Source: an uncultured Clostridia bacterium
GTDB lineage: Bacteria; Bacillota; Clostridia; Oscillospirales; Acutalibacteraceae
Direction of reading: 5' to 3'
Assembly: GCA_945874765.1 (NCBI GenBank)
Contig: CAMCHQ010000003.1
Coordinates: 62,001-126,000, forward strand
DNA: 64,000 nucleotides
Shown here: positions 1-64,000 of the stretch, piece by piece
Layout of the letters: each line of letters starts with the position of its first letter
How positions within the stretch are numbered: the stretch's first letter is position 1
Position numbers and translations under genes: made by a program
The notes under the pieces: model-generated
Seen by the model: the letters and a program-made list of their open reading frames with translations, nothing else
Databases searched by the model: none
What the model was told of the DNA's origin: nothing

Positions 1-1
1 A

Positions 2-1342
2 AACGATAACACTCTGCCGAAAAAGGAGCAAATTCAAAAAGAAGTTAAAAATGAAATAGAAGAAGCATTAAATTCGAGTGAAGAGCCTAAAGGAATTGAT
101 TTTTCTTTCAGCGGAAATGCTCCGGCTCCCGAGAAAAAGGAAATCAAGCCTCAAAATTCAAGTTTTGAAATTGAGCAAAAAAATGATGAAGCCGTGCACC
201 ATTCTTCGCACAGTCATCACTCTTCGAGTGAACATCATTCAAGTTCATCACATCACCACCATTCAAGTTCTTCCCACCACTCTTCACATCATCATTCTTC
301 ACACTCACACCACCATCACCACAAGAAAAAGATGAGTATTCCGGCAAAAATCGGAATTTCGGCACTTGCAATAATTTTAGCTTTAATTCTTGCTTTTGTA
401 GGCACATTTGCTTATCTTGAATCAAGCGGTAAAAACGAACTTAAAGACGTTTCCGACCAAACGGATTATCAGGAAACGATTGAATATAACGGCAACAAAT
501 ATGTATATAACAACGACGTAATTGCAATTGCGTTTATGGGTGTTGACAAGCGTGATTTAGGGCTTGAAAACAACAATATCGGCACAGGCGGACAGAGTGA
601 TGCAGATATCTTGCTTACAATAAACACAAAAACAGGCAAGGCAAAGGCAATTGCCATTCCACGTGACACAATGGTTGACGTTGACCTTTACAGCGAAAGC
701 GGAATTTTCCTCAGAAGTGAAAAAATGCAGCTTTGTTTAAGCTATGCTTACGGTGACGGCAAGGCAAAATCGGCAGAAAACACCGCAAATTCAATCAGCC
801 GTATTCTTTATGATGTGCCGATTACCAAATATTTTGCACTTGACCTTAACGGAATTGCACCGATTAACGATTCTATCGGCGGTGTAACCGTTGAATCTCT
901 TTACGATTTTAAAGACCTTGGAATTAAAAAGGGTGACAAAATCAAACTTACCGGTGATATGACAGAAAAATATGTAAGGCAGAGAGATATGGATACCGTC
1001 AATGCTTCTCTTAACAGAACGGCAAGGCAGGTTCAGTATATCAAGGCATTTGCGTCTCAGGTTGTTCCGGCTGTAAGTCAGGATTTCAGCGTTGTTTCAA
1101 GGCTTTACGATACGGCAAGCAAGTACAGCACAACCAATCTTTCCCTTTCAAACGTAACATATCTTGCTTCTCTTATGCTTTCAAAAGGTATTACAAACTT
1201 TGATACCGTAACGCTTGAAGGCGAGATGAAAGAAAGTACAAAAAAAGATTATGCAGATTATGTTTATGCGGAATTTTATCCCGACAAGGATAAGCTTATG
1301 CAGTTGGTACTTGATACATTCTATACAAAGCAGGATAAATAA
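2..1342 (+). CDS. LytR-CpsA-Psr (LCP) family wall-polymer ligase, 5'-truncated at window edge
   Basis: The frame is open to the left edge, so the true start lies outside; 446 residues are visible. Visible residues 1-64 are acidic and polar and read as a cytoplasmic N-terminal region. They run into a tract of about 42 residues made almost only of His and Ser (from the GTG at 194). One transmembrane helix follows (around visible residues 110-135, after a KKK stop-transfer cluster), then an extracellular LCP domain. The domain shows the family hallmarks: FMGVDKR, SDADILLTINTKTGKAKAI with IPRD, a GGVTVE segment, and RQRD in the catalytic core. LCP enzymes transfer undecaprenyl-linked teichoic acid or capsule polymers to peptidoglycan, which fits the polysaccharide operon nearby. 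The His/Ser tract is unusual for the family and may be a metal-binding or flexible linker (inference). A GTG start at 194 is possible, but the open upstream frame with the same compositional style makes it unlikely. Confidence 0.88.
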   Translation, partial: NDNTLPKKEQIQKEVKNEIEEALNSSEEPKGIDFSFSGNAPAPEKKEIKPQNSSFEIEQKNDEAVHHSSHSHHSSSEHHSSSSHHHHSSSSHHSSHHHSSHSHHHHHKKKMSIPAKIGISALAIILALILAFVGTFAYLESSGKNELKDVSDQTDYQETIEYNGNKYVYNNDVIAIAFMGVDKRDLGLENNNIGTGGQSDADILLTINTKTGKAKAIAIPRDTMVDVDLYSESGIFLRSEKMQLCLSYAYGDGKAKSAENTANSISRILYDVPITKYFALDLNGIAPINDSIGGVTVESLYDFKDLGIKKGDKIKLTGDMTEKYVRQRDMDTVNASLNRTARQVQYIKAFASQVVPAVSQDFSVVSRLYDTASKYSTTNLSLSNVTYLASLMLSKGITNFDTVTLEGEMKESTKKDYADYVYAEFYPDKDKLMQLVLDTFYTKQDK

Positions 1343-1422
1343 TTTTTCATATAATCCCTCCTTGTGAGGTTTATTATATATAATACTTAAAGCTTACGTT
1401 GTAAGCAGAAAGGCTATAAGTT

Positions 1423-2277
1423 ATGAATAAAGAAACTAAAAAATCGCTTTCTTTAATTGCCACAAAAATCAGAATGGGCATTATCGAGGGCACACATTCG
1501 GCTAAAGCAGGTCATCCGGGCGGAAGTCTTTCCTCGGCTGATTTATTCGCATATCTCTACTTTGCCGAGATGAAAAACATTGACCCTAAAAATCCTAAGG
1601 CAGAAAACCGTGACAGATTTGTTCTTTCAAAAGGTCACTGTGCACCGGGTCTTTACAGCGCACTTGCACTTAAAGGATTTTTCCCATTTGAAGATTTGAA
1701 AACTCTTCGTCATATAGATTCATATCTCCAAGGTCACCCGAATATGAACACTGTTCCGGGTGTTGATATGTCAACCGGTTCTCTCGGTCAGGGTATCAGC
1801 GCTGCCGCAGGTATGGCAAAAGGCGCTAAGTATTTAGGCGAGGATATCAATGTTTATACCCTTTTGGGCGACGGCGAAATTGAAGAAGGTCAGGTTTGGG
1901 AAGCTATGATGTTTGCAAGCCAATATAAGCTTGACAATCTTTGCGTTATCGTTGACGTAAACGGACTTCAGATTGACGGCAAGTGTGAGGACGTTATGAA
2001 CGCTGAACCTATCGACAAGAAGATGGAAGCTTTCGGTCTTAACATTATCAAGATTGACGGCAATGATTTTGACGAGCTTGAAAAGGCATTTGACGCTTTC
2101 CACAAGAATATGGGTTCAGGCAAACCTTTCGGTATTATTATGAAAACAGTTAAGGGCTTAGGCGTATCATATATGGAAAATCAGGTTGATTGGCACGGCA
2201 AAGCACCTAACGATGAAGAATACGAAATTGCAATGAATGAGCTTAAAGCAAAACTTGCAGAAATTGAGGAGGCGTAA
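1423..2277 (+). CDS. tkt: Transketolase, N-terminal (thiamine-diphosphate-binding) subunit
   Basis: A 284-residue N-terminal half of a split transketolase. The family moves two-carbon ketol units between sugar phosphates in the non-oxidative pentose phosphate pathway. Visible motifs are AGHPGGSLSSAD near the N terminus, SKGHCAPGLYSAL, STGSLGQGIS, and the ThDP/Mg site GDGEIEEGQVWEA followed by DVNGLQIDG. The start is the ATG after an AGAAAGG-type site. The C-terminal subunit begins 2 bases after this stop, so the two are surely co-transcribed. Splitting the enzyme into two genes is common in Clostridia and archaea. A dedicated role such as supplying sugar phosphates for polysaccharide synthesis is possible but not shown. 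Confidence 0.95.
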   Translation: MNKETKKSLSLIATKIRMGIIEGTHSAKAGHPGGSLSSADLFAYLYFAEMKNIDPKNPKAENRDRFVLSKGHCAPGLYSALALKGFFPFEDLKTLRHIDSYLQGHPNMNTVPGVDMSTGSLGQGISAAAGMAKGAKYLGEDINVYTLLGDGEIEEGQVWEAMMFASQYKLDNLCVIVDVNGLQIDGKCEDVMNAEPIDKKMEAFGLNIIKIDGNDFDELEKAFDAFHKNMGSGKPFGIIMKTVKGLGVSYMENQVDWHGKAPNDEEYEIAMNELKAKLAEIEEA

Positions 2278-2279
2278 TT

Positions 2280-3221
2280 ATGGCAGAGATTAAGAAAATA
2301 GCTACACGTGAAAGCTACGGTAATGCGCTTAAAGAATTGGCAAGTGAAGGTGCTGACAAGCTTGTAGTATTGGACGCTGACCTTTCGGCAGCAACAAAAA
2401 CAGGAATTTTCAAAAAGGCATATCCCGACCGTCATTTCAACTGCGGTATAGCAGAGTCAAATATGATGTGTGTCGCTGCCGGTTTGAGCACAATGGGACT
2501 TGTTCCGTTTGCTTCAAGCTTTGCAATGTTCGCCGCAGGCAGAGCATTCGAGCAGGTTAGAAATACAATCGGTTATCCGCATCTTAATGTAAAAATCGGC
2601 GCTACCCACGCAGGTATTTCCGTAGGTGAGGACGGCGCTTCACATCAGTGCTGTGAGGATTTTGCACTTATGCGTTCAATTCCGGGTATGGTTGTTATTT
2701 GCCCGGCTGACGATATCGAAGCAAGGCAGGCAGTTAAGGCGGCGTATAAATACGAAGGCCCCGTTTACCTCAGATTCGGCAGACTTGCGGTTCCTGTTTT
2801 CCACAATGACGATTATAAATTTGAAATCGGCAAGGGTGAGGTTATCAAGGAAGGTAACGATATCTCAATCATTGCAAACGGTCTTATGGTAAACGAAGCA
2901 ATTGAGGCAGGCAAGGCACTTGAAGCAAAAGGTATCAGTGCCGAAATTATTAATATTTCAACAATTAAGCCGCTTGACGAGGAGCTTGTCATTAAATCGG
3001 CAAAGAAAACCGGCAAGGTTATCACAGTTGAGGAACATAACATTATCGGCGGTCTCGGCGAGGCAGTTTGTGCTTGCCTTAGTGAGAATTGCCCTACTCC
3101 GGTTAAACGTATCGGCGTAAACGATGTATTCGGCCACAGCGGTCCAGCAGTTGACCTTCTCAAACAGTTCGGCCTTTCCGCAGAACATATCACAGAAGTT
3201 GCAGAAGAATTTGTTAAATAA
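2280..3221 (+). CDS. tkt: Transketolase, C-terminal subunit (pyrimidine-binding and C-terminal domains)
   Basis: A 313-residue partner of the preceding subunit; together they equal a full-length transketolase. It carries the pyrimidine-binding domain (LDADLSAATKTGIF, then FNCGIAESNM with the conserved Glu that activates thiamine diphosphate), THAGISVGEDGASHQ, and a C-terminal transketolase domain (ISIIANGLMVNEAIEA, VEEHNIIGGLGEAV). A GAGGAG-type site lies at the end of the upstream gene, and the 2-base gap suggests translational coupling. A strong hairpin terminator follows, closing a two-gene operon. Confidence 0.95.
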   Translation: MAEIKKIATRESYGNALKELASEGADKLVVLDADLSAATKTGIFKKAYPDRHFNCGIAESNMMCVAAGLSTMGLVPFASSFAMFAAGRAFEQVRNTIGYPHLNVKIGATHAGISVGEDGASHQCCEDFALMRSIPGMVVICPADDIEARQAVKAAYKYEGPVYLRFGRLAVPVFHNDDYKFEIGKGEVIKEGNDISIIANGLMVNEAIEAGKALEAKGISAEIINISTIKPLDEELVIKSAKKTGKVITVEEHNIIGGLGEAVCACLSENCPTPVKRIGVNDVFGHSGPAVDLLKQFGLSAEHITEVAEEFVK

Positions 3222-3236
3222 ACATATACGTATAGA

Positions 3237-3268
3237 AAACCCGAGCAGTCAATCGACTGCTCGGGTTT
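3237..3268 (+). terminator. Intrinsic terminator after split transketolase, probably bidirectional
   Basis: A perfect 14-bp inverted repeat (AAACCCGAGCAGTC / GACTGCTCGGGTTT) with an AATC loop is followed by a T-rich run. It sits between the convergent transketolase and VanZ-like genes; the minus-strand side has a shorter T stretch (GTTTTC). Confidence 0.85.
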
Positions 3269-3282
3269 GTTTTATATAGCGA

Positions 3283-3822
3283 TTATGATTTTTGCTTTTT
3301 TATAATTTTAAACAATTTTTCAAGTAAAATACACATTAAAAGACCGATTGCGCAGCCGAGTGTATTGTGAATAACATCGTCAACCTCCGCATAGCCGAGT
3401 TTGAAAACATATTGCGAAAGTTCGATAATGAAACTAAGCGCACAAGCAATCGGTATGATTATCCACCGCTTTGAATTTATTTTTTCGATATTCAAACTTG
3501 CGAAAAGATATCCGAGCGGATAGAAAAAAAGAATATTTAGTATTGACTCTCTAATCATTTCTTTCATTCCGTGCGCCGCTAAATAATACGAGTGAAACGG
3601 AATCAGGCTGTAGTCACCTGCCGACTCTGTATTGAGCCGTGAAAACAAAGTGATATAAAGTATAAAAATCACATACAAAAAGAGAAATGCCGCAATTATA
3701 TAATTGTAACACTTCTTCAGCATAAAAAGCCGTTTGCCGATACCTAAAATAAGAGAAAAAGCGAGCAGGATAAAGAATATTTTTTCATTACTTGCATTAT
3801 AAAGCGTTGTAACAATATCCAA
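3283..3822 (-). CDS. VanZ-like membrane protein
   Basis: A 179-residue protein with about four or five transmembrane helices. It carries the VanZ-family signature: ILNILFFYPLGYLFA in the middle, then SFIIELSQYVF and a DVIHNTLGCAIG segment. VanZ of the vancomycin transposon gives low-level teicoplanin resistance; most chromosomal relatives have no known substrate. It is the last gene of the polysaccharide operon, 17 bases after capF, so it is likely co-transcribed with it and may act at the envelope. Function is inferred from family only. Confidence 0.75.
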   Translation of the reverse strand: MDIVTTLYNASNEKIFFILLAFSLILGIGKRLFMLKKCYNYIIAAFLFLYVIFILYITLFSRLNTESAGDYSLIPFHSYYLAAHGMKEMIRESILNILFFYPLGYLFASLNIEKINSKRWIIIPIACALSFIIELSQYVFKLGYAEVDDVIHNTLGCAIGLLMCILLEKLFKIIKKQKS

Positions 3823-3839
3823 TTATCTCAGCTCCTATA

Positions 3840-5036
3840 TTATACCTCTTCAAAAAATGTATCGGGTTTATTTGGGTTAAAAATTTCGTTGCAAGTCATA
3901 ACCGTAACCAAATCCTCAGTATCACTGAGATTAATAATATTATGAGTCCAACCCGGAATCATATGCACCGCTTCGATTTTATCGCCCGAAACCTCAAAAC
4001 TAACCTTTTCACCCGTATTAATATTACGTTCCTCAATAAGCCCATGCCCCGAAACAACAATAAAAAGTTCCCATTTGCTGTTGTGCCAGTGCTGACCTTT
4101 GGTAATTCCCGGTTTGCTTATATTAATGCTTACCTGACCGCAATCCTCAGTGTGCACAAGTTCTGTAAACGAGCCACGATTATCAACATTCATTTTAAGC
4201 GGATACTTAAATTTATCGGTAGGAAGATACGTTAAATAAAGACTGTAAAGTTTTTTAGCAAAACTTCCGTCCGGCATCTTCGGCATCATTAAAGTAGTGG
4301 GCTGTGCCTTAAACTGCTTTAAAAGTTCAACAATTTCACCGAGCGTAACCTTATGAGTTGTTTCGACAAAACAGAATTTGCCGTTATCGTCAGGTACAGT
4401 TTCAACTGAGTCAAATTCGCAGTGCTTTTCCTTACCTTCAAGAAGGTCAAACATGCCCTCAACCAAATCGTCTATATATAAAAGTTCAAGTTCAACCTTT
4501 GGGTCTGTTACGGTAAAAGGCTCATCATTTGCCACCGCCCAGCAAAATGTCGAAACGGCAGAATTATATTTAGGCCTTGAATGTCCCATCAAATTGGGAA
4601 AACGGTAAATCGCAACTTTTGCGCCGGTTTGCTTTGCATAGTCGAAAAATAAATCCTCGCCTGCTTTTTTGCTCCTGCCGTATTCGCTGTCACCGAATCT
4701 GCCTGAAAGTGTTGCTTGAACAGATGACGAAAGCATAACCGTCGCTTTATTATTATACTTCTTCAGTGTATCTAAAAGTAATGAACCGAAGCCGAAATTG
4801 CCGTTCATAAAGTCTTCTTCATTTTTAGGTCTGTTGACGCCTGCAAGATTAAAAACAAAATCTGCTTTTTGGCAGTATTCTTCAAGCTCAGTTTCGCTTG
4901 AATCTATATCGTATTCAAAAATCTCGTCAATTATTATGTTTGGACGAGTCTTGTTTTTGCCGTCTTTAATATTTTTAAGGTTATTGACAAGGGCTGTACC
5001 GACCATGCCCTTAGCGCCTGTTACTAATATGTTCAT
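3840..5036 (-). CDS. capF: CapF-type bifunctional UDP-sugar reductase (UDP-L-FucNAc pathway)
   Basis: A 398-residue enzyme with an N-terminal Rossmann short-chain dehydrogenase (NILVTGAKGMVGTALV, YGRSKKAGEDLFF with the catalytic Tyr/Lys) and a C-terminal cupin (KGQHWHNSKWELFIVV with metal-ligand-like His, ending in CNEIFNPNKPDTFF). This two-domain layout is diagnostic of CapF/WbjC. The cupin epimerises and the SDR reduces the CapE product to UDP-6-deoxy-L-talosamine, which the 2-epimerase CapG turns into UDP-L-FucNAc. The ATG at 5036 is chosen because TTTTGGAG lies just upstream; the frame can be extended only by a TTG that overlaps this site. capE and capG are upstream in the same operon. 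Confidence 0.9.
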   Translation of the reverse strand: MNILVTGAKGMVGTALVNNLKNIKDGKNKTRPNIIIDEIFEYDIDSSETELEEYCQKADFVFNLAGVNRPKNEEDFMNGNFGFGSLLLDTLKKYNNKATVMLSSSVQATLSGRFGDSEYGRSKKAGEDLFFDYAKQTGAKVAIYRFPNLMGHSRPKYNSAVSTFCWAVANDEPFTVTDPKVELELLYIDDLVEGMFDLLEGKEKHCEFDSVETVPDDNGKFCFVETTHKVTLGEIVELLKQFKAQPTTLMMPKMPDGSFAKKLYSLYLTYLPTDKFKYPLKMNVDNRGSFTELVHTEDCGQVSINISKPGITKGQHWHNSKWELFIVVSGHGLIEERNINTGEKVSFEVSGDKIEAVHMIPGWTHNIINLSDTEDLVTVMTCNEIFNPNKPDTFFEEV

Positions 5037-5050
5037 TTCTTTCTCCAAAA

Positions 5051-6190
5051 TCAGTTGATTAAATCCAAATTTTTCATCATATCTATGGAATAATCTTCTT
5101 TTGAATTAACAGTAAGATTAATCTCTTGTTTAATACTTTTTCTTTTTTTGAAAATTTTAGTCCATCTTGAAATTTGATAAAACGGTAAAAGCCATTTATG
5201 TTTATAAAGCTTAGGATAAATTGTTGCAAGGTCTTCAAGCGGCATAAAAATTCTGTTTAAAAAATATTTGAATTTACTGCCCGCCTTGTAATTTCCGATT
5301 ATAACGCTTTTTTCCGTTGAGCCGTAAGTGCTGCCTGTTAAAATATAGTGCTCCATATTTAATATTTGCTCATCAGCGCCGCCGTTGTCAAGCCAATAGT
5401 GCATTAATTTAAAAGCATATTTTTCAAATTTTTCGAGATTTGCCTGTTTAAGTAAATCCCGATATATTTTATCGTCTGTCTCAATTTTATTTTCAAAAAT
5501 CCACAAATCAATAAAACTTCTTATTCCGCAGCCGCCGTGTATAAAATGGTATGCCATATGAGCAATATGATGAAAGCGGAAGAATTCAGGACTTTCGGCA
5601 TATTCAAAATCATTTACTTTTACTGAATATTGCCAAACTTTATCAAGCACCCTGTCCATTTTTTCTTCACGTTCTTTAATATTATGATGTAGTTCAAGGT
5701 GCATACCGCCGGGGGCGTACAAATTGATATCATGATAATGCTTATTCCCCTCAACCTTATATCCCGTTTGAGTTAAAGCATTCACCGCCTCGTCAAGCTG
5801 TTCGTCACGGACTAAAACATCAATATCGCAGCTCGTTCTCATCCACGGCTCGGGATAATAATTTCTAAGCACACTGCCTTTAAGAAGTATATACGATATA
5901 TGATTTTTTTTGAAAACCGATCTGATATGCTCTATTTCATACTCCAAATTAGCCACAAATCCGACAGAATATTTGAGCTCATACCTGAATTTGGCATAGT
6001 AAGGAGATGACGTTTCAATTAAATTATTTCTAATCAAAGCGTCGGCAATTAAATTGACAACATCATGTTTTTTTGAAAGAATAAAAAGTTCTTTTATTTC
6101 TTCATCTGTCAATTGAGTGTATTCAATTTTTTCATTAACCAGTTCGCTTTTTATTAAACTAAAGAACAGTTTCGATATATTTTCACTCAT
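5051..6190 (-). CDS. Nucleotidyltransferase-like protein (NTP_transf_5 type)
   Basis: A 379-residue protein whose middle holds a nucleotidyltransferase-fold signature: ILLKGSVLRNYY, then SCDIDVLV with the paired acidic residues, then a HYHDINLY segment and an ELHHNI strand. This matches the uncharacterised nucleotidyltransferase family often found in capsule and sporulation-killing-like clusters. The C-terminal third is helical and basic. It lies between capG and capF, with 14 bases to capF. It may nucleotidylate or otherwise modify a small molecule or the polymer; the substrate is unknown. Confidence 0.7.
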   Translation of the reverse strand: MSENISKLFFSLIKSELVNEKIEYTQLTDEEIKELFILSKKHDVVNLIADALIRNNLIETSSPYYAKFRYELKYSVGFVANLEYEIEHIRSVFKKNHISYILLKGSVLRNYYPEPWMRTSCDIDVLVRDEQLDEAVNALTQTGYKVEGNKHYHDINLYAPGGMHLELHHNIKEREEKMDRVLDKVWQYSVKVNDFEYAESPEFFRFHHIAHMAYHFIHGGCGIRSFIDLWIFENKIETDDKIYRDLLKQANLEKFEKYAFKLMHYWLDNGGADEQILNMEHYILTGSTYGSTEKSVIIGNYKAGSKFKYFLNRIFMPLEDLATIYPKLYKHKWLLPFYQISRWTKIFKKRKSIKQEINLTVNSKEDYSIDMMKNLDLIN

Positions 6191-6217
6191 TTAACAACTT
6201 AACAAGATTGACTTAAA

Positions 6218-7399
6218 TCAGTCGAGCTCTTTTCTCCAAACCATTTTATTAACAATTCCCGTATAGCTTTGAATAATTTTAACAACCTTTGTGCTTACAT
6301 TTTCCTCAACATAATCAGGAACGGGAATACCGTAGTCACCGTTATTATTCATTTCAATTGCTGTATCAACTGCTTGAAGCAAGCCTTTTTCATCAATACC
6401 CGAAATGATAAAGCAAGCCTTATCTATAGCCTCGGGTCTTTCGGTTGAAGTGCGGATACAAACAGCCGGGAAAGGATGACCGACCGACGTGAAAAAGCTG
6501 CTTTCTTCAGGCAAAGTACCGGAGTCCGACACTACCGCCATAGCATTCATCTGCAAGCAGTTATAGTCGTGAAAACCGAGCGGCTCGTGTTGAATAACTC
6601 TTTTATCAAGCTTAAATCCTGTTGATTCAAGTCTTTTTTTACTTCTCGGATGGCAAGAATAGAGAATAGGCACATCATACTTTTCTGCCATTTTATTAAT
6701 AGCATTGAAAAGGCTTAAAAAGTTCTTTTCTGTATCAATATTTTCTTCACGGTGAGCTGAAAGAAGAATATATTTGCCCTTTTCAAGACCTAATTTTTTG
6801 TGAATATCGGAAGCTTCGATTTCTGCCAAATTATTGTGCAAAACCTCTGCCATAGGCGAACCTGTAACATAAGTTCTTTCTTTCGGCAAGCCACAGTCTG
6901 CGAGATATCTTCTTGCGTGTTCGCTGTAAGCCATATTTACATCCGAAATAATATCAACAATTCTTCTGTTGGTTTCCTCCGGCAAACACTCGTCCTTGCA
7001 TCTGTTGCCTGCCTCCATATGGAAAATCGGAATATGAAGCCTTTTAGCACCGATAACCGAAAGGCAACTGTTTGTATCGCCCAAAACAAGCACTGCGTCA
7101 GGCTTAATTTCAGCCATAAGCTTATAGCTTTGAGCAATAATATTTCCGCAAGTTTCGCCAAGGTCATCACCGACAGCGTCAAGATAAACCTCAGGGTCGT
7201 CAAGCTTTAAATCTTTGAAAAATACACCGTTTAAATTATAGTCGTAATTTTGACCTGTATGAGCCAAAATGACATCAAAATATTTGCGGGTTTTATTAAT
7301 TACAGCCGCAAGCCTTATAATTTCCGGCCTTGTACCTACGATTATAAGAAGCTTAAGCTTGCCGTTTTCTTTCCATTTAACATTATCGAATTTGCCCAT
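6218..7399 (-). CDS. capG: UDP-N-acetylglucosamine 2-epimerase family enzyme, probably CapG
   Basis: A 393-residue WecB/CapG-family epimerase. Hallmarks are KLLIIVGTRPEIIRLA at the N terminus, HTGQNYD, LVLGDTNS, PIFHMEAGNRC, PEETNRRIVD, SAHREENID and SDSGTLPEE. In the CapE-CapF-CapG route this enzyme inverts C2 of UDP-6-deoxy-L-talosamine to give UDP-L-FucNAc. It sits directly after capE with 12 bases between, so CapG is preferred over a housekeeping UDP-ManNAc epimerase (WecB/MnaA); sequence alone cannot separate the two firmly. Confidence 0.88.
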   Translation of the reverse strand: MGKFDNVKWKENGKLKLLIIVGTRPEIIRLAAVINKTRKYFDVILAHTGQNYDYNLNGVFFKDLKLDDPEVYLDAVGDDLGETCGNIIAQSYKLMAEIKPDAVLVLGDTNSCLSVIGAKRLHIPIFHMEAGNRCKDECLPEETNRRIVDIISDVNMAYSEHARRYLADCGLPKERTYVTGSPMAEVLHNNLAEIEASDIHKKLGLEKGKYILLSAHREENIDTEKNFLSLFNAINKMAEKYDVPILYSCHPRSKKRLESTGFKLDKRVIQHEPLGFHDYNCLQMNAMAVVSDSGTLPEESSFFTSVGHPFPAVCIRTSTERPEAIDKACFIISGIDEKGLLQAVDTAIEMNNNGDYGIPVPDYVEENVSTKVVKIIQSYTGIVNKMVWRKELD

Positions 7400-7411
7400 T
7401 TCTGCCTCCGA

Positions 7412-8452
7412 TTACTTGTCCATCTTTGCAAGTTCTTCCTGAATATAAGAAAGGCTTGCAATCTTTTCTTTAGTTTCCTCAAGGTTAAGACGGCGAGTGT
7501 TGTTAGAGTTGAACTCTGTCAAAGTGTTTCTCTTTTCGTCACCCTCCTTGAAATATTTATCATAGTTAAGTCCACGATTATCGGCAGGAACACGGTAGAA
7601 ATTGCCCATATCAACAGCCTTTGCACATTCTTCGTTTGTAAGAAGTGTTTCATACATTTTCTCACCGTGACGAATACCGATAACTTTAATGTCTTCTTTC
7701 TTGCCGCCGAAAAGCTCACAAACAGCCTCAGCCTGAGTTTGAATAGTACAAGCAGGAGCCTTTTGAATAAGCAAGTCGCCGTTTTCACCGTGCTCAAATG
7801 CAAAAAGAACAAGGTCAACAGCCTCTTCAAGCGACATAATGAAACGAGTCATTGAACCCTCGGTAATGGTAATAGGGTTGCCGTTTTTGATTTGTTCAAT
7901 CCAAAGCGGAATAACCGAGCCACGAGAACACATAACGTTGCCGTATCTGGTACAGCAAATCTTAGTCTTGCCCGACATTCTTGACTTGGCAACAGAAACC
8001 TTTTCCTCGATAGCTTTTGTAATTCCCATAGCATTGATAGGATAAGCCGCCTTATCTGTCGAAAGGCAAATTACACACTCAACGCCCTCATCAATAGCCG
8101 CAGTAAGCACATTATCCGTACCGATAACATTAGTTCTTACAGCTTCCATAGGGAAAAATTCGCAAGACGGAACCTGCTTTAAAGCTGCTGCATGGAATAT
8201 GTAATCAACGCCGTGCATTGCTCCTCTTACCGACTGTAAATCACGGACATCACCAATATAAAACTTGATTTTGTCAGCAACCTCCGGCATCTTTGCCTGA
8301 AATTCATGACGCATATCGTCCTGCTTTTTCTCATCACGAGAAAAAATACGAATCTCGCCGATATCGGTTTTTAAAAATCTGTTGAGAACAGCGTTACCAA
8401 ATGACCCCGTTCCCCCTGTTATCATTAATGTTTTTCCTGTAAATAAAGACAT
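7412..8452 (-). CDS. capE: UDP-GlcNAc 4,6-dehydratase/5-epimerase (inverting), CapE
   Basis: A 346-residue soluble SDR. It has the nucleotide-binding loop ITGGTGSFGNAVLNRFL, IYIGDVRD-like strand, HAAALKQVPSCEF, and STDKAAYPINAMGITK. In the last motif Met replaces the usual catalytic Tyr, as in CapE/FlaA1/PglF enzymes. It dehydrates and 5-epimerises UDP-GlcNAc, the first step to UDP-L-FucNAc. CapG and CapF follow in the operon. It differs from the 650-residue membrane dehydratase at the operon head, which lacks 5-epimerase activity in its family, so the operon likely makes two different 6-deoxy sugars. Confidence 0.9.
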   Translation of the reverse strand: MSLFTGKTLMITGGTGSFGNAVLNRFLKTDIGEIRIFSRDEKKQDDMRHEFQAKMPEVADKIKFYIGDVRDLQSVRGAMHGVDYIFHAAALKQVPSCEFFPMEAVRTNVIGTDNVLTAAIDEGVECVICLSTDKAAYPINAMGITKAIEEKVSVAKSRMSGKTKICCTRYGNVMCSRGSVIPLWIEQIKNGNPITITEGSMTRFIMSLEEAVDLVLFAFEHGENGDLLIQKAPACTIQTQAEAVCELFGGKKEDIKVIGIRHGEKMYETLLTNEECAKAVDMGNFYRVPADNRGLNYDKYFKEGDEKRNTLTEFNSNNTRRLNLEETKEKIASLSYIQEELAKMDK

Positions 8453-8464
8453 TTCTATGCTCTC

Positions 8465-9985
8465 CTAATTAGATTCTTTTTTATGTAATTTAATTTTTAT
8501 AAAATTCAAAATGTTATTTCTGTCTTTTTTGTTAAACCCTATAACTAATACACATACAAAATAGAGTGCACAAACAATTATACCCTTAACAATCAGACCA
8601 GACCATCCGTGAATATTTATAATTTTATTTGATATAAAATATCCTAACGCTCCGCTTAAAGCCAAAGAGGGTATAAATTTCATATAACATTTTTTGAAAA
8701 ATTCAAATACATTTAAATGCAAATGTTTATAGTAAATAATATTTAAACATATGAATAAAACGGAATATGCTAAAGTAATTGCAATTGCAGAACCGAACGC
8801 ACCATATTTTTTACACAAAATAAACGACATAGCTATTGAAACAATAGCCATACCAATATATCCAAAAGACATTTCTTTAACTTTATTTTTTGCAATAGCT
8901 GTAGTATTAGCAATTTGTTGTGAAAACAACAAAATATCCGGTATAAATAATAGAATCGCACACGGCCAGGCTCCAACATAATCTTTGCCCATCCATAAAA
9001 TCATAAAATCATGACCTAAGCTGATAAATCCAACCATTATCAATCCTAACAATACAAACTGATAACTGCCGACTTTTATCATCAAATCCAGTATTTTTTC
9101 CTCTTTGTCGTCTGCAATATATTTTGAAATTTTTGCAAGGAACATACCATTTACAGCAGCAGCAATAGTATAGAAATAGCCCTCTAAGGAACTTGCAGGA
9201 GCAAACAAAGCAATTTCTTTACTTGTTGACAGTATTCCAAGAATTGTAGGAGCCAAATTGAAAATGCATCTTTGAGCAAGGCTAATCACCGTAACCCAAA
9301 TTGAAAAGCCGAATATTTCTTTTAATAATTGATTGTTTTTTACATTGAATTTGTATTTTACCGGCGTTGTCACCCTTATTATAATTAATTTAATTACAAT
9401 AAATACTAAACCACTGATTGCGTTTGCTGAAACAACAGCAATGACATCCATATTGTTTAATAAAGCAGCTACCACCAATAAAATGGTTAACACTTTTTGA
9501 CCTAAATCGCATAATTTCAGCGGCACAAACTTTTCATACGCATTTATTACACCGGGTAAAGGCATAAAAGGAAATGAAATAACGCTATATGTCGCAACTA
9601 TAACATATAATTTTTTATATAATTCTATTTCATCAGCAGTTAAACCTTTATATATCTTTGAAATAAAGAAATACACAACTAATAAAATTGTAAATATTAT
9701 TGCATCAATACATAAATAAAGTTTTGTTACTATTCCCAATAAATCGCTTGCTTTTTCTTCTCGACCTTCCGCACGGTATTTCGCCACAAATCTTGATACC
9801 GCAGAGCTCAAACCGAAATCGACTAAAAATAGACTTATAAAAGTATTTGCTAAAGTATATAACGCATAATTAGATTGCCCGATTTTTCCTACCATCCATG
9901 GTATATATACAAGCCCTGCTATGATGTTAAAAAATATTGCAAAATACGATATAAATGCGCCAAAAAGATATTGTTTGTTTTTCAT
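8465..9985 (-). CDS. Wzx-type oligosaccharide flippase
   Basis: A 506-residue polytopic membrane protein with about 12-14 hydrophobic helices. The N terminus is typical of the polysaccharide-biosynthesis flippase (MOP/MATE-like) superfamily: an AFISYFAIFFNIIAGL helix, VGKIGQSNYALYTLA, and FGLSSAVSRFVAKYRAEG. It would flip undecaprenyl-linked repeat units across the membrane. It lies 12 bases upstream of capE and, with the Wzy-like protein in this operon, defines a Wzx/Wzy-dependent pathway. A putative teichuronic-acid exporter is an alternative reading. Confidence 0.88.
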   Translation of the reverse strand: MKNKQYLFGAFISYFAIFFNIIAGLVYIPWMVGKIGQSNYALYTLANTFISLFLVDFGLSSAVSRFVAKYRAEGREEKASDLLGIVTKLYLCIDAIIFTILLVVYFFISKIYKGLTADEIELYKKLYVIVATYSVISFPFMPLPGVINAYEKFVPLKLCDLGQKVLTILLVVAALLNNMDVIAVVSANAISGLVFIVIKLIIIRVTTPVKYKFNVKNNQLLKEIFGFSIWVTVISLAQRCIFNLAPTILGILSTSKEIALFAPASSLEGYFYTIAAAVNGMFLAKISKYIADDKEEKILDLMIKVGSYQFVLLGLIMVGFISLGHDFMILWMGKDYVGAWPCAILLFIPDILLFSQQIANTTAIAKNKVKEMSFGYIGMAIVSIAMSFILCKKYGAFGSAIAITLAYSVLFICLNIIYYKHLHLNVFEFFKKCYMKFIPSLALSGALGYFISNKIINIHGWSGLIVKGIIVCALYFVCVLVIGFNKKDRNNILNFIKIKLHKKESN

Positions 9986-10055
9986 AAAACTCCTACTTAT
10001 TATTAAAAATAAAATTATTATGCTAACGTTTTCTTAGATTCTATGTTCTTATCCT

Positions 10056-10183
10056 TTACTTCAAATACCGTCTTCAAACAAATCAGGTGATTGTTCACCA
10101 TTAAGTATAGCATTTGAAAGTTTGATTAATCTTTCTGCAGCTACTTTCGCATTCCACTCGTTTGAAATAGTATAATACGCCTG
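10056..10183. repeat. Direct repeat copy A (3' end of a glycosyltransferase gene)
   Basis: 128 bp that match 11614-11741 in the same orientation with about 5 mismatches (near 96% identity by eye). It encodes the shared C terminus AYYTISNEWNAKVAAE...NGEQSPDLFEDGI. The other copy is the end of an intact glycosyltransferase gene 1.56 kb away, which points to duplication or recombination inside the operon. Confidence 0.9.
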
Positions 10184-10650
10184 CTTTTGAACAGACTTCA
10201 TTTTTTCTTTATCGTTAAACAACTCAATGATTTTTCTACATATATCATCAATATCGCATTTTATATAAGCAAAGCCATTTTCGCCATTCTTAATCAAATA
10301 TGGAATGCCATAACAATATGTATCTCCACCAATGTTAAATATAATACTATCATCAGTATTAACAACACCAAATGCTTTTTTATATGTACAATTAGCACTC
10401 CATAATGGATTTTTGAAAAAATCTCGATTGATTTTGCCTAAAGCTCTTTCAAATATATTTTTTTAGGATAAGCGACTAAATCAACAACATCGTTTACATT
10501 TAAAAATTCATCATAATTTTTATTAAATGTAAGTACAGTTGTATTCTTTTCATATCCAGCTAATTTTAAAATTTTAGCCGTTGAACGAACGATTGCTTCG
10601 CATCCTCTGTTCACGCTTCCCGTATGACCGCATAAAATAATATTTCTCAT
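10061..10650 (-). pseudogene. Frameshifted chimera: polysaccharide pyruvyl transferase N-terminus joined to a glycosyltransferase tail
   Basis: The ATG at 10650 overlaps the stop of the upstream GT2 gene (TAATG) and opens 70 codons starting MRNIILCGHTGSVNRGCEAI, the N terminus of a polysaccharide pyruvyl transferase (PF04230-type). This frame stops at 10438, after a run of seven A on the coding strand (10458-10464). The -1 frame continues without a break from KNIFERALGKINRD through FGVVNTDDSIIFNIGGDTYC, a further pyruvyl-transferase motif. One extra A, or a -1 slip on the A-AAA-AAA heptamer, would join the two. At GIPYLIKNGENG the homology switches to the C-terminal end of a GT4 glycosyltransferase and ends in the repeat shared with the next gene. 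Most of the pyruvyl transferase is therefore missing and the reading frame is broken; a functional product is unlikely. Confidence 0.8.
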
Positions 10651-11588
10651 TAACTTTTCCTTAAATTTATTATAAATTTATACACATAAAATAAATTGTG
10701 TTTTAAAATAAACATCCACTTGTCATCAGATTTCGTGGCTGAAATATAATATTTTTTATTTTTCTTGACTTCCTTCAAAAATTCTTTTTCTTGAATTTTA
10801 TATTCGCCATTTGTGCGTAATGCTAAAATTTTAAGTATATTCATATATGATTTAAGTCTCATATTTTCAGCTAAAGGCAATAATTGTGGATAATTTTTTT
10901 CTATAATTTCATACTTTTTTTTAGAAACATTTAATATATCAAAATACTTTTCAGTAAATTTTGATCGTGAAATACTATTAGGAGTTTGATTGTAATTATA
11001 TACTGATTTGTTTATACATTTAAAAGATGGCTTTTTGCATAGTATCTCAAAAACGAAAAAGCTATCTTCATTAACACGAAACGATTCACAAAATCGTGTA
11101 TCTCCAATTATCTTACGAGAATATAACTTTGCCCAAGCCGAATATGTAAAAGGGTTATCTTTGAGCGTTGCTTTTATGCTCTCTTCTCCTTCTAAACAAC
11201 AATCATTTCCTAAAATCCTGTTATTAGATGTTCCTGATATAATATCGCAATTACTTCTTTTCATTTCGTTATATAGAATTTCCAAGCAATTGTCGACTAA
11301 TGTATCATCTGAATCAAGAAACATTATATATTGTCCGTTTGAAATATCTATTCCAAAATTTCTTGCCGATGATACTCCCCCCTGAATTTTACTCGCCACT
11401 TTGATTCTTGAATTTTTTCTGCTATATTCATTACATATATCTAATGACGAATCAGTTGAGCCATCGTTAATTAATAATAATTCCCAATTGCTAAGCGTTT
11501 GATTCAAAACAGACTCAATACAATTTTTTAAATAATTTTCAGAATTAAAAACTGGAACAATAACTGAAATTAATTCTTTTTCATTCAT
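10650..11588 (-). CDS. GT2-family glycosyltransferase
   Basis: A 312-residue GT-A fold enzyme. It shows VIVPVFNSENYLKNCIESVL, LLINDGSTDSS, GGVSSARNFGID and FLDSDD, where the DxD-like motif binds metal and nucleotide sugar. It resembles EpsJ/CpsI-type enzymes that add one sugar to the lipid-linked repeat unit; donor and acceptor cannot be read from sequence. The start is an ATG after a GAGAGGAG-type site. The stop overlaps the start of the chimeric remnant by one base. AT content and codon use look richer in A/T than in the flanking sugar-nucleotide genes, as is usual for exchanged capsule genes. Confidence 0.9.
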   Translation of the reverse strand: MNEKELISVIVPVFNSENYLKNCIESVLNQTLSNWELLLINDGSTDSSLDICNEYSRKNSRIKVASKIQGGVSSARNFGIDISNGQYIMFLDSDDTLVDNCLEILYNEMKRSNCDIISGTSNNRILGNDCCLEGEESIKATLKDNPFTYSAWAKLYSRKIIGDTRFCESFRVNEDSFFVFEILCKKPSFKCINKSVYNYNQTPNSISRSKFTEKYFDILNVSKKKYEIIEKNYPQLLPLAENMRLKSYMNILKILALRTNGEYKIQEKEFLKEVKKNKKYYISATKSDDKWMFILKHNLFYVYKFIINLRKS

Positions 11589-11606
11589 TTGTTTTCTCTC
11601 CTCTTT

Positions 11607-12722
11607 TTATGCTTTACTGCAAATACCGTCTTCAAACAAATCCGGCGATTGTTCACCATTAAGTATAGCATTTGAAAGTTTGATTAATCTTTCAGCAGCT
11701 ACTTTCGCATTCCACTCGTTTGAAATAGTATAATATGCCTGTTTACTAATCTTTTTCCTAAAATCATCATCATTCAATAACATACATACTTTATTGTAAA
11801 GTTCGTTCTCATTCATACAGGAAAAGACACACCCGTTTTTATTGTCTTTTAGCAAAAACGGCGTAGCTCCCACAACATTACTTGCAACAACAGCACAACC
11901 GGAATTCATTGACTCATTCATAACAGCTCCCCATCCCTCATGTCTATCGGAAGTAAACAAAAATATTTCGCTTTTTTCCATATATTTTCTTACATTTTCA
12001 GGAGTCATAGAGCCCAATAGATGAACATTGTCCTTCAAATTTTCTTTAATTATTTCATTATTGATATATGATTTTAATTCGCCATCACCAATTATGTTCA
12101 TTGTAAAATCATATCCATCTTTTTTTAAGCGTTTTGCTACCGATATAGCCATCTCAGGATGTTTTAGATCAATTAATCTTGCACACCATAAAATTGAATT
12201 TTGAGTTTTACTTGAAATCAATTCATCAATATCATAATTTTTACACTCAGGAAAATAGCCCCATTTGTAGCATTTAGCAAGCTTTACACCACACTTAAAA
12301 TAATCACTTGAGGCATATGCACTACTAAACAAATAATAAACGTTATGTTTCCTTTGTGGAAATGTCTTAACAGTATATTTTATCCATCTAAATATATCAA
12401 TATTTTTTTCTTTAAAAATACGCTCAGAATATCTAAAAATCAATTTCTTCATTTTTATTCTTTCTTTTATTAAATAATCCGGCGCCGCCCCTATTATAAC
12501 AACGTCTGCATCAACAATGAGTTTGATAAGTTCATTTTTTTCAAAATCATTGTCTTTATAAACAAACTTAGGACGAGTAATTAAAGAATAGCCCATATTT
12601 TTTCGTTCTTCCAACATTTCCCCGGTTTCAATAAACATATAATCATCACACATACTATTCAATTGCAATGATAAAAATGCTTGGTGATGATTGTAATAGT
12701 TAGACAAAAACACTATTTTCAT
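11607..12722 (-). CDS. GT4-family (group 1) glycosyltransferase
   Basis: A 371-residue GT-B fold enzyme. The N terminus MKIVFLSNYYNHHQAFLSLQ is unusual. The C-terminal donor-binding half is typical: SILWCARLIDLKHPEMAI, NIIGDGELKSYI, VHLLGSMTPENV, SEIFLFTSDRHEGWGAVMNE (EX7E-type) and SGCAVVASNVVGATPFL. The last 40 or so codons are the 128-bp repeat also present at 10056-10183. It lies 18 bases upstream of the GT2 gene in the operon. The specific sugar is not known. Confidence 0.88.
   Translation of the reverse strand: MKIVFLSNYYNHHQAFLSLQLNSMCDDYMFIETGEMLEERKNMGYSLITRPKFVYKDNDFEKNELIKLIVDADVVIIGAAPDYLIKERIKMKKLIFRYSERIFKEKNIDIFRWIKYTVKTFPQRKHNVYYLFSSAYASSDYFKCGVKLAKCYKWGYFPECKNYDIDELISSKTQNSILWCARLIDLKHPEMAISVAKRLKKDGYDFTMNIIGDGELKSYINNEIIKENLKDNVHLLGSMTPENVRKYMEKSEIFLFTSDRHEGWGAVMNESMNSGCAVVASNVVGATPFLLKDNKNGCVFSCMNENELYNKVCMLLNDDDFRKKISKQAYYTISNEWNAKVAAERLIKLSNAILNGEQSPDLFEDGICSKA
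11614..11741. repeat. Direct repeat copy B
   Basis: The second copy of the 128-bp repeat at 10056-10183, here as the natural 3' end of an intact glycosyltransferase gene. The mismatches are scattered single bases, so the duplication is recent but not brand new. Confidence 0.9.
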
Positions 12723-12736
12723 AATTGCTTCCTTCT

Positions 12737-13561
12737 CTATTTTATATACTCTCTAAATGATTTGTCGCAATCAATAATTTCTGTATAGTGATGAGAAACC
12801 CTCTGTTCCACTGGTGGATATCTCATATAATCACCATATATGCGATTCAAATATTCATCATAACACTTGGGACAGGAGAACATACAATCTTGAAACTGAA
12901 GCTTTATAGATTCATCAAACCATATTCGGGGTGATATTTCCTTTTTTCCCCATGCACCTGAAAAATTAAATAAATAATCAGTTTTAATATTTTCATAATT
13001 TCGATTTAATTTTTCTTTTGCTCTAACTGCATCATAAGGAGTATGATAAAACAATTTCAATAAATTAATAATTACTTTATTTCTTAGACTTTTTACAGCG
13101 CCAATATTTTCCACCGTGTAAAGTTCTTGTATCCTCACGGATAATAATTTAGATTTAAAAAGAATAACTTTTTGTTTAAATTTATCGTTAGGAACTGCAT
13201 CAAAAGGAAAAACATCAATATATATACCATGATTGATTTTTAAATTTTTAACAGCTGTTTCAATAAATGTGGTATTACAATTTCTTAATTTTGCAAAATT
13301 TTGAGGATATTTAGGATCCGTTTTATTTGTTTGTAAAAAAATATATTCTGGCAATTGCTTTTGAGCAATTTTTATAAATTTTTCATAATCTTTGCGAGGC
13401 ATTCCCACATCAATATCATCATCCCAAGGAATAAAGCCTTTATGTCTTACAGCACCCAATAAAGTTCCTCCAATAAGAAAATACTTCAAATTATTATTAT
13501 CACAAATCTCAGCAAATATCTTTAAAAGATCAAGTTCTATCTGTTTCAATTTTTCATTCAT
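12737..13561 (-). CDS. LicD-family phosphotransferase
   Basis: A 274-residue protein with the LicD core: FLIGGTLLGAVRHKGFIPWD followed by DDIDVGMPRKDYEKF near the N terminus, then IYIDVFPFD. The acidic DDDID cluster is the nucleotidyltransferase-type active site. LicD proteins attach phosphocholine, or other phospho-linked substituents via CDP-activated donors, to surface glycans. No choline uptake or activation genes are visible in the window, so the substituent is open. It sits between the Wzy-like gene and a glycosyltransferase in the same operon. Confidence 0.87.
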   Translation of the reverse strand: MNEKLKQIELDLLKIFAEICDNNNLKYFLIGGTLLGAVRHKGFIPWDDDIDVGMPRKDYEKFIKIAQKQLPEYIFLQTNKTDPKYPQNFAKLRNCNTTFIETAVKNLKINHGIYIDVFPFDAVPNDKFKQKVILFKSKLLSVRIQELYTVENIGAVKSLRNKVIINLLKLFYHTPYDAVRAKEKLNRNYENIKTDYLFNFSGAWGKKEISPRIWFDESIKLQFQDCMFSCPKCYDEYLNRIYGDYMRYPPVEQRVSHHYTEIIDCDKSFREYIK

Positions 13562-13586
13562 AATTTAACTATCCTTATATCAAAAA

Positions 13587-14735
13587 TCAATATATTCTCT
13601 TCATATATATTCCGCATAACAACCATAGTAAATAGCATTTTGCTCCCGGTCCTATTGGTGCCAATCCTTCAAAAACACTATTAATAAAATAACAAACACA
13701 CAACAAAACGAAAATTTCGTAATTATAATCTTTAACTTTCATTTTAAATACGACAAAAATCGGTGAATAAGAAACCATTAAAATTACAAAACCATTCAAC
13801 AATCCGAACTGTAAAATTGCAGATAATGGGAAACACTCAAAATAGTCGGCTCCCATACCAATAATCCAATGTTCATTAAATAACTGCGGAAATGTTTTGA
13901 GTATGCTTATTCTTCCGGAAGAAACCGAGTCAAGATCACTTGTATCTCTACTTCCAGCTAATATATTTTCAAAAAAGACTTTTCTAATATTAGGCGAAAT
14001 AATTAAAACTGCAATTATGCAAATTGTTGCAACAAATATAACAATCCTCTTTTTGGGGGAAAATTTATTATTTAAAATTGAATAAATCAAACAAATAATC
14101 AGCCCTACTATTGTTGCACGAGATTTCATCAATATAATTACGTATCCCTCAAAAATCAGTATCATATACCGCAATATATTAAATACTTTGTTTTTTTCAA
14201 AATCGCAAAAAAGAAGAATCACAAATGATGTTGCAATAATTAATGAGACTGAATTTTTTGAAGCATACGCATAAGCCTTTGATTCAATATCATATTTATT
14301 TGTAAGATTTTCGATATAAATAACCAATGACACAATTGCTGCCGAAACTGCATAACTGATATATATCGTATTTAATCCATTATTACCAATCCTATATTCA
14401 CTAAATAAACCAATAAAACAAATTAAAATTGAAATTAATAGTGAAGTGAAAATAGACGAAGTAAAATATTCATTATTGCTAATTATTGTGTTTATTGTAC
14501 ATAATAAAAATATTATCAAAAAACCACCTATCAAGAAAAATGAATACTTGTTAAACTTAATCATTTTCTTAATCAGTAGATAGGCAATTACTATAAGCCA
14601 AATAGGTGTATTTAGTAATTGTGTTATACCTTTTTCAATGAAAATAGGCAATTGAGATAAATTTGACAATACACATGATATTGATAATAATCTTATCAAT
14701 GTTTTGTCTTCATATTCAACAAATCTATTTGACAT
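13587..14735 (-). CDS. Wzy-like O-antigen/capsule polymerase
   Basis: A 382-residue membrane protein with about 10-12 helices and a large extracellular loop (roughly residues 245-310) containing the ERE-like SSGRISILKTFPQLF segment and GMGADYF, the pattern of the O-antigen ligase/polymerase superfamily. It should join flipped repeat units outside the membrane. The ATG at 14735 has GGAG 8 bases upstream; an upstream GTG/ATG extension of 12 codons would run deeper into the preceding gene and is disfavoured. With this start it overlaps the previous gene by 11 bases, implying coupled translation. Confidence 0.82.
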   Translation of the reverse strand: MSNRFVEYEDKTLIRLLSISCVLSNLSQLPIFIEKGITQLLNTPIWLIVIAYLLIKKMIKFNKYSFFLIGGFLIIFLLCTINTIISNNEYFTSSIFTSLLISILICFIGLFSEYRIGNNGLNTIYISYAVSAAIVSLVIYIENLTNKYDIESKAYAYASKNSVSLIIATSFVILLFCDFEKNKVFNILRYMILIFEGYVIILMKSRATIVGLIICLIYSILNNKFSPKKRIVIFVATICIIAVLIISPNIRKVFFENILAGSRDTSDLDSVSSGRISILKTFPQLFNEHWIIGMGADYFECFPLSAILQFGLLNGFVILMVSYSPIFVVFKMKVKDYNYEIFVLLCVCYFINSVFEGLAPIGPGAKCYLLWLLCGIYMKRIY

Positions 14736-15945
14736 TACTTTCTCCATTTGTGCTAATTTTAATACTTTCAATTAAAGTTAGATATTTTTTATTAACCGCT
14801 TCAATACTATTTTCTTCAGGGATAAAATTTGTGCTTTTCATCGAACCTTTTTCTGCGTTTTTTATTACATCTACAAGTTCATTTATATTTCCTCTTTGAA
14901 CAACTGCGCCACCATATTGCTCAACTATTTCCGAATTGCCACCAACATTGTAAACCACTATTGGCGTATTGCATGCCAACGCTTCAATATTAACCGTCGG
15001 ATAATTTTCGCAGTAACTCAAATTCAAAAATAAATCGGAAGCTGAATAGATTTCTGCAAGTTCTTTAACGCTTGACGTTCTTTCTATACCTATAATTTTT
15101 GAAGGTAATTTTGATATTTGCTTTTTTGAAAGTCCAACCAAAACAATTTGAAACCTATCGTCTAATTTTTCGCTTAACTTTTCAAAATCTTTAAGTCCTT
15201 TGTTTTTATCCCAAGATGTTGCTACACCTAACAGCACAAATTTATCTTCGATTTTATTTATTTTTTTAAATTCACTTTCAACATAGTGAAATTTACTTAT
15301 ATCAATACCGTTATGAATAGTAACAACATTATAGTTTTTAAGAAATGATTCTTTCACTAAATTTTCCAACCAATATGATGGAGTGACAATAGTCATATTA
15401 GGCACATTAGTAAATATTTCTTTTTTTCTTTCCCAATTGTAGGACGAGCGATCTATTAACGATGAGGGATACTCTCTAATCAAACTGCATTTTTTACAGC
15501 CATATTTCCACTGTTTACATTGAATACTGTCACAATATGCAGTATGGCCGGTAAATGCCCAACAATCGTGTAGTGTCCAAATAACTTTTTTTTCGCAAAT
15601 TTTTAAATACTTAAAGAGAATTTCAACATTAATGTAATAACCATGAATATTATGAATATGAATTACGTCCGGGTCATACTTTTTTATCCATTCAATAAAT
15701 TTTATTGTTGCAAGTTTACTTCCAAATCCAGCGCCGTCAAAAAGTCTTGCTTTTAGACCGTGCATTTTAACATCTAAATCCGAGCCTATTCTAACAGCAT
15801 ACTTTTGAAATTGTTTTGGAACAGTTTCCCTTCCATATGCAATTTTCACTTCATTACCCTGCGCTTCCAATGCAGCGGCAAGGTCCGTACATATTCTTCC
15901 AGTGCTGCGAATACCGCATACAACATTGATAAGCAGGATTTTCAT
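14725..15945 (-). CDS. GT4-family glycosyltransferase
   Basis: A 406-residue GT-B enzyme. It shows LLINVVCGIRSTGRICTDLA, DVIHIHNIHGYYIN, VIWTLHDCWAFTGHTAYC, a Cys-rich CKQWKYGCKKC insert, VTIHNGID, LLGVATSWDKNKGLKDF, YSASDLFLNLSYCENYPTVN and NTPIVVYNVGG. The THDCWAFTGHC-type segment with the Cys cluster is common in this subgroup of capsule glycosyltransferases (WcaC/WcfS-like); the Cys may be structural. It starts 2 bases after the previous gene's stop. Confidence 0.9.
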   Translation of the reverse strand: MKILLINVVCGIRSTGRICTDLAAALEAQGNEVKIAYGRETVPKQFQKYAVRIGSDLDVKMHGLKARLFDGAGFGSKLATIKFIEWIKKYDPDVIHIHNIHGYYINVEILFKYLKICEKKVIWTLHDCWAFTGHTAYCDSIQCKQWKYGCKKCSLIREYPSSLIDRSSYNWERKKEIFTNVPNMTIVTPSYWLENLVKESFLKNYNVVTIHNGIDISKFHYVESEFKKINKIEDKFVLLGVATSWDKNKGLKDFEKLSEKLDDRFQIVLVGLSKKQISKLPSKIIGIERTSSVKELAEIYSASDLFLNLSYCENYPTVNIEALACNTPIVVYNVGGNSEIVEQYGGAVVQRGNINELVDVIKNAEKGSMKSTNFIPEENSIEAVNKKYLTLIESIKISTNGESNVK

Positions 15946-15947
15946 AT

Positions 15948-17147
15948 TTATATCACCTTTTGCAATTCGCTTTCAAGCTTGTCCATAAAAATATTTTTTT
16001 GAAAATTATACATATAATATCTTCTTGAATTTTCTCCCAACAACACTTTATCATCAAATTCGATAAATTTTCTGATATTCTCAGCCAACTCAATTTCATC
16101 TTCTGCTTTACCGCAAAATCCGCATTGCGCAGTTTCTATAATATCTTTCGTTGCACCGTCAGCAGCACCAATTATCGGTTTGCCTGCTGCCATATAGGAT
16201 TGAACTTTCCCAGGAAGAGTCATACTCAAAAAAGGATCAGCCTCCAAAGTAATAAGCATTGCGTCTGCTTTTGCATAAAATTCAGGCATTTCGTCAAGAG
16301 GTTTTCTGCCATAAAACACAACATTATCTAAACGATTTCCCATTTCTTTGATTCGGTTTAAGTCACTGCCTCCACCGACTATATGAAACATAACCGGTTC
16401 ATTCTTCAATATTTCTGCGGCCTTTATTATAGTTTCGACAGACTGGGCTGAACCTATATTTCCGGCAAACATAAAATCAAAAACATTTTCTCGTTTTTTT
16501 GACGAAAAAGCTTTAAAGATATCCTCTGCATATTGCGGCAAATATTTTACTTTTGTTTTTTTAATGCCGAATTCATTATTGAAATAAGTTACAAACGGTT
16601 TGCTCGTTACAAGAATTTTGTCCATTTGCATATAAATTCTTTTACTTACATCATAAAATGTTTTATATACTAAAGAATTTCTTGTAACGCCTCCGGCTAT
16701 CAGACTTTCCGGCCAAAGATCCAAACAATACATAACAACAGGCACTTTATATTTTTTCTTGTACATTACAGCTGCTTCTGCCATCATAACAGGCGATAAT
16801 TGATTACAAAAAACGACATCAAATGGCTTTCCATTATCAGCAACACATTTCTTTGAAACAGAGTAAACTGTTGAAGAAATCGAATAGCTGTAATAATTTA
16901 ACAACCGTTTTACAGCACCAGTTTCTCTCGGAATAGTAAAGCATCTATGAACCTTGACTCCATTTATTACTTCATCAATTCTTTTTCCTTTGCCATATCC
17001 GCTATAAATATCTCCTTCAGGATAATTCGGATATCCTGTAACGACATGAACTTCGTTGCCTCTACTAACCAATTCTTCACAAATATCTGAAATTCTAAAT
17101 GGTTCCGGCTTATAATATTGACAAATAACTAATATCCTTTTTTTCAC
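15948..17147 (-). CDS. GT4-family glycosyltransferase, WbuB-like
   Basis: A 399-residue GT-B enzyme beginning KRILVICQYYKPEPFRISDI, with VTGYPNYPEGDIY, YCLDLWPESL, FMFAGNIGSAQSVETII, FHIVGGGSDLNRI, DAMLITLEADPFLSMTLPGK and AAGKPIIGAADG. This arrangement is typical of WbuB/WcaI-type enzymes. WbuB is reported as an L-FucNAc transferase in E. coli O-antigen clusters that carry the FnlABC (CapEFG) enzymes, so transfer of the FucNAc made by this operon is a reasonable inference, not a demonstration. Confidence 0.88.
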   Translation of the reverse strand: MKKRILVICQYYKPEPFRISDICEELVSRGNEVHVVTGYPNYPEGDIYSGYGKGKRIDEVINGVKVHRCFTIPRETGAVKRLLNYYSYSISSTVYSVSKKCVADNGKPFDVVFCNQLSPVMMAEAAVMYKKKYKVPVVMYCLDLWPESLIAGGVTRNSLVYKTFYDVSKRIYMQMDKILVTSKPFVTYFNNEFGIKKTKVKYLPQYAEDIFKAFSSKKRENVFDFMFAGNIGSAQSVETIIKAAEILKNEPVMFHIVGGGSDLNRIKEMGNRLDNVVFYGRKPLDEMPEFYAKADAMLITLEADPFLSMTLPGKVQSYMAAGKPIIGAADGATKDIIETAQCGFCGKAEDEIELAENIRKFIEFDDKVLLGENSRRYYMYNFQKNIFMDKLESELQKVI

Positions 17148-17217
17148 TATTTATTAAATCCTTTTATTTCTTAAAATCAATGTTTAATCGCTGTGCATAT
17201 TCACTTCTGATTTTTCA

Positions 17218-18069
17218 TTAAACACTTTCCTTTATTGATTCTTCGAAATTCACAACATTATATTTGAACTCAAAATCTTCAGTATTTTTATAAATTAATG
17301 AACCAAAAGCTTTATTGGCCTTTGGAACAAATTTCTTTAAAATTTTCACAAGAGGATAAACAGATTTCAAGATTATTATTTTTTTATTTAATGATTGTGC
17401 AATGCTTTTTTGCATTTTTGTTGTATTTACATAGTTTTTGTTTTGAGGAAAAAATATTCCTTCTGCTTTTTCCTCAATAGCAAGCTTAACAAAAGATGAT
17501 AAATTATCAATGTAAATCATACTTATTTCATTATTTACATAAGGAAAAATCGGTGATATTTTGGCTATTTTTATTAATGATTGAAAATTTCCTTTGCAAC
17601 CCTTACCATAAACCATCGGAGGTCTTAAAATCGTTACGCAAAAATTATTATCATTTAGTTTTTCCAGCTCTTTTTCTGCTTGTAATTTAGACTTACCATA
17701 ACTGGTGATTGGATTTGGTGTAGTTTTTTTATTTATCACGCCTGTTGACATTCCATAAACACTCATAGAGCTCAAATATATAAACTGTTTAACACCTGCA
17801 CTTTTTGCTAACTTAGCAATTTCCACAGCCATATCACGGTTAACTTTATAGTATAAATAGCTGTTTTCAGGAGTTTCTTTAATATGAGCAATTCCTGCTA
17901 CTTGATAAACCACATCATAATTCGAATAGTCAAAATGCTTCCATTCTTCTCCAAAAGTATCTAATTCGTCAAACTGATATTCATCCGGATAATTGCTGAC
18001 CATATAGTTGATAAAACTTGTACCTATATAACTGCCTTTTCCTACAACAAGAATCTTTTTCGTTTTAAT
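17218..18069 (-). CDS. NAD-dependent epimerase/reductase, apparent ATT (or ATA) start
   Basis: A 283-residue extended SDR if read from 18069. The first ATG in frame (18003) would remove the nucleotide-binding loop, because the in-frame sequence before it reads KKILVVGKGSYIGTSFINYM, a clear Rossmann beta strand and glycine loop. Between the in-frame TGA at 18085-18087 and 18003 there is no ATG, GTG or TTG. An AAGGAAG ribosome site lies about 6 bases before an ATT codon whose last base overlaps the TAA of the upstream gene. Other motifs are QVAGIAHIKETPEN, LSSMSVYG, SYGKSKLQAE (YxxxK) and LRPPMVYG. It resembles WbpV/WreQ-type reductases that act after a 4,6-dehydratase to give UDP-QuiNAc or a related 6-deoxy sugar (inference). 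Confidence 0.8.
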   Translation of the reverse strand: MKTKKILVVGKGSYIGTSFINYMVSNYPDEYQFDELDTFGEEWKHFDYSNYDVVYQVAGIAHIKETPENSYLYYKVNRDMAVEIAKLAKSAGVKQFIYLSSMSVYGMSTGVINKKTTPNPITSYGKSKLQAEKELEKLNDNNFCVTILRPPMVYGKGCKGNFQSLIKIAKISPIFPYVNNEISMIYIDNLSSFVKLAIEEKAEGIFFPQNKNYVNTTKMQKSIAQSLNKKIIILKSVYPLVKILKKFVPKANKAFGSLIYKNTEDFEFKYNVVNFEESIKESV

Positions 18070-18931
18070 TATTATCTTCCTTTTTCATCTCGCCTGTTCC
18101 GCCTTCGATGACCGTATCGTCATTACCAAAGACGTGAACAGATTTTAAAAACACTTTAGCGTCTGTTTTAAAGCTCATATTTTTAACATATTCGCCGTCA
18201 AGCTTTGCTTTATCTTCAATTTCAAGTTCGTCACGACCGTTAATTTGTGCCCAGCCTGTCAAACCCGGTTTGACATCGTTAGCACCGTACTTATCTCTTT
18301 CGGCAGTAAGCAAATCCTGATTCCACAAACCCGGTCTCGGTCCAATTACCGACATATTGCCTACAAAAATATCCCAAATTTGAGGAAGTTCATCAAGGCT
18401 GTGTGCTCTGATAAATTTGCCAACTTTTGTTATGTACTGTTCCGGATTTTCAAGCTGATGAGTCGGAACATCGTGAGGAGTGTCAAGACGCATACTTCTA
18501 AACTTGTGAAGTTTGAAATATTGCTTATTTTGACCCATTCTTTTTTGAGTAAACAAAACGGGACCCGGGTCTTCAACCTTAATGGCAAGTGCAATTGCAC
18601 CCATAACCGGTGACAATGCAACCAAACCACCAAATGACAAAACTACATCTAAGCCTCTTTTAATGTACCTGTCATAAAAATTTGGAGTATATTCGGAATT
18701 TCCGGTTGCTTCAAGATGACCTTTAACACCGTCTGCATTTTCCTTATCGTTTTCATCTTCTACAAAAACGACTTTTTTACCTTCAAGCTGATTTTTTTGT
18801 TCGGGCTCATTTTCATAAACAGAATCTGCTTTGGTCTTTTTAGCCGCAGCAGTCAAGCCAACAAACGCACCTCCGATTAATGCTGCTGAAATTCCTACTA
18901 TCTTGCCTATTTTCTTTTCAAAAAAAGACAT
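18065..18931 (-). CDS. Initiating sugar-phosphate transferase (bacterial sugar transferase family)
   Basis: A 288-residue monotopic membrane enzyme. An N-terminal hydrophobic segment (KIVGISAALIGGAFVGLTAA) and a linker are followed by the sugar transferase domain: YDRYIKRGLDVVLS, membrane hairpin SPVMGAIALAIKVEDPGPV, KRMGQNKQYFKLHKFRSMR, HSLDELPQIWDIFVGNMSVI, GPRP and PGLTGWAQINGRDEL. It moves a sugar phosphate from a UDP-sugar to undecaprenyl phosphate and so starts the repeat unit. Its neighbours (dehydratase before, reductase after) suggest a 6-deoxy-HexNAc substrate. The stop overlaps the putative ATT start of the next gene. Confidence 0.92.
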   Translation of the reverse strand: MSFFEKKIGKIVGISAALIGGAFVGLTAAAKKTKADSVYENEPEQKNQLEGKKVVFVEDENDKENADGVKGHLEATGNSEYTPNFYDRYIKRGLDVVLSFGGLVALSPVMGAIALAIKVEDPGPVLFTQKRMGQNKQYFKLHKFRSMRLDTPHDVPTHQLENPEQYITKVGKFIRAHSLDELPQIWDIFVGNMSVIGPRPGLWNQDLLTAERDKYGANDVKPGLTGWAQINGRDELEIEDKAKLDGEYVKNMSFKTDAKVFLKSVHVFGNDDTVIEGGTGEMKKEDNN

Positions 18932-18946
18932 CTAAAATCCCCCAAA

Positions 18947-20899
18947 CTAAATCGCCTTAACGATATTCATTTCCATTGATTCTTCTGCGGTTTTATTAAC
19001 CTCTTCCGGACTTTTAAATGTAGGAATAACCGAACGAAGTGCTTCTCTCGCCAAGTCGTTATTATTAGAATTAACTGCATTTTTAAGAACGGAAAGTTTC
19101 TTTTCCACCTTCTCATAATCTAAAGGTTTTTCTCTTTCAACGAAAATCAATTCGTTATCTGTCGTATCAAGTTCTTCCGTTTTGACAAGAAGTTCTTCGT
19201 ATAATTTTTCGCCCGGTCTCAAGCCTGTTTCGACAATTTCAATATCGTGAGCACCGGAGAGGCTAATCATATTCTTTGCAAGGTCATAAATCTTAATCGG
19301 CTGACCCATATCGAGAACGAATATTTCACCGTTATTAGCCATTGCGCCCGATTGAAGCACAAGCTGCGAAGCCTCGGGTATCGTCATAAAGTAACGAATA
19401 ATTCTTTTATCAGTCAAAGTAACAGGACCGCCTGCTGCAATTTGCCTTTTAAAAAGCGGAATTACCGAGCCTGCCGAGCCGAGAACATTGCCGAATCTTG
19501 TGCAAGAGCACTTAACTATTCCTCTTGAAGTATAAGCCTCGGCAATCATTTCGCACATACGCTTTGTAGCGCCCATAACGTTAGTCGGATTAACCGCCTT
19601 ATCGGTAGAAACCATCATAAAGCGCTTAGTGCCGTACTTTTCGCAAAGTTCAAGTACATTTTTTGTGCCGAACACATTATTTTTAATTGCCTCGACGCAG
19701 TTATGCTCCATAAGAGGAACGTGCTTATGTGCCGCAGCGTTAATAACGATATCGGGATGATATTTTTCAAAAACAACACTCATTGCATCCTTATCCGTAA
19801 TTGATGCAATTTCAACTTCCAAATCGACCTTATCGCCGTATTTAAACTTAAGTTCCTGCTGAACATCATAAACGCCGTTTTCGTAAATATCCAAAATTAC
19901 AATTTGCTTCGGGCTCATTTTTGCAAGCTGACGGCAAAGCTCACTGCCTATCGAACCGCCGCCGCCTGTGATAAGAACGACCTTATTCGCATAATAAGCA
20001 AATGTTCTTTCGTCCGATACCTTAATCGGCTTTCTGAAAAGTAAATCCTCAATTTCAAATTCACGAAGCTGACGTTTCTTACCGGCGCTTTGGAACGACG
20101 GATAGTCATACAACTTAATCTTACAGCCGGACTGCTTATAGTAATCGTACAACTCTTTTGTATTTTCAACAGACGGAGGAAGCGCCAAAATTACTTCCTT
20201 CACGCTGTAATTTTTAAGTATATCAAACGTATTTTCCTTTGCCTGATAAACAGGAATACCGTAAATCTCTCTGCCGGTTTTATCATTATTTATATCAAAA
20301 AAGCATACCGGAATATATGCAGTATTTTTGTTATTAAGAAGTTCCTCTGCAAGGCTTACGCCTACATTACCCGCACCGACAATGGCAACATAAATTTTAT
20401 GAGCGTCATCATCTTTCCTGATATTCATTCCAAATGCAAACACCCTGAGAAGCATTCTCATAACTTTGCCCTTGGCGCTTAACTCATTGCCGAATTTAAA
20501 ACAATAACGATAAGCCATTCTCATTGCAAGCGCCAAAAGAGTATTAAATGACAAAATTGCGATAATCTTGGAAATTGTAAAACGTTCAAAATTAAGCAAA
20601 TTGCAAAAACCGTATTCAAATCCGATATAAAGAAGCATACTCAGCGCATCGGTGCAAAGAAGCTTTATGTAACATTGAATTCCGCCGTAACGCCAAATTT
20701 GATTATATATTTTGCCGAAAAATCTACACAAAAAAACGATTAAAAATCCGAAGCAAGCATTAATTAAAACATCTCTTGTTTGCATATCCCTCATGCCTTT
20801 ATTAAGTAAAAACATAAGGAAAAAAGTTGCGAAATATAAAATTGCGTCATATAAAACAAGAGTCCACTTTATATTAAACAGTTTCTTTATCTTTTCCAT
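18947..20899 (-). CDS. Membrane UDP-GlcNAc 4,6-dehydratase (PglF/WbpM/CapD type)
   Basis: A 650-residue enzyme. About four N-terminal transmembrane helices are followed by a CoA-binding-like Rossmann segment (IYVAIVGAGNVGVSLAEELL) and the catalytic SDR: VVLITGGGGSIGSELCRQLA, NAAAHKHVPLMEHNC, STDKAVNPTNVMGATKRMCE (Met in place of the catalytic Tyr, as is usual here), CTRFGNVLGSAGSVIPLF and GLRPGEKLYEELL. It makes UDP-2-acetamido-2,6-dideoxy-4-keto-hexose from UDP-GlcNAc. It is the first gene of the operon, about 268 bases after the predicted transcription start, with a GAGGAG site before the ATG. Confidence 0.93.
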   Translation of the reverse strand: MEKIKKLFNIKWTLVLYDAILYFATFFLMFLLNKGMRDMQTRDVLINACFGFLIVFLCRFFGKIYNQIWRYGGIQCYIKLLCTDALSMLLYIGFEYGFCNLLNFERFTISKIIAILSFNTLLALAMRMAYRYCFKFGNELSAKGKVMRMLLRVFAFGMNIRKDDDAHKIYVAIVGAGNVGVSLAEELLNNKNTAYIPVCFFDINNDKTGREIYGIPVYQAKENTFDILKNYSVKEVILALPPSVENTKELYDYYKQSGCKIKLYDYPSFQSAGKKRQLREFEIEDLLFRKPIKVSDERTFAYYANKVVLITGGGGSIGSELCRQLAKMSPKQIVILDIYENGVYDVQQELKFKYGDKVDLEVEIASITDKDAMSVVFEKYHPDIVINAAAHKHVPLMEHNCVEAIKNNVFGTKNVLELCEKYGTKRFMMVSTDKAVNPTNVMGATKRMCEMIAEAYTSRGIVKCSCTRFGNVLGSAGSVIPLFKRQIAAGGPVTLTDKRIIRYFMTIPEASQLVLQSGAMANNGEIFVLDMGQPIKIYDLAKNMISLSGAHDIEIVETGLRPGEKLYEELLVKTEELDTTDNELIFVEREKPLDYEKVEKKLSVLKNAVNSNNNDLAREALRSVIPTFKSPEEVNKTAEESMEMNIVKAI

Positions 20900-20947
20900 A
20901 ATTGCTCCTCTCTTCCCACTTCAATCATAACCCAACCTAATATCAAC

Positions 20948-21023
20948 AAAAAAAGACTTCTTGACACATCACACCTGTTGCGGCAAAATGACGCAACTGC
21001 ATTTTTAAGTATCAAAAGTCTTT
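20948..21023 (-). terminator. Terminator-like attenuator hairpin in the polysaccharide operon leader
   Basis: On the minus strand, AAAGACTT (21016-21023) pairs with AAGTCTTT (20952-20959) and is followed by seven T (20948-20954). Inside this stem lies a second hairpin (GTTGCG/CGCAAC, 20977-20982 with 20992-20997). No gene ends here: the element is downstream of the operon promoter and 49 bases before the first gene, so it would have to be read through. A 26-codon frame (GTG at 21085, TAA at 21005-21007) overlaps the upstream arm and may be a leader peptide, which is weakly supported. Confidence 0.6.
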
Positions 21024-21173
21024 AAAGCGCACATATAAACTTTAATTGCATATCCATAAGCAGCAAATTTAATGCCGTTTCCCACAATGATACAAATTCA
21101 CTCCTCATTATACGTCAAAAGTTTATAAAAACAAAAGCCAAAGCAAAATTCCCATTAGCTTATTGTTATACAT

Positions 21174-21202
21174 ATTATATATTATGTAATATTCATTGTC
21201 AA
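21174..21202 (-). promoter_or_regulatory. Sigma-A promoter of the polysaccharide operon
   Basis: TTGACA (21197-21202 on the minus strand), a 17-base spacer and TATAAT (21174-21179) form a perfect consensus. The expected start near 21167 gives a leader of about 268 nt before the first gene. Between 20900 and 21350 there is no recognisable protein gene apart from the possible leader peptide. Confidence 0.85.
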
Positions 21203-21293
21203 TGAAAAACTTGTCGAAAAAGGAAGTTTTTTGTGACACTCTGTCATATAATTAGCCAATTGTCTTGTTTTAAGACATTCAAAGTTAAGTTTA

Positions 21294-21322
21294 TTGCAAT
21301 ATCTCTTAATTTATCTTATAAT
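21294..21322 (+). promoter_or_regulatory. Sigma-A promoter of the 155-residue hypothetical gene
   Basis: TTGCAA, a 17-base spacer and TATAAT, divergent from the polysaccharide promoter. Its position also shows that the reading frame's upstream extension to a TTG at 21294 is promoter DNA, not coding. Confidence 0.7.
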
Positions 21323-21350
21323 CAAGTTAAAATATGAGCGGAGGAATAAC

Positions 21351-21818
21351 ATGGAAACGGTATTTGAAATGTCAGATATAGATTATCCTTACGGCGTTTT
21401 GCATGACCAAAAGCTTAATAGTGTAAGGTGCGAAGATAATAATTTCGTTTTCAGCTTTGACATTGAACTTTTCAAAGATGATTATGACGACGAAGAATTT
21501 TACGAAAAATACAAAAACTTCAGGCATTGCGATATGGTTGTTGAGATGAACAATGAACCGTTTAATTATTTTGAACTCGTCACCTGCATTAACACTAAAG
21601 GAAAATTCAAAGGCTTGAGCCTTAATCGAAAAAATTTTATTGATGTGATAAATAACGTAACCTCGGCAACATTCGTTTTGTGCTCGGCGACGTACAGTGA
21701 ATTTAAAATTGAACTTTGCGTTTATTTTGATAAAAAAAGGAAATACAAAAAATACGCTAAATACGATATGTGCAATATTACGCTCGACGCAAAAAAGGTT
21801 ATTTGGAATTATTATTAA
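21351..21818 (+). CDS. Hypothetical acidic protein
   Basis: 155 residues, not recognised. The ATG is chosen for the GGAGG 9 bases upstream and the promoter just before it. The protein is acidic in its first half (a DDYDDEEFYEKY stretch), has several aromatic residues and four or five Cys, and ends KVIWNYY. There is no signal peptide or membrane helix. Alternating hydrophobic strands suggest a small beta-rich cytoplasmic domain. It stands alone between the divergent polysaccharide promoter and a terminator, so its job cannot be inferred from neighbours. Confidence 0.7.
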   Translation: METVFEMSDIDYPYGVLHDQKLNSVRCEDNNFVFSFDIELFKDDYDDEEFYEKYKNFRHCDMVVEMNNEPFNYFELVTCINTKGKFKGLSLNRKNFIDVINNVTSATFVLCSATYSEFKIELCVYFDKKRKYKKYAKYDMCNITLDAKKVIWNYY

Positions 21819-21942
21819 AACAGCAAAGGAAAAATCAAATTAACACAAATATTCTTATGAGTAATACCTCTTTCAATAAAAGAGATTTATAATGAACTAT
21901 ATCAAATCGAAGTCCGATAAATTGACATTTAGGAAATACAAA

Positions 21943-21969
21943 AGCGTTGGAGATCAATTTTCCAACGCT
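21943..21969. terminator. AGCGTTGGA-type terminator hairpin, copy 1
   Basis: AGCGTTGGA pairs with TCCAACGCT around a GATCAATTT loop, with a short T-rich run on the plus side. It lies between the hypothetical gene and the convergent HipA-like gene, so it may serve both. The same stem recurs at 23409-23433 and 35203-35235. Confidence 0.7.
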
Positions 21970-22787
21970 TAACTTTTCTGTATTTTTTGTCGTTCAATTA
22001 TGCATTGAATCACTCTTTCTTTTATGATTGCTCTGTCACGCTCAGGATAAAATTCAAGAAACTCATTTACAATCTCTTCAATCTCACTTTTTGTGAATTT
22101 CGGAATTTTCAATACTTCACCATAGAGTGAATGAACCGTTTTAACTTCTCTGTTAAAAGTCATCAAAAACGGACTTGCAACCATTGTTTTCATAATTCCC
22201 TTTGGCTCAATATCCATTCTGTAAATTTGTGTGTTTGACAAAAGCCCTGCTCCGTTATCAAATATGGGACAATAATCAAACTTTCCGTCTTTCTCAAGAA
22301 CCGCAATATTATTCAAATGTCTGTCATCATTCATAATCATAGAATCAATTTCAAAAAGCAGAGTTAAATATTTATCAAAATCAGCAAGACCGGTAATGTC
22401 TTTTGTGGCGTCAACCAAGTACTGAATACGCTTTTTGTCACTTGTTAGTCTGCCGATTTTATCCGTTAATGAAATTTTAAGATTATTTGAAAGCAATTTA
22501 TTCAAAGTGATAATCGCCTGATTTTGCCGTAAAAAATTTTCACTTGTGCAAGCAATTCTGTCAACATTATGAATATTGACTTTTTCTATTTTATATCTTA
22601 CAAAACTGAAATTGTTTTCATTTTCTATGTTGCTTTTTTTTAGAATTTCAGATGTAACCGCTTCCGCAAGCGCCTCATATCCAAATTGGTCAAGTTTATA
22701 CCAAATGCCGTTATCAAGCCACTTTTCCTGATTTCCTTTAGACGAACTTAAAGCGATTTTTTTGTCAGTAACTAACTTAACCCCCAT
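21969..22787 (-). CDS. HipA/CtkA-like Ser/Thr kinase (putative toxin)
   Basis: A 272-residue HipA-superfamily kinase lacking the usual HipA N-terminal subdomain. The catalytic core reads SMIMNDDRHLNNIAVLEK (the N-x-D-x-H-x-x-N catalytic loop of HipA), followed by CPIFDNGAGLL (metal-binding DFG-like segment). The N terminus VTDKKIALSSSKGNQEKWLD resembles the start of related kinases. The ATG overlaps the TGA of the upstream AbrB-like gene by one base, so both are translated from one message. HipA kinases phosphorylate translation factors and cause growth arrest; the target here is unknown. It could also be a regulatory kinase rather than a toxin. Confidence 0.75.
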   Translation of the reverse strand: MGVKLVTDKKIALSSSKGNQEKWLDNGIWYKLDQFGYEALAEAVTSEILKKSNIENENNFSFVRYKIEKVNIHNVDRIACTSENFLRQNQAIITLNKLLSNNLKISLTDKIGRLTSDKKRIQYLVDATKDITGLADFDKYLTLLFEIDSMIMNDDRHLNNIAVLEKDGKFDYCPIFDNGAGLLSNTQIYRMDIEPKGIMKTMVASPFLMTFNREVKTVHSLYGEVLKIPKFTKSEIEEIVNEFLEFYPERDRAIIKERVIQCIIERQKIQKS

Positions 22788-23323
22788 CAGATTTCCTCCA
22801 CTTCAAGCCACTGATTATCTTCTGCCATTTTCCCGTGTGTTTTTTTAATAATTTCAATAGGCGAATACTCATCTAACCCTATTGAAAAAAGATATTCTCT
22901 TATCCCCATTCTGCTTTTGGGAACACATCTGTCTTCTAAAAAAGAATTATAATCATCCCAGTTCACATTTTCCTTAATGCCGAAAGCAGTATAAAGGTAA
23001 TTATCTGTAAAGTTATTAAACTTAATAATTTTGTCGCTGTAATCCGCCGCAATAGTCGTACACAAATCACTGCCGTTATAATAGTTTATTTTTAATAATT
23101 TGTGCCCTTTTTTCTTTGCCGACAACATAAAATTTTCAAATGAAATTTTTGGCGCAATTACAATTTTTTCTCCGTCAAACAAAAGTTCAACTTCTCTGTT
23201 ATTTTCATTGATTTCAAGCGAATTTATCCATACGGACGGCAAAGATATCTTGTATGTTTTTGCACCGCTTGATGCTGTTCCGCCCACACTGCTTATAATA
23301 ATTTTTGCGTTTCTTGTTTCCAT
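22787..23323 (-). CDS. AbrB/SpoVT-like DNA-binding protein with C-terminal kinase-partner domain (putative antitoxin)
   Basis: 178 residues. Residues 15-57 (KTYKISLPSVWINSLEI followed by ELLFDGEKIVIAPK) fit an AbrB/MazE-like swapped-hairpin DNA-binding domain. The remaining part contains FLEDRCVPKSRMGIRE and IIKKTHGKMAEDNQWLE, a segment seen in small proteins paired with HipA-like kinases in Clostridia (recognised from memory, not searched). The promoter just upstream holds a perfect palindrome between -35 and -10, as expected for an autoregulating antitoxin. The kinase gene follows with a one-base overlap. Confidence 0.65.
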   Translation of the reverse strand: METRNAKIIISSVGGTASSGAKTYKISLPSVWINSLEINENNREVELLFDGEKIVIAPKISFENFMLSAKKKGHKLLKINYYNGSDLCTTIAADYSDKIIKFNNFTDNYLYTAFGIKENVNWDDYNSFLEDRCVPKSRMGIREYLFSIGLDEYSPIEIIKKTHGKMAEDNQWLEVEEI

Positions 23324-23338
23324 AACATCACCGCAATT

Positions 23339-23367
23339 ATTATATCATATTCGTACCGAATATTCAA
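23339..23367 (-). promoter_or_regulatory. Promoter and operator of the AbrB-HipA-like pair
   Basis: TTGAAT (23362-23367), a 17-base spacer and TATAAT (23339-23344) on the minus strand. The spacer region contains the perfect palindrome ATATTCG-GTA-CGAATAT (23347-23363), so a bound dimer would block RNA polymerase. Confidence 0.75.
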
Positions 23368-23408
23368 TGATGATTTGATTTCTTGTTTATAAACGAAATA
23401 CAAAGCAA

Positions 23409-23433
23409 AAGCGTTGGAGATTTTCCAACGCTT
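23409..23433. terminator. AGCGTTGGA-type terminator hairpin, copy 2
   Basis: AAGCGTTGGA pairs with TCCAACGCTT around a 5-base loop, just after the stop of the 54-residue minus-strand gene; the T run is short (TTTTGCTTT on the minus strand). Confidence 0.6.
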
Positions 23434-23441
23434 GATTTTTG

Positions 23442-23606
23442 CTATATTTTCTTAATTTTAGTGCCTTTTGCCTCTGCAATTAAGGCGATGCCCTGCAAAA
23501 TAACCAGCACAAAAGTAAATATCCTCATCGCTTTTGCGATAATTTCAAGTACGCTTGATATTTCTCTGAACGAGGTTAAAAGGCGCAGATTATTAAAATG
23601 CTTCAT
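23442..23606 (-). CDS. Small membrane protein
   Basis: 54 residues, starting MKHFNNLRLL after a GAGGTG site that sits in the end of spoVAD. One hydrophobic helix (IFTFVLVILQGIALIAEA) follows an amphipathic N-terminal helix; the tail is basic (KGTKIKKI). It begins 4 bases after the spoVAD stop and is followed by a terminator, so it is in the spoVAD transcript. It does not look like SpoVAC, SpoVAE or SpoVAEA by length. The reading frame upstream of this ATG overlaps spoVAD and is not used. Confidence 0.6.
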   Translation of the reverse strand: MKHFNNLRLLTSFREISSVLEIIAKAMRIFTFVLVILQGIALIAEAKGTKIKKI

Positions 23607-23610
23607 TTTT

Positions 23611-24612
23611 TCACCTCTCAAGTAAAACTGCGTGTGCAATACCGGGAATTGAATTACCCTGCTTGCTTGAAGTAGGTGACATAAGCGCACCCGTTGCGAC
23701 AAAAAGCACCTTTTTAAGAAGCCCTTTATCCATCTGCTTTAAGATATATGAATTAAGCACACTCGCACTGCAACCGCAGCCCGAACCGCCGGAATTGACG
23801 TCTTGTTTTTTCAAATCAAAAATAAGTGTGCCGCAATCCTTATGAAATCCCTTTAATTTTATTTGGTGCTCTTTTTCAAGAAGTTCGTAAAGAAGTTGAC
23901 TGCCCGTATATCCCAAATCACCCGTTAAAATCAAATTGTAATCCTCGGGCGCAGTATTTGTATCCTTCAAAAAGTCGCTTATCGTTCTTGCCGCCGCAGG
24001 TGCCATTGCCGCACCCATATTATTTGCATCGGTTATACCGAGGTCGGTAATAGTTCCGATTTGAACTGCCTTAATTTCAGTACCTCTGCCCTCGTTAGAT
24101 ACAACACTGCTGCCTGCGCCCGTAACAGTCCATTGCGCCGTCGGGGGACGTTGACCTCCGTATTCAAGCGGAAAGCGAAACTGCCTTTCACTTGAACAAA
24201 AGTGACTTGAAGTTGCGCAAACAACACAGGAAGCGCCGCCGTTTACAAGCATTGCACCGGTTGAAAGCGAAAGCGCCATAGTTGAGCAAGCGCCGAAAAG
24301 CCCGATTGACGGAATTTCCAAATCTTTAAGTGCAAAAGCCGAGCCCATACACTGGTCAAGTAAATCACCGCTTAACACAAAATCGACAGAACTCGGTGCA
24401 ACACCCGCATTTGAAAGACTCCTGATAATCGCATCGTGGAGCATAGCCGACTCCGCAAGCTCATATGACTGCTGACCCATAGTTGTATCTTCAAAAATCA
24501 TATCAAAATCATTGGCAAGCGGACCTTCGCCCTCTTTTTTACCTGCCACACTTGCGTGACCGATAATTTTGGGAGGATTATCAAAAATTATCGTTTTTCC
24601 GATTTTTCGCAT
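23611..24612 (-). CDS. spoVAD: Stage V sporulation protein AD (thiolase-fold)
   Basis: 333 residues of the thiolase-like SpoVAD family: IGKTIIFDNPPKIIGHAS at the N terminus, ESAMLHDAIIRSL, LSGDLLDQCMGSAFAL, GLFGACSTMALSL, TGAGSSVV, LTGDLGYTGSQLL, and NSGGSGCGCSAS near the end. SpoVAD binds dipicolinic acid and helps load it into spores. The ATG at 24612 has GAGGTG upstream; the 13-codon extension is discarded. The usual spoVAC and spoVAE partners are not adjacent; only a 54-residue membrane protein follows. The gene supports a spore-forming lineage. Confidence 0.92.
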   Translation of the reverse strand: MRKIGKTIIFDNPPKIIGHASVAGKKEGEGPLANDFDMIFEDTTMGQQSYELAESAMLHDAIIRSLSNAGVAPSSVDFVLSGDLLDQCMGSAFALKDLEIPSIGLFGACSTMALSLSTGAMLVNGGASCVVCATSSHFCSSERQFRFPLEYGGQRPPTAQWTVTGAGSSVVSNEGRGTEIKAVQIGTITDLGITDANNMGAAMAPAAARTISDFLKDTNTAPEDYNLILTGDLGYTGSQLLYELLEKEHQIKLKGFHKDCGTLIFDLKKQDVNSGGSGCGCSASVLNSYILKQMDKGLLKKVLFVATGALMSPTSSKQGNSIPGIAHAVLLER

Positions 24613-24675
24613 AAAAAACACCTCAATAATATTTTTAACAAAAAATCGCAAATTACTAATTTTTATAAAAAAAGC

Positions 24676-24699
24676 CGAGATTTAAACAAGTAAATCTCG
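24676..24699 (-). terminator. Intrinsic terminator after hisF
   Basis: CGAGATTTA pairs with TAAATCTCG and, on the minus strand, is followed by GCTTTTTTT. It ends the hisH-hisF transcript. Confidence 0.85.
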
Positions 24700-24712
24700 A
24701 CTGTAACAATGT

Positions 24713-25471
24713 TTATATTCTTACGCTGATATTGTTTTCTTTCAAATATTTTTTAAGTTCGGGAATAGGAAGCTCGTTGAAATGGAAAAGACTTGCCGCC
24801 AAAACTGCGTCGGCTTTGCCCGCCCTGAATGCGTCAAGGAAATGCTCCGCCTTTCCTGCACCGCCCGAGGCAATAACCGGAATACCCGCATTTTCACTGA
24901 TTGTTCGGGTAAGCTCGATATCGTAGCCTGTTTTTTGACCGTCTTTGTCCATTGAAGTCAAAAGAATTTCGCCGGCACCTCTCTGTTCGGCTTCTTTTGC
25001 CCATTTTACAGCGTCAATGCCTGTAGGAATTCTGCCGCCGTTTAGGTAAACCTCCCAGCCGCCTTTGCCGTCGCTTTTTGCGTCAATTGCACAAACAACG
25101 CATTGTGCGCCGAATTTATATGAAGCTTCGTTAATCAAATCGGGATTGCGAACCGCCGCAGAGTTTACGGAAATTTTATCCGCACCTGCTCTCAAAAGCA
25201 CCTTGAAATCATCAACTGTTTTTATCCCGCCGCCGACGGTGAAAGGAATAAATACTGTTTGAGCAACACGTTTGACAATATCAAGCATTGTGCTCCTGCC
25301 CTCGTGAGTAGCGGTGATATCAAGCAAAACAAGCTCGTCGGCACCCTGCCTGTCATAAGCCGCCGCACATTCAACCGGGTCGCCCGCATCTCTTAAATCA
25401 ACAAATGAAACACCTTTTACAACTCGACCGTTTTTAACATCAAGGCAAGGAATAATTCTTTTAGCGTACAT
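24713..25471 (-). CDS. hisF: Imidazole glycerol phosphate synthase subunit HisF (cyclase)
   Basis: A 252-residue TIM barrel. It begins [20 protein letters not shown], with the catalytic Asp in [37 protein letters not shown]-like [26 protein letters not shown] with the second catalytic Asp, and [13 protein letters not shown]. With HisH it converts PRFAR and glutamine-derived ammonia to IGP and AICAR in histidine synthesis. Its ATG overlaps the hisH stop. No other his gene is in the window; hisHF pairs in glycan clusters supply amidotransfer to WbpG-like enzymes, but no WbpG is seen here. Confidence 0.95.
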
Positions 25472-26082
25472 TACTCATCCCCCATTTCCAAAAAGTTTTT
25501 AAGCAAAGCCAAACCGACTTTACTGCTTTTTTCAGGGTGAAACTGCACCGCACAAAGCCTGCCTTTTTGAACCGCACACTCAATAGGCACTCCGTACTGA
25601 GTAACTCCCGCAACAACGTCTCCATCCGCACCGTCAAGATAAAAAGAATGAACGAAATAAAAATAGCTTTCGTCTTCGATATTTTTAAAAATACCGTCTC
25701 TTTGTTTAAGAGAGACGCTGTTCCAGCCGATATGCGGAACTTTAAGTCCTCTGTCCTTGGGAATGGTTTTGATTTTGCCGTTTAAAATTCCCAGTCCCTC
25801 AACACCGGGACTTTCCTCACTGCTTTCAAAAAGAAGCTGCAAGCCGAGGCAAATTCCGAGAAAAATCTTTTCCCTCGCCGCCTGCTTTACGGTATCAACA
25901 AGCCCTCTTTCTCGCATTGACTCCATAGCGTCGCCGAATGAACCGACACCCGGTAAAATAACGTGGCTTGCCGATAATATTTTTTCCTTATCCTGTGTAA
26001 TCTCACTTTCGGCACCGAGATAATCAAGCGCCTTTTTAACACTCGACAAATTTCCCGCACCGTAATCAATAATTGCAACCAT
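25471..26082 (-). CDS. hisH: Imidazole glycerol phosphate synthase subunit HisH (glutaminase)
   Basis: A 203-residue class I glutamine amidotransferase. It shows [30 protein letters not shown], the nucleophile Cys in [23 protein letters not shown] and the catalytic His/Glu in VQFHPEKSS. It releases ammonia for HisF, which follows with a one-base overlap. A tRNA-Ser gene lies divergently upstream. Confidence 0.95.
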
Positions 26083-26142
26083 AACTTATCTCCATAGTAT
26101 GTATTGAAAATATTTTATCACAAAATAAAATCACTTGCAATA

Positions 26143-26171
26143 TTGACAAAACAATAAAAACAGTATAAAAT
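26143..26171 (+). promoter_or_regulatory. Promoter of tRNA-Ser
   Basis: TTGACA, a 17-base spacer and TAAAAT; transcription would start near 26178, about 13 bases before the mature tRNA. Confidence 0.7.
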
Positions 26172-26190
26172 AAATCTACTGTTTAAATAT

Positions 26191-26280
26191 GCAGCGGTAC
26201 CGAAGAGGTCATAACGGCATGGACTCGAAATCCATCGTGTGAGCAATCACCCGTGGGTTCAAATCCCACCCGCTGCGCCA
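26191..26280 (+). tRNA. tRNA-Ser (anticodon CGA)
   Basis: A 90-nt class II tRNA with CCA encoded. The 7-bp acceptor stem pairs GCAGCGG with CCGCTGC; discriminator G. The anticodon arm pairs ATGGA with TCCAT around the loop CTCGAAA, with anticodon CGA at 26226-26228 (reads UCG). A long variable arm (GTGTGAGCAATCAC region) and the T arm GTGGG-TTCAAAT-CCCAC mark a serine tRNA. Confidence 0.95.
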
Positions 26281-26287
26281 TCATCAC

Positions 26288-26326
26288 GTCGTCACGGACT
26301 TCATATCGTTCGTGACGACTTTTTTA
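26288..26326 (+). terminator. Intrinsic terminator after tRNA-Ser
   Basis: GTCGTCACG pairs with CGTGACGAC, followed by TTTTTTT. A second hairpin (CCCC-AAAAAGC/GCTTTTC-GGGG, 26375-26400) lies about 50 bases on, with no T run; its role is unclear. Confidence 0.85.
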
Positions 26327-26460
26327 TTGCTTAGATAAAAGTCATCAGCTCACTCATTCCGTCGTTCCTCCTCTCCCCAAAAAGCTTACGCTTTTCGGGG
26401 ACCCCGAAGAAAGTATATAGTTTGCGACGATTTTTTGTTGCTTGTATAATTGTTTTATAT

Positions 26461-26489
26461 TTGATTACTAAGCAATAATATGCTATACT
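26461..26489 (+). promoter_or_regulatory. Promoter of the HEPN-like gene
   Basis: TTGATT, a 17-base spacer and TATACT, about 38 bases before the ATG. Confidence 0.6.
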
Positions 26490-26527
26490 TAAATTGATCA
26501 AAAACTCTTAAATGAGATGGTACTTTA

Positions 26528-26995
26528 ATGGAATTTATAAATTCTTATAAACGGCTTGAAAAGCTTTGCAATGAAATTTACGATGATAATCACGGAATTT
26601 CTGATTATATCGATGATATGGCAGATACTTTGGATGGCGCTTATTATGTTTCAAATTGGGATGATGACCTTAAGCAATTAAAGCATTATCGTTGGGTAAG
26701 AAATAAAATCGTACACGAGCCCGATTGTACCGAAGAAAATATGTGTGAAAGTGATGATTCCGATTGGCTTGATGATTTTCATAACAGAATTATGAATCAA
26801 ACCGATCCGCTTTCTTTTTATCGTCAAGCAATTGAAGAAAGAACAAATAAACGACCTTCCAAGCCGCAAGATATAGATTTTGATGAAAGCGAGCAAAATG
26901 CAGAGAGCGAAAAAAAATCAAATGCTTGGATCTTTTCTGTAATTATTATAGTTGCCGCAATACTATATTTTGTAATTAAGTATTTTTTGAATTGA
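26528..26995 (+). CDS. Tail-anchored protein with HEPN-like RxxxxH motif
   Basis: 155 residues. The N-terminal 100 are helical and acidic, with HYRWVRNKIVHEPD; RNKIVH matches the Rx4H signature of HEPN domains, many of which are RNases in toxin and defence systems. Similar small clostridial proteins with WVRNxIxHE are known to me only as uncharacterised. A polar linker leads to one C-terminal helix (WIFSVIIIVAAILYFVIKYF), so the protein is probably tail-anchored with the helical domain in the cytoplasm. It has its own promoter. Catalysis is not established: the motif can also occur in non-catalytic HEPN folds. Confidence 0.6.
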   Translation: MEFINSYKRLEKLCNEIYDDNHGISDYIDDMADTLDGAYYVSNWDDDLKQLKHYRWVRNKIVHEPDCTEENMCESDDSDWLDDFHNRIMNQTDPLSFYRQAIEERTNKRPSKPQDIDFDESEQNAESEKKSNAWIFSVIIIVAAILYFVIKYFLN

Positions 26996-27005
26996 TTTTG
27001 GAAAT

Positions 27006-27033
27006 TTGACTTTTAAAGCTGAAGAATTATAAA
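27006..27033 (+). promoter_or_regulatory. Possible promoter of the HNH gene
   Basis: TTGACT, a 16-base spacer and TATAAA, in the 81-base gap before the TTG start. It suggests separate transcription from the HEPN-like gene. Confidence 0.45.
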
Positions 27034-27076
27034 ATTTATTTATGGTTCTTTATTTTGATTCAAAGGAAGTGATCGT

Positions 27077-27646
27077 TTGAAAACAGATACGATTGAAAAA
27101 ATTGCGACAGAAATTTTAAACAACAACTCTAAAAATGCGGTTGATATCATTAAAGAAGAATATCCTTTTGAAGTTTTCAAGCGTTCAAAAAGAGGGATTA
27201 CGGATAAAATAAAATTCAAGCAATGCGTTAAAGACGGATTTATCGACAGGTACAGCGGAGAACGTTTAGTCAATCCCGGTATATTGAAAGTGATTTCTTA
27301 TTACTTTCCCGACGAATTTCCATATCAGCAACATTGGAAAATGGACGCCTGCCATATTGCGTATTGGGAACTTATGCCGTCAATTGACCATATTAAACCG
27401 ATTGCTTTGGGCGGTGCCGACAGTGAAGAAAATTATGCAACAACATCAATGATGCATAATTTAATAAAAAACAATTGGACCTTAGAACAATTACAATGGA
27501 AGCTTCATCCTCCCGGAGACATAAAAGAATGGGATGGATTAACGCATTTATTTATATCTTTAGTTAAGGCTGATAAACAGTTGTTAAATGATACTTACAT
27601 AAAAAAATGGTATAATTTTTCCGAAAAAGATTTTAAAGAAAACTAA
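27077..27646 (+). CDS. HNH endonuclease-like protein
   Basis: 189 residues from a TTG start with AAAGGAAGTG 5-8 bases upstream. The C-terminal half has an HNH-type beta-beta-alpha-metal signature: DACHIAYWELMPSIDHIKP, then GGADSEENYATTSMMHNLIK, giving the D-H, N and following N/H positions. The N-terminal 70 residues are basic and helical (FEVFKRSKRGITDKIKFKQ). It could be a restriction-like or mobile-element nuclease; no methylase or partner is adjacent. It lies between a tRNA-Ser gene and housekeeping genes, a common place for acquired genes. A bidirectional terminator follows. Confidence 0.72.
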   Translation: MKTDTIEKIATEILNNNSKNAVDIIKEEYPFEVFKRSKRGITDKIKFKQCVKDGFIDRYSGERLVNPGILKVISYYFPDEFPYQQHWKMDACHIAYWELMPSIDHIKPIALGGADSEENYATTSMMHNLIKNNWTLEQLQWKLHPPGDIKEWDGLTHLFISLVKADKQLLNDTYIKKWYNFSEKDFKEN

Positions 27647-27671
27647 ACCGGCAAGGATAAACCTTGCCGGT
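27647..27671. terminator. Bidirectional terminator between HNH and E2-like genes
   Basis: ACCGGCAAGG pairs with CCTTGCCGGT around ATAAA; T-rich DNA follows on the plus side (AATTTTTAT) and a weaker AT-rich run on the minus side. Confidence 0.8.
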
Positions 27672-27681
27672 AATTTTTATA

Positions 27682-28602
27682 TTACAACCACTCTTTAAGA
27701 ACTTCCGGGTTGCGGAAGATTTCGTTAAGTTTTTCCATAAACGGCTTTACATCGCCAAGGTCGAATGCACGGTGGTCGAATGCGATTGTAAGAGGCATTA
27801 CGTTACCTGCGACAACGTTTCCGTTTTCATCAACAACAGCCTTTTTTTGAATTGAACCGATTGCGATTGCGCAGGTTTGCGGCGGGATAATTTCAAGAAG
27901 TGTGCAAGCGCCGTCCCAATCACGGCAGATTGAGCCGAGGTTTGAAATTGTGATTGTGCCCTGCTCGATATCGTGCTTTGTAAGTCTGTCAGTTTCAGGA
28001 ATTGAATAATATTTTCTCTTTGCCTCACCCTTCAAAGTTTTAACTTTATGCTTACCTGTTTTTGAACCGATAAGACGGCAGACTGTCTGAGCAATTTTGC
28101 CCTGCTTAAGACCTGTCAATGTATTATCGAGTGAAACCTCAAACATAACCTCGTTCAAATCCGTATTGTTCGCACGGCGGATTGTTTCCTTAATCGTGTC
28201 ACGCATTTCGGACATTGATTTCTTTTCCATATCGTGAATATTAAGCGTCATCATTTCTCCGTTATGAAGAACGGTCGGCATTGAAATATTGATTTCCTTA
28301 AACGTTTTAACCTCGCCACGAACGAGCTTACGATTAAAATAAATGTGTGAATTGATTTCGGGGCAAGCCTTGATTGCCTCAACAATAATTCTCATCATTG
28401 CGGTGTTGACGGTGATTTTATCTTCTTTTGGAATTGTGGAATTTATCTCTTTTAACACCTGCATAAATTTAGTTACTTCTGCGTCATATGTTGCCGCACA
28501 GTGAGGAATTGTTTCCCAGCTTTCAGCTGTCATATTTGATACAATCTTTCTTGCGATTCCGAAATGTTCATCTTTAATTGTTGTTAATGTCTGCTTTGCC
28601 AT
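27682..28602 (-). CDS. Free-standing 2-oxoacid dehydrogenase E2-like acyltransferase domain
   Basis: 306 residues with the chloramphenicol-acetyltransferase-like fold of E2 catalytic domains: ARKIVSNMTAESWETIPHCA, VNTAMMRIIVEAIK, GTITISNLGS, IPPQTCAIAIGSI and the active-site AFDHRAFDLGDVKPFM (H-R-x-x-D-x-G). It has neither a lipoyl domain nor a subunit-binding domain, and no E1 or E3 gene is nearby, so it is not a normal dehydrogenase core. It may acylate another acceptor. An insert of about 35 basic residues (KTGKHKVKTLKGEAKRKYY) in the middle is unusual. The substrate is unknown. Confidence 0.75.
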   Translation of the reverse strand: MAKQTLTTIKDEHFGIARKIVSNMTAESWETIPHCAATYDAEVTKFMQVLKEINSTIPKEDKITVNTAMMRIIVEAIKACPEINSHIYFNRKLVRGEVKTFKEINISMPTVLHNGEMMTLNIHDMEKKSMSEMRDTIKETIRRANNTDLNEVMFEVSLDNTLTGLKQGKIAQTVCRLIGSKTGKHKVKTLKGEAKRKYYSIPETDRLTKHDIEQGTITISNLGSICRDWDGACTLLEIIPPQTCAIAIGSIQKKAVVDENGNVVAGNVMPLTIAFDHRAFDLGDVKPFMEKLNEIFRNPEVLKEWL

Positions 28603-28779
28603 ATTGTTTATTCTCCTTATATATAAAATCAGTTAATGTCATATTTATCGTGCCGAGTTCCTCTCGACTACAGCTATATTTTATCACCCAAAAAGGCAAA
28701 AATCTATAAACTACGCTTTACATTTTACACCGCAACCGACAGTTGCAACCCTTTATTTATGCGCCTTTCGGGGTTTTTG

Positions 28780-28808
28780 TTGAAGTCGGGATAAAAAAGT
28801 TGTATAAT
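28780..28808 (+). promoter_or_regulatory. Promoter of the alcohol dehydrogenase gene
   Basis: TTGAAG, a 17-base spacer and TATAAT, 44 bases before the ATG. Confidence 0.7.
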
Positions 28809-28852
28809 TAATTTTAACGATTAATAAAAATTTTTTGAAAGGTGATAATGAT

Positions 28853-29983
28853 ATGGAATGGGAATTTAATCTTCCGGTTAAGCTTGTTTTCGGCAACGGA
28901 AAAAGGAAAGAAATCGAAAAATACATTGATGAAATCGGCGGCAAAAACGGTGTGCTTGTTTGCGGAAAAAGTTTCACAAAAAACGGCGTTGCCGACGAAT
29001 TTGTAAAAATGAGCGGCGGAAAAATCAAGAGAATTTTCAGTGACGTTCGTTCGAATCCGACTACAGATAATGTTGACGATTGCGTTAAAATTATGCGTGA
29101 AATCAAAGCTGATTTTGCGGTGGCTCTCGGCGGCGGCTCACCTATGGATTGCTGCAAGGCGGCTTGTGCCATTGCAAAGTGTGACGGAAAAATCCGTTCA
29201 TATCACAGTGAGGGCAAAGCGGTTAATGCAAGTGAAGCAATACCGATGATTGCAGTTACAACCACGTCGGGAACGGCAAGCGAGGTTACAAATATTTCCG
29301 TTTTGACGGACGTTGAAAAAAATCTCAAAAACCCGATGAACGACCCGGCAATGTATCCGAAAATTGCGATTATCGACCCTGAGCTTACATTGACTGTTCC
29401 GCCACAGGTTACGGCTTCAACGGGACTTGATGTTTTAGCCCACGCAGTTGAAAGTTATTGGGCAACAATTCACCAACCTATTTGCTCGGCTTGCTCAATC
29501 TACAGTGCAAGGCTTGTTTTCAAATGGCTTGAAAAAGCATACAACAATCCAAACGATTTAGAAGCAAGAGAAAAAATGGCAGAGGCTTCAATCGTTGCCG
29601 GCGTTGCATTCAGTCACCCGAGAACTACAGGTTCACACGCTTGTTCTTTTCCGCTTACTAATATTTACGGCGTACCTCACGGTGAGGCTTGCGCATTCAC
29701 TCTTGATTATTTTTTGAAATTCAACGCTGAACACGCAGACGGTGACGGAAGAATAACGGCACTTGCAAAAGACTGTGGATTTAATGACGCTTATGAAATG
29801 GCGGACGAAATCACGGCAATGAAAAAGAGAATGGGTATGAGATGTACGCTTAAAGAAATCGGCTGTGAAACAGACGAGCAAATTGACGAGCTTACAAAAA
29901 AGAGTATGTCAATGCTTATGACAAGAAACCCTATAACCTTGACTGAAAAGGATATCAGGGAAATGTATGTTAAATTGAAATGA
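28853..29983 (+). CDS. Iron-containing alcohol dehydrogenase
   Basis: 376 residues of the group III (Fe-dependent) alcohol dehydrogenase family. The start is the ATG after AAAGGTG. Motifs are FNLPVKLVFGNGK at the N terminus, ALGGGSPMDCCKAAC (NAD-binding), TTSGTASEVTNISVL, ASTGLDVLAHAVESYWA with metal-ligand Asp/His, and GSHACSFPLTNIYGVPHGEA with two further His ligands. It probably reduces an aldehyde to an alcohol with NAD(P)H in fermentation; butanol-type or lactaldehyde-type substrates cannot be told apart. It is monocistronic, with its own promoter and terminator. Confidence 0.9.
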   Translation: MEWEFNLPVKLVFGNGKRKEIEKYIDEIGGKNGVLVCGKSFTKNGVADEFVKMSGGKIKRIFSDVRSNPTTDNVDDCVKIMREIKADFAVALGGGSPMDCCKAACAIAKCDGKIRSYHSEGKAVNASEAIPMIAVTTTSGTASEVTNISVLTDVEKNLKNPMNDPAMYPKIAIIDPELTLTVPPQVTASTGLDVLAHAVESYWATIHQPICSACSIYSARLVFKWLEKAYNNPNDLEAREKMAEASIVAGVAFSHPRTTGSHACSFPLTNIYGVPHGEACAFTLDYFLKFNAEHADGDGRITALAKDCGFNDAYEMADEITAMKKRMGMRCTLKEIGCETDEQIDELTKKSMSMLMTRNPITLTEKDIREMYVKLK

Positions 29984-30003
29984 TACGATAAATTAATCAT
30001 TAA

Positions 30004-30036
30004 AAATCTCTTCAGTTACAAAAGGCTGAAGAGATT
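30004..30036 (+). terminator. Intrinsic terminator after alcohol dehydrogenase
   Basis: AAATCTCTTCAG pairs with CTGAAGAGATTT and runs into TTTTTTT. Confidence 0.9.
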
Positions 30037-30063
30037 TTTTTGCATTTTTGTTAAAAATTTACA

Positions 30064-30092
30064 TTGAAAAACAGAAAACAATATGATACTAT
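30064..30092 (+). promoter_or_regulatory. Promoter of glmS
   Basis: TTGAAA, a 17-base spacer and TACTAT; the start near 30099 puts the whole ribozyme in the 5' leader, about 70 nt before the cleavage site. Confidence 0.7.
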
Positions 30093-30164
30093 TCGCTTAA
30101 CGGCCAAATTAATCGGTCGTTTGAACCTTGAAAATTTAATAATGCGTTTTATGCAAAGCTTTTC

Positions 30165-30306
30165 TCTATAGCGCCATGTGCCCGCAAAGCGGGATAACGA
30201 GGATAAAGAGTTATCGAAAATTCGGCGGATGCTCTTTCGCACCCCTTAGTGCGTGACAAAAGCACAAAAACAGGCGGCAACGTCTGAACAAAAGCTTGAG
30301 ATAAGG
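30165..30306 (+). ncRNA. glmS ribozyme (GlcN6P-activated self-cleaving riboswitch)
   Basis: The conserved cleavage context AGCGCC is present, with the cut expected between A30170 and G30171. Downstream are the conserved core pieces CGAGGAT, TTATCGA-AAATTCGGCGGATG, a GCACCCC stem region, GTGACAAAAGCAC and AACAGGCGGCAACGTCTG, in the known order and about the usual total length. Glucosamine-6-phosphate acts as cofactor; cleavage exposes the glmS mRNA to RNase J. About 60 bases separate it from the glmS start. This fills most of the 384-base gap between the two genes. Confidence 0.93.
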
Positions 30307-30367
30307 GAATAATAAAAATAATTAATCATATTAAATAATATAGAATAACAGTAAATGGAGAAAAGCT

Positions 30368-32176
30368 ATGTGTGGAATTATCGGTTACATTGGATATGAC
30401 AATGCAAAAAATGTATTAATCAAAGGACTTAAATCACTTGAATACCGTGGATACGACAGTGCAGGTATAGCGGTAATCAAAAACAATAAGTGCGAGATAA
30501 CAAAATGCAGGGGCAGAGTGAGTGCTCTTGAAGAAAAGGTAAAAAACATTGAAGCCACGGCGGGAGTGGGACATACACGCTGGGCTACGCACGGCAAGGT
30601 AAGTGACGAAAATTCGCACCCTCACAAATTCGGCAGGGTTACACTCGTTCACAACGGAATTATTGAAAATTATGAGGCTCTGCGTGACAGCTTAGGAATT
30701 GAAAAAGAGTTAAAAAGCGAAACGGACAGCGAAGTTATCGCCGCACTTATTGACAGGCAGTATGAAAAATATCAAGACTGCGAAAAAGCAATAATCGAAA
30801 GTGTAAAAATGCTACAGGGTACTTTTGCGCTTGCGATTATTTTTGACGGAGAAAGTGAAAATATTTATGCAACGAGAAATGTCAGCCCGATTGTTTGCAA
30901 TCAAAATGAGAAGGGCGCTTATATCGCTTCGGATATCATAGCCATTGGACAGTACAGCAGAGATTATTTTGTTTTGCCGGAAATGACGGTTGCAAAAATA
31001 TCTAAAGATAAAATCGAAATTAAAGACTTTTTAGGCAATGAAATAAAGCCTAAAATGCTGAAACTCGATTGGGATATAAACGAGAGTACAAAAGGCGGAT
31101 ACCCTTTTTATATGGAAAAGGAAATTTGTGAGCAACCGAAAGTTTTGAAGAAAACAATTGAAAAAAGGGTTATAAATTCTCTGCCTGATTTCAGCGAGGA
31201 CAATATAGATGACGGCATATTTAAAAATTGCCGTGACATTTCGATAATTGCGTGCGGAACGGCTATGCACGCAGGGCTTATCGGCAAATATCTTATTGAA
31301 AACACGTGTGAAATACCTGTTAATGTTTATATGGCAAGCGAATTTATTTATTCAAACCCTATTATAAACAAGGATACGCTTGTAATTTGCGTTTCACAAA
31401 GCGGTGAGACAATCGATACTTTGGAAGCACTCAAATATGCACAGAAGAAAGGCGCAAAAAGTCTTGCAATAGTCAATGTTAAAGGCTCGTCAATCGCAAG
31501 GCAAAGCGACTTTGTTATTTACACCGAGGCAGGACCTGAAATTGCGGTTGCTTCAACAAAAGCATACACAACCCAAGTTGCGATTTTTTATCTTATCACG
31601 GCAAGGCTTGCTTATATCAGGGGCAATTTAAACTATGAGGGAGTTACTAAATTCATTGATGAACTTGAAAAGCTTCCGAATGCCGCAGAGGATATACTCA
31701 ATCGAAAAAGCGAAATTCACCTACTTGCGAAAAAACTTATTTCAAGCGAGCACACTTTTATGATCGGCAGAGGGCTTGACTATCCGTCACTTCTTGAAGC
31801 GTCGCTTAAATTGAAAGAAATTTCGTATATTCACTCTGAGGCTTTTGCGTCGGGAGAACTGAAGCACGGCACAATTGCGCTTATCAGCAAGGGCACGCCG
31901 GTTATTGCGCTGATGACGCAACGATATTTGGCAACAAAGCAAATGTCAAACATCAAAGAGGTACTCTCCCGCAAGGCGGAAGTTATAACATTCATCAAAA
32001 AATCACTTGTAAGCAAAGACATCAAGTGCGATTTTGCACTTCCCGATTTGGACGACGATTTTATGGCAGTACCGAGCGTGATTGCGCTTCAACTTCTTGC
32101 CTACTACGTTTCAAGCGATAAGGGGCTTGACGTTGATAAGCCGAGAAATCTTGCAAAAGTTGTCACGGTAGAGTAA
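30368..32176 (+). CDS. glmS: Glutamine-fructose-6-phosphate aminotransferase (isomerizing)
   Basis: A 602-residue enzyme that makes glucosamine-6-phosphate, the first step to UDP-GlcNAc for peptidoglycan and the polysaccharide in this window. The N-terminal Ntn amidotransferase starts MCGIIGYIG with the catalytic Cys after Met removal, and shows TRWATHG and VHNGIIENY. Two SIS domains follow (IACGTAMHAG, SQSGETIDTLEALK, ARQSDFVIYTEAGPE, VASTKAYTTQ). The C terminus KPRNLAKVVTVE is canonical. GGAG lies before the ATG. Expression is controlled by the ribozyme just upstream. Confidence 0.97.
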   Translation: MCGIIGYIGYDNAKNVLIKGLKSLEYRGYDSAGIAVIKNNKCEITKCRGRVSALEEKVKNIEATAGVGHTRWATHGKVSDENSHPHKFGRVTLVHNGIIENYEALRDSLGIEKELKSETDSEVIAALIDRQYEKYQDCEKAIIESVKMLQGTFALAIIFDGESENIYATRNVSPIVCNQNEKGAYIASDIIAIGQYSRDYFVLPEMTVAKISKDKIEIKDFLGNEIKPKMLKLDWDINESTKGGYPFYMEKEICEQPKVLKKTIEKRVINSLPDFSEDNIDDGIFKNCRDISIIACGTAMHAGLIGKYLIENTCEIPVNVYMASEFIYSNPIINKDTLVICVSQSGETIDTLEALKYAQKKGAKSLAIVNVKGSSIARQSDFVIYTEAGPEIAVASTKAYTTQVAIFYLITARLAYIRGNLNYEGVTKFIDELEKLPNAAEDILNRKSEIHLLAKKLISSEHTFMIGRGLDYPSLLEASLKLKEISYIHSEAFASGELKHGTIALISKGTPVIALMTQRYLATKQMSNIKEVLSRKAEVITFIKKSLVSKDIKCDFALPDLDDDFMAVPSVIALQLLAYYVSSDKGLDVDKPRNLAKVVTVE

Positions 32177-32250
32177 AATCAAATTGTAAAACATTAAACA
32201 AAAACGAAAAGCTTTGCAAACGCATTATTAAAATCAAGGAAGCAAAAATT

Positions 32251-33165
32251 ATGCCTTATTTATTTGCACATTTCAGAGAAAAACTTACACCCGACGGCGA
32301 ACAGGTTTACTTTGCCGTCAGCAAAAACGGTTATGATTTCACCGCAGTAAACGGCGGCAAGCCCGTTATAACTTGCGACAAGGGTGAAAAAGGTTGCCGT
32401 GATATTGACATTATCAAGCTTAAAAATAATTCTTTTGTGATTATCGCAACCGACCTTTGCATAGTAAATCGAATGGACGAAAATCATAACATTAATTGGT
32501 CTGACATATCGTCAAACGGCAGTAAATTTATCTCTCTTTGGAAAAGTGACGATTTAGTTCATTTTACCACGCAAAAACTGATATATTTCGGCAGGGACGA
32601 CTTCGGCTGTATTTGGGCGCCTGAGATTTTTTATGATAAAGAGGCGGACGATTACATTATCCATTTCAGCGCAACAACCAAGGCGGATAATTTTCAAAAA
32701 ATGGCGATTTATTACACCAAAACAAAGGATTTTGAAAACTTTACCTATCCCGAACTGTTTTTTGAAAAAGAGTGCGGCGTTTTCGATTCTCATTTAGTTA
32801 AAATTGACGGCACGTATCACCTTTTTTACAAAACCTGTGCAAAGCCGCTGATGAATATGCACGAAACGTCAACCGACCTTTTCGGCAAATGGGAACACGA
32901 TTTTGATTTTCAAAAATATATGTCAACGCTTTACCGTCCCGGCTCTTTTGAGGCGGCAACTACATATATCCTCCCTGACGGAAAATGGTGCTTAATGCTT
33001 GACTTTTTCGGCTGTGAAAAAGAAAAAATGGGCTATGTTCCGTTTATAAGCGAAAAAGCAGGCGACGCTCATTTTCATCAGGTAAATCAACTTTTCACTT
33101 TTCCCTACGGCTTCAAGCACGGCGGCGTGATTGAGATAAGCGATGAGGAATATAATAGATTATAA
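32251..33165 (+). CDS. Glycoside hydrolase family 43-like protein (five-bladed propeller)
   Basis: 304 residues without a signal peptide, so probably cytoplasmic. The pattern of repeated DG and W/F strands fits a GH43/GH62/GH117-type propeller. CIWAPEIFYDKEADDYIIHF is the WAPE motif of GH43; CRDIDIIKLK near residue 50 and VFDSHLVKIDGTYHLF supply likely acidic residues. The family attacks arabinosides, xylosides or galactosides; the exact activity cannot be read and one catalytic acid is uncertain. It lies 74 bases after glmS and ends at a strong bidirectional terminator, so it may be partly co-transcribed with glmS. Confidence 0.75.
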   Translation: MPYLFAHFREKLTPDGEQVYFAVSKNGYDFTAVNGGKPVITCDKGEKGCRDIDIIKLKNNSFVIIATDLCIVNRMDENHNINWSDISSNGSKFISLWKSDDLVHFTTQKLIYFGRDDFGCIWAPEIFYDKEADDYIIHFSATTKADNFQKMAIYYTKTKDFENFTYPELFFEKECGVFDSHLVKIDGTYHLFYKTCAKPLMNMHETSTDLFGKWEHDFDFQKYMSTLYRPGSFEAATTYILPDGKWCLMLDFFGCEKEKMGYVPFISEKAGDAHFHQVNQLFTFPYGFKHGGVIEISDEEYNRL

Positions 33166-33178
33166 TTTATATAAATAA

Positions 33179-33212
33179 AACAGACGAACATCATACACGA
33201 TGTTCGTCTGTT
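33179..33212. terminator. Bidirectional terminator between GH43-like and XRE genes
   Basis: AACAGACGAACATC pairs with GATGTTCGTCTGTT around ATACAC, with A/T tracts on both sides (TTATCTTTT on plus, TTTATTTATA on minus). Confidence 0.85.
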
Positions 33213-33412
33213 TATCTTTTGCGCTCTTTTTCCCTGCCGACCAAATAATCTATGCTGACATCATAAAAATCTGCCAACTTCCAAAGAATATTTATCGGCA
33301 CTTCTCTTTTACCGTTTTCATATTGTGAGTAGGTGTTTTGCTTAATATTAAGCATTAAGGCAATTTGATTTTGCGTTATATCGTTATCCTCTCTTAAATC
33401 TCGCAGTCGCAT
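33212..33412 (-). CDS. XRE-family HTH repressor
   Basis: A 66-residue one-domain regulator of Cro/CI type: LREDNDITQNQIALMLNIKQ (HTH), TYSQYENGKREVP and LADFYDVSIDYLVGR. It is transcribed away from a five-gene cassette. The 111-base gap holds inverted repeats overlapping the cassette's promoter, so it very likely represses that cassette and itself. The stop lies in the shared terminator hairpin. Small size and absence of a sensor domain suggest control by concentration, a partner protein or proteolysis (inference). Confidence 0.88.
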   Translation of the reverse strand: MRLRDLREDNDITQNQIALMLNIKQNTYSQYENGKREVPINILWKLADFYDVSIDYLVGREKERKR

Positions 33413-33449
33413 ATTATCATCCCGTAAAAATTAATACAATAAATTTTAC

Positions 33450-33497
33450 AATATCTCGCTTAGAGATATTGACAAATATCTCATTTTGTGATATATT
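33450..33497 (+). promoter_or_regulatory. Promoter with overlapping operators for the JAMM-like cassette
   Basis: TTGACA (33469-33474), a 17-base spacer and TATATT (33492-33497). A perfect inverted repeat AATATCTC-GCTTA-GAGATATT (33450-33470) abuts the -35, a second imperfect copy (AATATCTCATTTTGTGATATA) fills the spacer and the -10, and a half site GAGATAT covers the start codon of the first gene (33519-33525). Confidence 0.8.
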
Positions 33498-33523
33498 TCG
33501 CTTTAAAGGAACACAATTGAGAT

Positions 33524-33943
33524 ATGAAACTAAGTAAAAAACTATTTGATGAAATAATTTACACCGTTGAAATTTCGCCTTATGAATCCGGCGGATTCTT
33601 AGGCGGAGTCAATGATACGGTTACTAATGTTGTATACGACAGCAAAAATTCATACTTTGCCTCATACATACCTGATAACGATTTACTAAATGACAGTATA
33701 CGCACTTGGGCTAAAAACAGCATTGAATTTCTCGGAATGTTTCACACTCATTATCCAAATTGCGCATCGATGTCACTCGGTGATGAAAAATTTATCAGTG
33801 AGCTAATGAAAAATAATTGCGATGAGAATGATATATTATATTTCCCGATTGTTATCGCAAGGAAAGAAATCAGCGTTTATGCGGCAAAACTTATCAATTC
33901 AAAATGCGAAATAAAAAAAGACGAGCTTATATTATTAGGATAA
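33524..33943 (+). CDS. JAMM/MPN (Mov34-PAD1)-like metalloprotease domain protein
   Basis: 139 residues, a single domain. It has the JAMM zinc motif: an upstream Glu in YESGGFLGG (about residue 22) and FHTHYPNCASMSLGD, giving H-x-H-x7-S-x2-D. JAMM enzymes cut isopeptide or peptide bonds, for example to remove or mature ubiquitin-like proteins; bacterial ones occur in defence and cofactor systems. No ubiquitin-like, E1 or E2 gene is visible here. The ATG has only a distant AAAGGA site and overlaps an operator half site. It is the first gene of an XRE-controlled cassette. Confidence 0.78.
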   Translation: MKLSKKLFDEIIYTVEISPYESGGFLGGVNDTVTNVVYDSKNSYFASYIPDNDLLNDSIRTWAKNSIEFLGMFHTHYPNCASMSLGDEKFISELMKNNCDENDILYFPIVIARKEISVYAAKLINSKCEIKKDELILLG

Positions 33944-33986
33944 TACACATTTGCTGTGTTATAAATAAATTTAAGGAGAAATAATT

Positions 33987-34166
33987 ATGAAAACAAAGGA
34001 AATCAAGATCACAAACGGAGCTTTTTGCTCAGGAAACTGCTCTGACTGTCTTTACGCTAACTTCCGTGACACCGACAGCTATGGCAGAGTAAGATGCAAC
34101 GGCGGCTATGGCGGATACAACAATCCTCAGGACAGAAACGGTTGCTTTCATTGGGCAAGAAAATAA
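33987..34166 (+). CDS. Small Cys-rich protein (zinc-binding-like)
   Basis: 59 residues, ATG after AAGGAG with good spacing. Five Cys: C14-x3-C18-x2-C21, then C37 and C53, in the context CSGNCSDCLYANF, RVRCNGGYGGY and GCFHW. The pattern C-x2-C...C...C with an aromatic end resembles a family of small clostridial zinc- or FeS-binding proteins (from memory). It is Gly/Tyr-rich in the middle like the next protein. It lies 43 bases after the JAMM gene and its stop is 2 bases before the next start, so it belongs to the same operon. Confidence 0.72.
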   Translation: MKTKEIKITNGAFCSGNCSDCLYANFRDTDSYGRVRCNGGYGGYNNPQDRNGCFHWARK

Positions 34167-34168
34167 TA

Positions 34169-34405
34169 ATGGGATTCTATGACGGCAAAGGCTATTACCG
34201 TGACAAGTTTAGCGGCGGATACGATGCAAAAGGTTATTGGCGCAACTGTGGCGAAGGCGGATTTGACTACCAAGGAATTTGGCGCTACTCAGGTGAAGGA
34301 GGATACGACGGTATGGGCGTATATCGATCACCGGGTGAAGGTGGCTACGATTCAAAGGGAATTTTCAGAGACGGCTTTGAGGGCTGGTCGGTAATATGCA
34401 CTTAA
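34169..34405 (+). CDS. 14-residue tandem-repeat protein
   Basis: 78 residues made of five 14-residue units of the form G-G-[YF]-D-x2-G-x-[WYF]-R-x3-E, for example GGYDAKGYWRNCGE, GGFDYQGIWRYSGE and GGYDGMGVYRSPGE. It ends GWSVICT. The regular Gly-Tyr-Asp spacing suggests stacked beta hairpins. Unit length equals that of MORN repeats, but the sequence is not MORN. The ATG at 34169 follows the Cys-rich gene by 2 bases; the longer frame from 34094 overlaps that gene and is rejected. There is no signal peptide. The function is unknown; it could be a structural or binding scaffold, or a JAMM substrate (inference). Confidence 0.72.
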   Translation: MGFYDGKGYYRDKFSGGYDAKGYWRNCGEGGFDYQGIWRYSGEGGYDGMGVYRSPGEGGYDSKGIFRDGFEGWSVICT

Positions 34406-34420
34406 GCAGAGGTTCAAAAT

Positions 34421-34807
34421 ATGAAATTTTTAATTATAGCGGCATTGCTTGCTCTTTTTGTTGTTATTATTGTTAAATCACGAAAAGGCAAAGGTGAAGA
34501 AGGAAGCAAACCTTTACATTCTGCGGAATATTTAAATTATTACAACTCCGTATACCGAATGAGTTATGCTCAGCTAAGTAAAATGCACGATGATTTAATT
34601 CCATTAGTGACGAAAACACTAATAGGCGGTCTTGCATATTATGACGATGACTTGTCCTATGATGAACAAAAACAAATGGAACAAAATATAAACAGTAAAT
34701 ATGTCACTATACCTGAAAAAGACAGAATTTACGGTTGTGTTACATATGATGAAGCAAGTAAGCTAAATCAGCTAATCGTTAAGAGAATTGACGAGCTTGA
34801 CAATTGA
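34421..34807 (+). CDS. Single-pass membrane protein of the JAMM cassette
   Basis: 128 residues, not recognised. An N-terminal helix (FLIIAALLALFVVIIV) is followed by a basic SRKGKG cluster, so the soluble C-terminal part should be cytoplasmic. That part is helical and acidic-polar (EYLNYYNSVYRMSYAQLSKM, a DDDLSYDEQKQMEQ segment). It begins 16 bases after the repeat protein, with GAGG before the ATG. The context ties it to the XRE-controlled cassette. Confidence 0.7.
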   Translation: MKFLIIAALLALFVVIIVKSRKGKGEEGSKPLHSAEYLNYYNSVYRMSYAQLSKMHDDLIPLVTKTLIGGLAYYDDDLSYDEQKQMEQNINSKYVTIPEKDRIYGCVTYDEASKLNQLIVKRIDELDN

Positions 34808-34821
34808 AAAAGGAGAACTGA

Positions 34822-35184
34822 ATGTTTTCAAAATTAAAATACATATTGTTTGATTTCAGTGACAATTTTAAAAGCGACTATTTGTCACTTACTAAAAAAA
34901 CAATCATTTTTTTAGTGGCCGGAATTATTATGTTTTCTTTTAAAAACAGCAATAATACAGTCTACACAATAGGTTGCTTTGCAATTATTATATTTGGCTT
35001 TTTGTGGGGTATAAATTTAGCGAATTCATTATTCAGCTTTACAAATATTTCTTCAAATGTAATGATTAGAATGACATTAAAACTAATAGTTTTTGCAATC
35101 TCATTCATTTTCGGCTATATTTATTTTATATGGTCCACAATTAAATTCATTATTGTTTTGATAAAAAAGCAAGCAAAAAAGTAA
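34822..35184 (+). CDS. Polytopic membrane protein of the JAMM cassette
   Basis: 120 residues, not recognised. Three or four hydrophobic helices (KTIIFLVAGIIMFSF, TIGCFAIIIFGFLWGINLA, MIRMTLKLIVFAISFIFGY and a last one before KKQAKK). Good AAAAGGAG site; 14 bases after the previous gene. It is the last gene before an AGCGTTGGA-type terminator and closes the cassette. Confidence 0.7.
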   Translation: MFSKLKYILFDFSDNFKSDYLSLTKKTIIFLVAGIIMFSFKNSNNTVYTIGCFAIIIFGFLWGINLANSLFSFTNISSNVMIRMTLKLIVFAISFIFGYIYFIWSTIKFIIVLIKKQAKK

Positions 35185-35202
35185 AAATGAATAACTAAAC
35201 TA

Positions 35203-35235
35203 AAAGCGTTGGAAATTTCAAATTTCCAACGCTTT
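35203..35235. terminator. AGCGTTGGA-type terminator hairpin, copy 3 (bidirectional)
   Basis: AAAGCGTTGGAAAT pairs with ATTTCCAACGCTTT, T run on the plus side (TTTTTATC) and AT-rich on the minus side. It separates the JAMM cassette from the convergent ydcF gene. Confidence 0.85.
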
Positions 35236-35238
35236 TTA

Positions 35239-35952
35239 TCATTTTATCTTTTCATTTATTAATGCCATTAGTTCTCTTACGAGAAAAGTCGGCAAATAAA
35301 GCGGTTCGGTTTTTGAACTGATTGAGGCAAATTTCAAGCCGTTCTTTTCACAAATATGCTTTGACCTTAATTGATGATATTCGCTTGTGACAATCGCAAC
35401 GTTTGTGTCAAAGCCGTTTTCATCAATAATCTTTTTGGAAAAGCGGATATTTTCATCGGTCGAAGTGGAAAGTTCCTCGCAAAAAAGCCTGTTTGCTAAA
35501 ATTCCCCTATCCGTCAAAAGTTTTTTAAGGCAGGCGGCTTCGCTTATATTTTCATCCTTACCCTGACCGCCGCTTAAAATTGCGATTGCGTCGGGATTTT
35601 TAAGCAGATAAAAATATGCTGCGTCTGCCCTTTTTTGAAGTGCAAGGCTTGGGACATCGCCCTTTACCCTACAGCCTAAAACTATTACCGTTTTTTGATT
35701 TGTTGCAGTATTTTTGCCGAATTTCATAACATAAGCGCAAGCGAAAATCAAAACAAGCGATATGACAAACAGTGCAAAAACCGTATATCTTTGGGCGGTG
35801 AAATTCATTTTATTGTAAAACAAACCCTCTGCCCCGAAGCAAAGTCCCAAAAATACACCTGCCGCCATACCCAAATTATGAACGCCCGTTACTATTGGAT
35901 ATATGAAAACTATCAAAAGCAAAACTGCAATGACTAAAGATATAATTTGCAT
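35239..35952 (-). CDS. YdcF/ElyC-family (DUF218) membrane protein
   Basis: 237 residues. Three N-terminal helices are followed by a DUF218 domain: KTVIVLGCRVKGDVPSLALQ, AIAILSGGQGKDENISEA, NRLFCEELSTSTDENIRFSK and IVTSEYHQLRSKHI. The family includes ElyC and SanA, which affect envelope integrity and lipid-carrier use; the biochemical activity is not settled. Its start overlaps the serS stop (TAATG), so it is the end of the parA-parB-serS-ydcF run. Confidence 0.85.
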   Translation of the reverse strand: MQIISLVIAVLLLIVFIYPIVTGVHNLGMAAGVFLGLCFGAEGLFYNKMNFTAQRYTVFALFVISLVLIFACAYVMKFGKNTATNQKTVIVLGCRVKGDVPSLALQKRADAAYFYLLKNPDAIAILSGGQGKDENISEAACLKKLLTDRGILANRLFCEELSTSTDENIRFSKKIIDENGFDTNVAIVTSEYHQLRSKHICEKNGLKFASISSKTEPLYLPTFLVRELMALINEKIK

Positions 35953-37238
35953 TATTTTTTAGGAATAATTCTGTCCTTGCCGCCCATATACATACGAAGT
36001 GCCTCAGGAATAAGAACGCTGCCGTCGGCTTGAAGGTTATTTTCAAGGAAAGCGATAAGCATTCTCGGAGGAGCAACAACCGTATTGTTAAGTGTATGCG
36101 CAAGGTAATTTCCTTTTTCACCCTTAATTCTGATTTTAAGTCTGCGTGCCTGTGCGTCGGTAAGATTTGAGCAAGAACCGACCTCAAAATACTTCTTCTG
36201 TCTCGGTGACCAAGCCTCAACGTCAACGCTCTTTACTTTAAGGTCTGCAAGGTCGCCCGAGCAACATTCAAGAGTACGAACCGGAATATCAAGACTTCTG
36301 AAAAGGTCTACTGTATTTTTCCAAAGTTTATCAAACCACATTTTTGACTCTTCCGGCTTACAAACAACAACCATTTCCTGCTTTTCAAACTGGTGAATTC
36401 TGTATACGCCACGTTCCTCGATACCGTGAGCACCCTTTTCCTTACGGAAGCAAGGAGAATATGAAGTAAGGGTAAGAGGAAGTTTTTCCTCCGGAGTGAT
36501 AGTATCGATAAACTTACCTATCATTGAGTGCTCCGAAGTTCCGATAAGATAAAGGTCCTCACCCTCGATTTTATACATCATAGCGTCCATTTCTTCAAAG
36601 CTCATAACGCCTGTTACAACGTTTGAACGAATCATAAACGGAGGAACAACATAAGTAAATCCCCTGTCAATCATAAAATCTCTTGCATAGCTGATAACTG
36701 CCGAGTGAAGTCTTGCGATATCCCCCATAAGATAATAGAAACCGTTACCTGCTACTCTGCCTGCGGCTTCAAGGTCAATACCGTCAAAGCTTTCCATAAT
36801 ATCTGTATGATAAGGAATTTCAAAATCAGGAACAACAGGCTCGCCGAAACGTTCAACTTCAACATTTTCGCTGTCATCTTTACCGATAGGAACACTGTCC
36901 TCAATAATATTAGGAATAACCATCATTATAGATGTAACTTTTTCGTTGAGTTCCTTTTCCTTTGCGGCAAGCTCTTCAAGCTCCTTAGCCTGAGCAGTTA
37001 CCTTTTCACGAATAGCCATAGCCTCGTCTTTTTTGCCCTGAGCCATAAGTGCGCCGATTTCCTTAGAAAGCTTATTTCTGTTAGCACGAAGTTCGTCAGC
37101 CTTTGCCATTGAAGCTCTGCGTTCTTCATCAAGTTCGATTACCTCATCAACAAGCGGTAATTTCTTATCCTGAAACTTCTTTTTGATATTTTCCTTAACA
37201 ACGTCGGGATTTTCTCTTAAAAATTTAATGTCAATCAT
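35952..37238 (-). CDS. serS: Seryl-tRNA synthetase
   Basis: A 428-residue class II synthetase that charges tRNA-Ser. The N-terminal coiled-coil arm spans roughly residues 25-100 (KADELRANRNKLSKEIGALM), then motif 2 (CFRKEKGAHGIEERGVYRIH, EKQEM) and motif 3-like segments (EVGSCSNLTDAQARRLKIR, TLNNTVVAPPRMLIAFLEN). AGGAG lies before the ATG. It begins 2 bases after parB, an arrangement that makes charging of serine tRNA part of the chromosome-partition transcript. Confidence 0.97.
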   Translation of the reverse strand: MIDIKFLRENPDVVKENIKKKFQDKKLPLVDEVIELDEERRASMAKADELRANRNKLSKEIGALMAQGKKDEAMAIREKVTAQAKELEELAAKEKELNEKVTSIMMVIPNIIEDSVPIGKDDSENVEVERFGEPVVPDFEIPYHTDIMESFDGIDLEAAGRVAGNGFYYLMGDIARLHSAVISYARDFMIDRGFTYVVPPFMIRSNVVTGVMSFEEMDAMMYKIEGEDLYLIGTSEHSMIGKFIDTITPEEKLPLTLTSYSPCFRKEKGAHGIEERGVYRIHQFEKQEMVVVCKPEESKMWFDKLWKNTVDLFRSLDIPVRTLECCSGDLADLKVKSVDVEAWSPRQKKYFEVGSCSNLTDAQARRLKIRIKGEKGNYLAHTLNNTVVAPPRMLIAFLENNLQADGSVLIPEALRMYMGGKDRIIPKK

Positions 37239-37240
37239 TT

Positions 37241-38092
37241 TTATTCTCCTAATTTATTTGCTATTTCTTTTAAATCCTCGGCTGAGTAAAACTCTATTTC
37301 AAGAGTGCCCTTTCCTCTGCCGTTATATACCTTAACTTTTCTGCCGAGCACTTCTGTAAGCGTAAGCTCAACCTCATCATAAAAGCTGTCACGTCTTTTG
37401 CTCTTTCTATGCGCAGACGGTGAAGATTTTTCACTTGTTTTAGCTAAACGTTCAACATCACGAACAGTCAAGTTATTTTTTACAATATTTTGAGCAACTT
37501 CATAAATCATTGCCTCATTATCAAAAGACAAAAGTGCCCTTGCGTGACCTGCGGAAATTTCCCCGTTTTTAGTCATATCACGCACTTCCTGCGGCAATTT
37601 AAGAAGCCTTAATGCGTTTGCGATAGCCGGACGAGACTTTCCTACCGAAGTTGCAACTTCTTCTTGTGTGAAACCGCAGCGGTCAATAAGTGCCTGCAAT
37701 CCCTCTGCCTCTTCAATCGGGTTGAGGTCCTCACGCTGTAAATTCTCAATTATTGCGATTTCCATTGTTTCAACGTCCGAGAGTTCTTTTACAACAACAG
37801 GAACTTCTTTAAGTCCTGCCATTCTTGACGCTCTCCAACGTCTTTCTCCGGCAACAAGCTGATATCCGCCGGACGGAAGCGGTCTTACAAGAAGCGGCTG
37901 AAGTACACCGTGCTGTGTGATACTGTCAGCAAGTTCCTGCAAAGCGCCCTCATCAAAGGTCTTTCTCGGCTGTTCCTTATTAGGCATAATCTCGTTGAGC
38001 GGCAAAGTATTGGTTGCCACCATTTCATCAACCGAGTTTTCAAGCATAAGAGCGCTTAACCCTTTGCCGAGCCCTGATTGCTTTTTAGCCAT
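37241..38092 (-). CDS. parB: Chromosome partitioning protein ParB (Spo0J)
   Basis: A 283-residue CTPase clamp. The N-terminal ParA-activating tail is KQSGLGKGLSALMLE; the ParB/Srx domain shows NKEQPRKTFDEGALQELADS, GVLQPLLVRP and VAGERRWRASRMAGL (CTP-binding GERRWR); HTH follows (GFTQEEVATSVGKSRPAIAN). The C-terminal dimer domain is present. It loads at parS (three sites at 38977-39228) and spreads to recruit SMC. GGAGG site. It follows parA by 70 bases. Confidence 0.96.
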   Translation of the reverse strand: MAKKQSGLGKGLSALMLENSVDEMVATNTLPLNEIMPNKEQPRKTFDEGALQELADSITQHGVLQPLLVRPLPSGGYQLVAGERRWRASRMAGLKEVPVVVKELSDVETMEIAIIENLQREDLNPIEEAEGLQALIDRCGFTQEEVATSVGKSRPAIANALRLLKLPQEVRDMTKNGEISAGHARALLSFDNEAMIYEVAQNIVKNNLTVRDVERLAKTSEKSSPSAHRKSKRRDSFYDEVELTLTEVLGRKVKVYNGRGKGTLEIEFYSAEDLKEIANKLGE

Positions 38093-38162
38093 ATCGTTCC
38101 TCCTCTTTTTAGTTTATGTTGTATAACCAATCATTCAGTATGTTAAACATATTCATTAGTGA

Positions 38163-38924
38163 TTATTGTTTCTTTAAAAATTCATCTGCAAATTTCTTGT
38201 AAGCAAAAGCAGGTTTTGAGTATTTTTCATAATAAAAGATAGGTTTACCGAAACTCGGTGCCTCGGCAAGTTTAACACTGCGTGGAATTGTTGTTTTATA
38301 CGCTTTATTTGGAAAATACTGATTAACTTCGTCGATAACCTGCGAATTAAGTTTAAGACGTGTATCATACATTGTATAAAGCACACCTTCAAGCTCCAAA
38401 TGTTCGTTATAATGCTGTTTTACGGTTCTGACAGTCCCCAAAAGCTGGCTTAAACCTTCCAAAGCATAATATTCACACTGCAAAGGTACAATAAGTGTAT
38501 CAGAAGCTGTCAATGCATTAAGTGAAAGAAGCCCTAAACTCGGGGGACAGTCAATAATGATATAGTCATAATCCATTACAATAGGTGCAAGTGCCTTTTT
38601 AAGCGCTTTAAATCTGTTTTCTTCCTCGGCAAGCTCCAACTCTGCTCCCGCAAGGTTCATATTGGCAGGGAGGACCGACAAATTTTTAAATTCTGTTTGA
38701 ATAACTATATCTTTGGCAGATTCTTCATTAATAAGTATATCGTAAGTTGATTTTTCTATTTCTGCTTTATCTATTCCGACACCGCTTGTTGTGTTGCCCT
38801 GAGGGTCTAAATCAACAAGAAGCGTTTTCTTTCCTTTCAATCCAAGTGCGGCGGCAAAGTTTACACAAGTTGTGGTTTTTCCTACTCCGCCTTTTTGGTT
38901 AAATATAGATACGGTTTTTCCCAT
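38163..38924 (-). CDS. parA: Chromosome partitioning ATPase ParA (Soj)
   Basis: A 253-residue deviant-Walker ATPase. Walker A is KGGVGKTTT (residues 11-19); DLDPQGNTTSG is the A' motif and IIIDCPPSLGLLSLNAL the B motif. It partners ParB in origin segregation and in Firmicutes regulates DnaA. GGAGG precedes the ATG. A promoter ends 22 bases upstream, with a parS site directly behind its -35. Confidence 0.97.
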   Translation of the reverse strand: MGKTVSIFNQKGGVGKTTTCVNFAAALGLKGKKTLLVDLDPQGNTTSGVGIDKAEIEKSTYDILINEESAKDIVIQTEFKNLSVLPANMNLAGAELELAEEENRFKALKKALAPIVMDYDYIIIDCPPSLGLLSLNALTASDTLIVPLQCEYYALEGLSQLLGTVRTVKQHYNEHLELEGVLYTMYDTRLKLNSQVIDEVNQYFPNKAYKTTIPRSVKLAEAPSFGKPIFYYEKYSKPAFAYKKFADEFLKKQ

Positions 38925-38945
38925 AAGTTCACCTCCGTATTGAAG

Positions 38946-38974
38946 ATTATACTACAAGACAGGGGAGTAGGCAA
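38946..38974 (-). promoter_or_regulatory. Promoter of parA-parB-serS-ydcF
   Basis: TTGCCT (38969-38974), a 17-base spacer and TATAAT (38946-38951) on the minus strand. parS site 1 starts 2 bases upstream of the -35, so ParB bound there could influence this promoter. Confidence 0.65.
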
Positions 38975-38976
38975 GG

Positions 38977-38992
38977 GGTTTCACGTGAAACA
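38977..38992. promoter_or_regulatory. parS: parS site 1 (15 of 16 bases)
   Basis: GGTTTCACGTGAAACA; differs from the canonical palindrome TGTTTCACGTGAAACA only at the first base. Confidence 0.9.
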
Positions 38993-39048
38993 TTTGAATT
39001 ATTTTTCGCCGTTTGTGTTTGACAATAGAGGAATATACAATATATAGA

Positions 39049-39064
39049 TGTTTCACGTGAAACA
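39049..39064. promoter_or_regulatory. parS: parS site 2 (perfect)
   Basis: TGTTTCACGTGAAACA, an exact match to the Bacillus parS consensus. ParB is expected to load here. The surrounding 415-base gap (38925-39339) is very AT-rich and otherwise holds the parA promoter and two terminator hairpins. Confidence 0.96.
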
Positions 39065-39212
39065 ATGATTTTTATGTTAAACATTAGAAAAATATATATG
39101 TTTTAAATAAAAAAAGCAATCATTTCACATTATACAAATACATAAACAACATATAATATGAAATAATCGCAATTAAAACTTTGTTTAACTTAAAATCTAT
39201 ATATTGGGTAAC

Positions 39213-39228
39213 TGTTTCACGTGAAACA
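39213..39228. promoter_or_regulatory. parS: parS site 3 (perfect)
   Basis: TGTTTCACGTGAAACA, exact match, 149 bases beyond site 2. Confidence 0.96.
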
Positions 39229-39249
39229 CAAGAGTAGCCCATAAAAGCA

Positions 39250-39328
39250 GAAAAAACGGACCGTTAAGCCCGTTTTTTCCACGTGATGAAAAGAGGAGAA
39301 TATGTTAAAACGGAAAAAATCCGTTTTA
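39250..39328 (-). terminator. Tandem terminators after noc
   Basis: Two hairpins: GAAAAAACGG/CCGTTTTTTC (39250-39279) and TAAAACGG/CCGTTTTA (39306-39328). On the minus strand the first ends in a TTTTTT run. Either or both would end the noc transcript before parS. Confidence 0.65.
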
Positions 39329-39339
39329 AGCGAAATTAA

Positions 39340-40137
39340 TTATGCAGTCTTGTCCTGCATTTTAGCGTCTTTCGGTATTCTTACCCTAAATTCTATATAT
39401 TCGTCAGTTTCTGTCTTATCCGATTCGGCATTGATTCCGCTTTCTTTCATAGTAGCGATAGCCTTATTAACCGTATTGACAAAAATCCTTATGTCTTTAA
39501 AAACCTTAATAACATTTTTCTTATGCTTAATCTCTTTATTTGTAAGGGAATCGATATAAGCCTCCGTCTGTTCAACGTTCAAATGACGCTCGGTTATAAC
39601 TTTAAGAGTTGTCCACATATCCTTTTCATTATCAATTTTCAATAAAGCCCTTGCGTGACGTTCGGTCAATCCCTCTTTATCGATAAAATACCTTACATCT
39701 GCCGGAAGTCTTAAAAGTCTTAGTTTATTGGACAGTGCACTCTGGCTTTTACCGAGTTTTTTGCTTATTTGCTGCTGAGTTAAACCAAATGTATTCATCA
39801 AATGAGATATAGCAAGCGCTTCTTCAAAGAAATTAAGGTCGGAACGCTGTATATTTTCAAGAATAGAGTAAACAGCGCTGTCCTCATATTCACATTCAAC
39901 AATTATGCACGGCACACTTTGAAGATTTGCAAGTATTGCGGCTCTCAGTCTGCGTTCACCTGCGATTAGTTCGTAATAGTCGCTGTGATTAATTTGCCTG
40001 CATAAAAGCGGTTGAAGAATTCCGTTTTCTTTGATTGAGTCGGCAAGGGACAGCATCTCCTCGCTTTTGAACTGTTTTCGTGGCTGATACGGATTAGGCA
40101 ACAGCTTCTCTGTAGGTATTTGAACGATTTGTTCCAC
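39340..40137 (-). CDS. noc: ParB paralogue, Noc-like nucleoid occlusion protein
   Basis: 265 residues with the ParB/Noc layout: PTEKLLPNPYQPRKQF, GILQPLLCRQ, IAGERRLRAAILANL, HTH TFGLTQQQISKKLGKSQS and ERHARALLKI. The position next to rsmG matches noc in Bacillus, and the protein lacks the KGLSALM tail that ParB uses to touch ParA. Noc binds its own sites, sticks to the membrane through an N-terminal amphipathic helix and blocks FtsZ over the nucleoid. The GTG at 40137 is chosen for AAGGAG 8 bases upstream; this gives a short N terminus (MEQIVQIP), so the membrane helix is not obvious. A second ParB function is an alternative. Confidence 0.82.
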   Translation of the reverse strand: MEQIVQIPTEKLLPNPYQPRKQFKSEEMLSLADSIKENGILQPLLCRQINHSDYYELIAGERRLRAAILANLQSVPCIIVECEYEDSAVYSILENIQRSDLNFFEEALAISHLMNTFGLTQQQISKKLGKSQSALSNKLRLLRLPADVRYFIDKEGLTERHARALLKIDNEKDMWTTLKVITERHLNVEQTEAYIDSLTNKEIKHKKNVIKVFKDIRIFVNTVNKAIATMKESGINAESDKTETDEYIEFRVRIPKDAKMQDKTA

Positions 40138-40184
40138 GTCCCTCACTCCTTGATTTAAATATACCACACAATATCACAAAAATA

Positions 40185-40211
40185 AAGGATTTCTCATCGT
40201 GAGAAATCCTT
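40185..40211 (-). terminator. Intrinsic terminator after rsmG
   Basis: AAGGATTTCTCA pairs with TGAGAAATCCTT around CGA, then TATTTTT on the minus strand; it ends the mnmE-mnmG-rsmG run. Confidence 0.85.
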
Positions 40212-40235
40212 GTATTTCGACAATATATATTAAGT

Positions 40236-40946
40236 TTAGAGTGGGTGAGTATCAATTTTCTTAGGCTTTCTGGGGTATTTTGTCGGAGTTTGCGATATCT
40301 TTTTAATAATAAATATCGTTCTGCCGTCACCGTTCGGAAGTTTGTAGCTATCTGCCGTTTCAAGTTCACCGCCTAAGACCTCAATAGCGTTTTTTGCCGC
40401 CTCAAGTTCCTCTAATCCGTTAGAACCTTTCAGTGAAACAAATCTACCGCCAACCTTTACCAAAGGCAAACAGTATTCACAAAGAACGTTTAAAGGAGCA
40501 ACAGCTCTCGCAGTGGCAAAATCGTATTTTTCACGAAATTCGGGATTTTTACCGACATCCTCGGCTCTTTCGTGAGTGCTCGTAGCAATAATGCCTATTT
40601 TACTCAGCACATCATTAATAAAGTTAATTCTCTTACCGGAACTGTCTATAAAGTTGACTTCAACTTTAGGATTGGCGATTAATATAGGCATACCGGGGAA
40701 GCCTGCACCCGTTCCTACGTCGGCAATAGTTTGCCCCGGCTTGAAGTCAATGTACTTCATAGGATAAAGGCTGTCGATAAAATGTTTAATAACTATATCG
40801 TCAGGCTCGGTAATTGCCGTAAGATTAACGTGCTCATTCCAGCGAACAAGCCTTTCGGCATATGTGTCAAATCTGTCTGCTCCGTATTGACCGAGGTCAA
40901 TACCTATTTTTTCAGCTTCACTTAATAAAAGGTCGTAATCTATCAT
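40236..40946 (-). CDS. rsmG: 16S rRNA (guanine-N7) methyltransferase RsmG
   Basis: A 236-residue SAM-dependent methyltransferase for G527 of 16S rRNA. Motifs are WNEHVNLTAI, HFIDSLYPM, IADVGTGAGFPGMPILI (SAM loop), FIDSSGKRINFI and TARAVAPLNVLCEYC. The N terminus overlaps the mnmG stop by 4 bases (ATGA). The basic tail (YPRKPKKIDTHPL) is a little longer than usual. Loss of this enzyme gives low-level streptomycin resistance in other bacteria (family knowledge). Confidence 0.96.
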   Translation of the reverse strand: MIDYDLLLSEAEKIGIDLGQYGADRFDTYAERLVRWNEHVNLTAITEPDDIVIKHFIDSLYPMKYIDFKPGQTIADVGTGAGFPGMPILIANPKVEVNFIDSSGKRINFINDVLSKIGIIATSTHERAEDVGKNPEFREKYDFATARAVAPLNVLCEYCLPLVKVGGRFVSLKGSNGLEELEAAKNAIEVLGGELETADSYKLPNGDGRTIFIIKKISQTPTKYPRKPKKIDTHPL

Positions 40947-42808
40947 AACGTCTCCAAAATTATGTTCAAAGCGGCAATGTCGGCAGGATTTACACCGCTT
41001 ATTCTGCTTGCCTGCCCAAGATTTTCAGGTCTGATTTTAGATAGTTTCTCAACTGCCTCAAGCCTAAGCCCTTTAAGTGAAGAATAATCAATATCGTCAG
41101 GGATTTTTTTGCACTCAATTCGGCGCATTTCTTTAATTTGCTGTTCCTGCCTTTTAATGTATCCCTCATATTTAACCGCAATTTCAACCTGCTCAAATAC
41201 CGCACGGGGCAGGTTAGGTCTGTCATCATCAACACTTGTCAATGCTTTGTATGTAATTTGAGGTCTTTTAAGAAGGTCTATCATCTTGCAGCCACGCTCG
41301 AGTGGAGTAGTGCCGCAATCCTCCATAATTTTTTGAAGAGTATCGGTAAGCGGAATTGATTTGTTTTCAATTCTTTCTCGCTCTGCCTTAACCATTTCTT
41401 CCTTACTTATAAATTTATCATATCTTGCCTGCGAAATCAAGCCGATTTTGTAACCTATAGGAGTTAGGCGCACGTCGGCATTGTCCTGCCTTAAAACAAG
41501 GCGGTATTCGCTTCGGCTTGTCATCATTCTGTAAGGGTCGGTACAGCCCTTAGTTACAAGGTCATCAATAAGAGTTCCTATATACGAACCGCCACGGTCC
41601 AAAATCATAGGTTCTTCACCTTTAATTTTAAGCGCCGCATTAATTCCGGCAACAAGACCTTGAGCCGCCGCTTCCTCATAACCGCTTGAACCGTTAAACT
41701 GACCTGCGCCGTAAAGCCCTTTTATAGAATTAAATTCCAATGTTGCATTTAGTGCAGTCGGGTCAACGCAGTCATACTCAATGGCATAAGCAGTCCTCAT
41801 TACCTGTGCGTGTTCAAGACCGGGAATTGTATGGATAAATGCAAGCTGAACATCCTCAGGCAGAGAAGAGGACAAACCTTGAAGATACATTTCCTCCGTT
41901 TCAAGTCCGCACGGCTCAATGAAAAGCTGATGGCGCTCCTTATCCTTAAACCTTACTATTTTATCTTCAAAAGACGGACAGTATCTCGGACCTTTACCCT
42001 CAATTTTACCCGAATACATCGGACTTCGGTCGAGGTTATCGAGAATAATCTGCTTAGTTTTTTCGTTAGAATAAGTTATATGACAGCAAACTTTATTTTT
42101 CGGTGCTTCCTCCGTTTCAAAGCTGAACGGTACCGTTTCTTCGTCGCCGTCCTGCTCTTCAAGATTTGAAAAATCAATCGACTGCCTGTTTACTCTCGAC
42201 GGAGTACCAGTTTTAAATCTGCGAAGCGGAATATTAAGCCTTTTTAAAGCTTTTGAAAGCTCGGTTGCCGGAAACATTCCGTCAGGTCCGCTTTCGTATG
42301 AAACATCACCGATATATACTCGTCCGCCGAGAAATGTACCCGTTGCGATAATGACAGCCTTTGCATTGAAAAGCGCTTCAAGCTTAGTCTTTACCTGCCA
42401 TTCTCCGTTTTCCAAACGGTAAAGGTCAACAATTTCACCTTGCCTGATATCAAGATTTTTTTGAAGCTCCAAAGTGTGCTTCATTCCCTGAGAATATTCT
42501 CTCCTGTCAATCTGCGCTCTGAGTGAATGAACCGCCGGTCCTTTTCCGAGGTTGAGCATACGGGATTGCAAAGTGTATTTGTCTGCCGCTTTACCCATTT
42601 CACCGCCGAGTGCATCTATTTCACGAACAAGATGACCTTTAGACGTTCCGCCGATTGACGGATTGCACGGCATATTTCCGACCCAGTCAAGATTGATTGT
42701 AAAAACAGCAGTCTTACAGCCGAGACGAGCCGAAGCAAGACAAGCTTCAATTCCTGCGTGACCTGCACCGATAACTATTACATCATAGCTTCCTGCAAAA
42801 TATTCCAT
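40943..42808 (-). CDS. mnmG: tRNA U34 carboxymethylaminomethyl-modifying enzyme MnmG (GidA)
   Basis: A 621-residue FAD enzyme that, with MnmE, modifies the wobble uridine of several tRNAs. It has the FAD loop DVIVIGAGHAGIEACLASAR, MPCNPSIGGTSKGHLVREID, ATGTFLGGRVYIG, GRFKTGTP-like LRRFKTGTPSRV, FIEPCGLETEEMYLQG and the C-terminal MnmE-binding domain (SGVNPADIAALNIIL). Canonical length; GGAGG site. It follows mnmE by 17 bases. Confidence 0.97.
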   Translation of the reverse strand: MEYFAGSYDVIVIGAGHAGIEACLASARLGCKTAVFTINLDWVGNMPCNPSIGGTSKGHLVREIDALGGEMGKAADKYTLQSRMLNLGKGPAVHSLRAQIDRREYSQGMKHTLELQKNLDIRQGEIVDLYRLENGEWQVKTKLEALFNAKAVIIATGTFLGGRVYIGDVSYESGPDGMFPATELSKALKRLNIPLRRFKTGTPSRVNRQSIDFSNLEEQDGDEETVPFSFETEEAPKNKVCCHITYSNEKTKQIILDNLDRSPMYSGKIEGKGPRYCPSFEDKIVRFKDKERHQLFIEPCGLETEEMYLQGLSSSLPEDVQLAFIHTIPGLEHAQVMRTAYAIEYDCVDPTALNATLEFNSIKGLYGAGQFNGSSGYEEAAAQGLVAGINAALKIKGEEPMILDRGGSYIGTLIDDLVTKGCTDPYRMMTSRSEYRLVLRQDNADVRLTPIGYKIGLISQARYDKFISKEEMVKAERERIENKSIPLTDTLQKIMEDCGTTPLERGCKMIDLLKRPQITYKALTSVDDDRPNLPRAVFEQVEIAVKYEGYIKRQEQQIKEMRRIECKKIPDDIDYSSLKGLRLEAVEKLSKIRPENLGQASRISGVNPADIAALNIILETL

Positions 42809-42825
42809 AGCTTTACCTCCTTAAT

Positions 42826-44190
42826 TTATTTACCTACGCAAAAACGGGAGAAAATATTATTAACAACTTCCTCTGTCGCTTTTTTACCCGTAAGCGTCAA
42901 AAGTTCATCAACCGCACTGTCTATCATAACATTAATCGCATCATAAGTTAAACCGATTTCAGCCGCCGACAATGCTTCGTTTATATTCTCATATGCCTTT
43001 TGAATACATTGCTTTTGACGTCTGTTTGCAATAAGCGGGGCAGAGGAGTCAAATTCCTCAACACCTAAAATATTTTTAACCGCCGTTTCAAGTTCTTTAA
43101 GCCCCGTATTGTTTTTAGCCGAGATATAAACAACGCTTTCAAAATTCTTTTCTATTATATCCGTATCGATTTTAGGGGAGAGGTCGGTTTTGTTGATAAC
43201 AGCAACCGCCTTTTTACCCTTGCACGCATCAATAAGCATTTTATCGTCATCGTCAAGCTCACGTGAACTGTCAAAGACCGCAAGCACAAGGGAAGATGTG
43301 TCAATTCTTTCAAGCGCCTTTTTAATTCCGATTGCTTCCACAACGTCGTCGCTTTCTCTAAGCCCTGCCGTGTCGGAAAGATGGAGCACAAGCGAGCCGA
43401 GCCTTACCGAATTTTCAACAATATCTCTCGTCGTTCCCTCAATATGAGTAACGATACTTTTTTCCTTGCCCGAAAGCATATTCATAAGCGTTGATTTACC
43501 TGCATTAGGTCTGCCTGCAATAACCGTATTGACGCCCTCGGTCATTATCATTCCGCTTTCGTAATTATCAAGAAGTTCTTTTAATTCGTTTTCGGCTGAG
43601 GATAACGTATCTTTTAAAGTTTTTTCGTCAAGCTCGGGAATTTCCTCGTCGGGATAATCAACCCAAGCCGCCATTGATGCACTGAGTGAAACAATTTTAT
43701 CAAGCACATCGGATATTTTATTGCTCAAAGAACCTTGCAAAAGATTAAACGATGCCTTTGCTGCCTCCTGACCGTTTGCCGATATCAATGTTGCAACAGC
43801 CTCGGCTTGCGTAAGGTCCATTTTACCGTTTAAAAATGCTCTTTTTGTAAATTCACCTGCTTCGGCAGGGCTTGCGCCTGCATCTAAAACAGCTTCCAAG
43901 GTTTTTTCAACAATAAAAATTCCGCCGTGAACGGAAAGTTCAACAACGTCTTCACCCGTATAACTTTTCGGTGCACGAAAAACAAGCGCAATCGCATTGT
44001 CAAATTTTTCTCCGTTTGAATAAACGTTGCCGAATTTTGCCGTGTATCCTTTAAGAGAGGATAAGGGAGTAGCGTCCATTGCTTTGAACACTTTTTGTGC
44101 AATTTCAATTGCATTGTCACCGCTGATTCTGATTACACCTATACCCGAAACACTGTTTCCCGTGGCAATCGCCGCAATAGTTTTACTCAT
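42826..44190 (-). CDS. mnmE: tRNA modification GTPase MnmE (TrmE/ThdF)
   Basis: 454 residues. The N-terminal formyl-THF-binding domain (TIAAIATGNSVSGIGVIRIS) is followed by a helical region and an inserted Ras-like G domain: G1 AGRPNAGKSTLMNML, G3 HLSDTAGLRES (DTAG), G4 VINKTD. The C-terminal CVGK (C-x-G-K) ends the protein as required for activity. The ATG at 44190 follows GGAGGG; the longer frame to 44238 overlaps the leader and is rejected. First gene of mnmE-mnmG-rsmG. Confidence 0.97.
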   Translation of the reverse strand: MSKTIAAIATGNSVSGIGVIRISGDNAIEIAQKVFKAMDATPLSSLKGYTAKFGNVYSNGEKFDNAIALVFRAPKSYTGEDVVELSVHGGIFIVEKTLEAVLDAGASPAEAGEFTKRAFLNGKMDLTQAEAVATLISANGQEAAKASFNLLQGSLSNKISDVLDKIVSLSASMAAWVDYPDEEIPELDEKTLKDTLSSAENELKELLDNYESGMIMTEGVNTVIAGRPNAGKSTLMNMLSGKEKSIVTHIEGTTRDIVENSVRLGSLVLHLSDTAGLRESDDVVEAIGIKKALERIDTSSLVLAVFDSSRELDDDDKMLIDACKGKKAVAVINKTDLSPKIDTDIIEKNFESVVYISAKNNTGLKELETAVKNILGVEEFDSSAPLIANRRQKQCIQKAYENINEALSAAEIGLTYDAINVMIDSAVDELLTLTGKKATEEVVNNIFSRFCVGK

Positions 44191-44226
44191 AGTTATCCCT
44201 CCTGTTAAAGTGTTCTTATGCAAAAT

Positions 44227-44252
44227 AATGGCGAACAAAACTGTCCGCCATT
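44227..44252 (-). terminator. Weak hairpin terminator after jag
   Basis: AATGGCG pairs with CGCCATT around 12 bases, followed on the minus strand by ATTATTTTG; the T run is short, so read-through into mnmE is likely. Confidence 0.45.
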
Positions 44253-44268
44253 ATATATACGTTGGTTA

Positions 44269-45201
44269 TCAGTCGTTATTTTTGTTGACTTCGATTTTGC
44301 CGAACTTCGGAATATCCGCTCTGTCAACCTTCTTTTCTCTGTTAGCGTCAACAGTATTTTGAGCAGGAGCCGGACGTCTGCCGCCTCTTCTGTCATTTCT
44401 GTAATTACGTCTAACTCCGCCTTCAGGTTCAATAAGAACTCTTCTGTCCATTCCGCTGCCGACCGAACGTGAGGTAACACCCTCAACCTCCTGTACTGCG
44501 GTATGAATAATTCTTCTTTCGTACGGATTCATTGGTTCAAACGAATAACGTCTGCCTGTTCTTGCAACGTAATTTGCATTCTTTGTTGCAAGTGCTTTAA
44601 GAGTTTCCTCTCTCTTTGCTCTGTAGTCGCCTACATTAAGAGTAACTCTTACATATTTATTAGTTCCATTTTTAATAGCAAGACTTGTAAGATACTGAAG
44701 TGAGTCAAGAGTTTCGCCTCTTCTGCCGATAATAATACCGTAATCCTCACATTCAATTGTCATCTCAACCGTGCCGTCAACAACCTTAGCCGTAATCTTC
44801 GGGTCTACTACTTTAAGACCTTCAATCATAGTTTTAAGATATCGGCAAGCGTAGTCAAGGTCAATATCTTTCTCGCTGATTTTTTCTTCCGGTTTATCTG
44901 CCTTGGTTTCCTCAATAGGCTTTTCATAAGCTGGCTTCTTTGGTGTCGGCTTTTTAGGAGCAGCTGCCTTCTTTTCAACGCTCTTCTTAGGAGCTTCAGG
45001 CTTTTTCTCCTTCTTGCCGTCGTCATAGCTAACCTTAACCTCGGCATCACAGCCACCGATTAAACCAAAAAACTTCTTTTTCTCCGGATATTTGATAACT
45101 TCAACGTGAACGTCTGCCATTTCCGGAGCATTGAGCTGAATCTTTGCATTTTGGGTAGCTTCTTCAACTGTTTTACCGGTACCGATAAATTCCTTTATCA
45201 T
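44269..45201 (-). CDS. jag: RNA-binding protein Jag/KhpB (SpoIIIJ-associated)
   Basis: 310 residues, longer than usual because of a Lys/Glu/Pro-rich linker. Jag-N domain (FIGTGKTVEEATQNAKIQL, KKFFGLIGGCDAEVKVSY), then the charged linker (residues about 65-120), KH domain (ECEDYGIIIGRRGETLDSLQ with the GxxG loop) and R3H domain (NPYERRIIHTAVQEVEGV). A Gly/Arg tail (RRNYRNDRRGGRRP) adds RNA-binding character. It acts with KhpA in post-transcriptional control and links to cell elongation and division. It lies 16 bases after yidC, the conserved order. Confidence 0.94.
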   Translation of the reverse strand: MIKEFIGTGKTVEEATQNAKIQLNAPEMADVHVEVIKYPEKKKFFGLIGGCDAEVKVSYDDGKKEKKPEAPKKSVEKKAAAPKKPTPKKPAYEKPIEETKADKPEEKISEKDIDLDYACRYLKTMIEGLKVVDPKITAKVVDGTVEMTIECEDYGIIIGRRGETLDSLQYLTSLAIKNGTNKYVRVTLNVGDYRAKREETLKALATKNANYVARTGRRYSFEPMNPYERRIIHTAVQEVEGVTSRSVGSGMDRRVLIEPEGGVRRNYRNDRRGGRRPAPAQNTVDANREKKVDRADIPKFGKIEVNKNND

Positions 45202-45217
45202 CTTTATCCTCCGATAA

Positions 45218-46228
45218 TTATTTCGTCATCTTTTTAATATTTTCTTCACGTGAACGACGTTCAATAGTGTTTTCAACCATCAATCTTGCCTGAGTTCTCT
45301 TAGGCGGATGAACCTTGAAAATATAAATCTGCTGTAAAATAGCGATAATATTCGAAATAGTCCAATAAAAACCGACTGCTGCCGTTACTTTAAATGCAAT
45401 ATAGAAAGAGAAGAACGGCATCATAAGCATCATCATCATCATTTGTGCATTCTGCTGAGACGCTGCAGGATTGTTTTTCTTTTGAATGATTGTAGAAACA
45501 ACGCTTGAACCGAGTGATGTTACAAGGGAAAGAATAGGAATTATAACAATAATACCGTCCTTCCAATGCGGAATACGTGTCATATCAAGACCGAATAATG
45601 TCATACCCTGTCTGTAGGTTTCAATATCATTACAAACACCTGAGGTAAAAATTTTCGGGAATGACTGCATAAGCGCTTCCTTGTAAGCAGGGAAGTTCTC
45701 AAGTATGTTCAACTGAAAATAAGTTATTTTTGCATCAGCATTACCTGTGATTTGCTGATAAATCGGCAAAATCACCTTGTAAATCTCGTTTGATGCGTCA
45801 TTAAATTCACTTGCACCTAAAACGTACTGAATAGGATAATAAATAATACCGATGACACCCATAAGGAAAATCATTTGGAAAATCATAGGTCCGCAGCCCA
45901 TCTGCATAGGGTTATGTCCCTCTCTTACATAAAGGTCCTGCATCTCCTGATTAAGCTTGTCCCTGTCTCTCGGGTCAGGATATTTTTTATTAATCTTCTG
46001 AATTTTAGGTTGCAGTCTTGTAGTTGCCGCCATAGATTTCTGCTGCTTAATGTTAAGCGGCAAAAGAAGCAAACGGGTTACTACCGTGAAAATAATAAGT
46101 GCGATAAAATATTGATTGTTAAGCACATCAAGCAAAAATGCCATACATTTACCGAACAACCAATACAGTGGCTTAAAAATTGCCATACCGTTTGAAACGG
46201 TATTAGCTGCCATTATAATACTGCTCAT
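45218..46228 (-). CDS. yidC: Membrane protein insertase YidC (SpoIIIJ type)
   Basis: A 336-residue Oxa1/YidC insertase with about five or six helices. Motifs are TRLLLLPLNIKQQKSMAATT (with the conserved Arg in the groove), the cytoplasmic hairpin QKINKKYPDPRDRDKLNQEM, and late helices MPFFSFYIAFKVTAAVGFYW. There is no obvious lipobox at the N terminus, unlike Bacillus SpoIIIJ. A Met-rich run (QMMMMMLMM) in the loop before the last helices stands out. The start overlaps the yidD stop (TAATG). Confidence 0.95.
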   Translation of the reverse strand: MSSIIMAANTVSNGMAIFKPLYWLFGKCMAFLLDVLNNQYFIALIIFTVVTRLLLLPLNIKQQKSMAATTRLQPKIQKINKKYPDPRDRDKLNQEMQDLYVREGHNPMQMGCGPMIFQMIFLMGVIGIIYYPIQYVLGASEFNDASNEIYKVILPIYQQITGNADAKITYFQLNILENFPAYKEALMQSFPKIFTSGVCNDIETYRQGMTLFGLDMTRIPHWKDGIIVIIPILSLVTSLGSSVVSTIIQKKNNPAASQQNAQMMMMMLMMPFFSFYIAFKVTAAVGFYWTISNIIAILQQIYIFKVHPPKRTQARLMVENTIERRSREENIKKMTK

Positions 46229-46485
46229 TATTTGTCCTCTTTAGTTTTTTTAGGCGGAACAGGGTCCCAGCCACCTTTGGAAAAAGGATTACATCTCAAA
46301 ATTCTCCACGCCGCAAGCAAACACCCTTTAAAAATACCGTGAACTTCAATAGCTTCAAGCGCATATTGCGAACACGTAGGTGTAAATCTGCAGCTTCCGT
46401 GTGAAAAACGAGGGCTTAAGGTCAATTGATAGGTTTTGATTAAAAAAATCAACACCTTTTTAATTGCATTTCTTATAGCTCCCAT
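46228..46485 (-). CDS. yidD: Membrane protein insertion efficiency factor YidD
   Basis: 85 residues with the family core [32 protein letters not shown] and GWDPVPPKK. It helps YidC insert membrane proteins. ATG at 46485 (TGATG overlap with rnpA) is preferred to a TTG one codon earlier. Confidence 0.95.
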
Positions 46486-46820
46486 CAATCAATTACTCCC
46501 AATGCTTTAAAGTGCTGTTCCATTTGTTCAAGCACCTGCTGCATTTTAACTTTTGAGGTCTTTGTGCGTGCAACAAAAACAAAATCGTAATTGCCGTTAA
46601 TTCTTCCCTCAAGCTGAGAAAAGGCGGCACGAATAACTCTCTTTGCTCTGTTTCGTTCAACTGCACAGCCGATTTTTTTACTCGTGGTAATTCCTATTCT
46701 GACCCCGTTTCTTCTGCTTTTTGCAACATAGGTCACAACGCAGGAGGAGGCTTGGCTTTTACCCTGATAGTAAAGTCGGCGAAAATCTTTATTTTCCTTT
46801 AAGGTTTTGCTTTTCACCAA
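46485..46820 (-). CDS. rnpA: Ribonuclease P protein component
   Basis: 111 residues. It shows [36 protein letters not shown] and KRVIRAAF, the RNP motif that binds the P RNA. The start is TTG (46820) or the next codon GTG; no ATG is available in this region. It lies 18 bases after rpmH, as in nearly all bacteria. It processes tRNA 5' ends together with the P RNA (not in this window). Confidence 0.95.
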
Positions 46821-46838
46821 ATCGCACCCAATCTGTAA

Positions 46839-46973
46839 TTAGTAAGAAAGCTGCTTTCTGCCCTTTGCACGACGGCGAGCAAGTACCTTTCTGCCGTTCT
46901 TAGTTGACATTCTCTGTCTGAAACCGTGTACCTTCTGTGCGTGTCTCTTCTTTGGCTGGTAAGTTCTCTTCAT
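46839..46973 (-). CDS. rpmH: 50S ribosomal protein L34
   Basis: 44 residues, [20 protein letters not shown] to KGRKQLSY, a full-length bacterial L34. The longer frame upstream is leader DNA. It heads the rpmH-rnpA-yidD-yidC-jag run and has its own promoter about 130 bases upstream. In most Firmicutes it is divergent from dnaA; here it is on the same strand and about 17 kb away. Confidence 0.97.
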
Positions 46974-47104
46974 TTTTTTCACTCCATTTCTGAAAATCAA
47001 ACTTGTCTTAATTTTCGTTTGCTCTGTACGGTATAGCACAGGCGTGCGGAATTTGCTCATCTTTAAAATTATCGATAGAAACACTTTCCACAATATCGGT
47101 AGAT

Positions 47105-47134
47105 ATTATATATTAGTTTTACGCCTTTTGTCAA
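47105..47134 (-). promoter_or_regulatory. Promoter of the rpmH operon
   Basis: TTGACA (47129-47134), an 18-base spacer and TATAAT (47105-47110) on the minus strand; leader of about 125 nt. Confidence 0.75.
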
Positions 47135-47151
47135 TAAAAAAATAATTATTC

Positions 47152-47180
47152 TTGTATTTATTTTATTATTATATTATAAT
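47152..47180 (+). promoter_or_regulatory. Promoter of mtnN
   Basis: TTGTAT, a 17-base spacer and TATAAT, divergent from the rpmH promoter with 17 bases between them. Confidence 0.65.
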
Positions 47181-47241
47181 AGCACTATATCTTGGGGAAA
47201 GAGATTTCAGATACACAAGTTTATTTAGGAGAGATACCGTT

Positions 47242-47949
47242 ATGATAGGAATTATCGGCGCAATGGATACCGAGGTTGATAACATTAAATCTCAGGTTAA
47301 AGGCAAAACAGTGAGCGAAATTGCCGGAGTTGAATTTGTCTGCGGCTTTATTGATGACGTGACAGTATGCGTTGCAAAGTGCTCACCGGGTAAGGTCAAT
47401 GCCGCTTTGTGCACTCAGGCTATGATTGATAATTTTGATATTGAAATGATTATCAATGTCGGCGTTGCCTGCTCGCTTTCAAGCGACGTTGTTATTAAAA
47501 ATGTCGTTATCGCAAGCGACGTTTGCGAATATGATATTGACATTACCGCTTTGGGTGAACCGAGGGGATTTATCAACGGTCTTAATGTTATCAAAGTTAA
47601 GACAGACGATAAAATTTCCGAGCTTTTGGCTCGCACCGCCATTTCCTGCGGTGAAAAAATCCATAGGGGAACAATTGCCAGCGGTGACACATTTATCGCA
47701 AGCAGCGAATTAAAAGATATGCTCAAAAATGAATTCGGCGCAATTTGCGGTGAAATGGAGGGCGGTGCAATCGGTCACACCTGTGCCGCTAACAACGTCC
47801 CTTTTGCCGTTTTGCGTTCAATCAGCGACGGCGGAGATGAAAATTCTCAGCTTGATTATCCCACATTTAAAAAAATCGCCGCAGAAATCTCTACGACGAT
47901 TATACTTGAATTTATTAAACTTCAAAAAAATCAATACACTTTATTCTAA
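47242..47949 (+). CDS. mtnN: 5'-Methylthioadenosine/S-adenosylhomocysteine nucleosidase
   Basis: 235 residues of the PNP/UDP family. It starts IGIIGAMDTEVDNIKSQ with the catalytic Glu near residue 11, then SPGKVNAALCTQAMID, NVGVACSL, ATTGDTF-like IASGDTFIAS and the ribose-binding CGEMEGGAIGHTCAAN, ending with RSISDGGDENS where Asp is the general acid. It recycles SAM by-products. The ATG at 47242 follows AGGAGAG; the frame upstream is promoter DNA. Its stop overlaps the 3' end of the convergent XRE gene by 9 bases. Confidence 0.95.
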   Translation: MIGIIGAMDTEVDNIKSQVKGKTVSEIAGVEFVCGFIDDVTVCVAKCSPGKVNAALCTQAMIDNFDIEMIINVGVACSLSSDVVIKNVVIASDVCEYDIDITALGEPRGFINGLNVIKVKTDDKISELLARTAISCGEKIHRGTIASGDTFIASSELKDMLKNEFGAICGEMEGGAIGHTCAANNVPFAVLRSISDGGDENSQLDYPTFKKIAAEISTTIILEFIKLQKNQYTLF

Positions 47950-48597
47950 GACGAATGTATTGTAAATAATATCCTCTGCCTTTTCAATAAGGCTGTGAAG
48001 CGCAGTTTTTTCACCGAGGTCGGAGCCTGTTCTCGATTTATCCTCAATGAAAACGAATTTTGCGTCCTCAACGGAAAGTGCGGCTGAAGCAAGTTCTCTG
48101 CCGAGAGTGTAATCAAGTTTGAACATTTCCCTCGGTAACATTCCCGCTTTTGCAAGTGTGATTGCGCCACGGTAAACGCAAAGCGTATAATAATCGGAAA
48201 CGTATTTGAGCGCACCCTCATCGCTGCCCGTAGCAACAAGGTCAAGCAAATATTTTGTAGCCTTGCCGAGAGTGAAAATGGAAAATTCTCCGTTTTCCTC
48301 CTCCTGCTTATTCATAGCGTCAATGTCAAGACCGTTTCTGCTTTCGCTGACGCCTAAAAGGTAATCGGTTGTAACGCCGTAATATTCACTGCAGCGAATA
48401 ACGAAATCAAGACCGCATTCCCTGATGCCCTTTTCATAATGGCTCAAAAGCGCTTGGGAAATGCCAAGGTCGGTTGCCGCTTTCTTCTGGCTGATGCCTC
48501 TTTCTCTTCTAAGTTCGGAGAGTTTTATTGCAAATTTTGAAATTTTTTCACTTTTGTCGGCCCTTGCGGCTCTCTTTTCATCTTTTTTTGTACTCAT
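47941..48597 (-). CDS. XRE-family transcriptional regulator with C-terminal effector-like domain
   Basis: 218 residues. Residues about 25-85 form an HTH of Cro/CI type (LRRERGISQKKAATDLGISQ, ALLSHYEKGIRECGL, YYGVTTDYLLGVSES). The C-terminal 130 residues are helical and not recognised (GKATKYLLDLVATGSDEGAL, YCVYRGAITLAKAG-like). It likely senses a ligand or partner. The ATG at 48597 follows GAGGTG. The promoter upstream overlaps a pair of 12-bp inverted repeats plus a third half site, indicating autoregulation. Confidence 0.85.
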   Translation of the reverse strand: MSTKKDEKRAARADKSEKISKFAIKLSELRRERGISQKKAATDLGISQALLSHYEKGIRECGLDFVIRCSEYYGVTTDYLLGVSESRNGLDIDAMNKQEEENGEFSIFTLGKATKYLLDLVATGSDEGALKYVSDYYTLCVYRGAITLAKAGMLPREMFKLDYTLGRELASAALSVEDAKFVFIEDKSRTGSDLGEKTALHSLIEKAEDIIYNTFVLE

Positions 48598-48614
48598 AGT
48601 TAACACCTCGTTTA

Positions 48615-48675
48615 TTACAAATAGTATTATATCACCGTATTACTATTTGTAAAGCGTGTTTTCCTATTTGTAATA
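48615..48675 (-). promoter_or_regulatory. Operator array and promoter of the XRE regulator
   Basis: TTACAAATAGTA (48615-48626) and its perfect inverse TACTATTTGTAA (48641-48652) flank 14 bases; a third copy CTATTTGTAATA lies at 48664-48675. A minus-strand promoter TTTACA (48648-48653), 16 bases, TATAAT (48626-48631) lies between and over the first two. Confidence 0.78.
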
Positions 48676-48711
48676 TTTTGTAACAATTGGCTTAAAAAGG
48701 AGCATTTCACA

Positions 48712-49338
48712 ATGAAATCTTATAATTTATATTTCTTCCGTCACGGAATAACCAAAGGAAACTTAAACGCACAGTATATTGGGCATACGGATTTGCCACT
48801 CACTACAGATAGTATAAATGAGCTTCATTCAATCAAGGGAAAGTACCACTACCCAAAAGTTGACGCAGTATTTTCCTCACCGCTTAAAAGGTGCAAAGAC
48901 TCGGCGGAAATTATGTTCCCCGACAACACAATCATAACAATTGATGATTTTATCGAATATAACTTCGGCGAATTTGAAGAGTGCACGGCAGAAGATTTGA
49001 AAGATAATGAAGATTTTAAAAATTGGATAGGCGGTGACATTCACGCAAAAACACCTTACGGCGAAAGCAATGCGGAATTTGTGCAGCGTATTTGTGCCGC
49101 ATTTGAAAAGGTTATCGACGGCTGTATCAAAACGGGAACGCAAAATATCGCAATTGTCGGTCACGCCGGTGTGCTTATGACGCTTCTTTCCTGCTACGGT
49201 TTGCCCGAAGCGCCTATGGCTCATTGGCAAATGGACCCCGGCTACGGATTTAGGCTTCGTATCACCCCGTCGCTTTGGATGAGAGCAAACAAAATCGAGG
49301 TTATTGATACCGCCCCGGAAAGTATGAATAAAGAATAA
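48712..49338 (+). CDS. Histidine phosphatase superfamily protein (phosphoglycerate mutase-like)
   Basis: 208 residues. The phosphohistidine loop is LYFFRHGITKGNLNAQYIGH, followed by SPLKRCKDSAEIMF, YNFGEFEECTAEDL and the second His in IVGHAGVLMTLLS. Most such proteins are small-molecule or sugar phosphatases (e.g. alpha-ribazole, fructose-bisphosphate or phosphoserine phosphatase); the substrate is not clear here. AAAAGGAG site. The third XRE half site lies 37 bases before the ATG, so the neighbouring regulator may affect it as well. Confidence 0.9.
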   Translation: MKSYNLYFFRHGITKGNLNAQYIGHTDLPLTTDSINELHSIKGKYHYPKVDAVFSSPLKRCKDSAEIMFPDNTIITIDDFIEYNFGEFEECTAEDLKDNEDFKNWIGGDIHAKTPYGESNAEFVQRICAAFEKVIDGCIKTGTQNIAIVGHAGVLMTLLSCYGLPEAPMAHWQMDPGYGFRLRITPSLWMRANKIEVIDTAPESMNKE

Positions 49339-49389
49339 TTATAATAATTATTAAGACAAAACGTTCAAATGTTATTGATATAAAAAATT

Positions 49390-49431
49390 AAGGATTAGAT
49401 ATTCGTAAATTAATGCGAATACCTAATCCTT
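49390..49431 (+). terminator. Intrinsic terminator after the histidine phosphatase
   Basis: AAGGATTAG and TATTCG pair with CGAATA and CTAATCCTT around a 10-base loop, then TTTCTTTTC. Confidence 0.75.
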
Positions 49432-49471
49432 TTCTTTTCCGTGACGGTTATGCCTGTTTATTCACAACCGA

Positions 49472-50866
49472 TTATTTTACACTGCCGCCGTTGTTTGACG
49501 ATGCATATCCAATCCAAGTTGTACCTACATTGAATTTTACATCATTACCGTTTGTATCTTTAATAACAAGAACGCCGTCTTTTACGCTCCAGTTAATGTC
49601 AACAATTGTTCCGTCGGTTGCAAGTTTACCCTTGCCGCCTGCAAGCTTGTAGTTGCAGTAAACTTCAGACGAACCGCTGTTTTTGTAGTTTGCCTTTGAA
49701 ACGTAATTTGTCTGGTCAAAGAGAACAAGAAGATTCTTTCTTGCAACGTCTGTCTTGTAATCGTTTGAATGATACATCTTGTCGCTTGAATTATATGTCC
49801 AATCTCTTGTAGCTGTTCTGTTAGAGAATGTAAGACCGAGAGTTTTGCACTCCTTGTCGCTTACGGTTGATTCTTCGCTTGCAAAATTGAACTTTGTATA
49901 TTTGCTTTCGTTAGCGTCGGTTCTAAAGCCCTCACCTTTGATAGCTGCGGCAATTTTTGAACCGTACATAACGCCTGTATGCTCGGTTGATACGCCTCTT
50001 GACGAATCTCTGCCGAAGAGTGCAACCTTGCCTGAATATGTCATTTGGTTGATATGGTCAACATTGTCCTGTCTAAAAACAGTGTTAGCGCCGATATAGT
50101 TAGTGCCTCTCTTTGTCTGGCTCTGTCCCCAATGAAGGAAGATAGCGTCAAAAAGCTCTGAGAATTTAATGTAAGGAGGTCTTGCACTTCTCATCGGTCC
50201 GATTTGTGACGGAACAGCGGTGTAGTCTGCATACATCCAAAGCATTCTTGTTTCTCCGCCTTCAACCTCACCTTCAACAATAATGTCAGGCGGGTTCTTA
50301 CTGTCTGCGATACCCCATTGAGGTCTTGCGGAAACAGAGTTTTCAACTACGCAGGCAATCGGTCTTTTACCTACAGCCTTTTCGTTGAAGTCGCTTTCGC
50401 CTGTAAGCGGATTTGTCTTAGCCACAACAGGTGCCGCCGTTGTCTGCTCCTGCGTTGTCTGCGGTGCTGTTGTTTCAGGCTCCTTATTCTTATTTTTAAC
50501 AATAACGGCAGCCGCAACTGCAATTGCGACGATTAAAACAACAACAATCGCAATAATTATCGGCTTTTTGTTACCTTTTTTAGGTGGCTTTTTATCAGTA
50601 GCCATTTCTTTTGCTTCCTCTCTGATTACCTTAGGCGCATTGTCCTTTTCGGCAGAATTAAAGGTGGAAAAATTATCAAAGCTTAAACTTTCCTTTTTAG
50701 GCTCTTCTTTAATTTCAGGCTTAAATTCAGGTGCAGCCGCCTTTGGTGCTTCCTCTTCCTTTGCAAAACTGAGCGGCGCTTCGGGCTTTTTAGGTTCTTC
50801 TTCCTTCGGCGCATTTATATTTTTAATTTCTTTTAATATTTCATCTAATTCTTCTGAATCGGGCAT
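49472..50866 (-). CDS. DUF3048 (YerB-like) membrane-anchored protein
   Basis: 464 residues. An acidic, Lys/Glu/Pro-rich cytoplasmic N-terminal part of about 95 residues precedes a transmembrane helix (KPIIIAIVVVLIVAIAVAAA). A Thr-rich linker leads to two DUF3048 parts: NPLTGESDFNEKAVGKRPIA, ADSKNPPDIIVEGEVEGGET, MYADYTAVPSQIGPMRSARP. The family includes YerB lipoproteins of unknown function, thought to act on the wall. Unlike YerB this one has an internal anchor with a long cytoplasmic tail, the same design as both LCP proteins in the window. ATG at 50866 follows AAAGGAG; a frame extension upstream is rejected. Confidence 0.88.
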   Translation of the reverse strand: MPDSEELDEILKEIKNINAPKEEEPKKPEAPLSFAKEEEAPKAAAPEFKPEIKEEPKKESLSFDNFSTFNSAEKDNAPKVIREEAKEMATDKKPPKKGNKKPIIIAIVVVLIVAIAVAAAVIVKNKNKEPETTAPQTTQEQTTAAPVVAKTNPLTGESDFNEKAVGKRPIACVVENSVSARPQWGIADSKNPPDIIVEGEVEGGETRMLWMYADYTAVPSQIGPMRSARPPYIKFSELFDAIFLHWGQSQTKRGTNYIGANTVFRQDNVDHINQMTYSGKVALFGRDSSRGVSTEHTGVMYGSKIAAAIKGEGFRTDANESKYTKFNFASEESTVSDKECKTLGLTFSNRTATRDWTYNSSDKMYHSNDYKTDVARKNLLVLFDQTNYVSKANYKNSGSSEVYCNYKLAGGKGKLATDGTIVDINWSVKDGVLVIKDTNGNDVKFNVGTTWIGYASSNNGGSVK

Positions 50867-50954
50867 TTTGATGCTCCTTTCGATATTTAATATACATATT
50901 GTACCATATATGTACTGAAATTTCACTATATTTTTGTGAAAATTTGAAATTTTA

Positions 50955-50983
50955 TTGATTTAAACGGACACGTGTAGTAAAAT
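50955..50983 (+). promoter_or_regulatory. Promoter of the 207-residue hypothetical gene
   Basis: TTGATT, a 17-base spacer and TAAAAT, 24 bases before the TTG start. Confidence 0.6.
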
Positions 50984-51006
50984 ACATATTGTCGGGAGGC
51001 GATTTT

Positions 51007-51630
51007 TTGGCTAAAACAATACCTATGATTATCACCAACAACAGCATATTGATTAAGGATAAGGAATCGGAAGAATTTAAAACATTTACTATGCCTGCGC
51101 TTATCGATACTCCGAATATTCCTTTTTATCATCAGTTTGCCGAAAGAATTGCCGAATGTCAGTATTATTTTAAAGAATTTATGAAAAATATTTACGGCAA
51201 AAAACTTTCCAAATATATTTTTGCTATAATCGTGCCTGATGATACAAGTAAGCTTGAATCAATTTTTATCAACGAATTTTTTGTTAATTCCGATACGTGT
51301 AAGGCGGTTGCGCAAATGCCTATGGCGCTGGCGCTTCAAAAAAATGAAAACAAATACGTTTCAATATCAAAATCAAGCAGAAATGTTATTTTGGAATATG
51401 TGAGAAATCACGAAAGCGTTGTTACAAAATACTATGATATGACAACTGCCGACCCTAATGTGATTATGGCGGACGCCGCAAAACTTCATATCGACCTTGA
51501 ATATGAAAGCGTACCTGTTTTTATCAACAATTTTAATATGAATATGGACGAATATCTCACGTTCGGTAATGTTATAACTCCAAAACAATTTTTGGATAAA
51601 ATTGCAGAAATTGATGTCGAAAAACTATAA
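51007..51630 (+). CDS. Hypothetical protein
   Basis: 207 residues, not recognised. The TTG start is chosen for GGGAGGCG 5-8 bases upstream; an earlier TTG six codons before would lie over this site. The protein begins AKTIPMIITNNSILIKDK and alternates strands and helices (KYIFAIIVPDDTSKLESIFI, MALALQKNENKYVSISKSSR). The pattern of short strands and a threonine-poor core vaguely recalls the actin-like ATPase fold, but no phosphate loop is seen, so no function is given. It is followed by a hairpin and a 61-residue gene, probably in one transcript. Confidence 0.72.
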   Translation: MAKTIPMIITNNSILIKDKESEEFKTFTMPALIDTPNIPFYHQFAERIAECQYYFKEFMKNIYGKKLSKYIFAIIVPDDTSKLESIFINEFFVNSDTCKAVAQMPMALALQKNENKYVSISKSSRNVILEYVRNHESVVTKYYDMTTADPNVIMADAAKLHIDLEYESVPVFINNFNMNMDEYLTFGNVITPKQFLDKIAEIDVEKL

Positions 51631-51632
51631 TA

Positions 51633-51675
51633 AAAAAATCACCTTTGCAAATCATAATTGCAGGGGTGATTTTTT
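51633..51675 (+). terminator. Terminator hairpin that also holds the next gene's ribosome binding site
   Basis: AAAAAATCACC pairs with GGTGATTTTTT, with an inner TGCAA/TTGCA pairing. The T run ends one base before the ATG at 51676 and the AGGGGTG site lies in the stem and its base. Confidence 0.65.
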
Positions 51676-51861
51676 ATGAAAAATAATGATAAAAAAGATA
51701 AAAGAAATAAGAAAAATAAAAATAAATTTAATGATTACACATCATTTTTAAATCCGGAAATCGTTGCAAGCGACCCGCAGGGAATGTATACGGGTGTTCC
51801 TGCCGATATGTATTATAACGGCGAACTTGAAGAACCGATTCAAGACGCCGACGATTTATAA
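51676..51861 (+). CDS. Small charged protein
   Basis: 61 residues. The N-terminal 18 are almost all Lys, Asn, Asp and Arg (KNNDKKDKRNKKNKNKF). The rest is acidic with DYTSFLNPEIVASDPQGMYT and ends EEPIQDADDL. No homologue is recognised; such Lys-rich small proteins with a conserved acidic C-terminal part occur in spore formers, but this is only a resemblance. Its ribosome site is inside the preceding hairpin, so translation may depend on transcription read-through and stem opening. Confidence 0.55.
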   Translation: MKNNDKKDKRNKKNKNKFNDYTSFLNPEIVASDPQGMYTGVPADMYYNGELEEPIQDADDL

Positions 51862-51881
51862 AAATTAAATATAACCGTAGG

Positions 51882-51898
51882 GGCGAACTTTGTTCGCC
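51882..51898. terminator. Hairpin between the small charged gene and azlD
   Basis: GGCGAAC pairs with GTTCGCC around TTT; T-rich DNA follows on the plus side. The flanking GTAGGGGCGA occurs in inverse at 53045-53054, so it may derive from the same repeat family. Confidence 0.5.
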
Positions 51899-51911
51899 TC
51901 ATTGTTTTATT

Positions 51912-52241
51912 TTAAACAAACACAAAATGTATCAATAACATATATCCTATTGTGCCGACGGCAATTGACAAAAGAGTGTTCTTTTTCCAAATATGCACCA
52001 CGGCGGTAAGCGCAACGCAAATAAGCTGAGGAATGATATAATTTATATCGCCCTTTTCAAAATCTTTTAAGCAATAAACAATAAGAATACCTAAAATTGC
52101 TACGGGCAAAACGTTTCCGAGGTATTTAATAAACTTCGGCACTTCCTTGCTTTGACCGAAAAGTGCAAAAGGGAAAAGCCTTGTGCCAAACGTTACCGCA
52201 CCGGCAACAACAATCATTAAAACGAGATGAGAAGTTGTCAT
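51912..52241 (-). CDS. azlD: AzlD-family branched-chain amino acid exporter subunit
   Basis: 109 residues with about four helices: VLMIVVAGAVTFGTRLFPFA, FIKYLGNVLPVAILGILIVY, and a C-terminal helix. The GTRLFPF and LGxxLPxAI motifs fit AzlD/YgaH. It works with AzlC, whose gene overlaps its start by 4 bases (ATGA), to export branched-chain amino acids or toxic analogues. Confidence 0.9.
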   Translation of the reverse strand: MTTSHLVLMIVVAGAVTFGTRLFPFALFGQSKEVPKFIKYLGNVLPVAILGILIVYCLKDFEKGDINYIIPQLICVALTAVVHIWKKNTLLSIAVGTIGYMLLIHFVFV

Positions 52242-52951
52242 TTTGCCACCTCCTCGGTTTCAAAAAACTTTTTAAACGAGGATAAAATCACAACCGTAAT
52301 AAGAAGTGACGGAAGCAAAAACTTATCGGCGCCGAAAATAATCAAGCAAATTACGGCACAAAATACACCGACTGCACCGATAATAGGACTTTTGCCCTTG
52401 TTATTTCTAATCAAATCAATAAAAATAACAACAAAAAGCGCCGTCATTGAAAAATCTATACCCGTAAAATCAATCGGGATAAGCTGGCTTAAAAGTGAGC
52501 CGAGCGCAGAGCCTACTATCCAATAAAAATGATTAAATTCACCGATTAAAAATCTCGCTTTCGGTTCATCTACATTTTCGGGAACACTTAAAATTGACGA
52601 ATTGACGGAATACGTTTCGTCGGTAAGAGTGAAAATCATAAACGGATAGCGCCACTTGCCCTGTTTGAACTTTTCTATATACGATAAACCGTAAAACATA
52701 TGACGTGTATTTATAAATAATGTCATAAGCGCCGTTGTTGCAATATCCGCCTTGGAGCTGATTAACGATACAAGCAAAAATTGCCCCGAACCGGCATAAA
52801 CAATAAGCGATATAAAAACTGCCCAAAGCCAATTGTACCCCGCCTTGTAAAGCATAATTCCGAATGCCGAACCTAAAAACAAATAGCCAAACAAAACAGG
52901 AAGCGATTGCCTCAGCGCAAATTTTACAGTCGCACCCTTAGTATGTTTCAT
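52238..52951 (-). CDS. azlC: AzlC-family branched-chain amino acid permease
   Basis: 237 residues with about seven helices: KFALRQSLPVLFGYLFLGSA, FGIMLYKAGYNWLWAVFISL, YAGSGQFLLVSLISS, INTRHMFYGLSYIEKF, TDETYSVN. These are AzlC signatures. ATG at 52951 has AGAGAGGG upstream; a start seven codons earlier is possible. It forms the exporter with AzlD. No Lrp-type regulator is adjacent. Confidence 0.92.
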   Translation of the reverse strand: MKHTKGATVKFALRQSLPVLFGYLFLGSAFGIMLYKAGYNWLWAVFISLIVYAGSGQFLLVSLISSKADIATTALMTLFINTRHMFYGLSYIEKFKQGKWRYPFMIFTLTDETYSVNSSILSVPENVDEPKARFLIGEFNHFYWIVGSALGSLLSQLIPIDFTGIDFSMTALFVVIFIDLIRNNKGKSPIIGAVGVFCAVICLIIFGADKFLLPSLLITVVILSSFKKFFETEEVAK

Positions 52952-52978
52952 ATTTCCCTCTCTTTTATACATAAAAAC

Positions 52979-53140
52979 GGCTTCCCCTTGAGGGGAAGCT
53001 GTCAGTTTACTGACTGATGAGGTGATTAATCGGGCGATTAATAATCGCCCCTACGAAAAAAGAGTTTACACCTCTTTCGCTTTGCACAATCACATCTCAT
53101 CCGTCGACCATAGTCGCCACCTTCCCCTCAAGGGGAAGGC
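52979..53140. repeat. MITE-like palindromic repeat element
   Basis: 162 bp bounded by inverted ends: GGCTTCCCCTTGAGGGGAAG on the left and CTTCCCCTCAAGGGGAAGGC on the right. Each end is itself a hairpin (CTTCCCC/GGGGAAG). The interior holds GGGCGATTAATAATCGCCC (another palindrome) and no reading frame. It has the look of the short non-coding repeats common in gut Clostridia. It lies between azlC and the stop of the LCP gene. Confidence 0.75.
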
Positions 53141-53147
53141 TATTTTT

Positions 53148-54797
53148 TTATCTGCCCATTTCAATATATGCCGGTCTGTTATCACTTAACTTGATATTTG
53201 ATTTGCCGTAAATTTCCATTTGAAGCTCATATGCGTCCTTTGGAATATCTGCAAGCCAAATCCAGTTACCCGGAGCCGCCGAGAAATTCGAACCGCCCTT
53301 ACAGTTTTCAACAGCCGGAACATTCTTGGTTTTCATTGTATATTCAAGCCAGCCGTCTCTAATAGCCGTATTGCCGATAGAGATAAGTTCTTTTTTGCTG
53401 TAACCCGTATAAACGTAGCCTGCAAGCTGATTAACAGTCTTAACCGTATCGATTGTGCCGCTCTTCTTCATTTTCTTGAGAAGTGCGTTGAGAACGGTCT
53501 TTTGCCTGTTTGCTCTTGCACCGTCAGAGTCAATATGTCTGATTCTGCAATATGCAAGCGCTTGCTTACCGTTAAGCTTCATAGTACCCTCGGTACCCTC
53601 AAATGTCTGCTTAATAGTAACTTTACCGTATGTTCTCGGGTGATTGTTAATCTCGTTAATTTCGGCAGAAGTAATTTTAATTGTTACACCGCCGAGTGCG
53701 TCAATAATTTTAGGGAATGAATTAAAGTTTACAACCGCATAGTTGTTAATTGCAATCTTATAGTATCTTTCAATAGTGTTGATATAGCATTTCATACCGC
53801 CCATTGAAGCAGCTGCATTGATTTTGCCGTACTGTCCCTTGCCGTCAACCTCAAAATAAACATAAAGGTCACGCAAAACGGAAGTAAGGTGAATTTCTTT
53901 TGTATCAACATTAATACTTGCGATAATTGCCGAGTCCGCACGGGAAGCGTCGGAAATCTTTTCAGCCCTTGTATCCTCACCGATAAGAAGAATGTTGAGA
54001 ACGTGAGTTGAGCTTACAGGGTCGCCGTTTTGATACCATTGCTTGAGGTATTCCTTATAGCTGTAAACCTCACCGGCACTTGCTTCCTCAATAGTAGGGA
54101 AGTCCTCTTTAAGAAAGTCCATACCGTCATAGTAGGTGTTCATCTCATAATCTGTTCCGCCGTTATTGTCGTCGGTAACCTTGTTGAGCATATTGTTGGC
54201 ATATAAAATTGCAAACACACCTGCCGCAATAATCATTACAAGAAGAATTACGATAATGGAAATTATTGCTTTGCCTTTTTTGGTTTTGGAAAATTTAACT
54301 TTTTCCTCTTTTTTAGGCTCTTCCTCTTTTTTCGGAAGCGTTACTTCACCGTCGGCAAGAGAAAGAAGGTCAACCATACCGTTATTATCGTTTTCCTGAG
54401 CAGTTTGCTTGTCTGAAACAACGTTTTCGTTATCCTCAACCTCGTCGGTATCGGTAAAACCGTTTTCTTCCTCCTCAATTGTCGGAATAACTATATCTGC
54501 GGTATCGCTTTTTGAAGGCTTGCTTTCTTTTTCAATAAAAACGTCCGCCTTTTTAGGCTCGCTTTTGGCAACGCTTACCTTTACCTCAGTCTTTTCCTCT
54601 TTTATAACTTCCTTGAACTGAGGTTCAGCCTCAACTTCTTTCGGCTCTGCCTTTGTTTCTTCTATGATAGGCTGATTTTGCTTTTGCGTTTGAGCCGGTG
54701 CCTGCACCTCGGTATTGCTTTGCTCTTTATTTTCGCTCTCTCTGCGCTTTTTTACCTCAGAGAGTATATCGTCAATACTGTAAGACTCTTTCTCCAA
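53148..54797 (-). CDS. LytR-CpsA-Psr (LCP) family protein with long acidic cytoplasmic tail
   Basis: 549 residues from a TTG start with GAGGAG 8 bases upstream. The first 180 residues are highly charged (EEPKKEEKVKFSKTKKGK near their end) and should lie in the cytoplasm. One helix follows (AIISIIVILLVMIIAAGVFA), then the LCP domain: VLNILLIGEDTRAEKISDAS, RADSAIIASINVDTKEIHLT, VLRDLYVYFEVDG, KINAAASMGGMKC, LGGVTIKI, AYCRIRHIDSDGARANRQ. Arg and Asp residues of the polyprenyl-phosphate site are present. It would attach wall polymers to peptidoglycan. It resembles the LCP protein at the left edge in design but not in tail sequence. Confidence 0.92.
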   Translation of the reverse strand: MEKESYSIDDILSEVKKRRESENKEQSNTEVQAPAQTQKQNQPIIEETKAEPKEVEAEPQFKEVIKEEKTEVKVSVAKSEPKKADVFIEKESKPSKSDTADIVIPTIEEEENGFTDTDEVEDNENVVSDKQTAQENDNNGMVDLLSLADGEVTLPKKEEEPKKEEKVKFSKTKKGKAIISIIVILLVMIIAAGVFAILYANNMLNKVTDDNNGGTDYEMNTYYDGMDFLKEDFPTIEEASAGEVYSYKEYLKQWYQNGDPVSSTHVLNILLIGEDTRAEKISDASRADSAIIASINVDTKEIHLTSVLRDLYVYFEVDGKGQYGKINAAASMGGMKCYINTIERYYKIAINNYAVVNFNSFPKIIDALGGVTIKITSAEINEINNHPRTYGKVTIKQTFEGTEGTMKLNGKQALAYCRIRHIDSDGARANRQKTVLNALLKKMKKSGTIDTVKTVNQLAGYVYTGYSKKELISIGNTAIRDGWLEYTMKTKNVPAVENCKGGSNFSAAPGNWIWLADIPKDAYELQMEIYGKSNIKLSDNRPAYIEMGR

Positions 54798-54927
54798 CGC
54801 TTTCACTCCTCTTTTAAAACTAAAAACTTTTGTCATTATATATCATATCGTGTCAAATTACTATAGCAAAATTGTAAAAACTATAATTTTTTCACATTTA
54901 ATAGACATATTCAGACGTCATTTTCTA

Positions 54928-57441
54928 TTATTCTTCTGTGTTTTCCTGCTCGTCGCTTGCATTTTCTGTATCGTCCGTATTTTCATTGTCAACGTCCTCT
55001 TCCTCAAATCTGTCAACAACACTGATTGTTGCAAGCTTTTCGCCCTCGTTTACTCTCATTACCTTAACGCCCTTTGCAGGTCTTTGGAATGTAGAAATTT
55101 GGTCAACAGGCATACGAATAATAATTCCGTCTGTCGAAATCATAACAACATCGTTTTCTTCCGTAACTGCGGCGATATTGGCAACCTTACCGAACTTTTC
55201 AACCCTGTAGTTGAGAAGTCCCTTACCGCCTCTTGACTGAACACGGTAATCGGAAAATTCACTCTTACGTCCGTATCCCGTTTCAGATACCGTAAGAAGT
55301 TTAACTCCCTCACGTTCTGCGGCAAAGCCCACAACATAGTCGCCCTCACTTAATGTGATTGCCTTAACGCCTCTTGCCGTTCTGCCGATAAGTCTTGCGT
55401 CGCTTTCCTCAAAGCAAATACTCATTCCGTCGTGAGTAGCGGCAACAAGTTTTCTGTTTCCGTCCGTAATATCAACCCAGCAAAGTTCGTCGCCCTCGTC
55501 AAGGTTGATAGCAATAATACCGCTTTTTCTTATATGGTCGTATTGGTCAAGAGCGGTTCTCTTGATAATACCGTTTTTCGTCATCATACAAAGGAATGAA
55601 CGTTCTTCGTCATTAGGCACTCTAACCATAGCGGTAATCTGCTCGCCTTGCTCAATAGGAAGAATGTTTACAACATTCATACCCTTGCCCGTTCTTGACG
55701 ATTCCGGAATTTCATATCCTTTCATTTTAAATACTTTACCCTTATTTGTGAAAAGCATAATGAAATCGTGAGTAGAGCATGCAAACATAGTCTTTGCCAC
55801 GTCCTCTTCTCTTCTGCTCATACCCGATACACCTCTGCCACCTCTTTTTTGAGCTTTGTAGGTGTCAACTGTCTGGCGCTTCATATATCCTTTTTCAGTA
55901 AGAGTAAGAATACAATCCTCAACAGGAATAAGGTCCTCATCCTCAACATCACCGACTGCGGCAGAAATTTCCGTTCTTCTTTCGTCACCGAATTTAGCGG
56001 CTGTTTCTCTTGTTTCAGTCTTGATAATCTCGTCAATTCTCTCACTGTGTTCAAGAATATCTGTCAAATCCTTGATTTTTTCCTTGAGTTCTTCGAGTTC
56101 ATTCATAATCTTTTCGATTTCAAGACCTGCCAACTGACCTAAACGGTAAGCCACGATAGCACTTGCCTGCGGGTCATCAAAGCCAAACTTGTCCATAATA
56201 GCCTGCTTAGCCTCTGCCTGTCCGCCTTTGCAGGCACGAATTGTTGCAATAACTTCATCAACAATATCTATAGCCTTTGCAAGGCCCTCCAATATATGCG
56301 CTCTGTCCTGCGCTTTATTAAGGTCAAAACGTGTTCTTCTTGTAATAACCTCTCTTTGGAAGTCGATATACTGCTGTAAAATTTCTTTAAGAGTAAGAAC
56401 TTTCGGAACGCCGTCAACAAGTGCAAGCATAATTGTACCGAAAGTTACCTGCATATCGGTCATTTTATAAAGATTGTTAAGAACAACCTGCGCATTTGCG
56501 TCACGCTTAACGGTAATTTCGATATGCATACCGTTTTTATCTGAATAGTCCTGAACGTCAGCAATTCCTTCAAGCCTTTTATCCTTAACAAGCTCGGCAA
56601 TACGTGTAATAAGTCTTGCCTTGTTTACACCGTACGGAATTTCGGTAACAACAATCTTATATCTGTCACCCTTGGTTTCGATAATCTCTGCTCTTGCACG
56701 AAGATAAATTTTGCCTCTGCCCGTTGCATAAGCCTCTTTGATACCTCTTGTGCCCATAATAATACCGGCGGTAGGGAAGTCGGGGCCTTTTATGTACTGC
56801 ATAATTTCTTCAAGCGAAGCGTCCGGATTGTCAATAAGGCAACACATACCCTCAACAACTTCTCTCATATTATGAGGCGGAATATTTGTAGCCATACCTA
56901 CTGCGATACCCGATGAACCGTTTATAAGCAAATTCGGATAACGTGACGGCAAAACTGTCGGCTCTTTACTGCTGTCATCAAAGTTCGGAGCAAAATCAAC
57001 AGTGTCTTTCTTGATATCTTCAAGCATTTTCATTGCAATTTTGCTCATTCTGCTTTCTGTATAACGGTAAGCAGCGGCAGGGTCGCCGTCGACTGAACCG
57101 AAGTTACCGTGACCGTCAACAAGAATGTGCCTCATTGAAAACGGCTGTGCAAGTCTAACCATTGCGTCATAAACAGATGCGTCGCCGTGAGGGTGATAGT
57201 GACCGAGCACTTCACCGACAGTGGTAGCGCACTTACGGTAAGGTCTGTCGGGATAAAGATTATTTGTATACATAGCGTAAAGTATTCTTCTGTGTACCGG
57301 CTTTAAACCGTCACGTACATCGGGAAGCGCACGCTGAACAATAACACTCATTGAATAGTCAAGGAATGCCTTTCTAATCTCATCACTGATTTCTACATCT
57401 TTAATTCTTTGATTGTCATAACGAACTTCATTAGTATCCAT
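54928..57441 (-). CDS. gyrA: DNA gyrase subunit A
   Basis: 837 residues. The breakage-reunion domain shows [17 protein letters not shown], the [22 protein letters not shown] and the catalytic Tyr127 in [12 protein letters not shown]. At the site equivalent to E. coli Ser83 there is Ala (Ala88), while the Asp87 equivalent is kept. The C-terminal pinwheel contains the GyrA box as [13 protein letters not shown], which marks gyrase rather than topoisomerase IV. The last 30 residues are very acidic ([20 protein letters not shown]). Two small membrane-protein genes separate it from gyrB. Confidence 0.97.
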
Positions 57442-57504
57442 TATCTAACCTCCAAAACAGAGTTATTCTGCTTAATTACAGAACCGGCAAAAAGCCTTAA
57501 TATT

Positions 57505-58038
57505 TTAAATCTTGTTAAAGAAAACATAATTCGGATTTTTCTTGATATTTTTTAATACACTTGCTCTTATTTCAAGCGGAATAATTGAAATAGGCATAAT
57601 ATTTGTGCCCGTTGCCGCTACAAAATAAATATATTCCTTTGTTTCAATTATCGCACCGAGCGTCATATAAGGATAAACACCGATAAGCATAGGCTCACCG
57701 TCATTTTTAGGAAGCGTTTTAAATTCAACACTGCCCTCACTTATTGTAACTTCCCTCGGCTCAACATAGGTAATATCATTTTTTATGCAGCTTTCAGCCC
57801 TTTTTTTAGGTCTTATTTTTGTTACATAACAGGTGTAAATCCCGATTGCAACAATATAAAGTGCCGGGATAATCAAGTATGCGTAATTTTTTTCACTGAA
57901 AGCATAATACGTGTTCATTACAAGCATAATAAGAATCGTAATATATATCACACCCATAAACCTGCTGCTTTTCAGTTTAAAAAGTTCAAAGTTAATTAAA
58001 TCTCTTTTTTCAAGCGAGTAATTGAATTTATAATCCAT
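57505..58038 (-). CDS. YcxB-like membrane protein 2
   Basis: 177 residues with two helices near residues 28-48 and 53-72 (MGVIYITILIMLVMNTYYAF, YLIIPALYIVAIGIYTCYV). The soluble rest reads like a YcxB-type C-terminal domain (KNDITYVEPREVTISEGSVE, TKEYIYFVAATGTNIMPIS). It is related in layout to the gene just upstream, whose stop it overlaps by one base, and so may be a divergent duplicate. No function is known for the family. Confidence 0.65.
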   Translation of the reverse strand: MDYKFNYSLEKRDLINFELFKLKSSRFMGVIYITILIMLVMNTYYAFSEKNYAYLIIPALYIVAIGIYTCYVTKIRPKKRAESCIKNDITYVEPREVTISEGSVEFKTLPKNDGEPMLIGVYPYMTLGAIIETKEYIYFVAATGTNIMPISIIPLEIRASVLKNIKKNPNYVFFNKI

Positions 58039-58526
58039 TATTTCATTACCCCCTTGCTTTTGAGCACCTTGATTATTTCATCAAGTTCTTCTGCATATCT
58101 TTGCTTGCTGATAACTGCAACGCCACGGCTTAAAGTCGGTAAAATTATAAGCTCGCTTTTTGTTTCCTTAACCGCATAAACACTTTTCCACGGGGTATAA
58201 ATCTTTTCAAAACTTGAAAAAAGTTCCATTCCCTCGTCATAAAGTTTTATTGTATTTTCATCATTCAATATAGGGGAGTGCTGAAAATCATTTGTTATGC
58301 TGTTTTTGGTCATAAGCTGCTTAACAATAAAAAATAAACAAAGTATAGCCGCAAACGGCAAAATAACAGCTGCTTTAACAACTCCTAAAGCGGTTGAGAC
58401 AATTGAAGCAATCAATATAATAACCAAACTTATAATTTCCGCCGTTTCACTCATACCGAGCTTTTTCGTTTTATAGTTAAAGCCCCTGTAAAATTCATCG
58501 GCTGTCATTTTAAAAGTCAATTTCAT
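58038..58526 (-). CDS. YcxB-like membrane protein 1
   Basis: 162 residues with two helices (ISLVIILIASIVSTALGV, AVILPFAAILCLFFIV). A C-terminal YcxB-like domain has IKLYDEGMELFSSFEKIYTP, WKSVYAVKETKSELIILPTL and SRGVAVISKQRYAEEL. This W-x-x-v...l-p-R/K pattern is typical of the family. It begins 5 bases after the gyrB stop, so it is transcribed with gyrase. Confidence 0.7.
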   Translation of the reverse strand: MKLTFKMTADEFYRGFNYKTKKLGMSETAEIISLVIILIASIVSTALGVVKAAVILPFAAILCLFFIVKQLMTKNSITNDFQHSPILNDENTIKLYDEGMELFSSFEKIYTPWKSVYAVKETKSELIILPTLSRGVAVISKQRYAEELDEIIKVLKSKGVMK

Positions 58527-58531
58527 AAATC

Positions 58532-60496
<1,965 letters not shown>

Positions 60497-60536
60497 TTAA
60501 GTCTCCTTTTATATTTAACTTGATAAATAAATTACA

Positions 60537-60785
60537 TTATCTTTTTTGCCCTGCCTGCACTCGTTTGAGAAGAGTTGAAGTATTAAGCGGACAAATATAT
60601 ATTTTATCCTTGCAAACTATAAAACTTTTCGGAAGTTCAAAGTTTACATAAACAGTTTTTTTATCCTTTTCGGCTTTTGATAAATAATCACGTGTAGCCT
60701 TATTAACCGTTGACGTATCCATATCAAAAATGCCGAGTATGTCTTTCGTACTTATAACGGTATTACCGCCTAAATATATATACAT
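60537..60785 (-). CDS. remB: RemB-like regulatory protein (DUF370)
   Basis: 82 residues. MYIYLGGNTVISTKDILGIF and DMDTSTVNKATRDYLSKAEK match RemB/YaaB, which lies at this same place between recF and gyrB in Bacillus and helps activate matrix genes. The tail IYICPLNTSTLLKRVQAGQ is typical. ATG at 60785 overlaps the recF stop (TGATG); the four-codon extension is ignored. Whether it controls the polysaccharide operon in this window is an open question. Confidence 0.88.
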   Translation of the reverse strand: MYIYLGGNTVISTKDILGIFDMDTSTVNKATRDYLSKAEKDKKTVYVNFELPKSFIVCKDKIYICPLNTSTLLKRVQAGQKR

Positions 60786-61876
60786 CAGTCTATACACCTG
60801 CCGTTTTCAATATGAAAAGTCTTGCCTTTTTTAAGTCTTAAAACAGTGTTGGCGTCACAACAGGTAATAAATACCTGCCAATTTTTAATGTGATTGAGTA
60901 TATAGTCCTGCCTCGACTCGTCAAGTTCACTCATAACGTCATCCAAAAGTGCAAGCGGTTTTTCATCAGTCATTTCTTTAAGTAAACTTGCCTCCGCAAG
61001 TTTCAGTGCAAGTACACAGCTTCTTTGCTGACCTTGTGAGCCGTAAAGACGTGCACTTTTATCGTTTATGAGTATTTCCATATCGTCCCTATGCGGACCT
61101 ATAGTAGTAATTTTATTAATTAAATCGTTGTTTCTGTTTGAAATAAGCTGTTTTGTAAGTTCGTTTTCAATTTCAGATACAGTCATATTTTTACAGTCAA
61201 AACCGCAATTAAGTTTTAAATCTATTTTTTCTCTGCCTTTTGAAAGTCCGTTAAAAATTTCCGTCGCAAAAGGGAGGAGTGCCTCAACATATTTTTCTCT
61301 TTGATAAATAATCTTAGCACCGCTTTTTGCAAGGTTTTTATTCCAAATATAAAGCATATCCTCAAGGCTGAAATTATTATTCATATCCTTTAAAAGCATA
61401 TTTCTCTGCGCAAGGCAACGATTATATTCTTTTAATACGCTTCTGTAATTTGATTTAAGTTGGCAAAGTGAATTATCAATAAATTTTCTGCGTTCAATCG
61501 GTCCGTCCTTAACCATAGAAAGATGAACCGGTGAAAAAATAACTGCTTTTAATTCATCACCGAGGGCTGTTGCACTTTTTTTATCAATTCCGTTTAATTT
61601 AGCCGTTCTTCTGCCCTTAATCGACAGTTCGGCAGTTTGCTTTCTCGTTTTATTTTCAAAATCTATTTTAAGTTCTGCTTTATCCTCGCCGAATTTTACA
61701 AGTTCCTTATCTCTCACCCCACGAAAACTTTTGCTTCCCGTAAAAAGATAAATTGCCTCAATCAAATTCGTTTTGCCCTGTGCATTTTCACCCCAGATGA
61801 TATTTACATCCTCAAAATCAAGGTGCAGTTTTTCTATATTTCTGAAATTTTCAATTTCTATTGAATTAATTTTCAT
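60785..61876 (-). CDS. recF: DNA replication and repair protein RecF
   Basis: 363 residues of the SMC-like ATPase family. Walker A is IIWGENAQGKTNLIEAIY; signature SQGQQRSCVLALKLAE; Walker B/D-loop PLALLDDVMSELDESRQDYI. It loads RecA at gaps with RecO and RecR. The start overlaps the yaaA gene by 11 bases, so translation is coupled. Confidence 0.97.
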   Translation of the reverse strand: MKINSIEIENFRNIEKLHLDFEDVNIIWGENAQGKTNLIEAIYLFTGSKSFRGVRDKELVKFGEDKAELKIDFENKTRKQTAELSIKGRRTAKLNGIDKKSATALGDELKAVIFSPVHLSMVKDGPIERRKFIDNSLCQLKSNYRSVLKEYNRCLAQRNMLLKDMNNNFSLEDMLYIWNKNLAKSGAKIIYQREKYVEALLPFATEIFNGLSKGREKIDLKLNCGFDCKNMTVSEIENELTKQLISNRNNDLINKITTIGPHRDDMEILINDKSARLYGSQGQQRSCVLALKLAEASLLKEMTDEKPLALLDDVMSELDESRQDYILNHIKNWQVFITCCDANTVLRLKKGKTFHIENGRCID

Positions 61877-62117
61877 CTGTAATAATCTTATAATCTACCG
61901 AAAATATTGAAACCGTGTCACCGCCGTGTATTTTTTTGCCCCTTGCGGTACACACTTCACCGTTTACCTTAACAATTCCGTCTTGAATAAAGGTTTTAGC
62001 CTGACCGCCCGTCTCGGCAATGCCTTTGAATTTCAAAAATGCGTCAAGCCTGATAAATTCGGTGGTTATTTTTACATCTTCATTTTTTCTCGGTGTTGCT
62101 TTTGCTTTAATTTTCAT
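61866..62117 (-). CDS. yaaA: S4-domain RNA-binding protein YaaA (RlbA)
   Basis: 83 residues with one S4 domain: TEFIRLDAFLKFKGIAETGG, QAKTFIQDGIVKVNGEVCTA, RGKKIHGGDTVSIF. It lies in the conserved dnaN-yaaA-recF order and is implicated in 50S assembly in Bacillus. It overlaps both neighbours by 11 bases; GAGG lies about 6 bases before the ATG. Confidence 0.93.
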   Translation of the reverse strand: MKIKAKATPRKNEDVKITTEFIRLDAFLKFKGIAETGGQAKTFIQDGIVKVNGEVCTARGKKIHGGDTVSIFSVDYKIITDEN

Positions 62118-63219
62118 TTTTAAGCCTCATTGGTAATACTAAGAATAAGAAAGAATCGTCATTAATCGGCAAAACTTTAACAGGGCTTACCGCTCCGCCG
62201 AGCTCAATTCTTACCTGGTCCGTATCTGCTGCGTGAAGAGCGTCAAGAACATATTTTGAATTAAAACCTATTTCAACTCTGTCACCGCTGACATTTGCGT
62301 GTGTATAGTTTACAACTCTGCCAATGCTTGAAACTGTCGAAACTCTCATCTCGTCAGCGTCAAATAAACATCTGATAGGGTTTTTCTTATCGTTTTCAAT
62401 AACAGGAAGTGTTCTTTCAATACAATTGATTGCGTCATCCGTATTAATTAAAACTGTTGTGTTACAGGTTTTAGGAATAGCCGCATTGTAATCAAGAAAA
62501 TCACCGTCAAGCAAACGGCTGATAATACTATAATTGTCAACGTCAAAAACAATATGTCTTTTACCTACGCTGATTGAAATATCTTTATCATTTTCCGTTC
62601 CGAAAAGTTTAATAAGTTCTCTAATTGTCTTTTTAGGAACAATAAAGCTGATATCCTCACCGTCATATTTAACCGTTTCCGTTCTGATTGCAAGCCTGTA
62701 TCCGTCAACACCGATAAGTCTTAACTGATTTTGTGTAAGTTCAAATTTAAGACCTGTATGTACCGGCTTTGAAGCCTCACTGTCTGCAACTGCAAAAAGA
62801 GTTTGTGCAACCATATTTTGAAGTATGCCCTCATTTAAAAACAAAGGATAACCGCCCGATACCGACGGAAGTTCAGGATAATCGTCTGCGTCAATACCTG
62901 AAATGTTATATTGTGCCGCACCGCTGATAATTGAAACGGAAGTACCGCTGATTTCAAATGTAACCTTGCCCTCGGGTAATTTTCTTATAATATCGCTTAT
63001 TACCTTAGCATTAATTACAATTGCACCCGGCTCAACAACGCTTGCCTGAAGAGTTGTATTGATTCCGAATTCAAAGTCATAACCGGTAAGGCTTAATGTG
63101 TCCGAACCGCATTCCATAAGTATGCCCTCAATGGTAGGAATGGTTACCTTGGTGCTGACTGCTCTCATAACATTTGAGCAAGCTTCGCTTAATTCTTTTG
63201 TATTACAGGTAAATTTCAT
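62107..63219 (-). CDS. dnaN: DNA polymerase III beta subunit (sliding clamp)
   Basis: 370 residues, three clamp domains. MKFTCNTKELSEACSNVMRA at the start, TIEGILMECGSDTLSLTGYD, FAVADSEASKPVHTGLKFEL, RLIGVDGYRLAIRTE and a C-terminal SFLFLVLPMRLK, where the PMR end is conserved. GGAGGG precedes the ATG. It follows dnaA after a 221-base AT-rich gap. Confidence 0.97.
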   Translation of the reverse strand: MKFTCNTKELSEACSNVMRAVSTKVTIPTIEGILMECGSDTLSLTGYDFEFGINTTLQASVVEPGAIVINAKVISDIIRKLPEGKVTFEISGTSVSIISGAAQYNISGIDADDYPELPSVSGGYPLFLNEGILQNMVAQTLFAVADSEASKPVHTGLKFELTQNQLRLIGVDGYRLAIRTETVKYDGEDISFIVPKKTIRELIKLFGTENDKDISISVGKRHIVFDVDNYSIISRLLDGDFLDYNAAIPKTCNTTVLINTDDAINCIERTLPVIENDKKNPIRCLFDADEMRVSTVSSIGRVVNYTHANVSGDRVEIGFNSKYVLDALHAADTDQVRIELGGAVSPVKVLPINDDSFLFLVLPMRLKNEN

Positions 63220-63440
63220 TTTTTTATACCCTCCGTCTATCTATATAGTCTAATTGTAGTAGTATGTAGTATAGGCTGCGGAAAATGTTGAAATCTCTTA
63301 CAATCGTTGATAATAAAGGAAATTTCATACAATTTTTTTAAAATCTCAATTGTTGAAAGATTTATTAAATTGTGTAAAAAATAAGTTTTCCGCATCCATT
63401 GTTAATTAAAAAGTAAAAAATGTTGAAAATTTTGTGGAAA
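63220..63440. other. dnaA-dnaN intergenic region, possible part of oriC
   Basis: 221 bases, very AT-rich. No exact DnaA box (TTATCCACA) is seen. Near matches on the minus strand are TTTTACACA and TTTCCACAA. TTTCAACA occurs three times and the 12-mer TTTCAACATTTT twice; TTTTCCGCA also occurs twice. In Bacillus the unwinding element lies in this gap and the main box cluster upstream of dnaA, which is outside this window. Confidence 0.5.
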
Positions 63441-64000
63441 CTACTGAATACTTTTTGCATTTGAAATGATATCGTTAATCTGCCTTGCAAGCTTAGAATC
63501 CGTTTCAATATCCTTTTCAATTTGGTCAATGTTATACATTACCGTTGAATGGTGTTTTTTAAATTCTGCGCCGATATCCTCATAACTCATATTAGTTACT
63601 TTTCTTACAACATAAAAAGTAATTTTACGGGCGTCGGAAATGGTTTTCTTTCTTTGTCCGCCGTAGATATCCTCAACAGATACACCCGTTGTTCTGCTGA
63701 CCTCTTCAACAATCTTTTGAATAGTAACAGGAAGCGGCTGAGTATCTTCCATAACAACCTTAACAATATTTTGTGCAAGCGCTATGGTCGGTGTGTTTTG
63801 ATTAATGTCACAATAAGCGTAAAGTTTCTTTGTAACACCTTCAAGCTGACGGATATTTGATTTAACCTTGTCTGCTATGTAATCGATAACAGGGTCGGGA
63901 ATTTCAAAATTAAGCATCATTGCCTTGCGCTTGATAATTTCACATCTTGTTTCATATTCAGGTGGCTGAATGTCTGCCAAAAGTCCGTCCTCAAATCTTG
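63441..64000 (-). CDS. dnaA: Chromosomal replication initiator DnaA, C-terminal part (truncated by window edge)
   Basis: About 186 residues are visible, starting in domain III at RFEDGLLADIQPPEYETR (sensor/arginine-finger region) and running on through IRQLEGVTKKLYAYC. Domain IV, the DNA-binding domain, reads SVEDIYGGQRKKTISDARKI, the DnaA signature TFYVVRKVTNMSYEDIGAEF and KKHHSTVMYNIDQIEKD. The stop at 63441 gives a normal end. The frame continues past the right edge; the TTG at 63980 is internal, not a start. Confidence 0.96.
   Translation of the reverse strand, partial: RFEDGLLADIQPPEYETRCEIIKRKAMMLNFEIPDPVIDYIADKVKSNIRQLEGVTKKLYAYCDINQNTPTIALAQNIVKVVMEDTQPLPVTIQKIVEEVSRTTGVSVEDIYGGQRKKTISDARKITFYVVRKVTNMSYEDIGAEFKKHHSTVMYNIDQIEKDIETDSKLARQINDIISNAKSIQ

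Follow-up and report, generated by a model that had tools for sequence, protein, structure and literature searches.

What does a JAMM-like metalloprotease do in a compact, repressor-controlled gene cassette that has no E1 gene beside it? In the available text of PMC1779556, bacterial JAMM/JAB proteins are linked to ubiquitin-like conjugation, to sulfur transfer or to phage tails. The locus that raises the question lies in the window, as we call the whole 64,000-nucleotide stretch of DNA from an uncultured Clostridia bacterium that was analysed. The initial annotation had described five tightly spaced genes behind one promoter, with terminators on both sides and a divergent repressor. All the genes were found where it had placed them (Table 1), the gaps between the five being 43, 2, 15 and 14 bp in order, and terminator-like hairpins stand at both ends (four such hairpins were found against 1.3 expected). 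On reading the gene lists, the window cassette and several others appear single and flanked by apparent housekeeping genes.

Table 1. Features of the cassette, in window positions.
Feature	Position	Strand	Remarks
Upstream terminator-like hairpin	33178..33213	both	between glycosidase-like gene upstream and repressor
XRE/HTH_3 repressor, one-domain, 66 aa	33212..33412	-	HTH_3 E 1.2e-17
Operator 1, ATATCTC-N5-GAGATAT	33451..33469		final base is first base of -35
Sigma-70-type promoter, TTGACA-17-TATATT	33469..33497	+	
Operator 2, ATATCTC-N5-GTGATAT	33476..33494		inside spacer, reaching into -10
JAMM/Prok-JAB metalloprotease (predicted), 139 aa	33524..33943	+	E21, H74, H76, S84, D87
CYS, 59-aa four-cysteine protein	33987..34166	+	JAMM partner; undescribed family
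REP, 78-aa protein	34169..34405	+	five 14-residue repeats (aromatic-D-x-x-G-x-aromatic-R)
P5, 128-aa protein	34421..34807	+	single N-terminal hydrophobic segment
P6, 120-aa membrane protein	34822..35184	+	three hydrophobic segments by crude scale
Closing terminator-like hairpin	35202..35236	both	3' end of cassette

The strong promoter is the best among 13 promoter-like sites in 33100-35300, with 11 of 12 matches and a TG preceding the -10 element; shuffled sequence has 10.9 such sites, and a count of 13 in this interval is close to chance. The inverted-repeat operators of the divergent one-domain XRE repressor overlap the -35 and -10 elements, as had been proposed. Operator 1 has no mismatch and operator 2 one mismatch to the pattern ATATCTC-N5-GAGATAT, which, with up to 2 mismatches allowed, matched three times in the whole window where 0.28 matches were expected; one of the three, at 40189, lies beyond the cassette. 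Divergent XRE-repressed cassettes are familiar as toxin-antitoxin, prophage and defence modules. The window cassette likewise has a one-domain divergent repressor and operators over the promoter, but here the controlled genes are the JAMM-CYS pair. With its divergent HTH_3 repressor and promoter-covering operators it qualifies as an XRE autoregulated module, in which repression is putative. At six of 35 JAMM loci, the window cassette among them, an XRE gene lies upstream in divergent orientation at a distance of less than 160 bp, and in every case the gap contains an inverted repeat (shuffle p at most 0.037 for each); the XRE protein of L030 is longer (117 aa) than the one-domain window repressor. 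No close divergent XRE gene was present at the other 29 loci.

The first of the five genes had been called JAMM-like, and it encodes the full JAMM motif (E ... H-x-H ... S-x2-D), and all 28 relatives keep its residues unchanged. By this motif it is a true JAMM protein, with a predicted isopeptidase activity. Against the curated Prok-JAB model the window protein scored 15.7 bits, the cut-off being 25, and of 28 JAMM members 22 matched this model with E no higher than 1, the best at 7e-7. Its best PADLOC match was to JAB models (E 1.6e-6), which we take to be those of CBASS. Among solved structures the JAMM profile matched a JAMM1 entry best (PDB 5lda/5ld9, E 1.1e-4), in an alignment that covers only profile positions 3-89 of 142; this is presumably the P. 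furiosus protein, for which we know of no CYS partner. Three JAMM domains fused to a ThiF/E1-like domain in the family sample (L007-L009) are related to the cassette JAMM, and in a tree of 37 JAMM domains the branching order of the E1-fused and CYS-paired branches was unsettled.

The occurrence of the gene set was followed in other Clostridia. The expectation that all five genes travel together as one fixed system failed, REP being present in 5 of 28 clustered loci and P6 in 2 of 28, while a core of JAMM and CYS held: 32 distinct loci have both genes, and their JAMMs are at most 72% identical to one another. One such pair is carried by Ruminococcus sp. zg-924 (L037). At every locus found via CYS a JAMM gene lay within about 0.7 kb (23/23), with another gene between the two in three of these pairs (L018, L023, L030), and the JAMM-CYS order is kept in most genomes seen. 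Among 200 genomes of the family, nine JAMM matches comprised six stand-alone proteins and three fused to a ThiF/E1 domain; CYS was present in exactly the six genomes with a stand-alone JAMM, and the three fused JAMMs were without it. Among 391 genomes of the class, all four JAMMs at E <1e-40 (window included) were accompanied by CYS, and next to each of three more remote JAMMs (E 3e-19 to 7e-24) stands a diverged CYS-like gene (hhalign 86-95%); at the distant loci of G647 and G845 the CYS homology was unsupported by HMMER (E 0.8 and 0.2 for 20,000 sequences).

Four weak JAMM matches in the class sample (G864, G676, G665 and G808; E 4e-6 to 5e-5) were set aside, and no CYS was found in these genomes. 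The matches in G864 and G676 adjoin MoeB/ThiF-like genes; the one in G665 reads as a different JAMM, and that in G808 has an internal stop. CYS matches in G375 (E 5e-4) and G878 (E 4e-4) were not counted, being attributed to chance (antisense inside a gene, internal stops). CYS occurs in one of 21 genomes of the genus and is accessory. Clustering of 28 loci gave no third gene common to all. The obligate set is JAMM and CYS only; REP, P5, P6 and the XRE gene are optional. A mirror-tree comparison of JAMM and CYS gave r 0.43 (permutation p 2e-4), which rules out random reassortment and is compatible with plain co-inheritance. No relatives were found in IMG/VR for the CYS alignment, the L032 JAMM or the L019 repeat protein, and plasmids gave none for the JAMM of the window or the repeat protein of G177; the L032 JAMM matches one unannotated 4-kb 'Bacteriophage sp.' phage record that contains the XRE-JAMM-CYS set. 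Titles and abstract openings in the literature gave no description of the JAMM-CYS pair.

CYS has four invariant cysteines, spaced C-x2-C-x15-C-x15-C in the window protein, and matched no Pfam or NCBIfam family; no homology to zinc-finger or Fe-S families was found. A HiPIP origin was considered for the similar spacing (C-x2-C-x16-C-x13-C) and rejected, homology being unsupported by HMMER or hhalign (probability 0.5% against one HiPIP). In an alignment of 28 rows, from which the L020 CYS (near-identical to that of L019) was omitted and in which the second CYS of L021 was included, the protein is conserved along its whole length. Variants carry a C-terminal hydrophobic segment (L021) or are fused to about 210 residues (L039), and these forms suggest that CYS may serve as an adaptor domain. 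CYS is more conserved than JAMM in all six pairs compared, with dN/dS of 0.05-0.10 against 0.17-0.28 in the three pairs where both could be computed.

The outer genes are more variable. The 14-residue repeat reported for REP is real, its D, R and nearly all G positions being kept in 5/5 aligned proteins, the window's included. REP as an essential part was rejected: it is missing from most JAMM-CYS loci, and a REP-type protein occurs in G234 with no JAMM within 12 kb. A further REP match, in G351, looks like a chance antisense match. Homologues of P5 were found in three other JAMM-CYS loci (G024, G177 and G791) with a family model initially made from its own members, and a later leave-one-out check gave HMM E of 5e-5 to 2e-11. 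P6 has its homologue in G177 (L017), where REP, P6 and a P5 homologue recur jointly in a different genus and at a different site. Elsewhere the pair is found in varied operons, with Sel1, CHAT-TPR, NB-ARC, tubulin-like or kinase genes.

The cassette was then compared with known systems. That the JAMM gene stands without an E1 gene nearby was confirmed, since no E1-like frame was detected in 35 JAMM loci, with five of five controls detected; a non-systematic look recognised no E2 or ubiquitin-like gene at JAMM-CYS loci. Bil operons hold E1, E2 and ubiquitin-like genes together with a JAMM, whereas the cassette loci are without E1. The E1-JAB operons treated in the accessible part of Iyer et al. 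2006 (PMC1779556), one class of which includes a predicted metal-binding protein, share the JAMM motif with the cassette, whose relatives include ThiF/E1-fused JAMMs; the cassette JAMM is instead accompanied by a four-cysteine protein, with no adjoining E1-like gene found. In CBASS type II, Cap3 is a JAB deconjugating protease likewise encoded in a multigene cassette (Jenson et al. 2023, PMC10097602, in the portion available), but the window cassette has no recognised cGAS-like enzyme or Cap2 (E1-E2), and no CD-NTase was found among the cassette proteins scanned with Pfam or PADLOC. Nor was any modification enzyme of ribosomally made modified peptides found among the window cassette proteins.

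The gene set, the motifs, the anatomy of regulation, the pairing and the constraint, all read from sequence, lead us to favour, at a probability of roughly 0.45, an accessory cassette under XRE repression with a two-subunit metalloprotease as its constant core, in which CYS would serve a JAMM of the isopeptidase type as metal-binding adaptor or as regulator. The enzyme activity, metal binding by CYS, a physical complex, a target and a purpose in signalling or defence are what this reading predicts. JAMM would be an active zinc metallo-isopeptidase or peptidase, kin of the E1-fused JAMM domains in the same bacterial family. CYS, small and folded, with four cysteines resembling metal ligands, would most likely be the regulatory or substrate-adaptor subunit. 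Derepression at the XRE operators would lead to joint production of the two, and the pair would then act, either in the cytoplasm or at the membrane, by cleaving a protein linkage. Optional partners (P5, P6, Sel1 or repeat proteins, and others) would recruit the pair or serve as its targets. Various operons for signalling or conflict may have taken up the module, in which it would plausibly act as a switch responding to stress or phage; phage defence and envelope stress, both suggested by the initial annotation, are candidate roles. The gene linkage and the mirror-tree agreement could also be explained by co-inheritance of the cassette without physical contact. Further points against this reading are that CYS matched no zinc-finger or Fe-S family, that the loci share no third gene, that three pairs have an intervening gene, that HMMER gave no backing for CYS at G647 and G845, and that the tree leaves E1-fused and CYS-paired JAMMs unordered.

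An anti-phage or conflict system, in which the JAMM-CYS switch activates a variable membrane or adaptor effector once XRE repression is relieved in infection, overlaps with the two-subunit protease and is in itself a doubtful though sizeable possibility. It would suit the accessory distribution, the JAB models as best PADLOC match, the TIR-Sel1 protein beside the REP-type protein of G234, and the NB-ARC-TPR, CHAT-TPR, tubulin-like and kinase genes near the pair in four loci (a raw tally). The PADLOC matches, however, are to weak JAB and E1-E2 models and fall on JAMM only among the cassette proteins minus the repressor, and the solitary setting of the window cassette and several others among apparent housekeeping genes also speaks against it.

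CYS may instead be the substrate, a small modifier or matured peptide that JAMM processes or releases from a conjugate, much as JAMM enzymes do with ubiquitin-like proteins. Compared with an adaptor or regulator this is possible but less likely. The pairing, the much stronger conservation of CYS than of its peptidase, which is expected of a modifier, and the kinship of JAMM with domains fused to E1-like enzymes are consistent with it, as are a radical-SAM gene near the pair in L036 (the only radical SAM among the proteins scanned) and an M50-peptidase-like gene, just below the family cut-off, near that of L027. Yet CYS stops 4-7 residues past its last cysteine in 27 of the 28 aligned proteins and has no conserved C-terminal glycine in the alignment, the loci yielded neither a recognised ligase nor an E1-like frame, and the window genome has a single ThiF homologue over the cut-off, for which the best NCBIfam model is TcdA (1.5e-51, but under that model's own cut-off). 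It is unlikely that CYS is a new non-ubiquitin-fold modifier or a metal-cluster switch, so that JAMM-CYS would be an E1-less form of post-translational control in gut Clostridia, a JAMM freed from ubiquitin-like conjugation whose four-cysteine partner sets it or is its target.

JAMM enzymes that act on ubiquitin-like proteins cleave after C-terminal glycines, and it had been suggested that JAMM trims the repeat protein. REP as a polyprotein cut after the Gly-Gly of each repeat is highly improbable. The window and G177 proteins have GEGG in several of their repeats, but L019, L020 and L023 read GDGF, GDGY, DEKY and similar there; three of the five aligned proteins thus lack Gly-Gly in their repeats and its cleavage is unsupported. 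The repeat protein is also missing from 23 of 28 JAMM-CYS loci, and one of the kind occurs in G234 with no JAMM within 12 kb. A chance cluster of unrelated small genes, for which only the patchiness of REP, P5 and P6 would speak, can be dismissed almost entirely and is refuted for the core pair. Against it stand the recurrent pairing of JAMM with a Cys-rich small protein, here under XRE control as had been proposed, the reunion of REP, P6 and a P5 homologue in G177, and the purifying selection that the computed pairs show for CYS, JAMM, P6 and REP.

Relatives fused to E1 exist, yet the cassette JAMMs of gut Clostridia pair with a tiny four-cysteine protein of an undescribed family. Should this pair be a two-subunit protease, it would represent a new way of controlling a JAMM enzyme and a minimal system for asking what JAMM enzymes cut in the absence of ubiquitin. 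It is small and directly testable, and the cassette may be a bacterial protein-cutting switch of unknown kind.

The five-gene cassette described in the initial annotation, tightly spaced and divergent from a one-domain repressor, was present as stated. The five open frames encode a Prok-JAB-type metalloprotease (JAMM), a small four-cysteine protein (CYS), a protein of 14-residue repeats (REP), P5 with one hydrophobic segment and the membrane protein P6. The operon starts at 33524, with gaps of 43, 2, 15 and 14 bp. The single promoter reported under inverted-repeat operators, and closure on both sides, here by terminator-like hairpins, were likewise recovered. In the whole 64-kb window the operator pattern, with up to two mismatches, has 3 matches against 0.28 expected.

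Control elements of the cassette (window positions)
Feature	Position	Strand	Description
XRE repressor	33212-33412	minus	single HTH_3 domain, E 1.2e-17
Promoter TTGACA-17-TATATT			11/12 matches; overlaps both operator copies
Operator ATATCTC-N5-GAGATAT	33451-33469		perfect copy
Operator ATATCTC-N5-GAGATAT	33476-33494		one mismatch
Terminator-like hairpin	33178-33213
Terminator-like hairpin	35202-35236

Co-occurrence of all five genes in other Clostridia had been proposed as a check. The core pair recurs, JAMM and CYS being both clearly present at 32 distinct loci (window; G024, G009, G232, G502; L017-L039; G740, G791, G916; MT839708.1) in which no two JAMMs exceed 72% identity. The full set is not fixed: among 28 loci whose DNA was clustered, the repeat protein occurs in 5 and P6 in 2. 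One CYS peptide pattern, which reaches close relatives only, was scanned against a genome collection of 84,980 species and matched 30 stretches, 23 of which encode a relative. At all 23 loci a JAMM gene lies within about 0.7 kb, and at 20 no unrelated gene separates the two (L021 has a second CYS copy, L039 a shortened JAMM). Going by the record titles, these 23 loci are from Clostridia, except L028, titled just 'bacterium'.

The reverse test started from JAMM and looked for CYS next door. In 200 family genomes, 6/6 stand-alone JAMMs, window included, have an adjoining CYS, which was detected in exactly those six. The 391 class genomes gave 11 JAMM matches at E <= 0.001. All four with E < 1e-40, window included, have CYS; that of G633 (E 3e-19) is accompanied by a weak CYS (4.5e-4); in G647 and G845 (E 7e-24) the neighbour gene is linked to CYS by hhalign (86-89%), not by HMMER; for four weak matches CYS was not found. 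CYS was detected in 5 of 394 order genomes, four of them with JAMM; the fifth match, weak and antisense, was rejected as chance. JAMM and CYS distances agree (r 0.43, permutation p 2e-4, 27 loci), and thus the two travelled together.

CYS is 56-64 aa long in 27 of 28 aligned rows; the exception, with a hydrophobic tail, has 88 aa. Its four cysteines (C-x2-C, C, C) are invariant, and no Pfam or NCBIfam family matched convincingly. In 7/28 loci the first possible CYS start gives a 4-base overlap with the JAMM stop; among these, the alignment uses the overlapping start only in L026 and L028. The second CYS copy of L021 (3219-3485) carries a C-terminal hydrophobic membrane-like segment. At L039 (5784-7631) an intact pair follows a shortened JAMM and a CYS domain to which about 210 additional residues are fused.

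All 28 aligned sequences keep the glutamate, two histidines, serine and aspartate of the JAMM motif. The window protein scores 15.7 bits against Pfam Prok-JAB, below the cut-off of 25, and the JAMM profile matched a JAMM1 entry in PDB (E 1.1e-4). The JAMMs of L019 (5451-5927) and L020 (5484-5927) differ in their N-terminal halves and are nearly identical in their C-terminal halves, as if recombined.

Besides the six stand-alone proteins, the family genomes yielded three JAMMs (9 matches in all) as N-terminal domains of ThiF/E1-like proteins; Pfam assigned ThiF in L007 and L008, and L009 was recognised from its resemblance to L007 (E 4e-72). Further residues (N, I and W) are invariant across these domains and the stand-alone JAMMs. 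In a tree of 37 JAMM domains the E1-fused branch falls amid CYS-paired ones with poor support, and MoeB/ThiF-linked JAMMs are on long branches. A relation between CYS-paired and E1-linked JAMMs is therefore supported, their branching order is not. The fusions (L007 400-2195, L008 920-2898, L009 511-2250) adjoin small proteins of about 110-165 aa with a common YICW-like motif and no Pfam match at E 0.05; together they possibly form an undescribed ubiquitin-like system. The E1 part of L007, a query that recovered 5/5 control proteins, detected no E1-like frame in the available DNA of 35 JAMM loci. The window genome has a single ThiF homologue over cut-off, with TcdA as best match.

JAMM-CYS loci differ from the E1-JAB operons of Iyer et al. 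2006, where E1 is present; one class there has a predicted metal-binding protein, as CYS would be, and an E3-like adaptor role is allowed for zinc-finger proteins in such operons (PMC1779556). A JAMM-CYS pair without E1 is not described in the consulted passages of PMC1779556 or PMC10097602. Zhang et al. 2012 (PMC3482391) regard divergent JAB domains as the toxin modules in polymorphic toxins, an architecture not seen in the loci here. CBASS Cap3 frees cGAS from its conjugates by cleavage (PMC10097602), and PADLOC JAB models match the window JAMM (E 1.6e-6); a defence role, which would overlap with the preferred reading of a protease and its subunit, is considered rather unlikely.

Genes other than JAMM and CYS are optional. 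A Sel1-type repeat cluster accompanies 11/28 loci and XRE proteins 8/28; scanned individually, proteins of L019 and L022 contain Pfam Sel1, and the 161-aa L017 protein gave no match. A leave-one-out HMM detected homologues of P5 in G024, G177 and G791 (E 5e-5 to 2e-11). In G177, which belongs to another genus, a single cassette holds XRE, JAMM, CYS, a 161-aa protein, the repeat protein, P6 and one of these P5 homologues; its site is a different one, with putative der-like and ruvC-like genes on either side. Bare occurrences near the pair include NB-ARC-TPR (L037), CHAT-TPR (L027), kinase-lectin (L038) and radical SAM (L036) proteins, and zinc-ribbon proteins at L037 and, just under cut-off, L052 and L090. 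At L028 (2975-9834) JAMM-CYS has a tubulin-like (Tubulin_2) gene set on each side, and both sets are broken into two overlapping frames. At L089 (5440-7906) a TIR-Sel1 protein adjoins a membrane protein whose 14-residue repeats are of the REP kind; JAMM is absent within the 12 kb examined.

CYS occurs in 1/21 genomes of the genus. In two congeners serS and a DUF218 gene come after a ParB-like end with their order unchanged, but the next gene is a different one. The queries used had no relative in the plasmid and viral collections; the phage collection gave one match, an unannotated 4-kb record. This unverified 'Bacteriophage sp.' record, MT839708.1 (L082), carries XRE-JAMM-CYS at 1604-2592; no phage gene was recognised in it, and a bacterial origin of the fragment is therefore possible.

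A divergent XRE gene lies <160 bp upstream of JAMM in 6/35 loci, and all six gaps contain an inverted repeat (300 shuffles each, p 0 to 0.037). L034 has the window's geometry, one operator touching -35 and the other between -35 and -10, with an unlike half-site, ATACTCA. The operator layout is kept, and its DNA letters vary between loci.

CYS is more conserved than JAMM in 6/6 locus pairs compared, with dN/dS of 0.05-0.10 against 0.17-0.28 in the 3 pairs computable for both genes, one of them close to saturation (dS about 2). Purifying selection also acts on the repeat protein (dN/dS 0.02, L019-L020). A small partner that is conserved while its protease evolves faster is more easily reconciled with a role as adaptor, cofactor or modifier than with a disposable substrate or a rapidly changing toxin. 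That CYS is itself a modifier or substrate of JAMM appears less probable still than a defence role. The preferred reading, to which we give a probability of roughly 0.45, is that JAMM would be an active protease and CYS, binding a metal through its four cysteines, its regulatory or adaptor subunit, while membrane or repeat proteins may supply location or targets.
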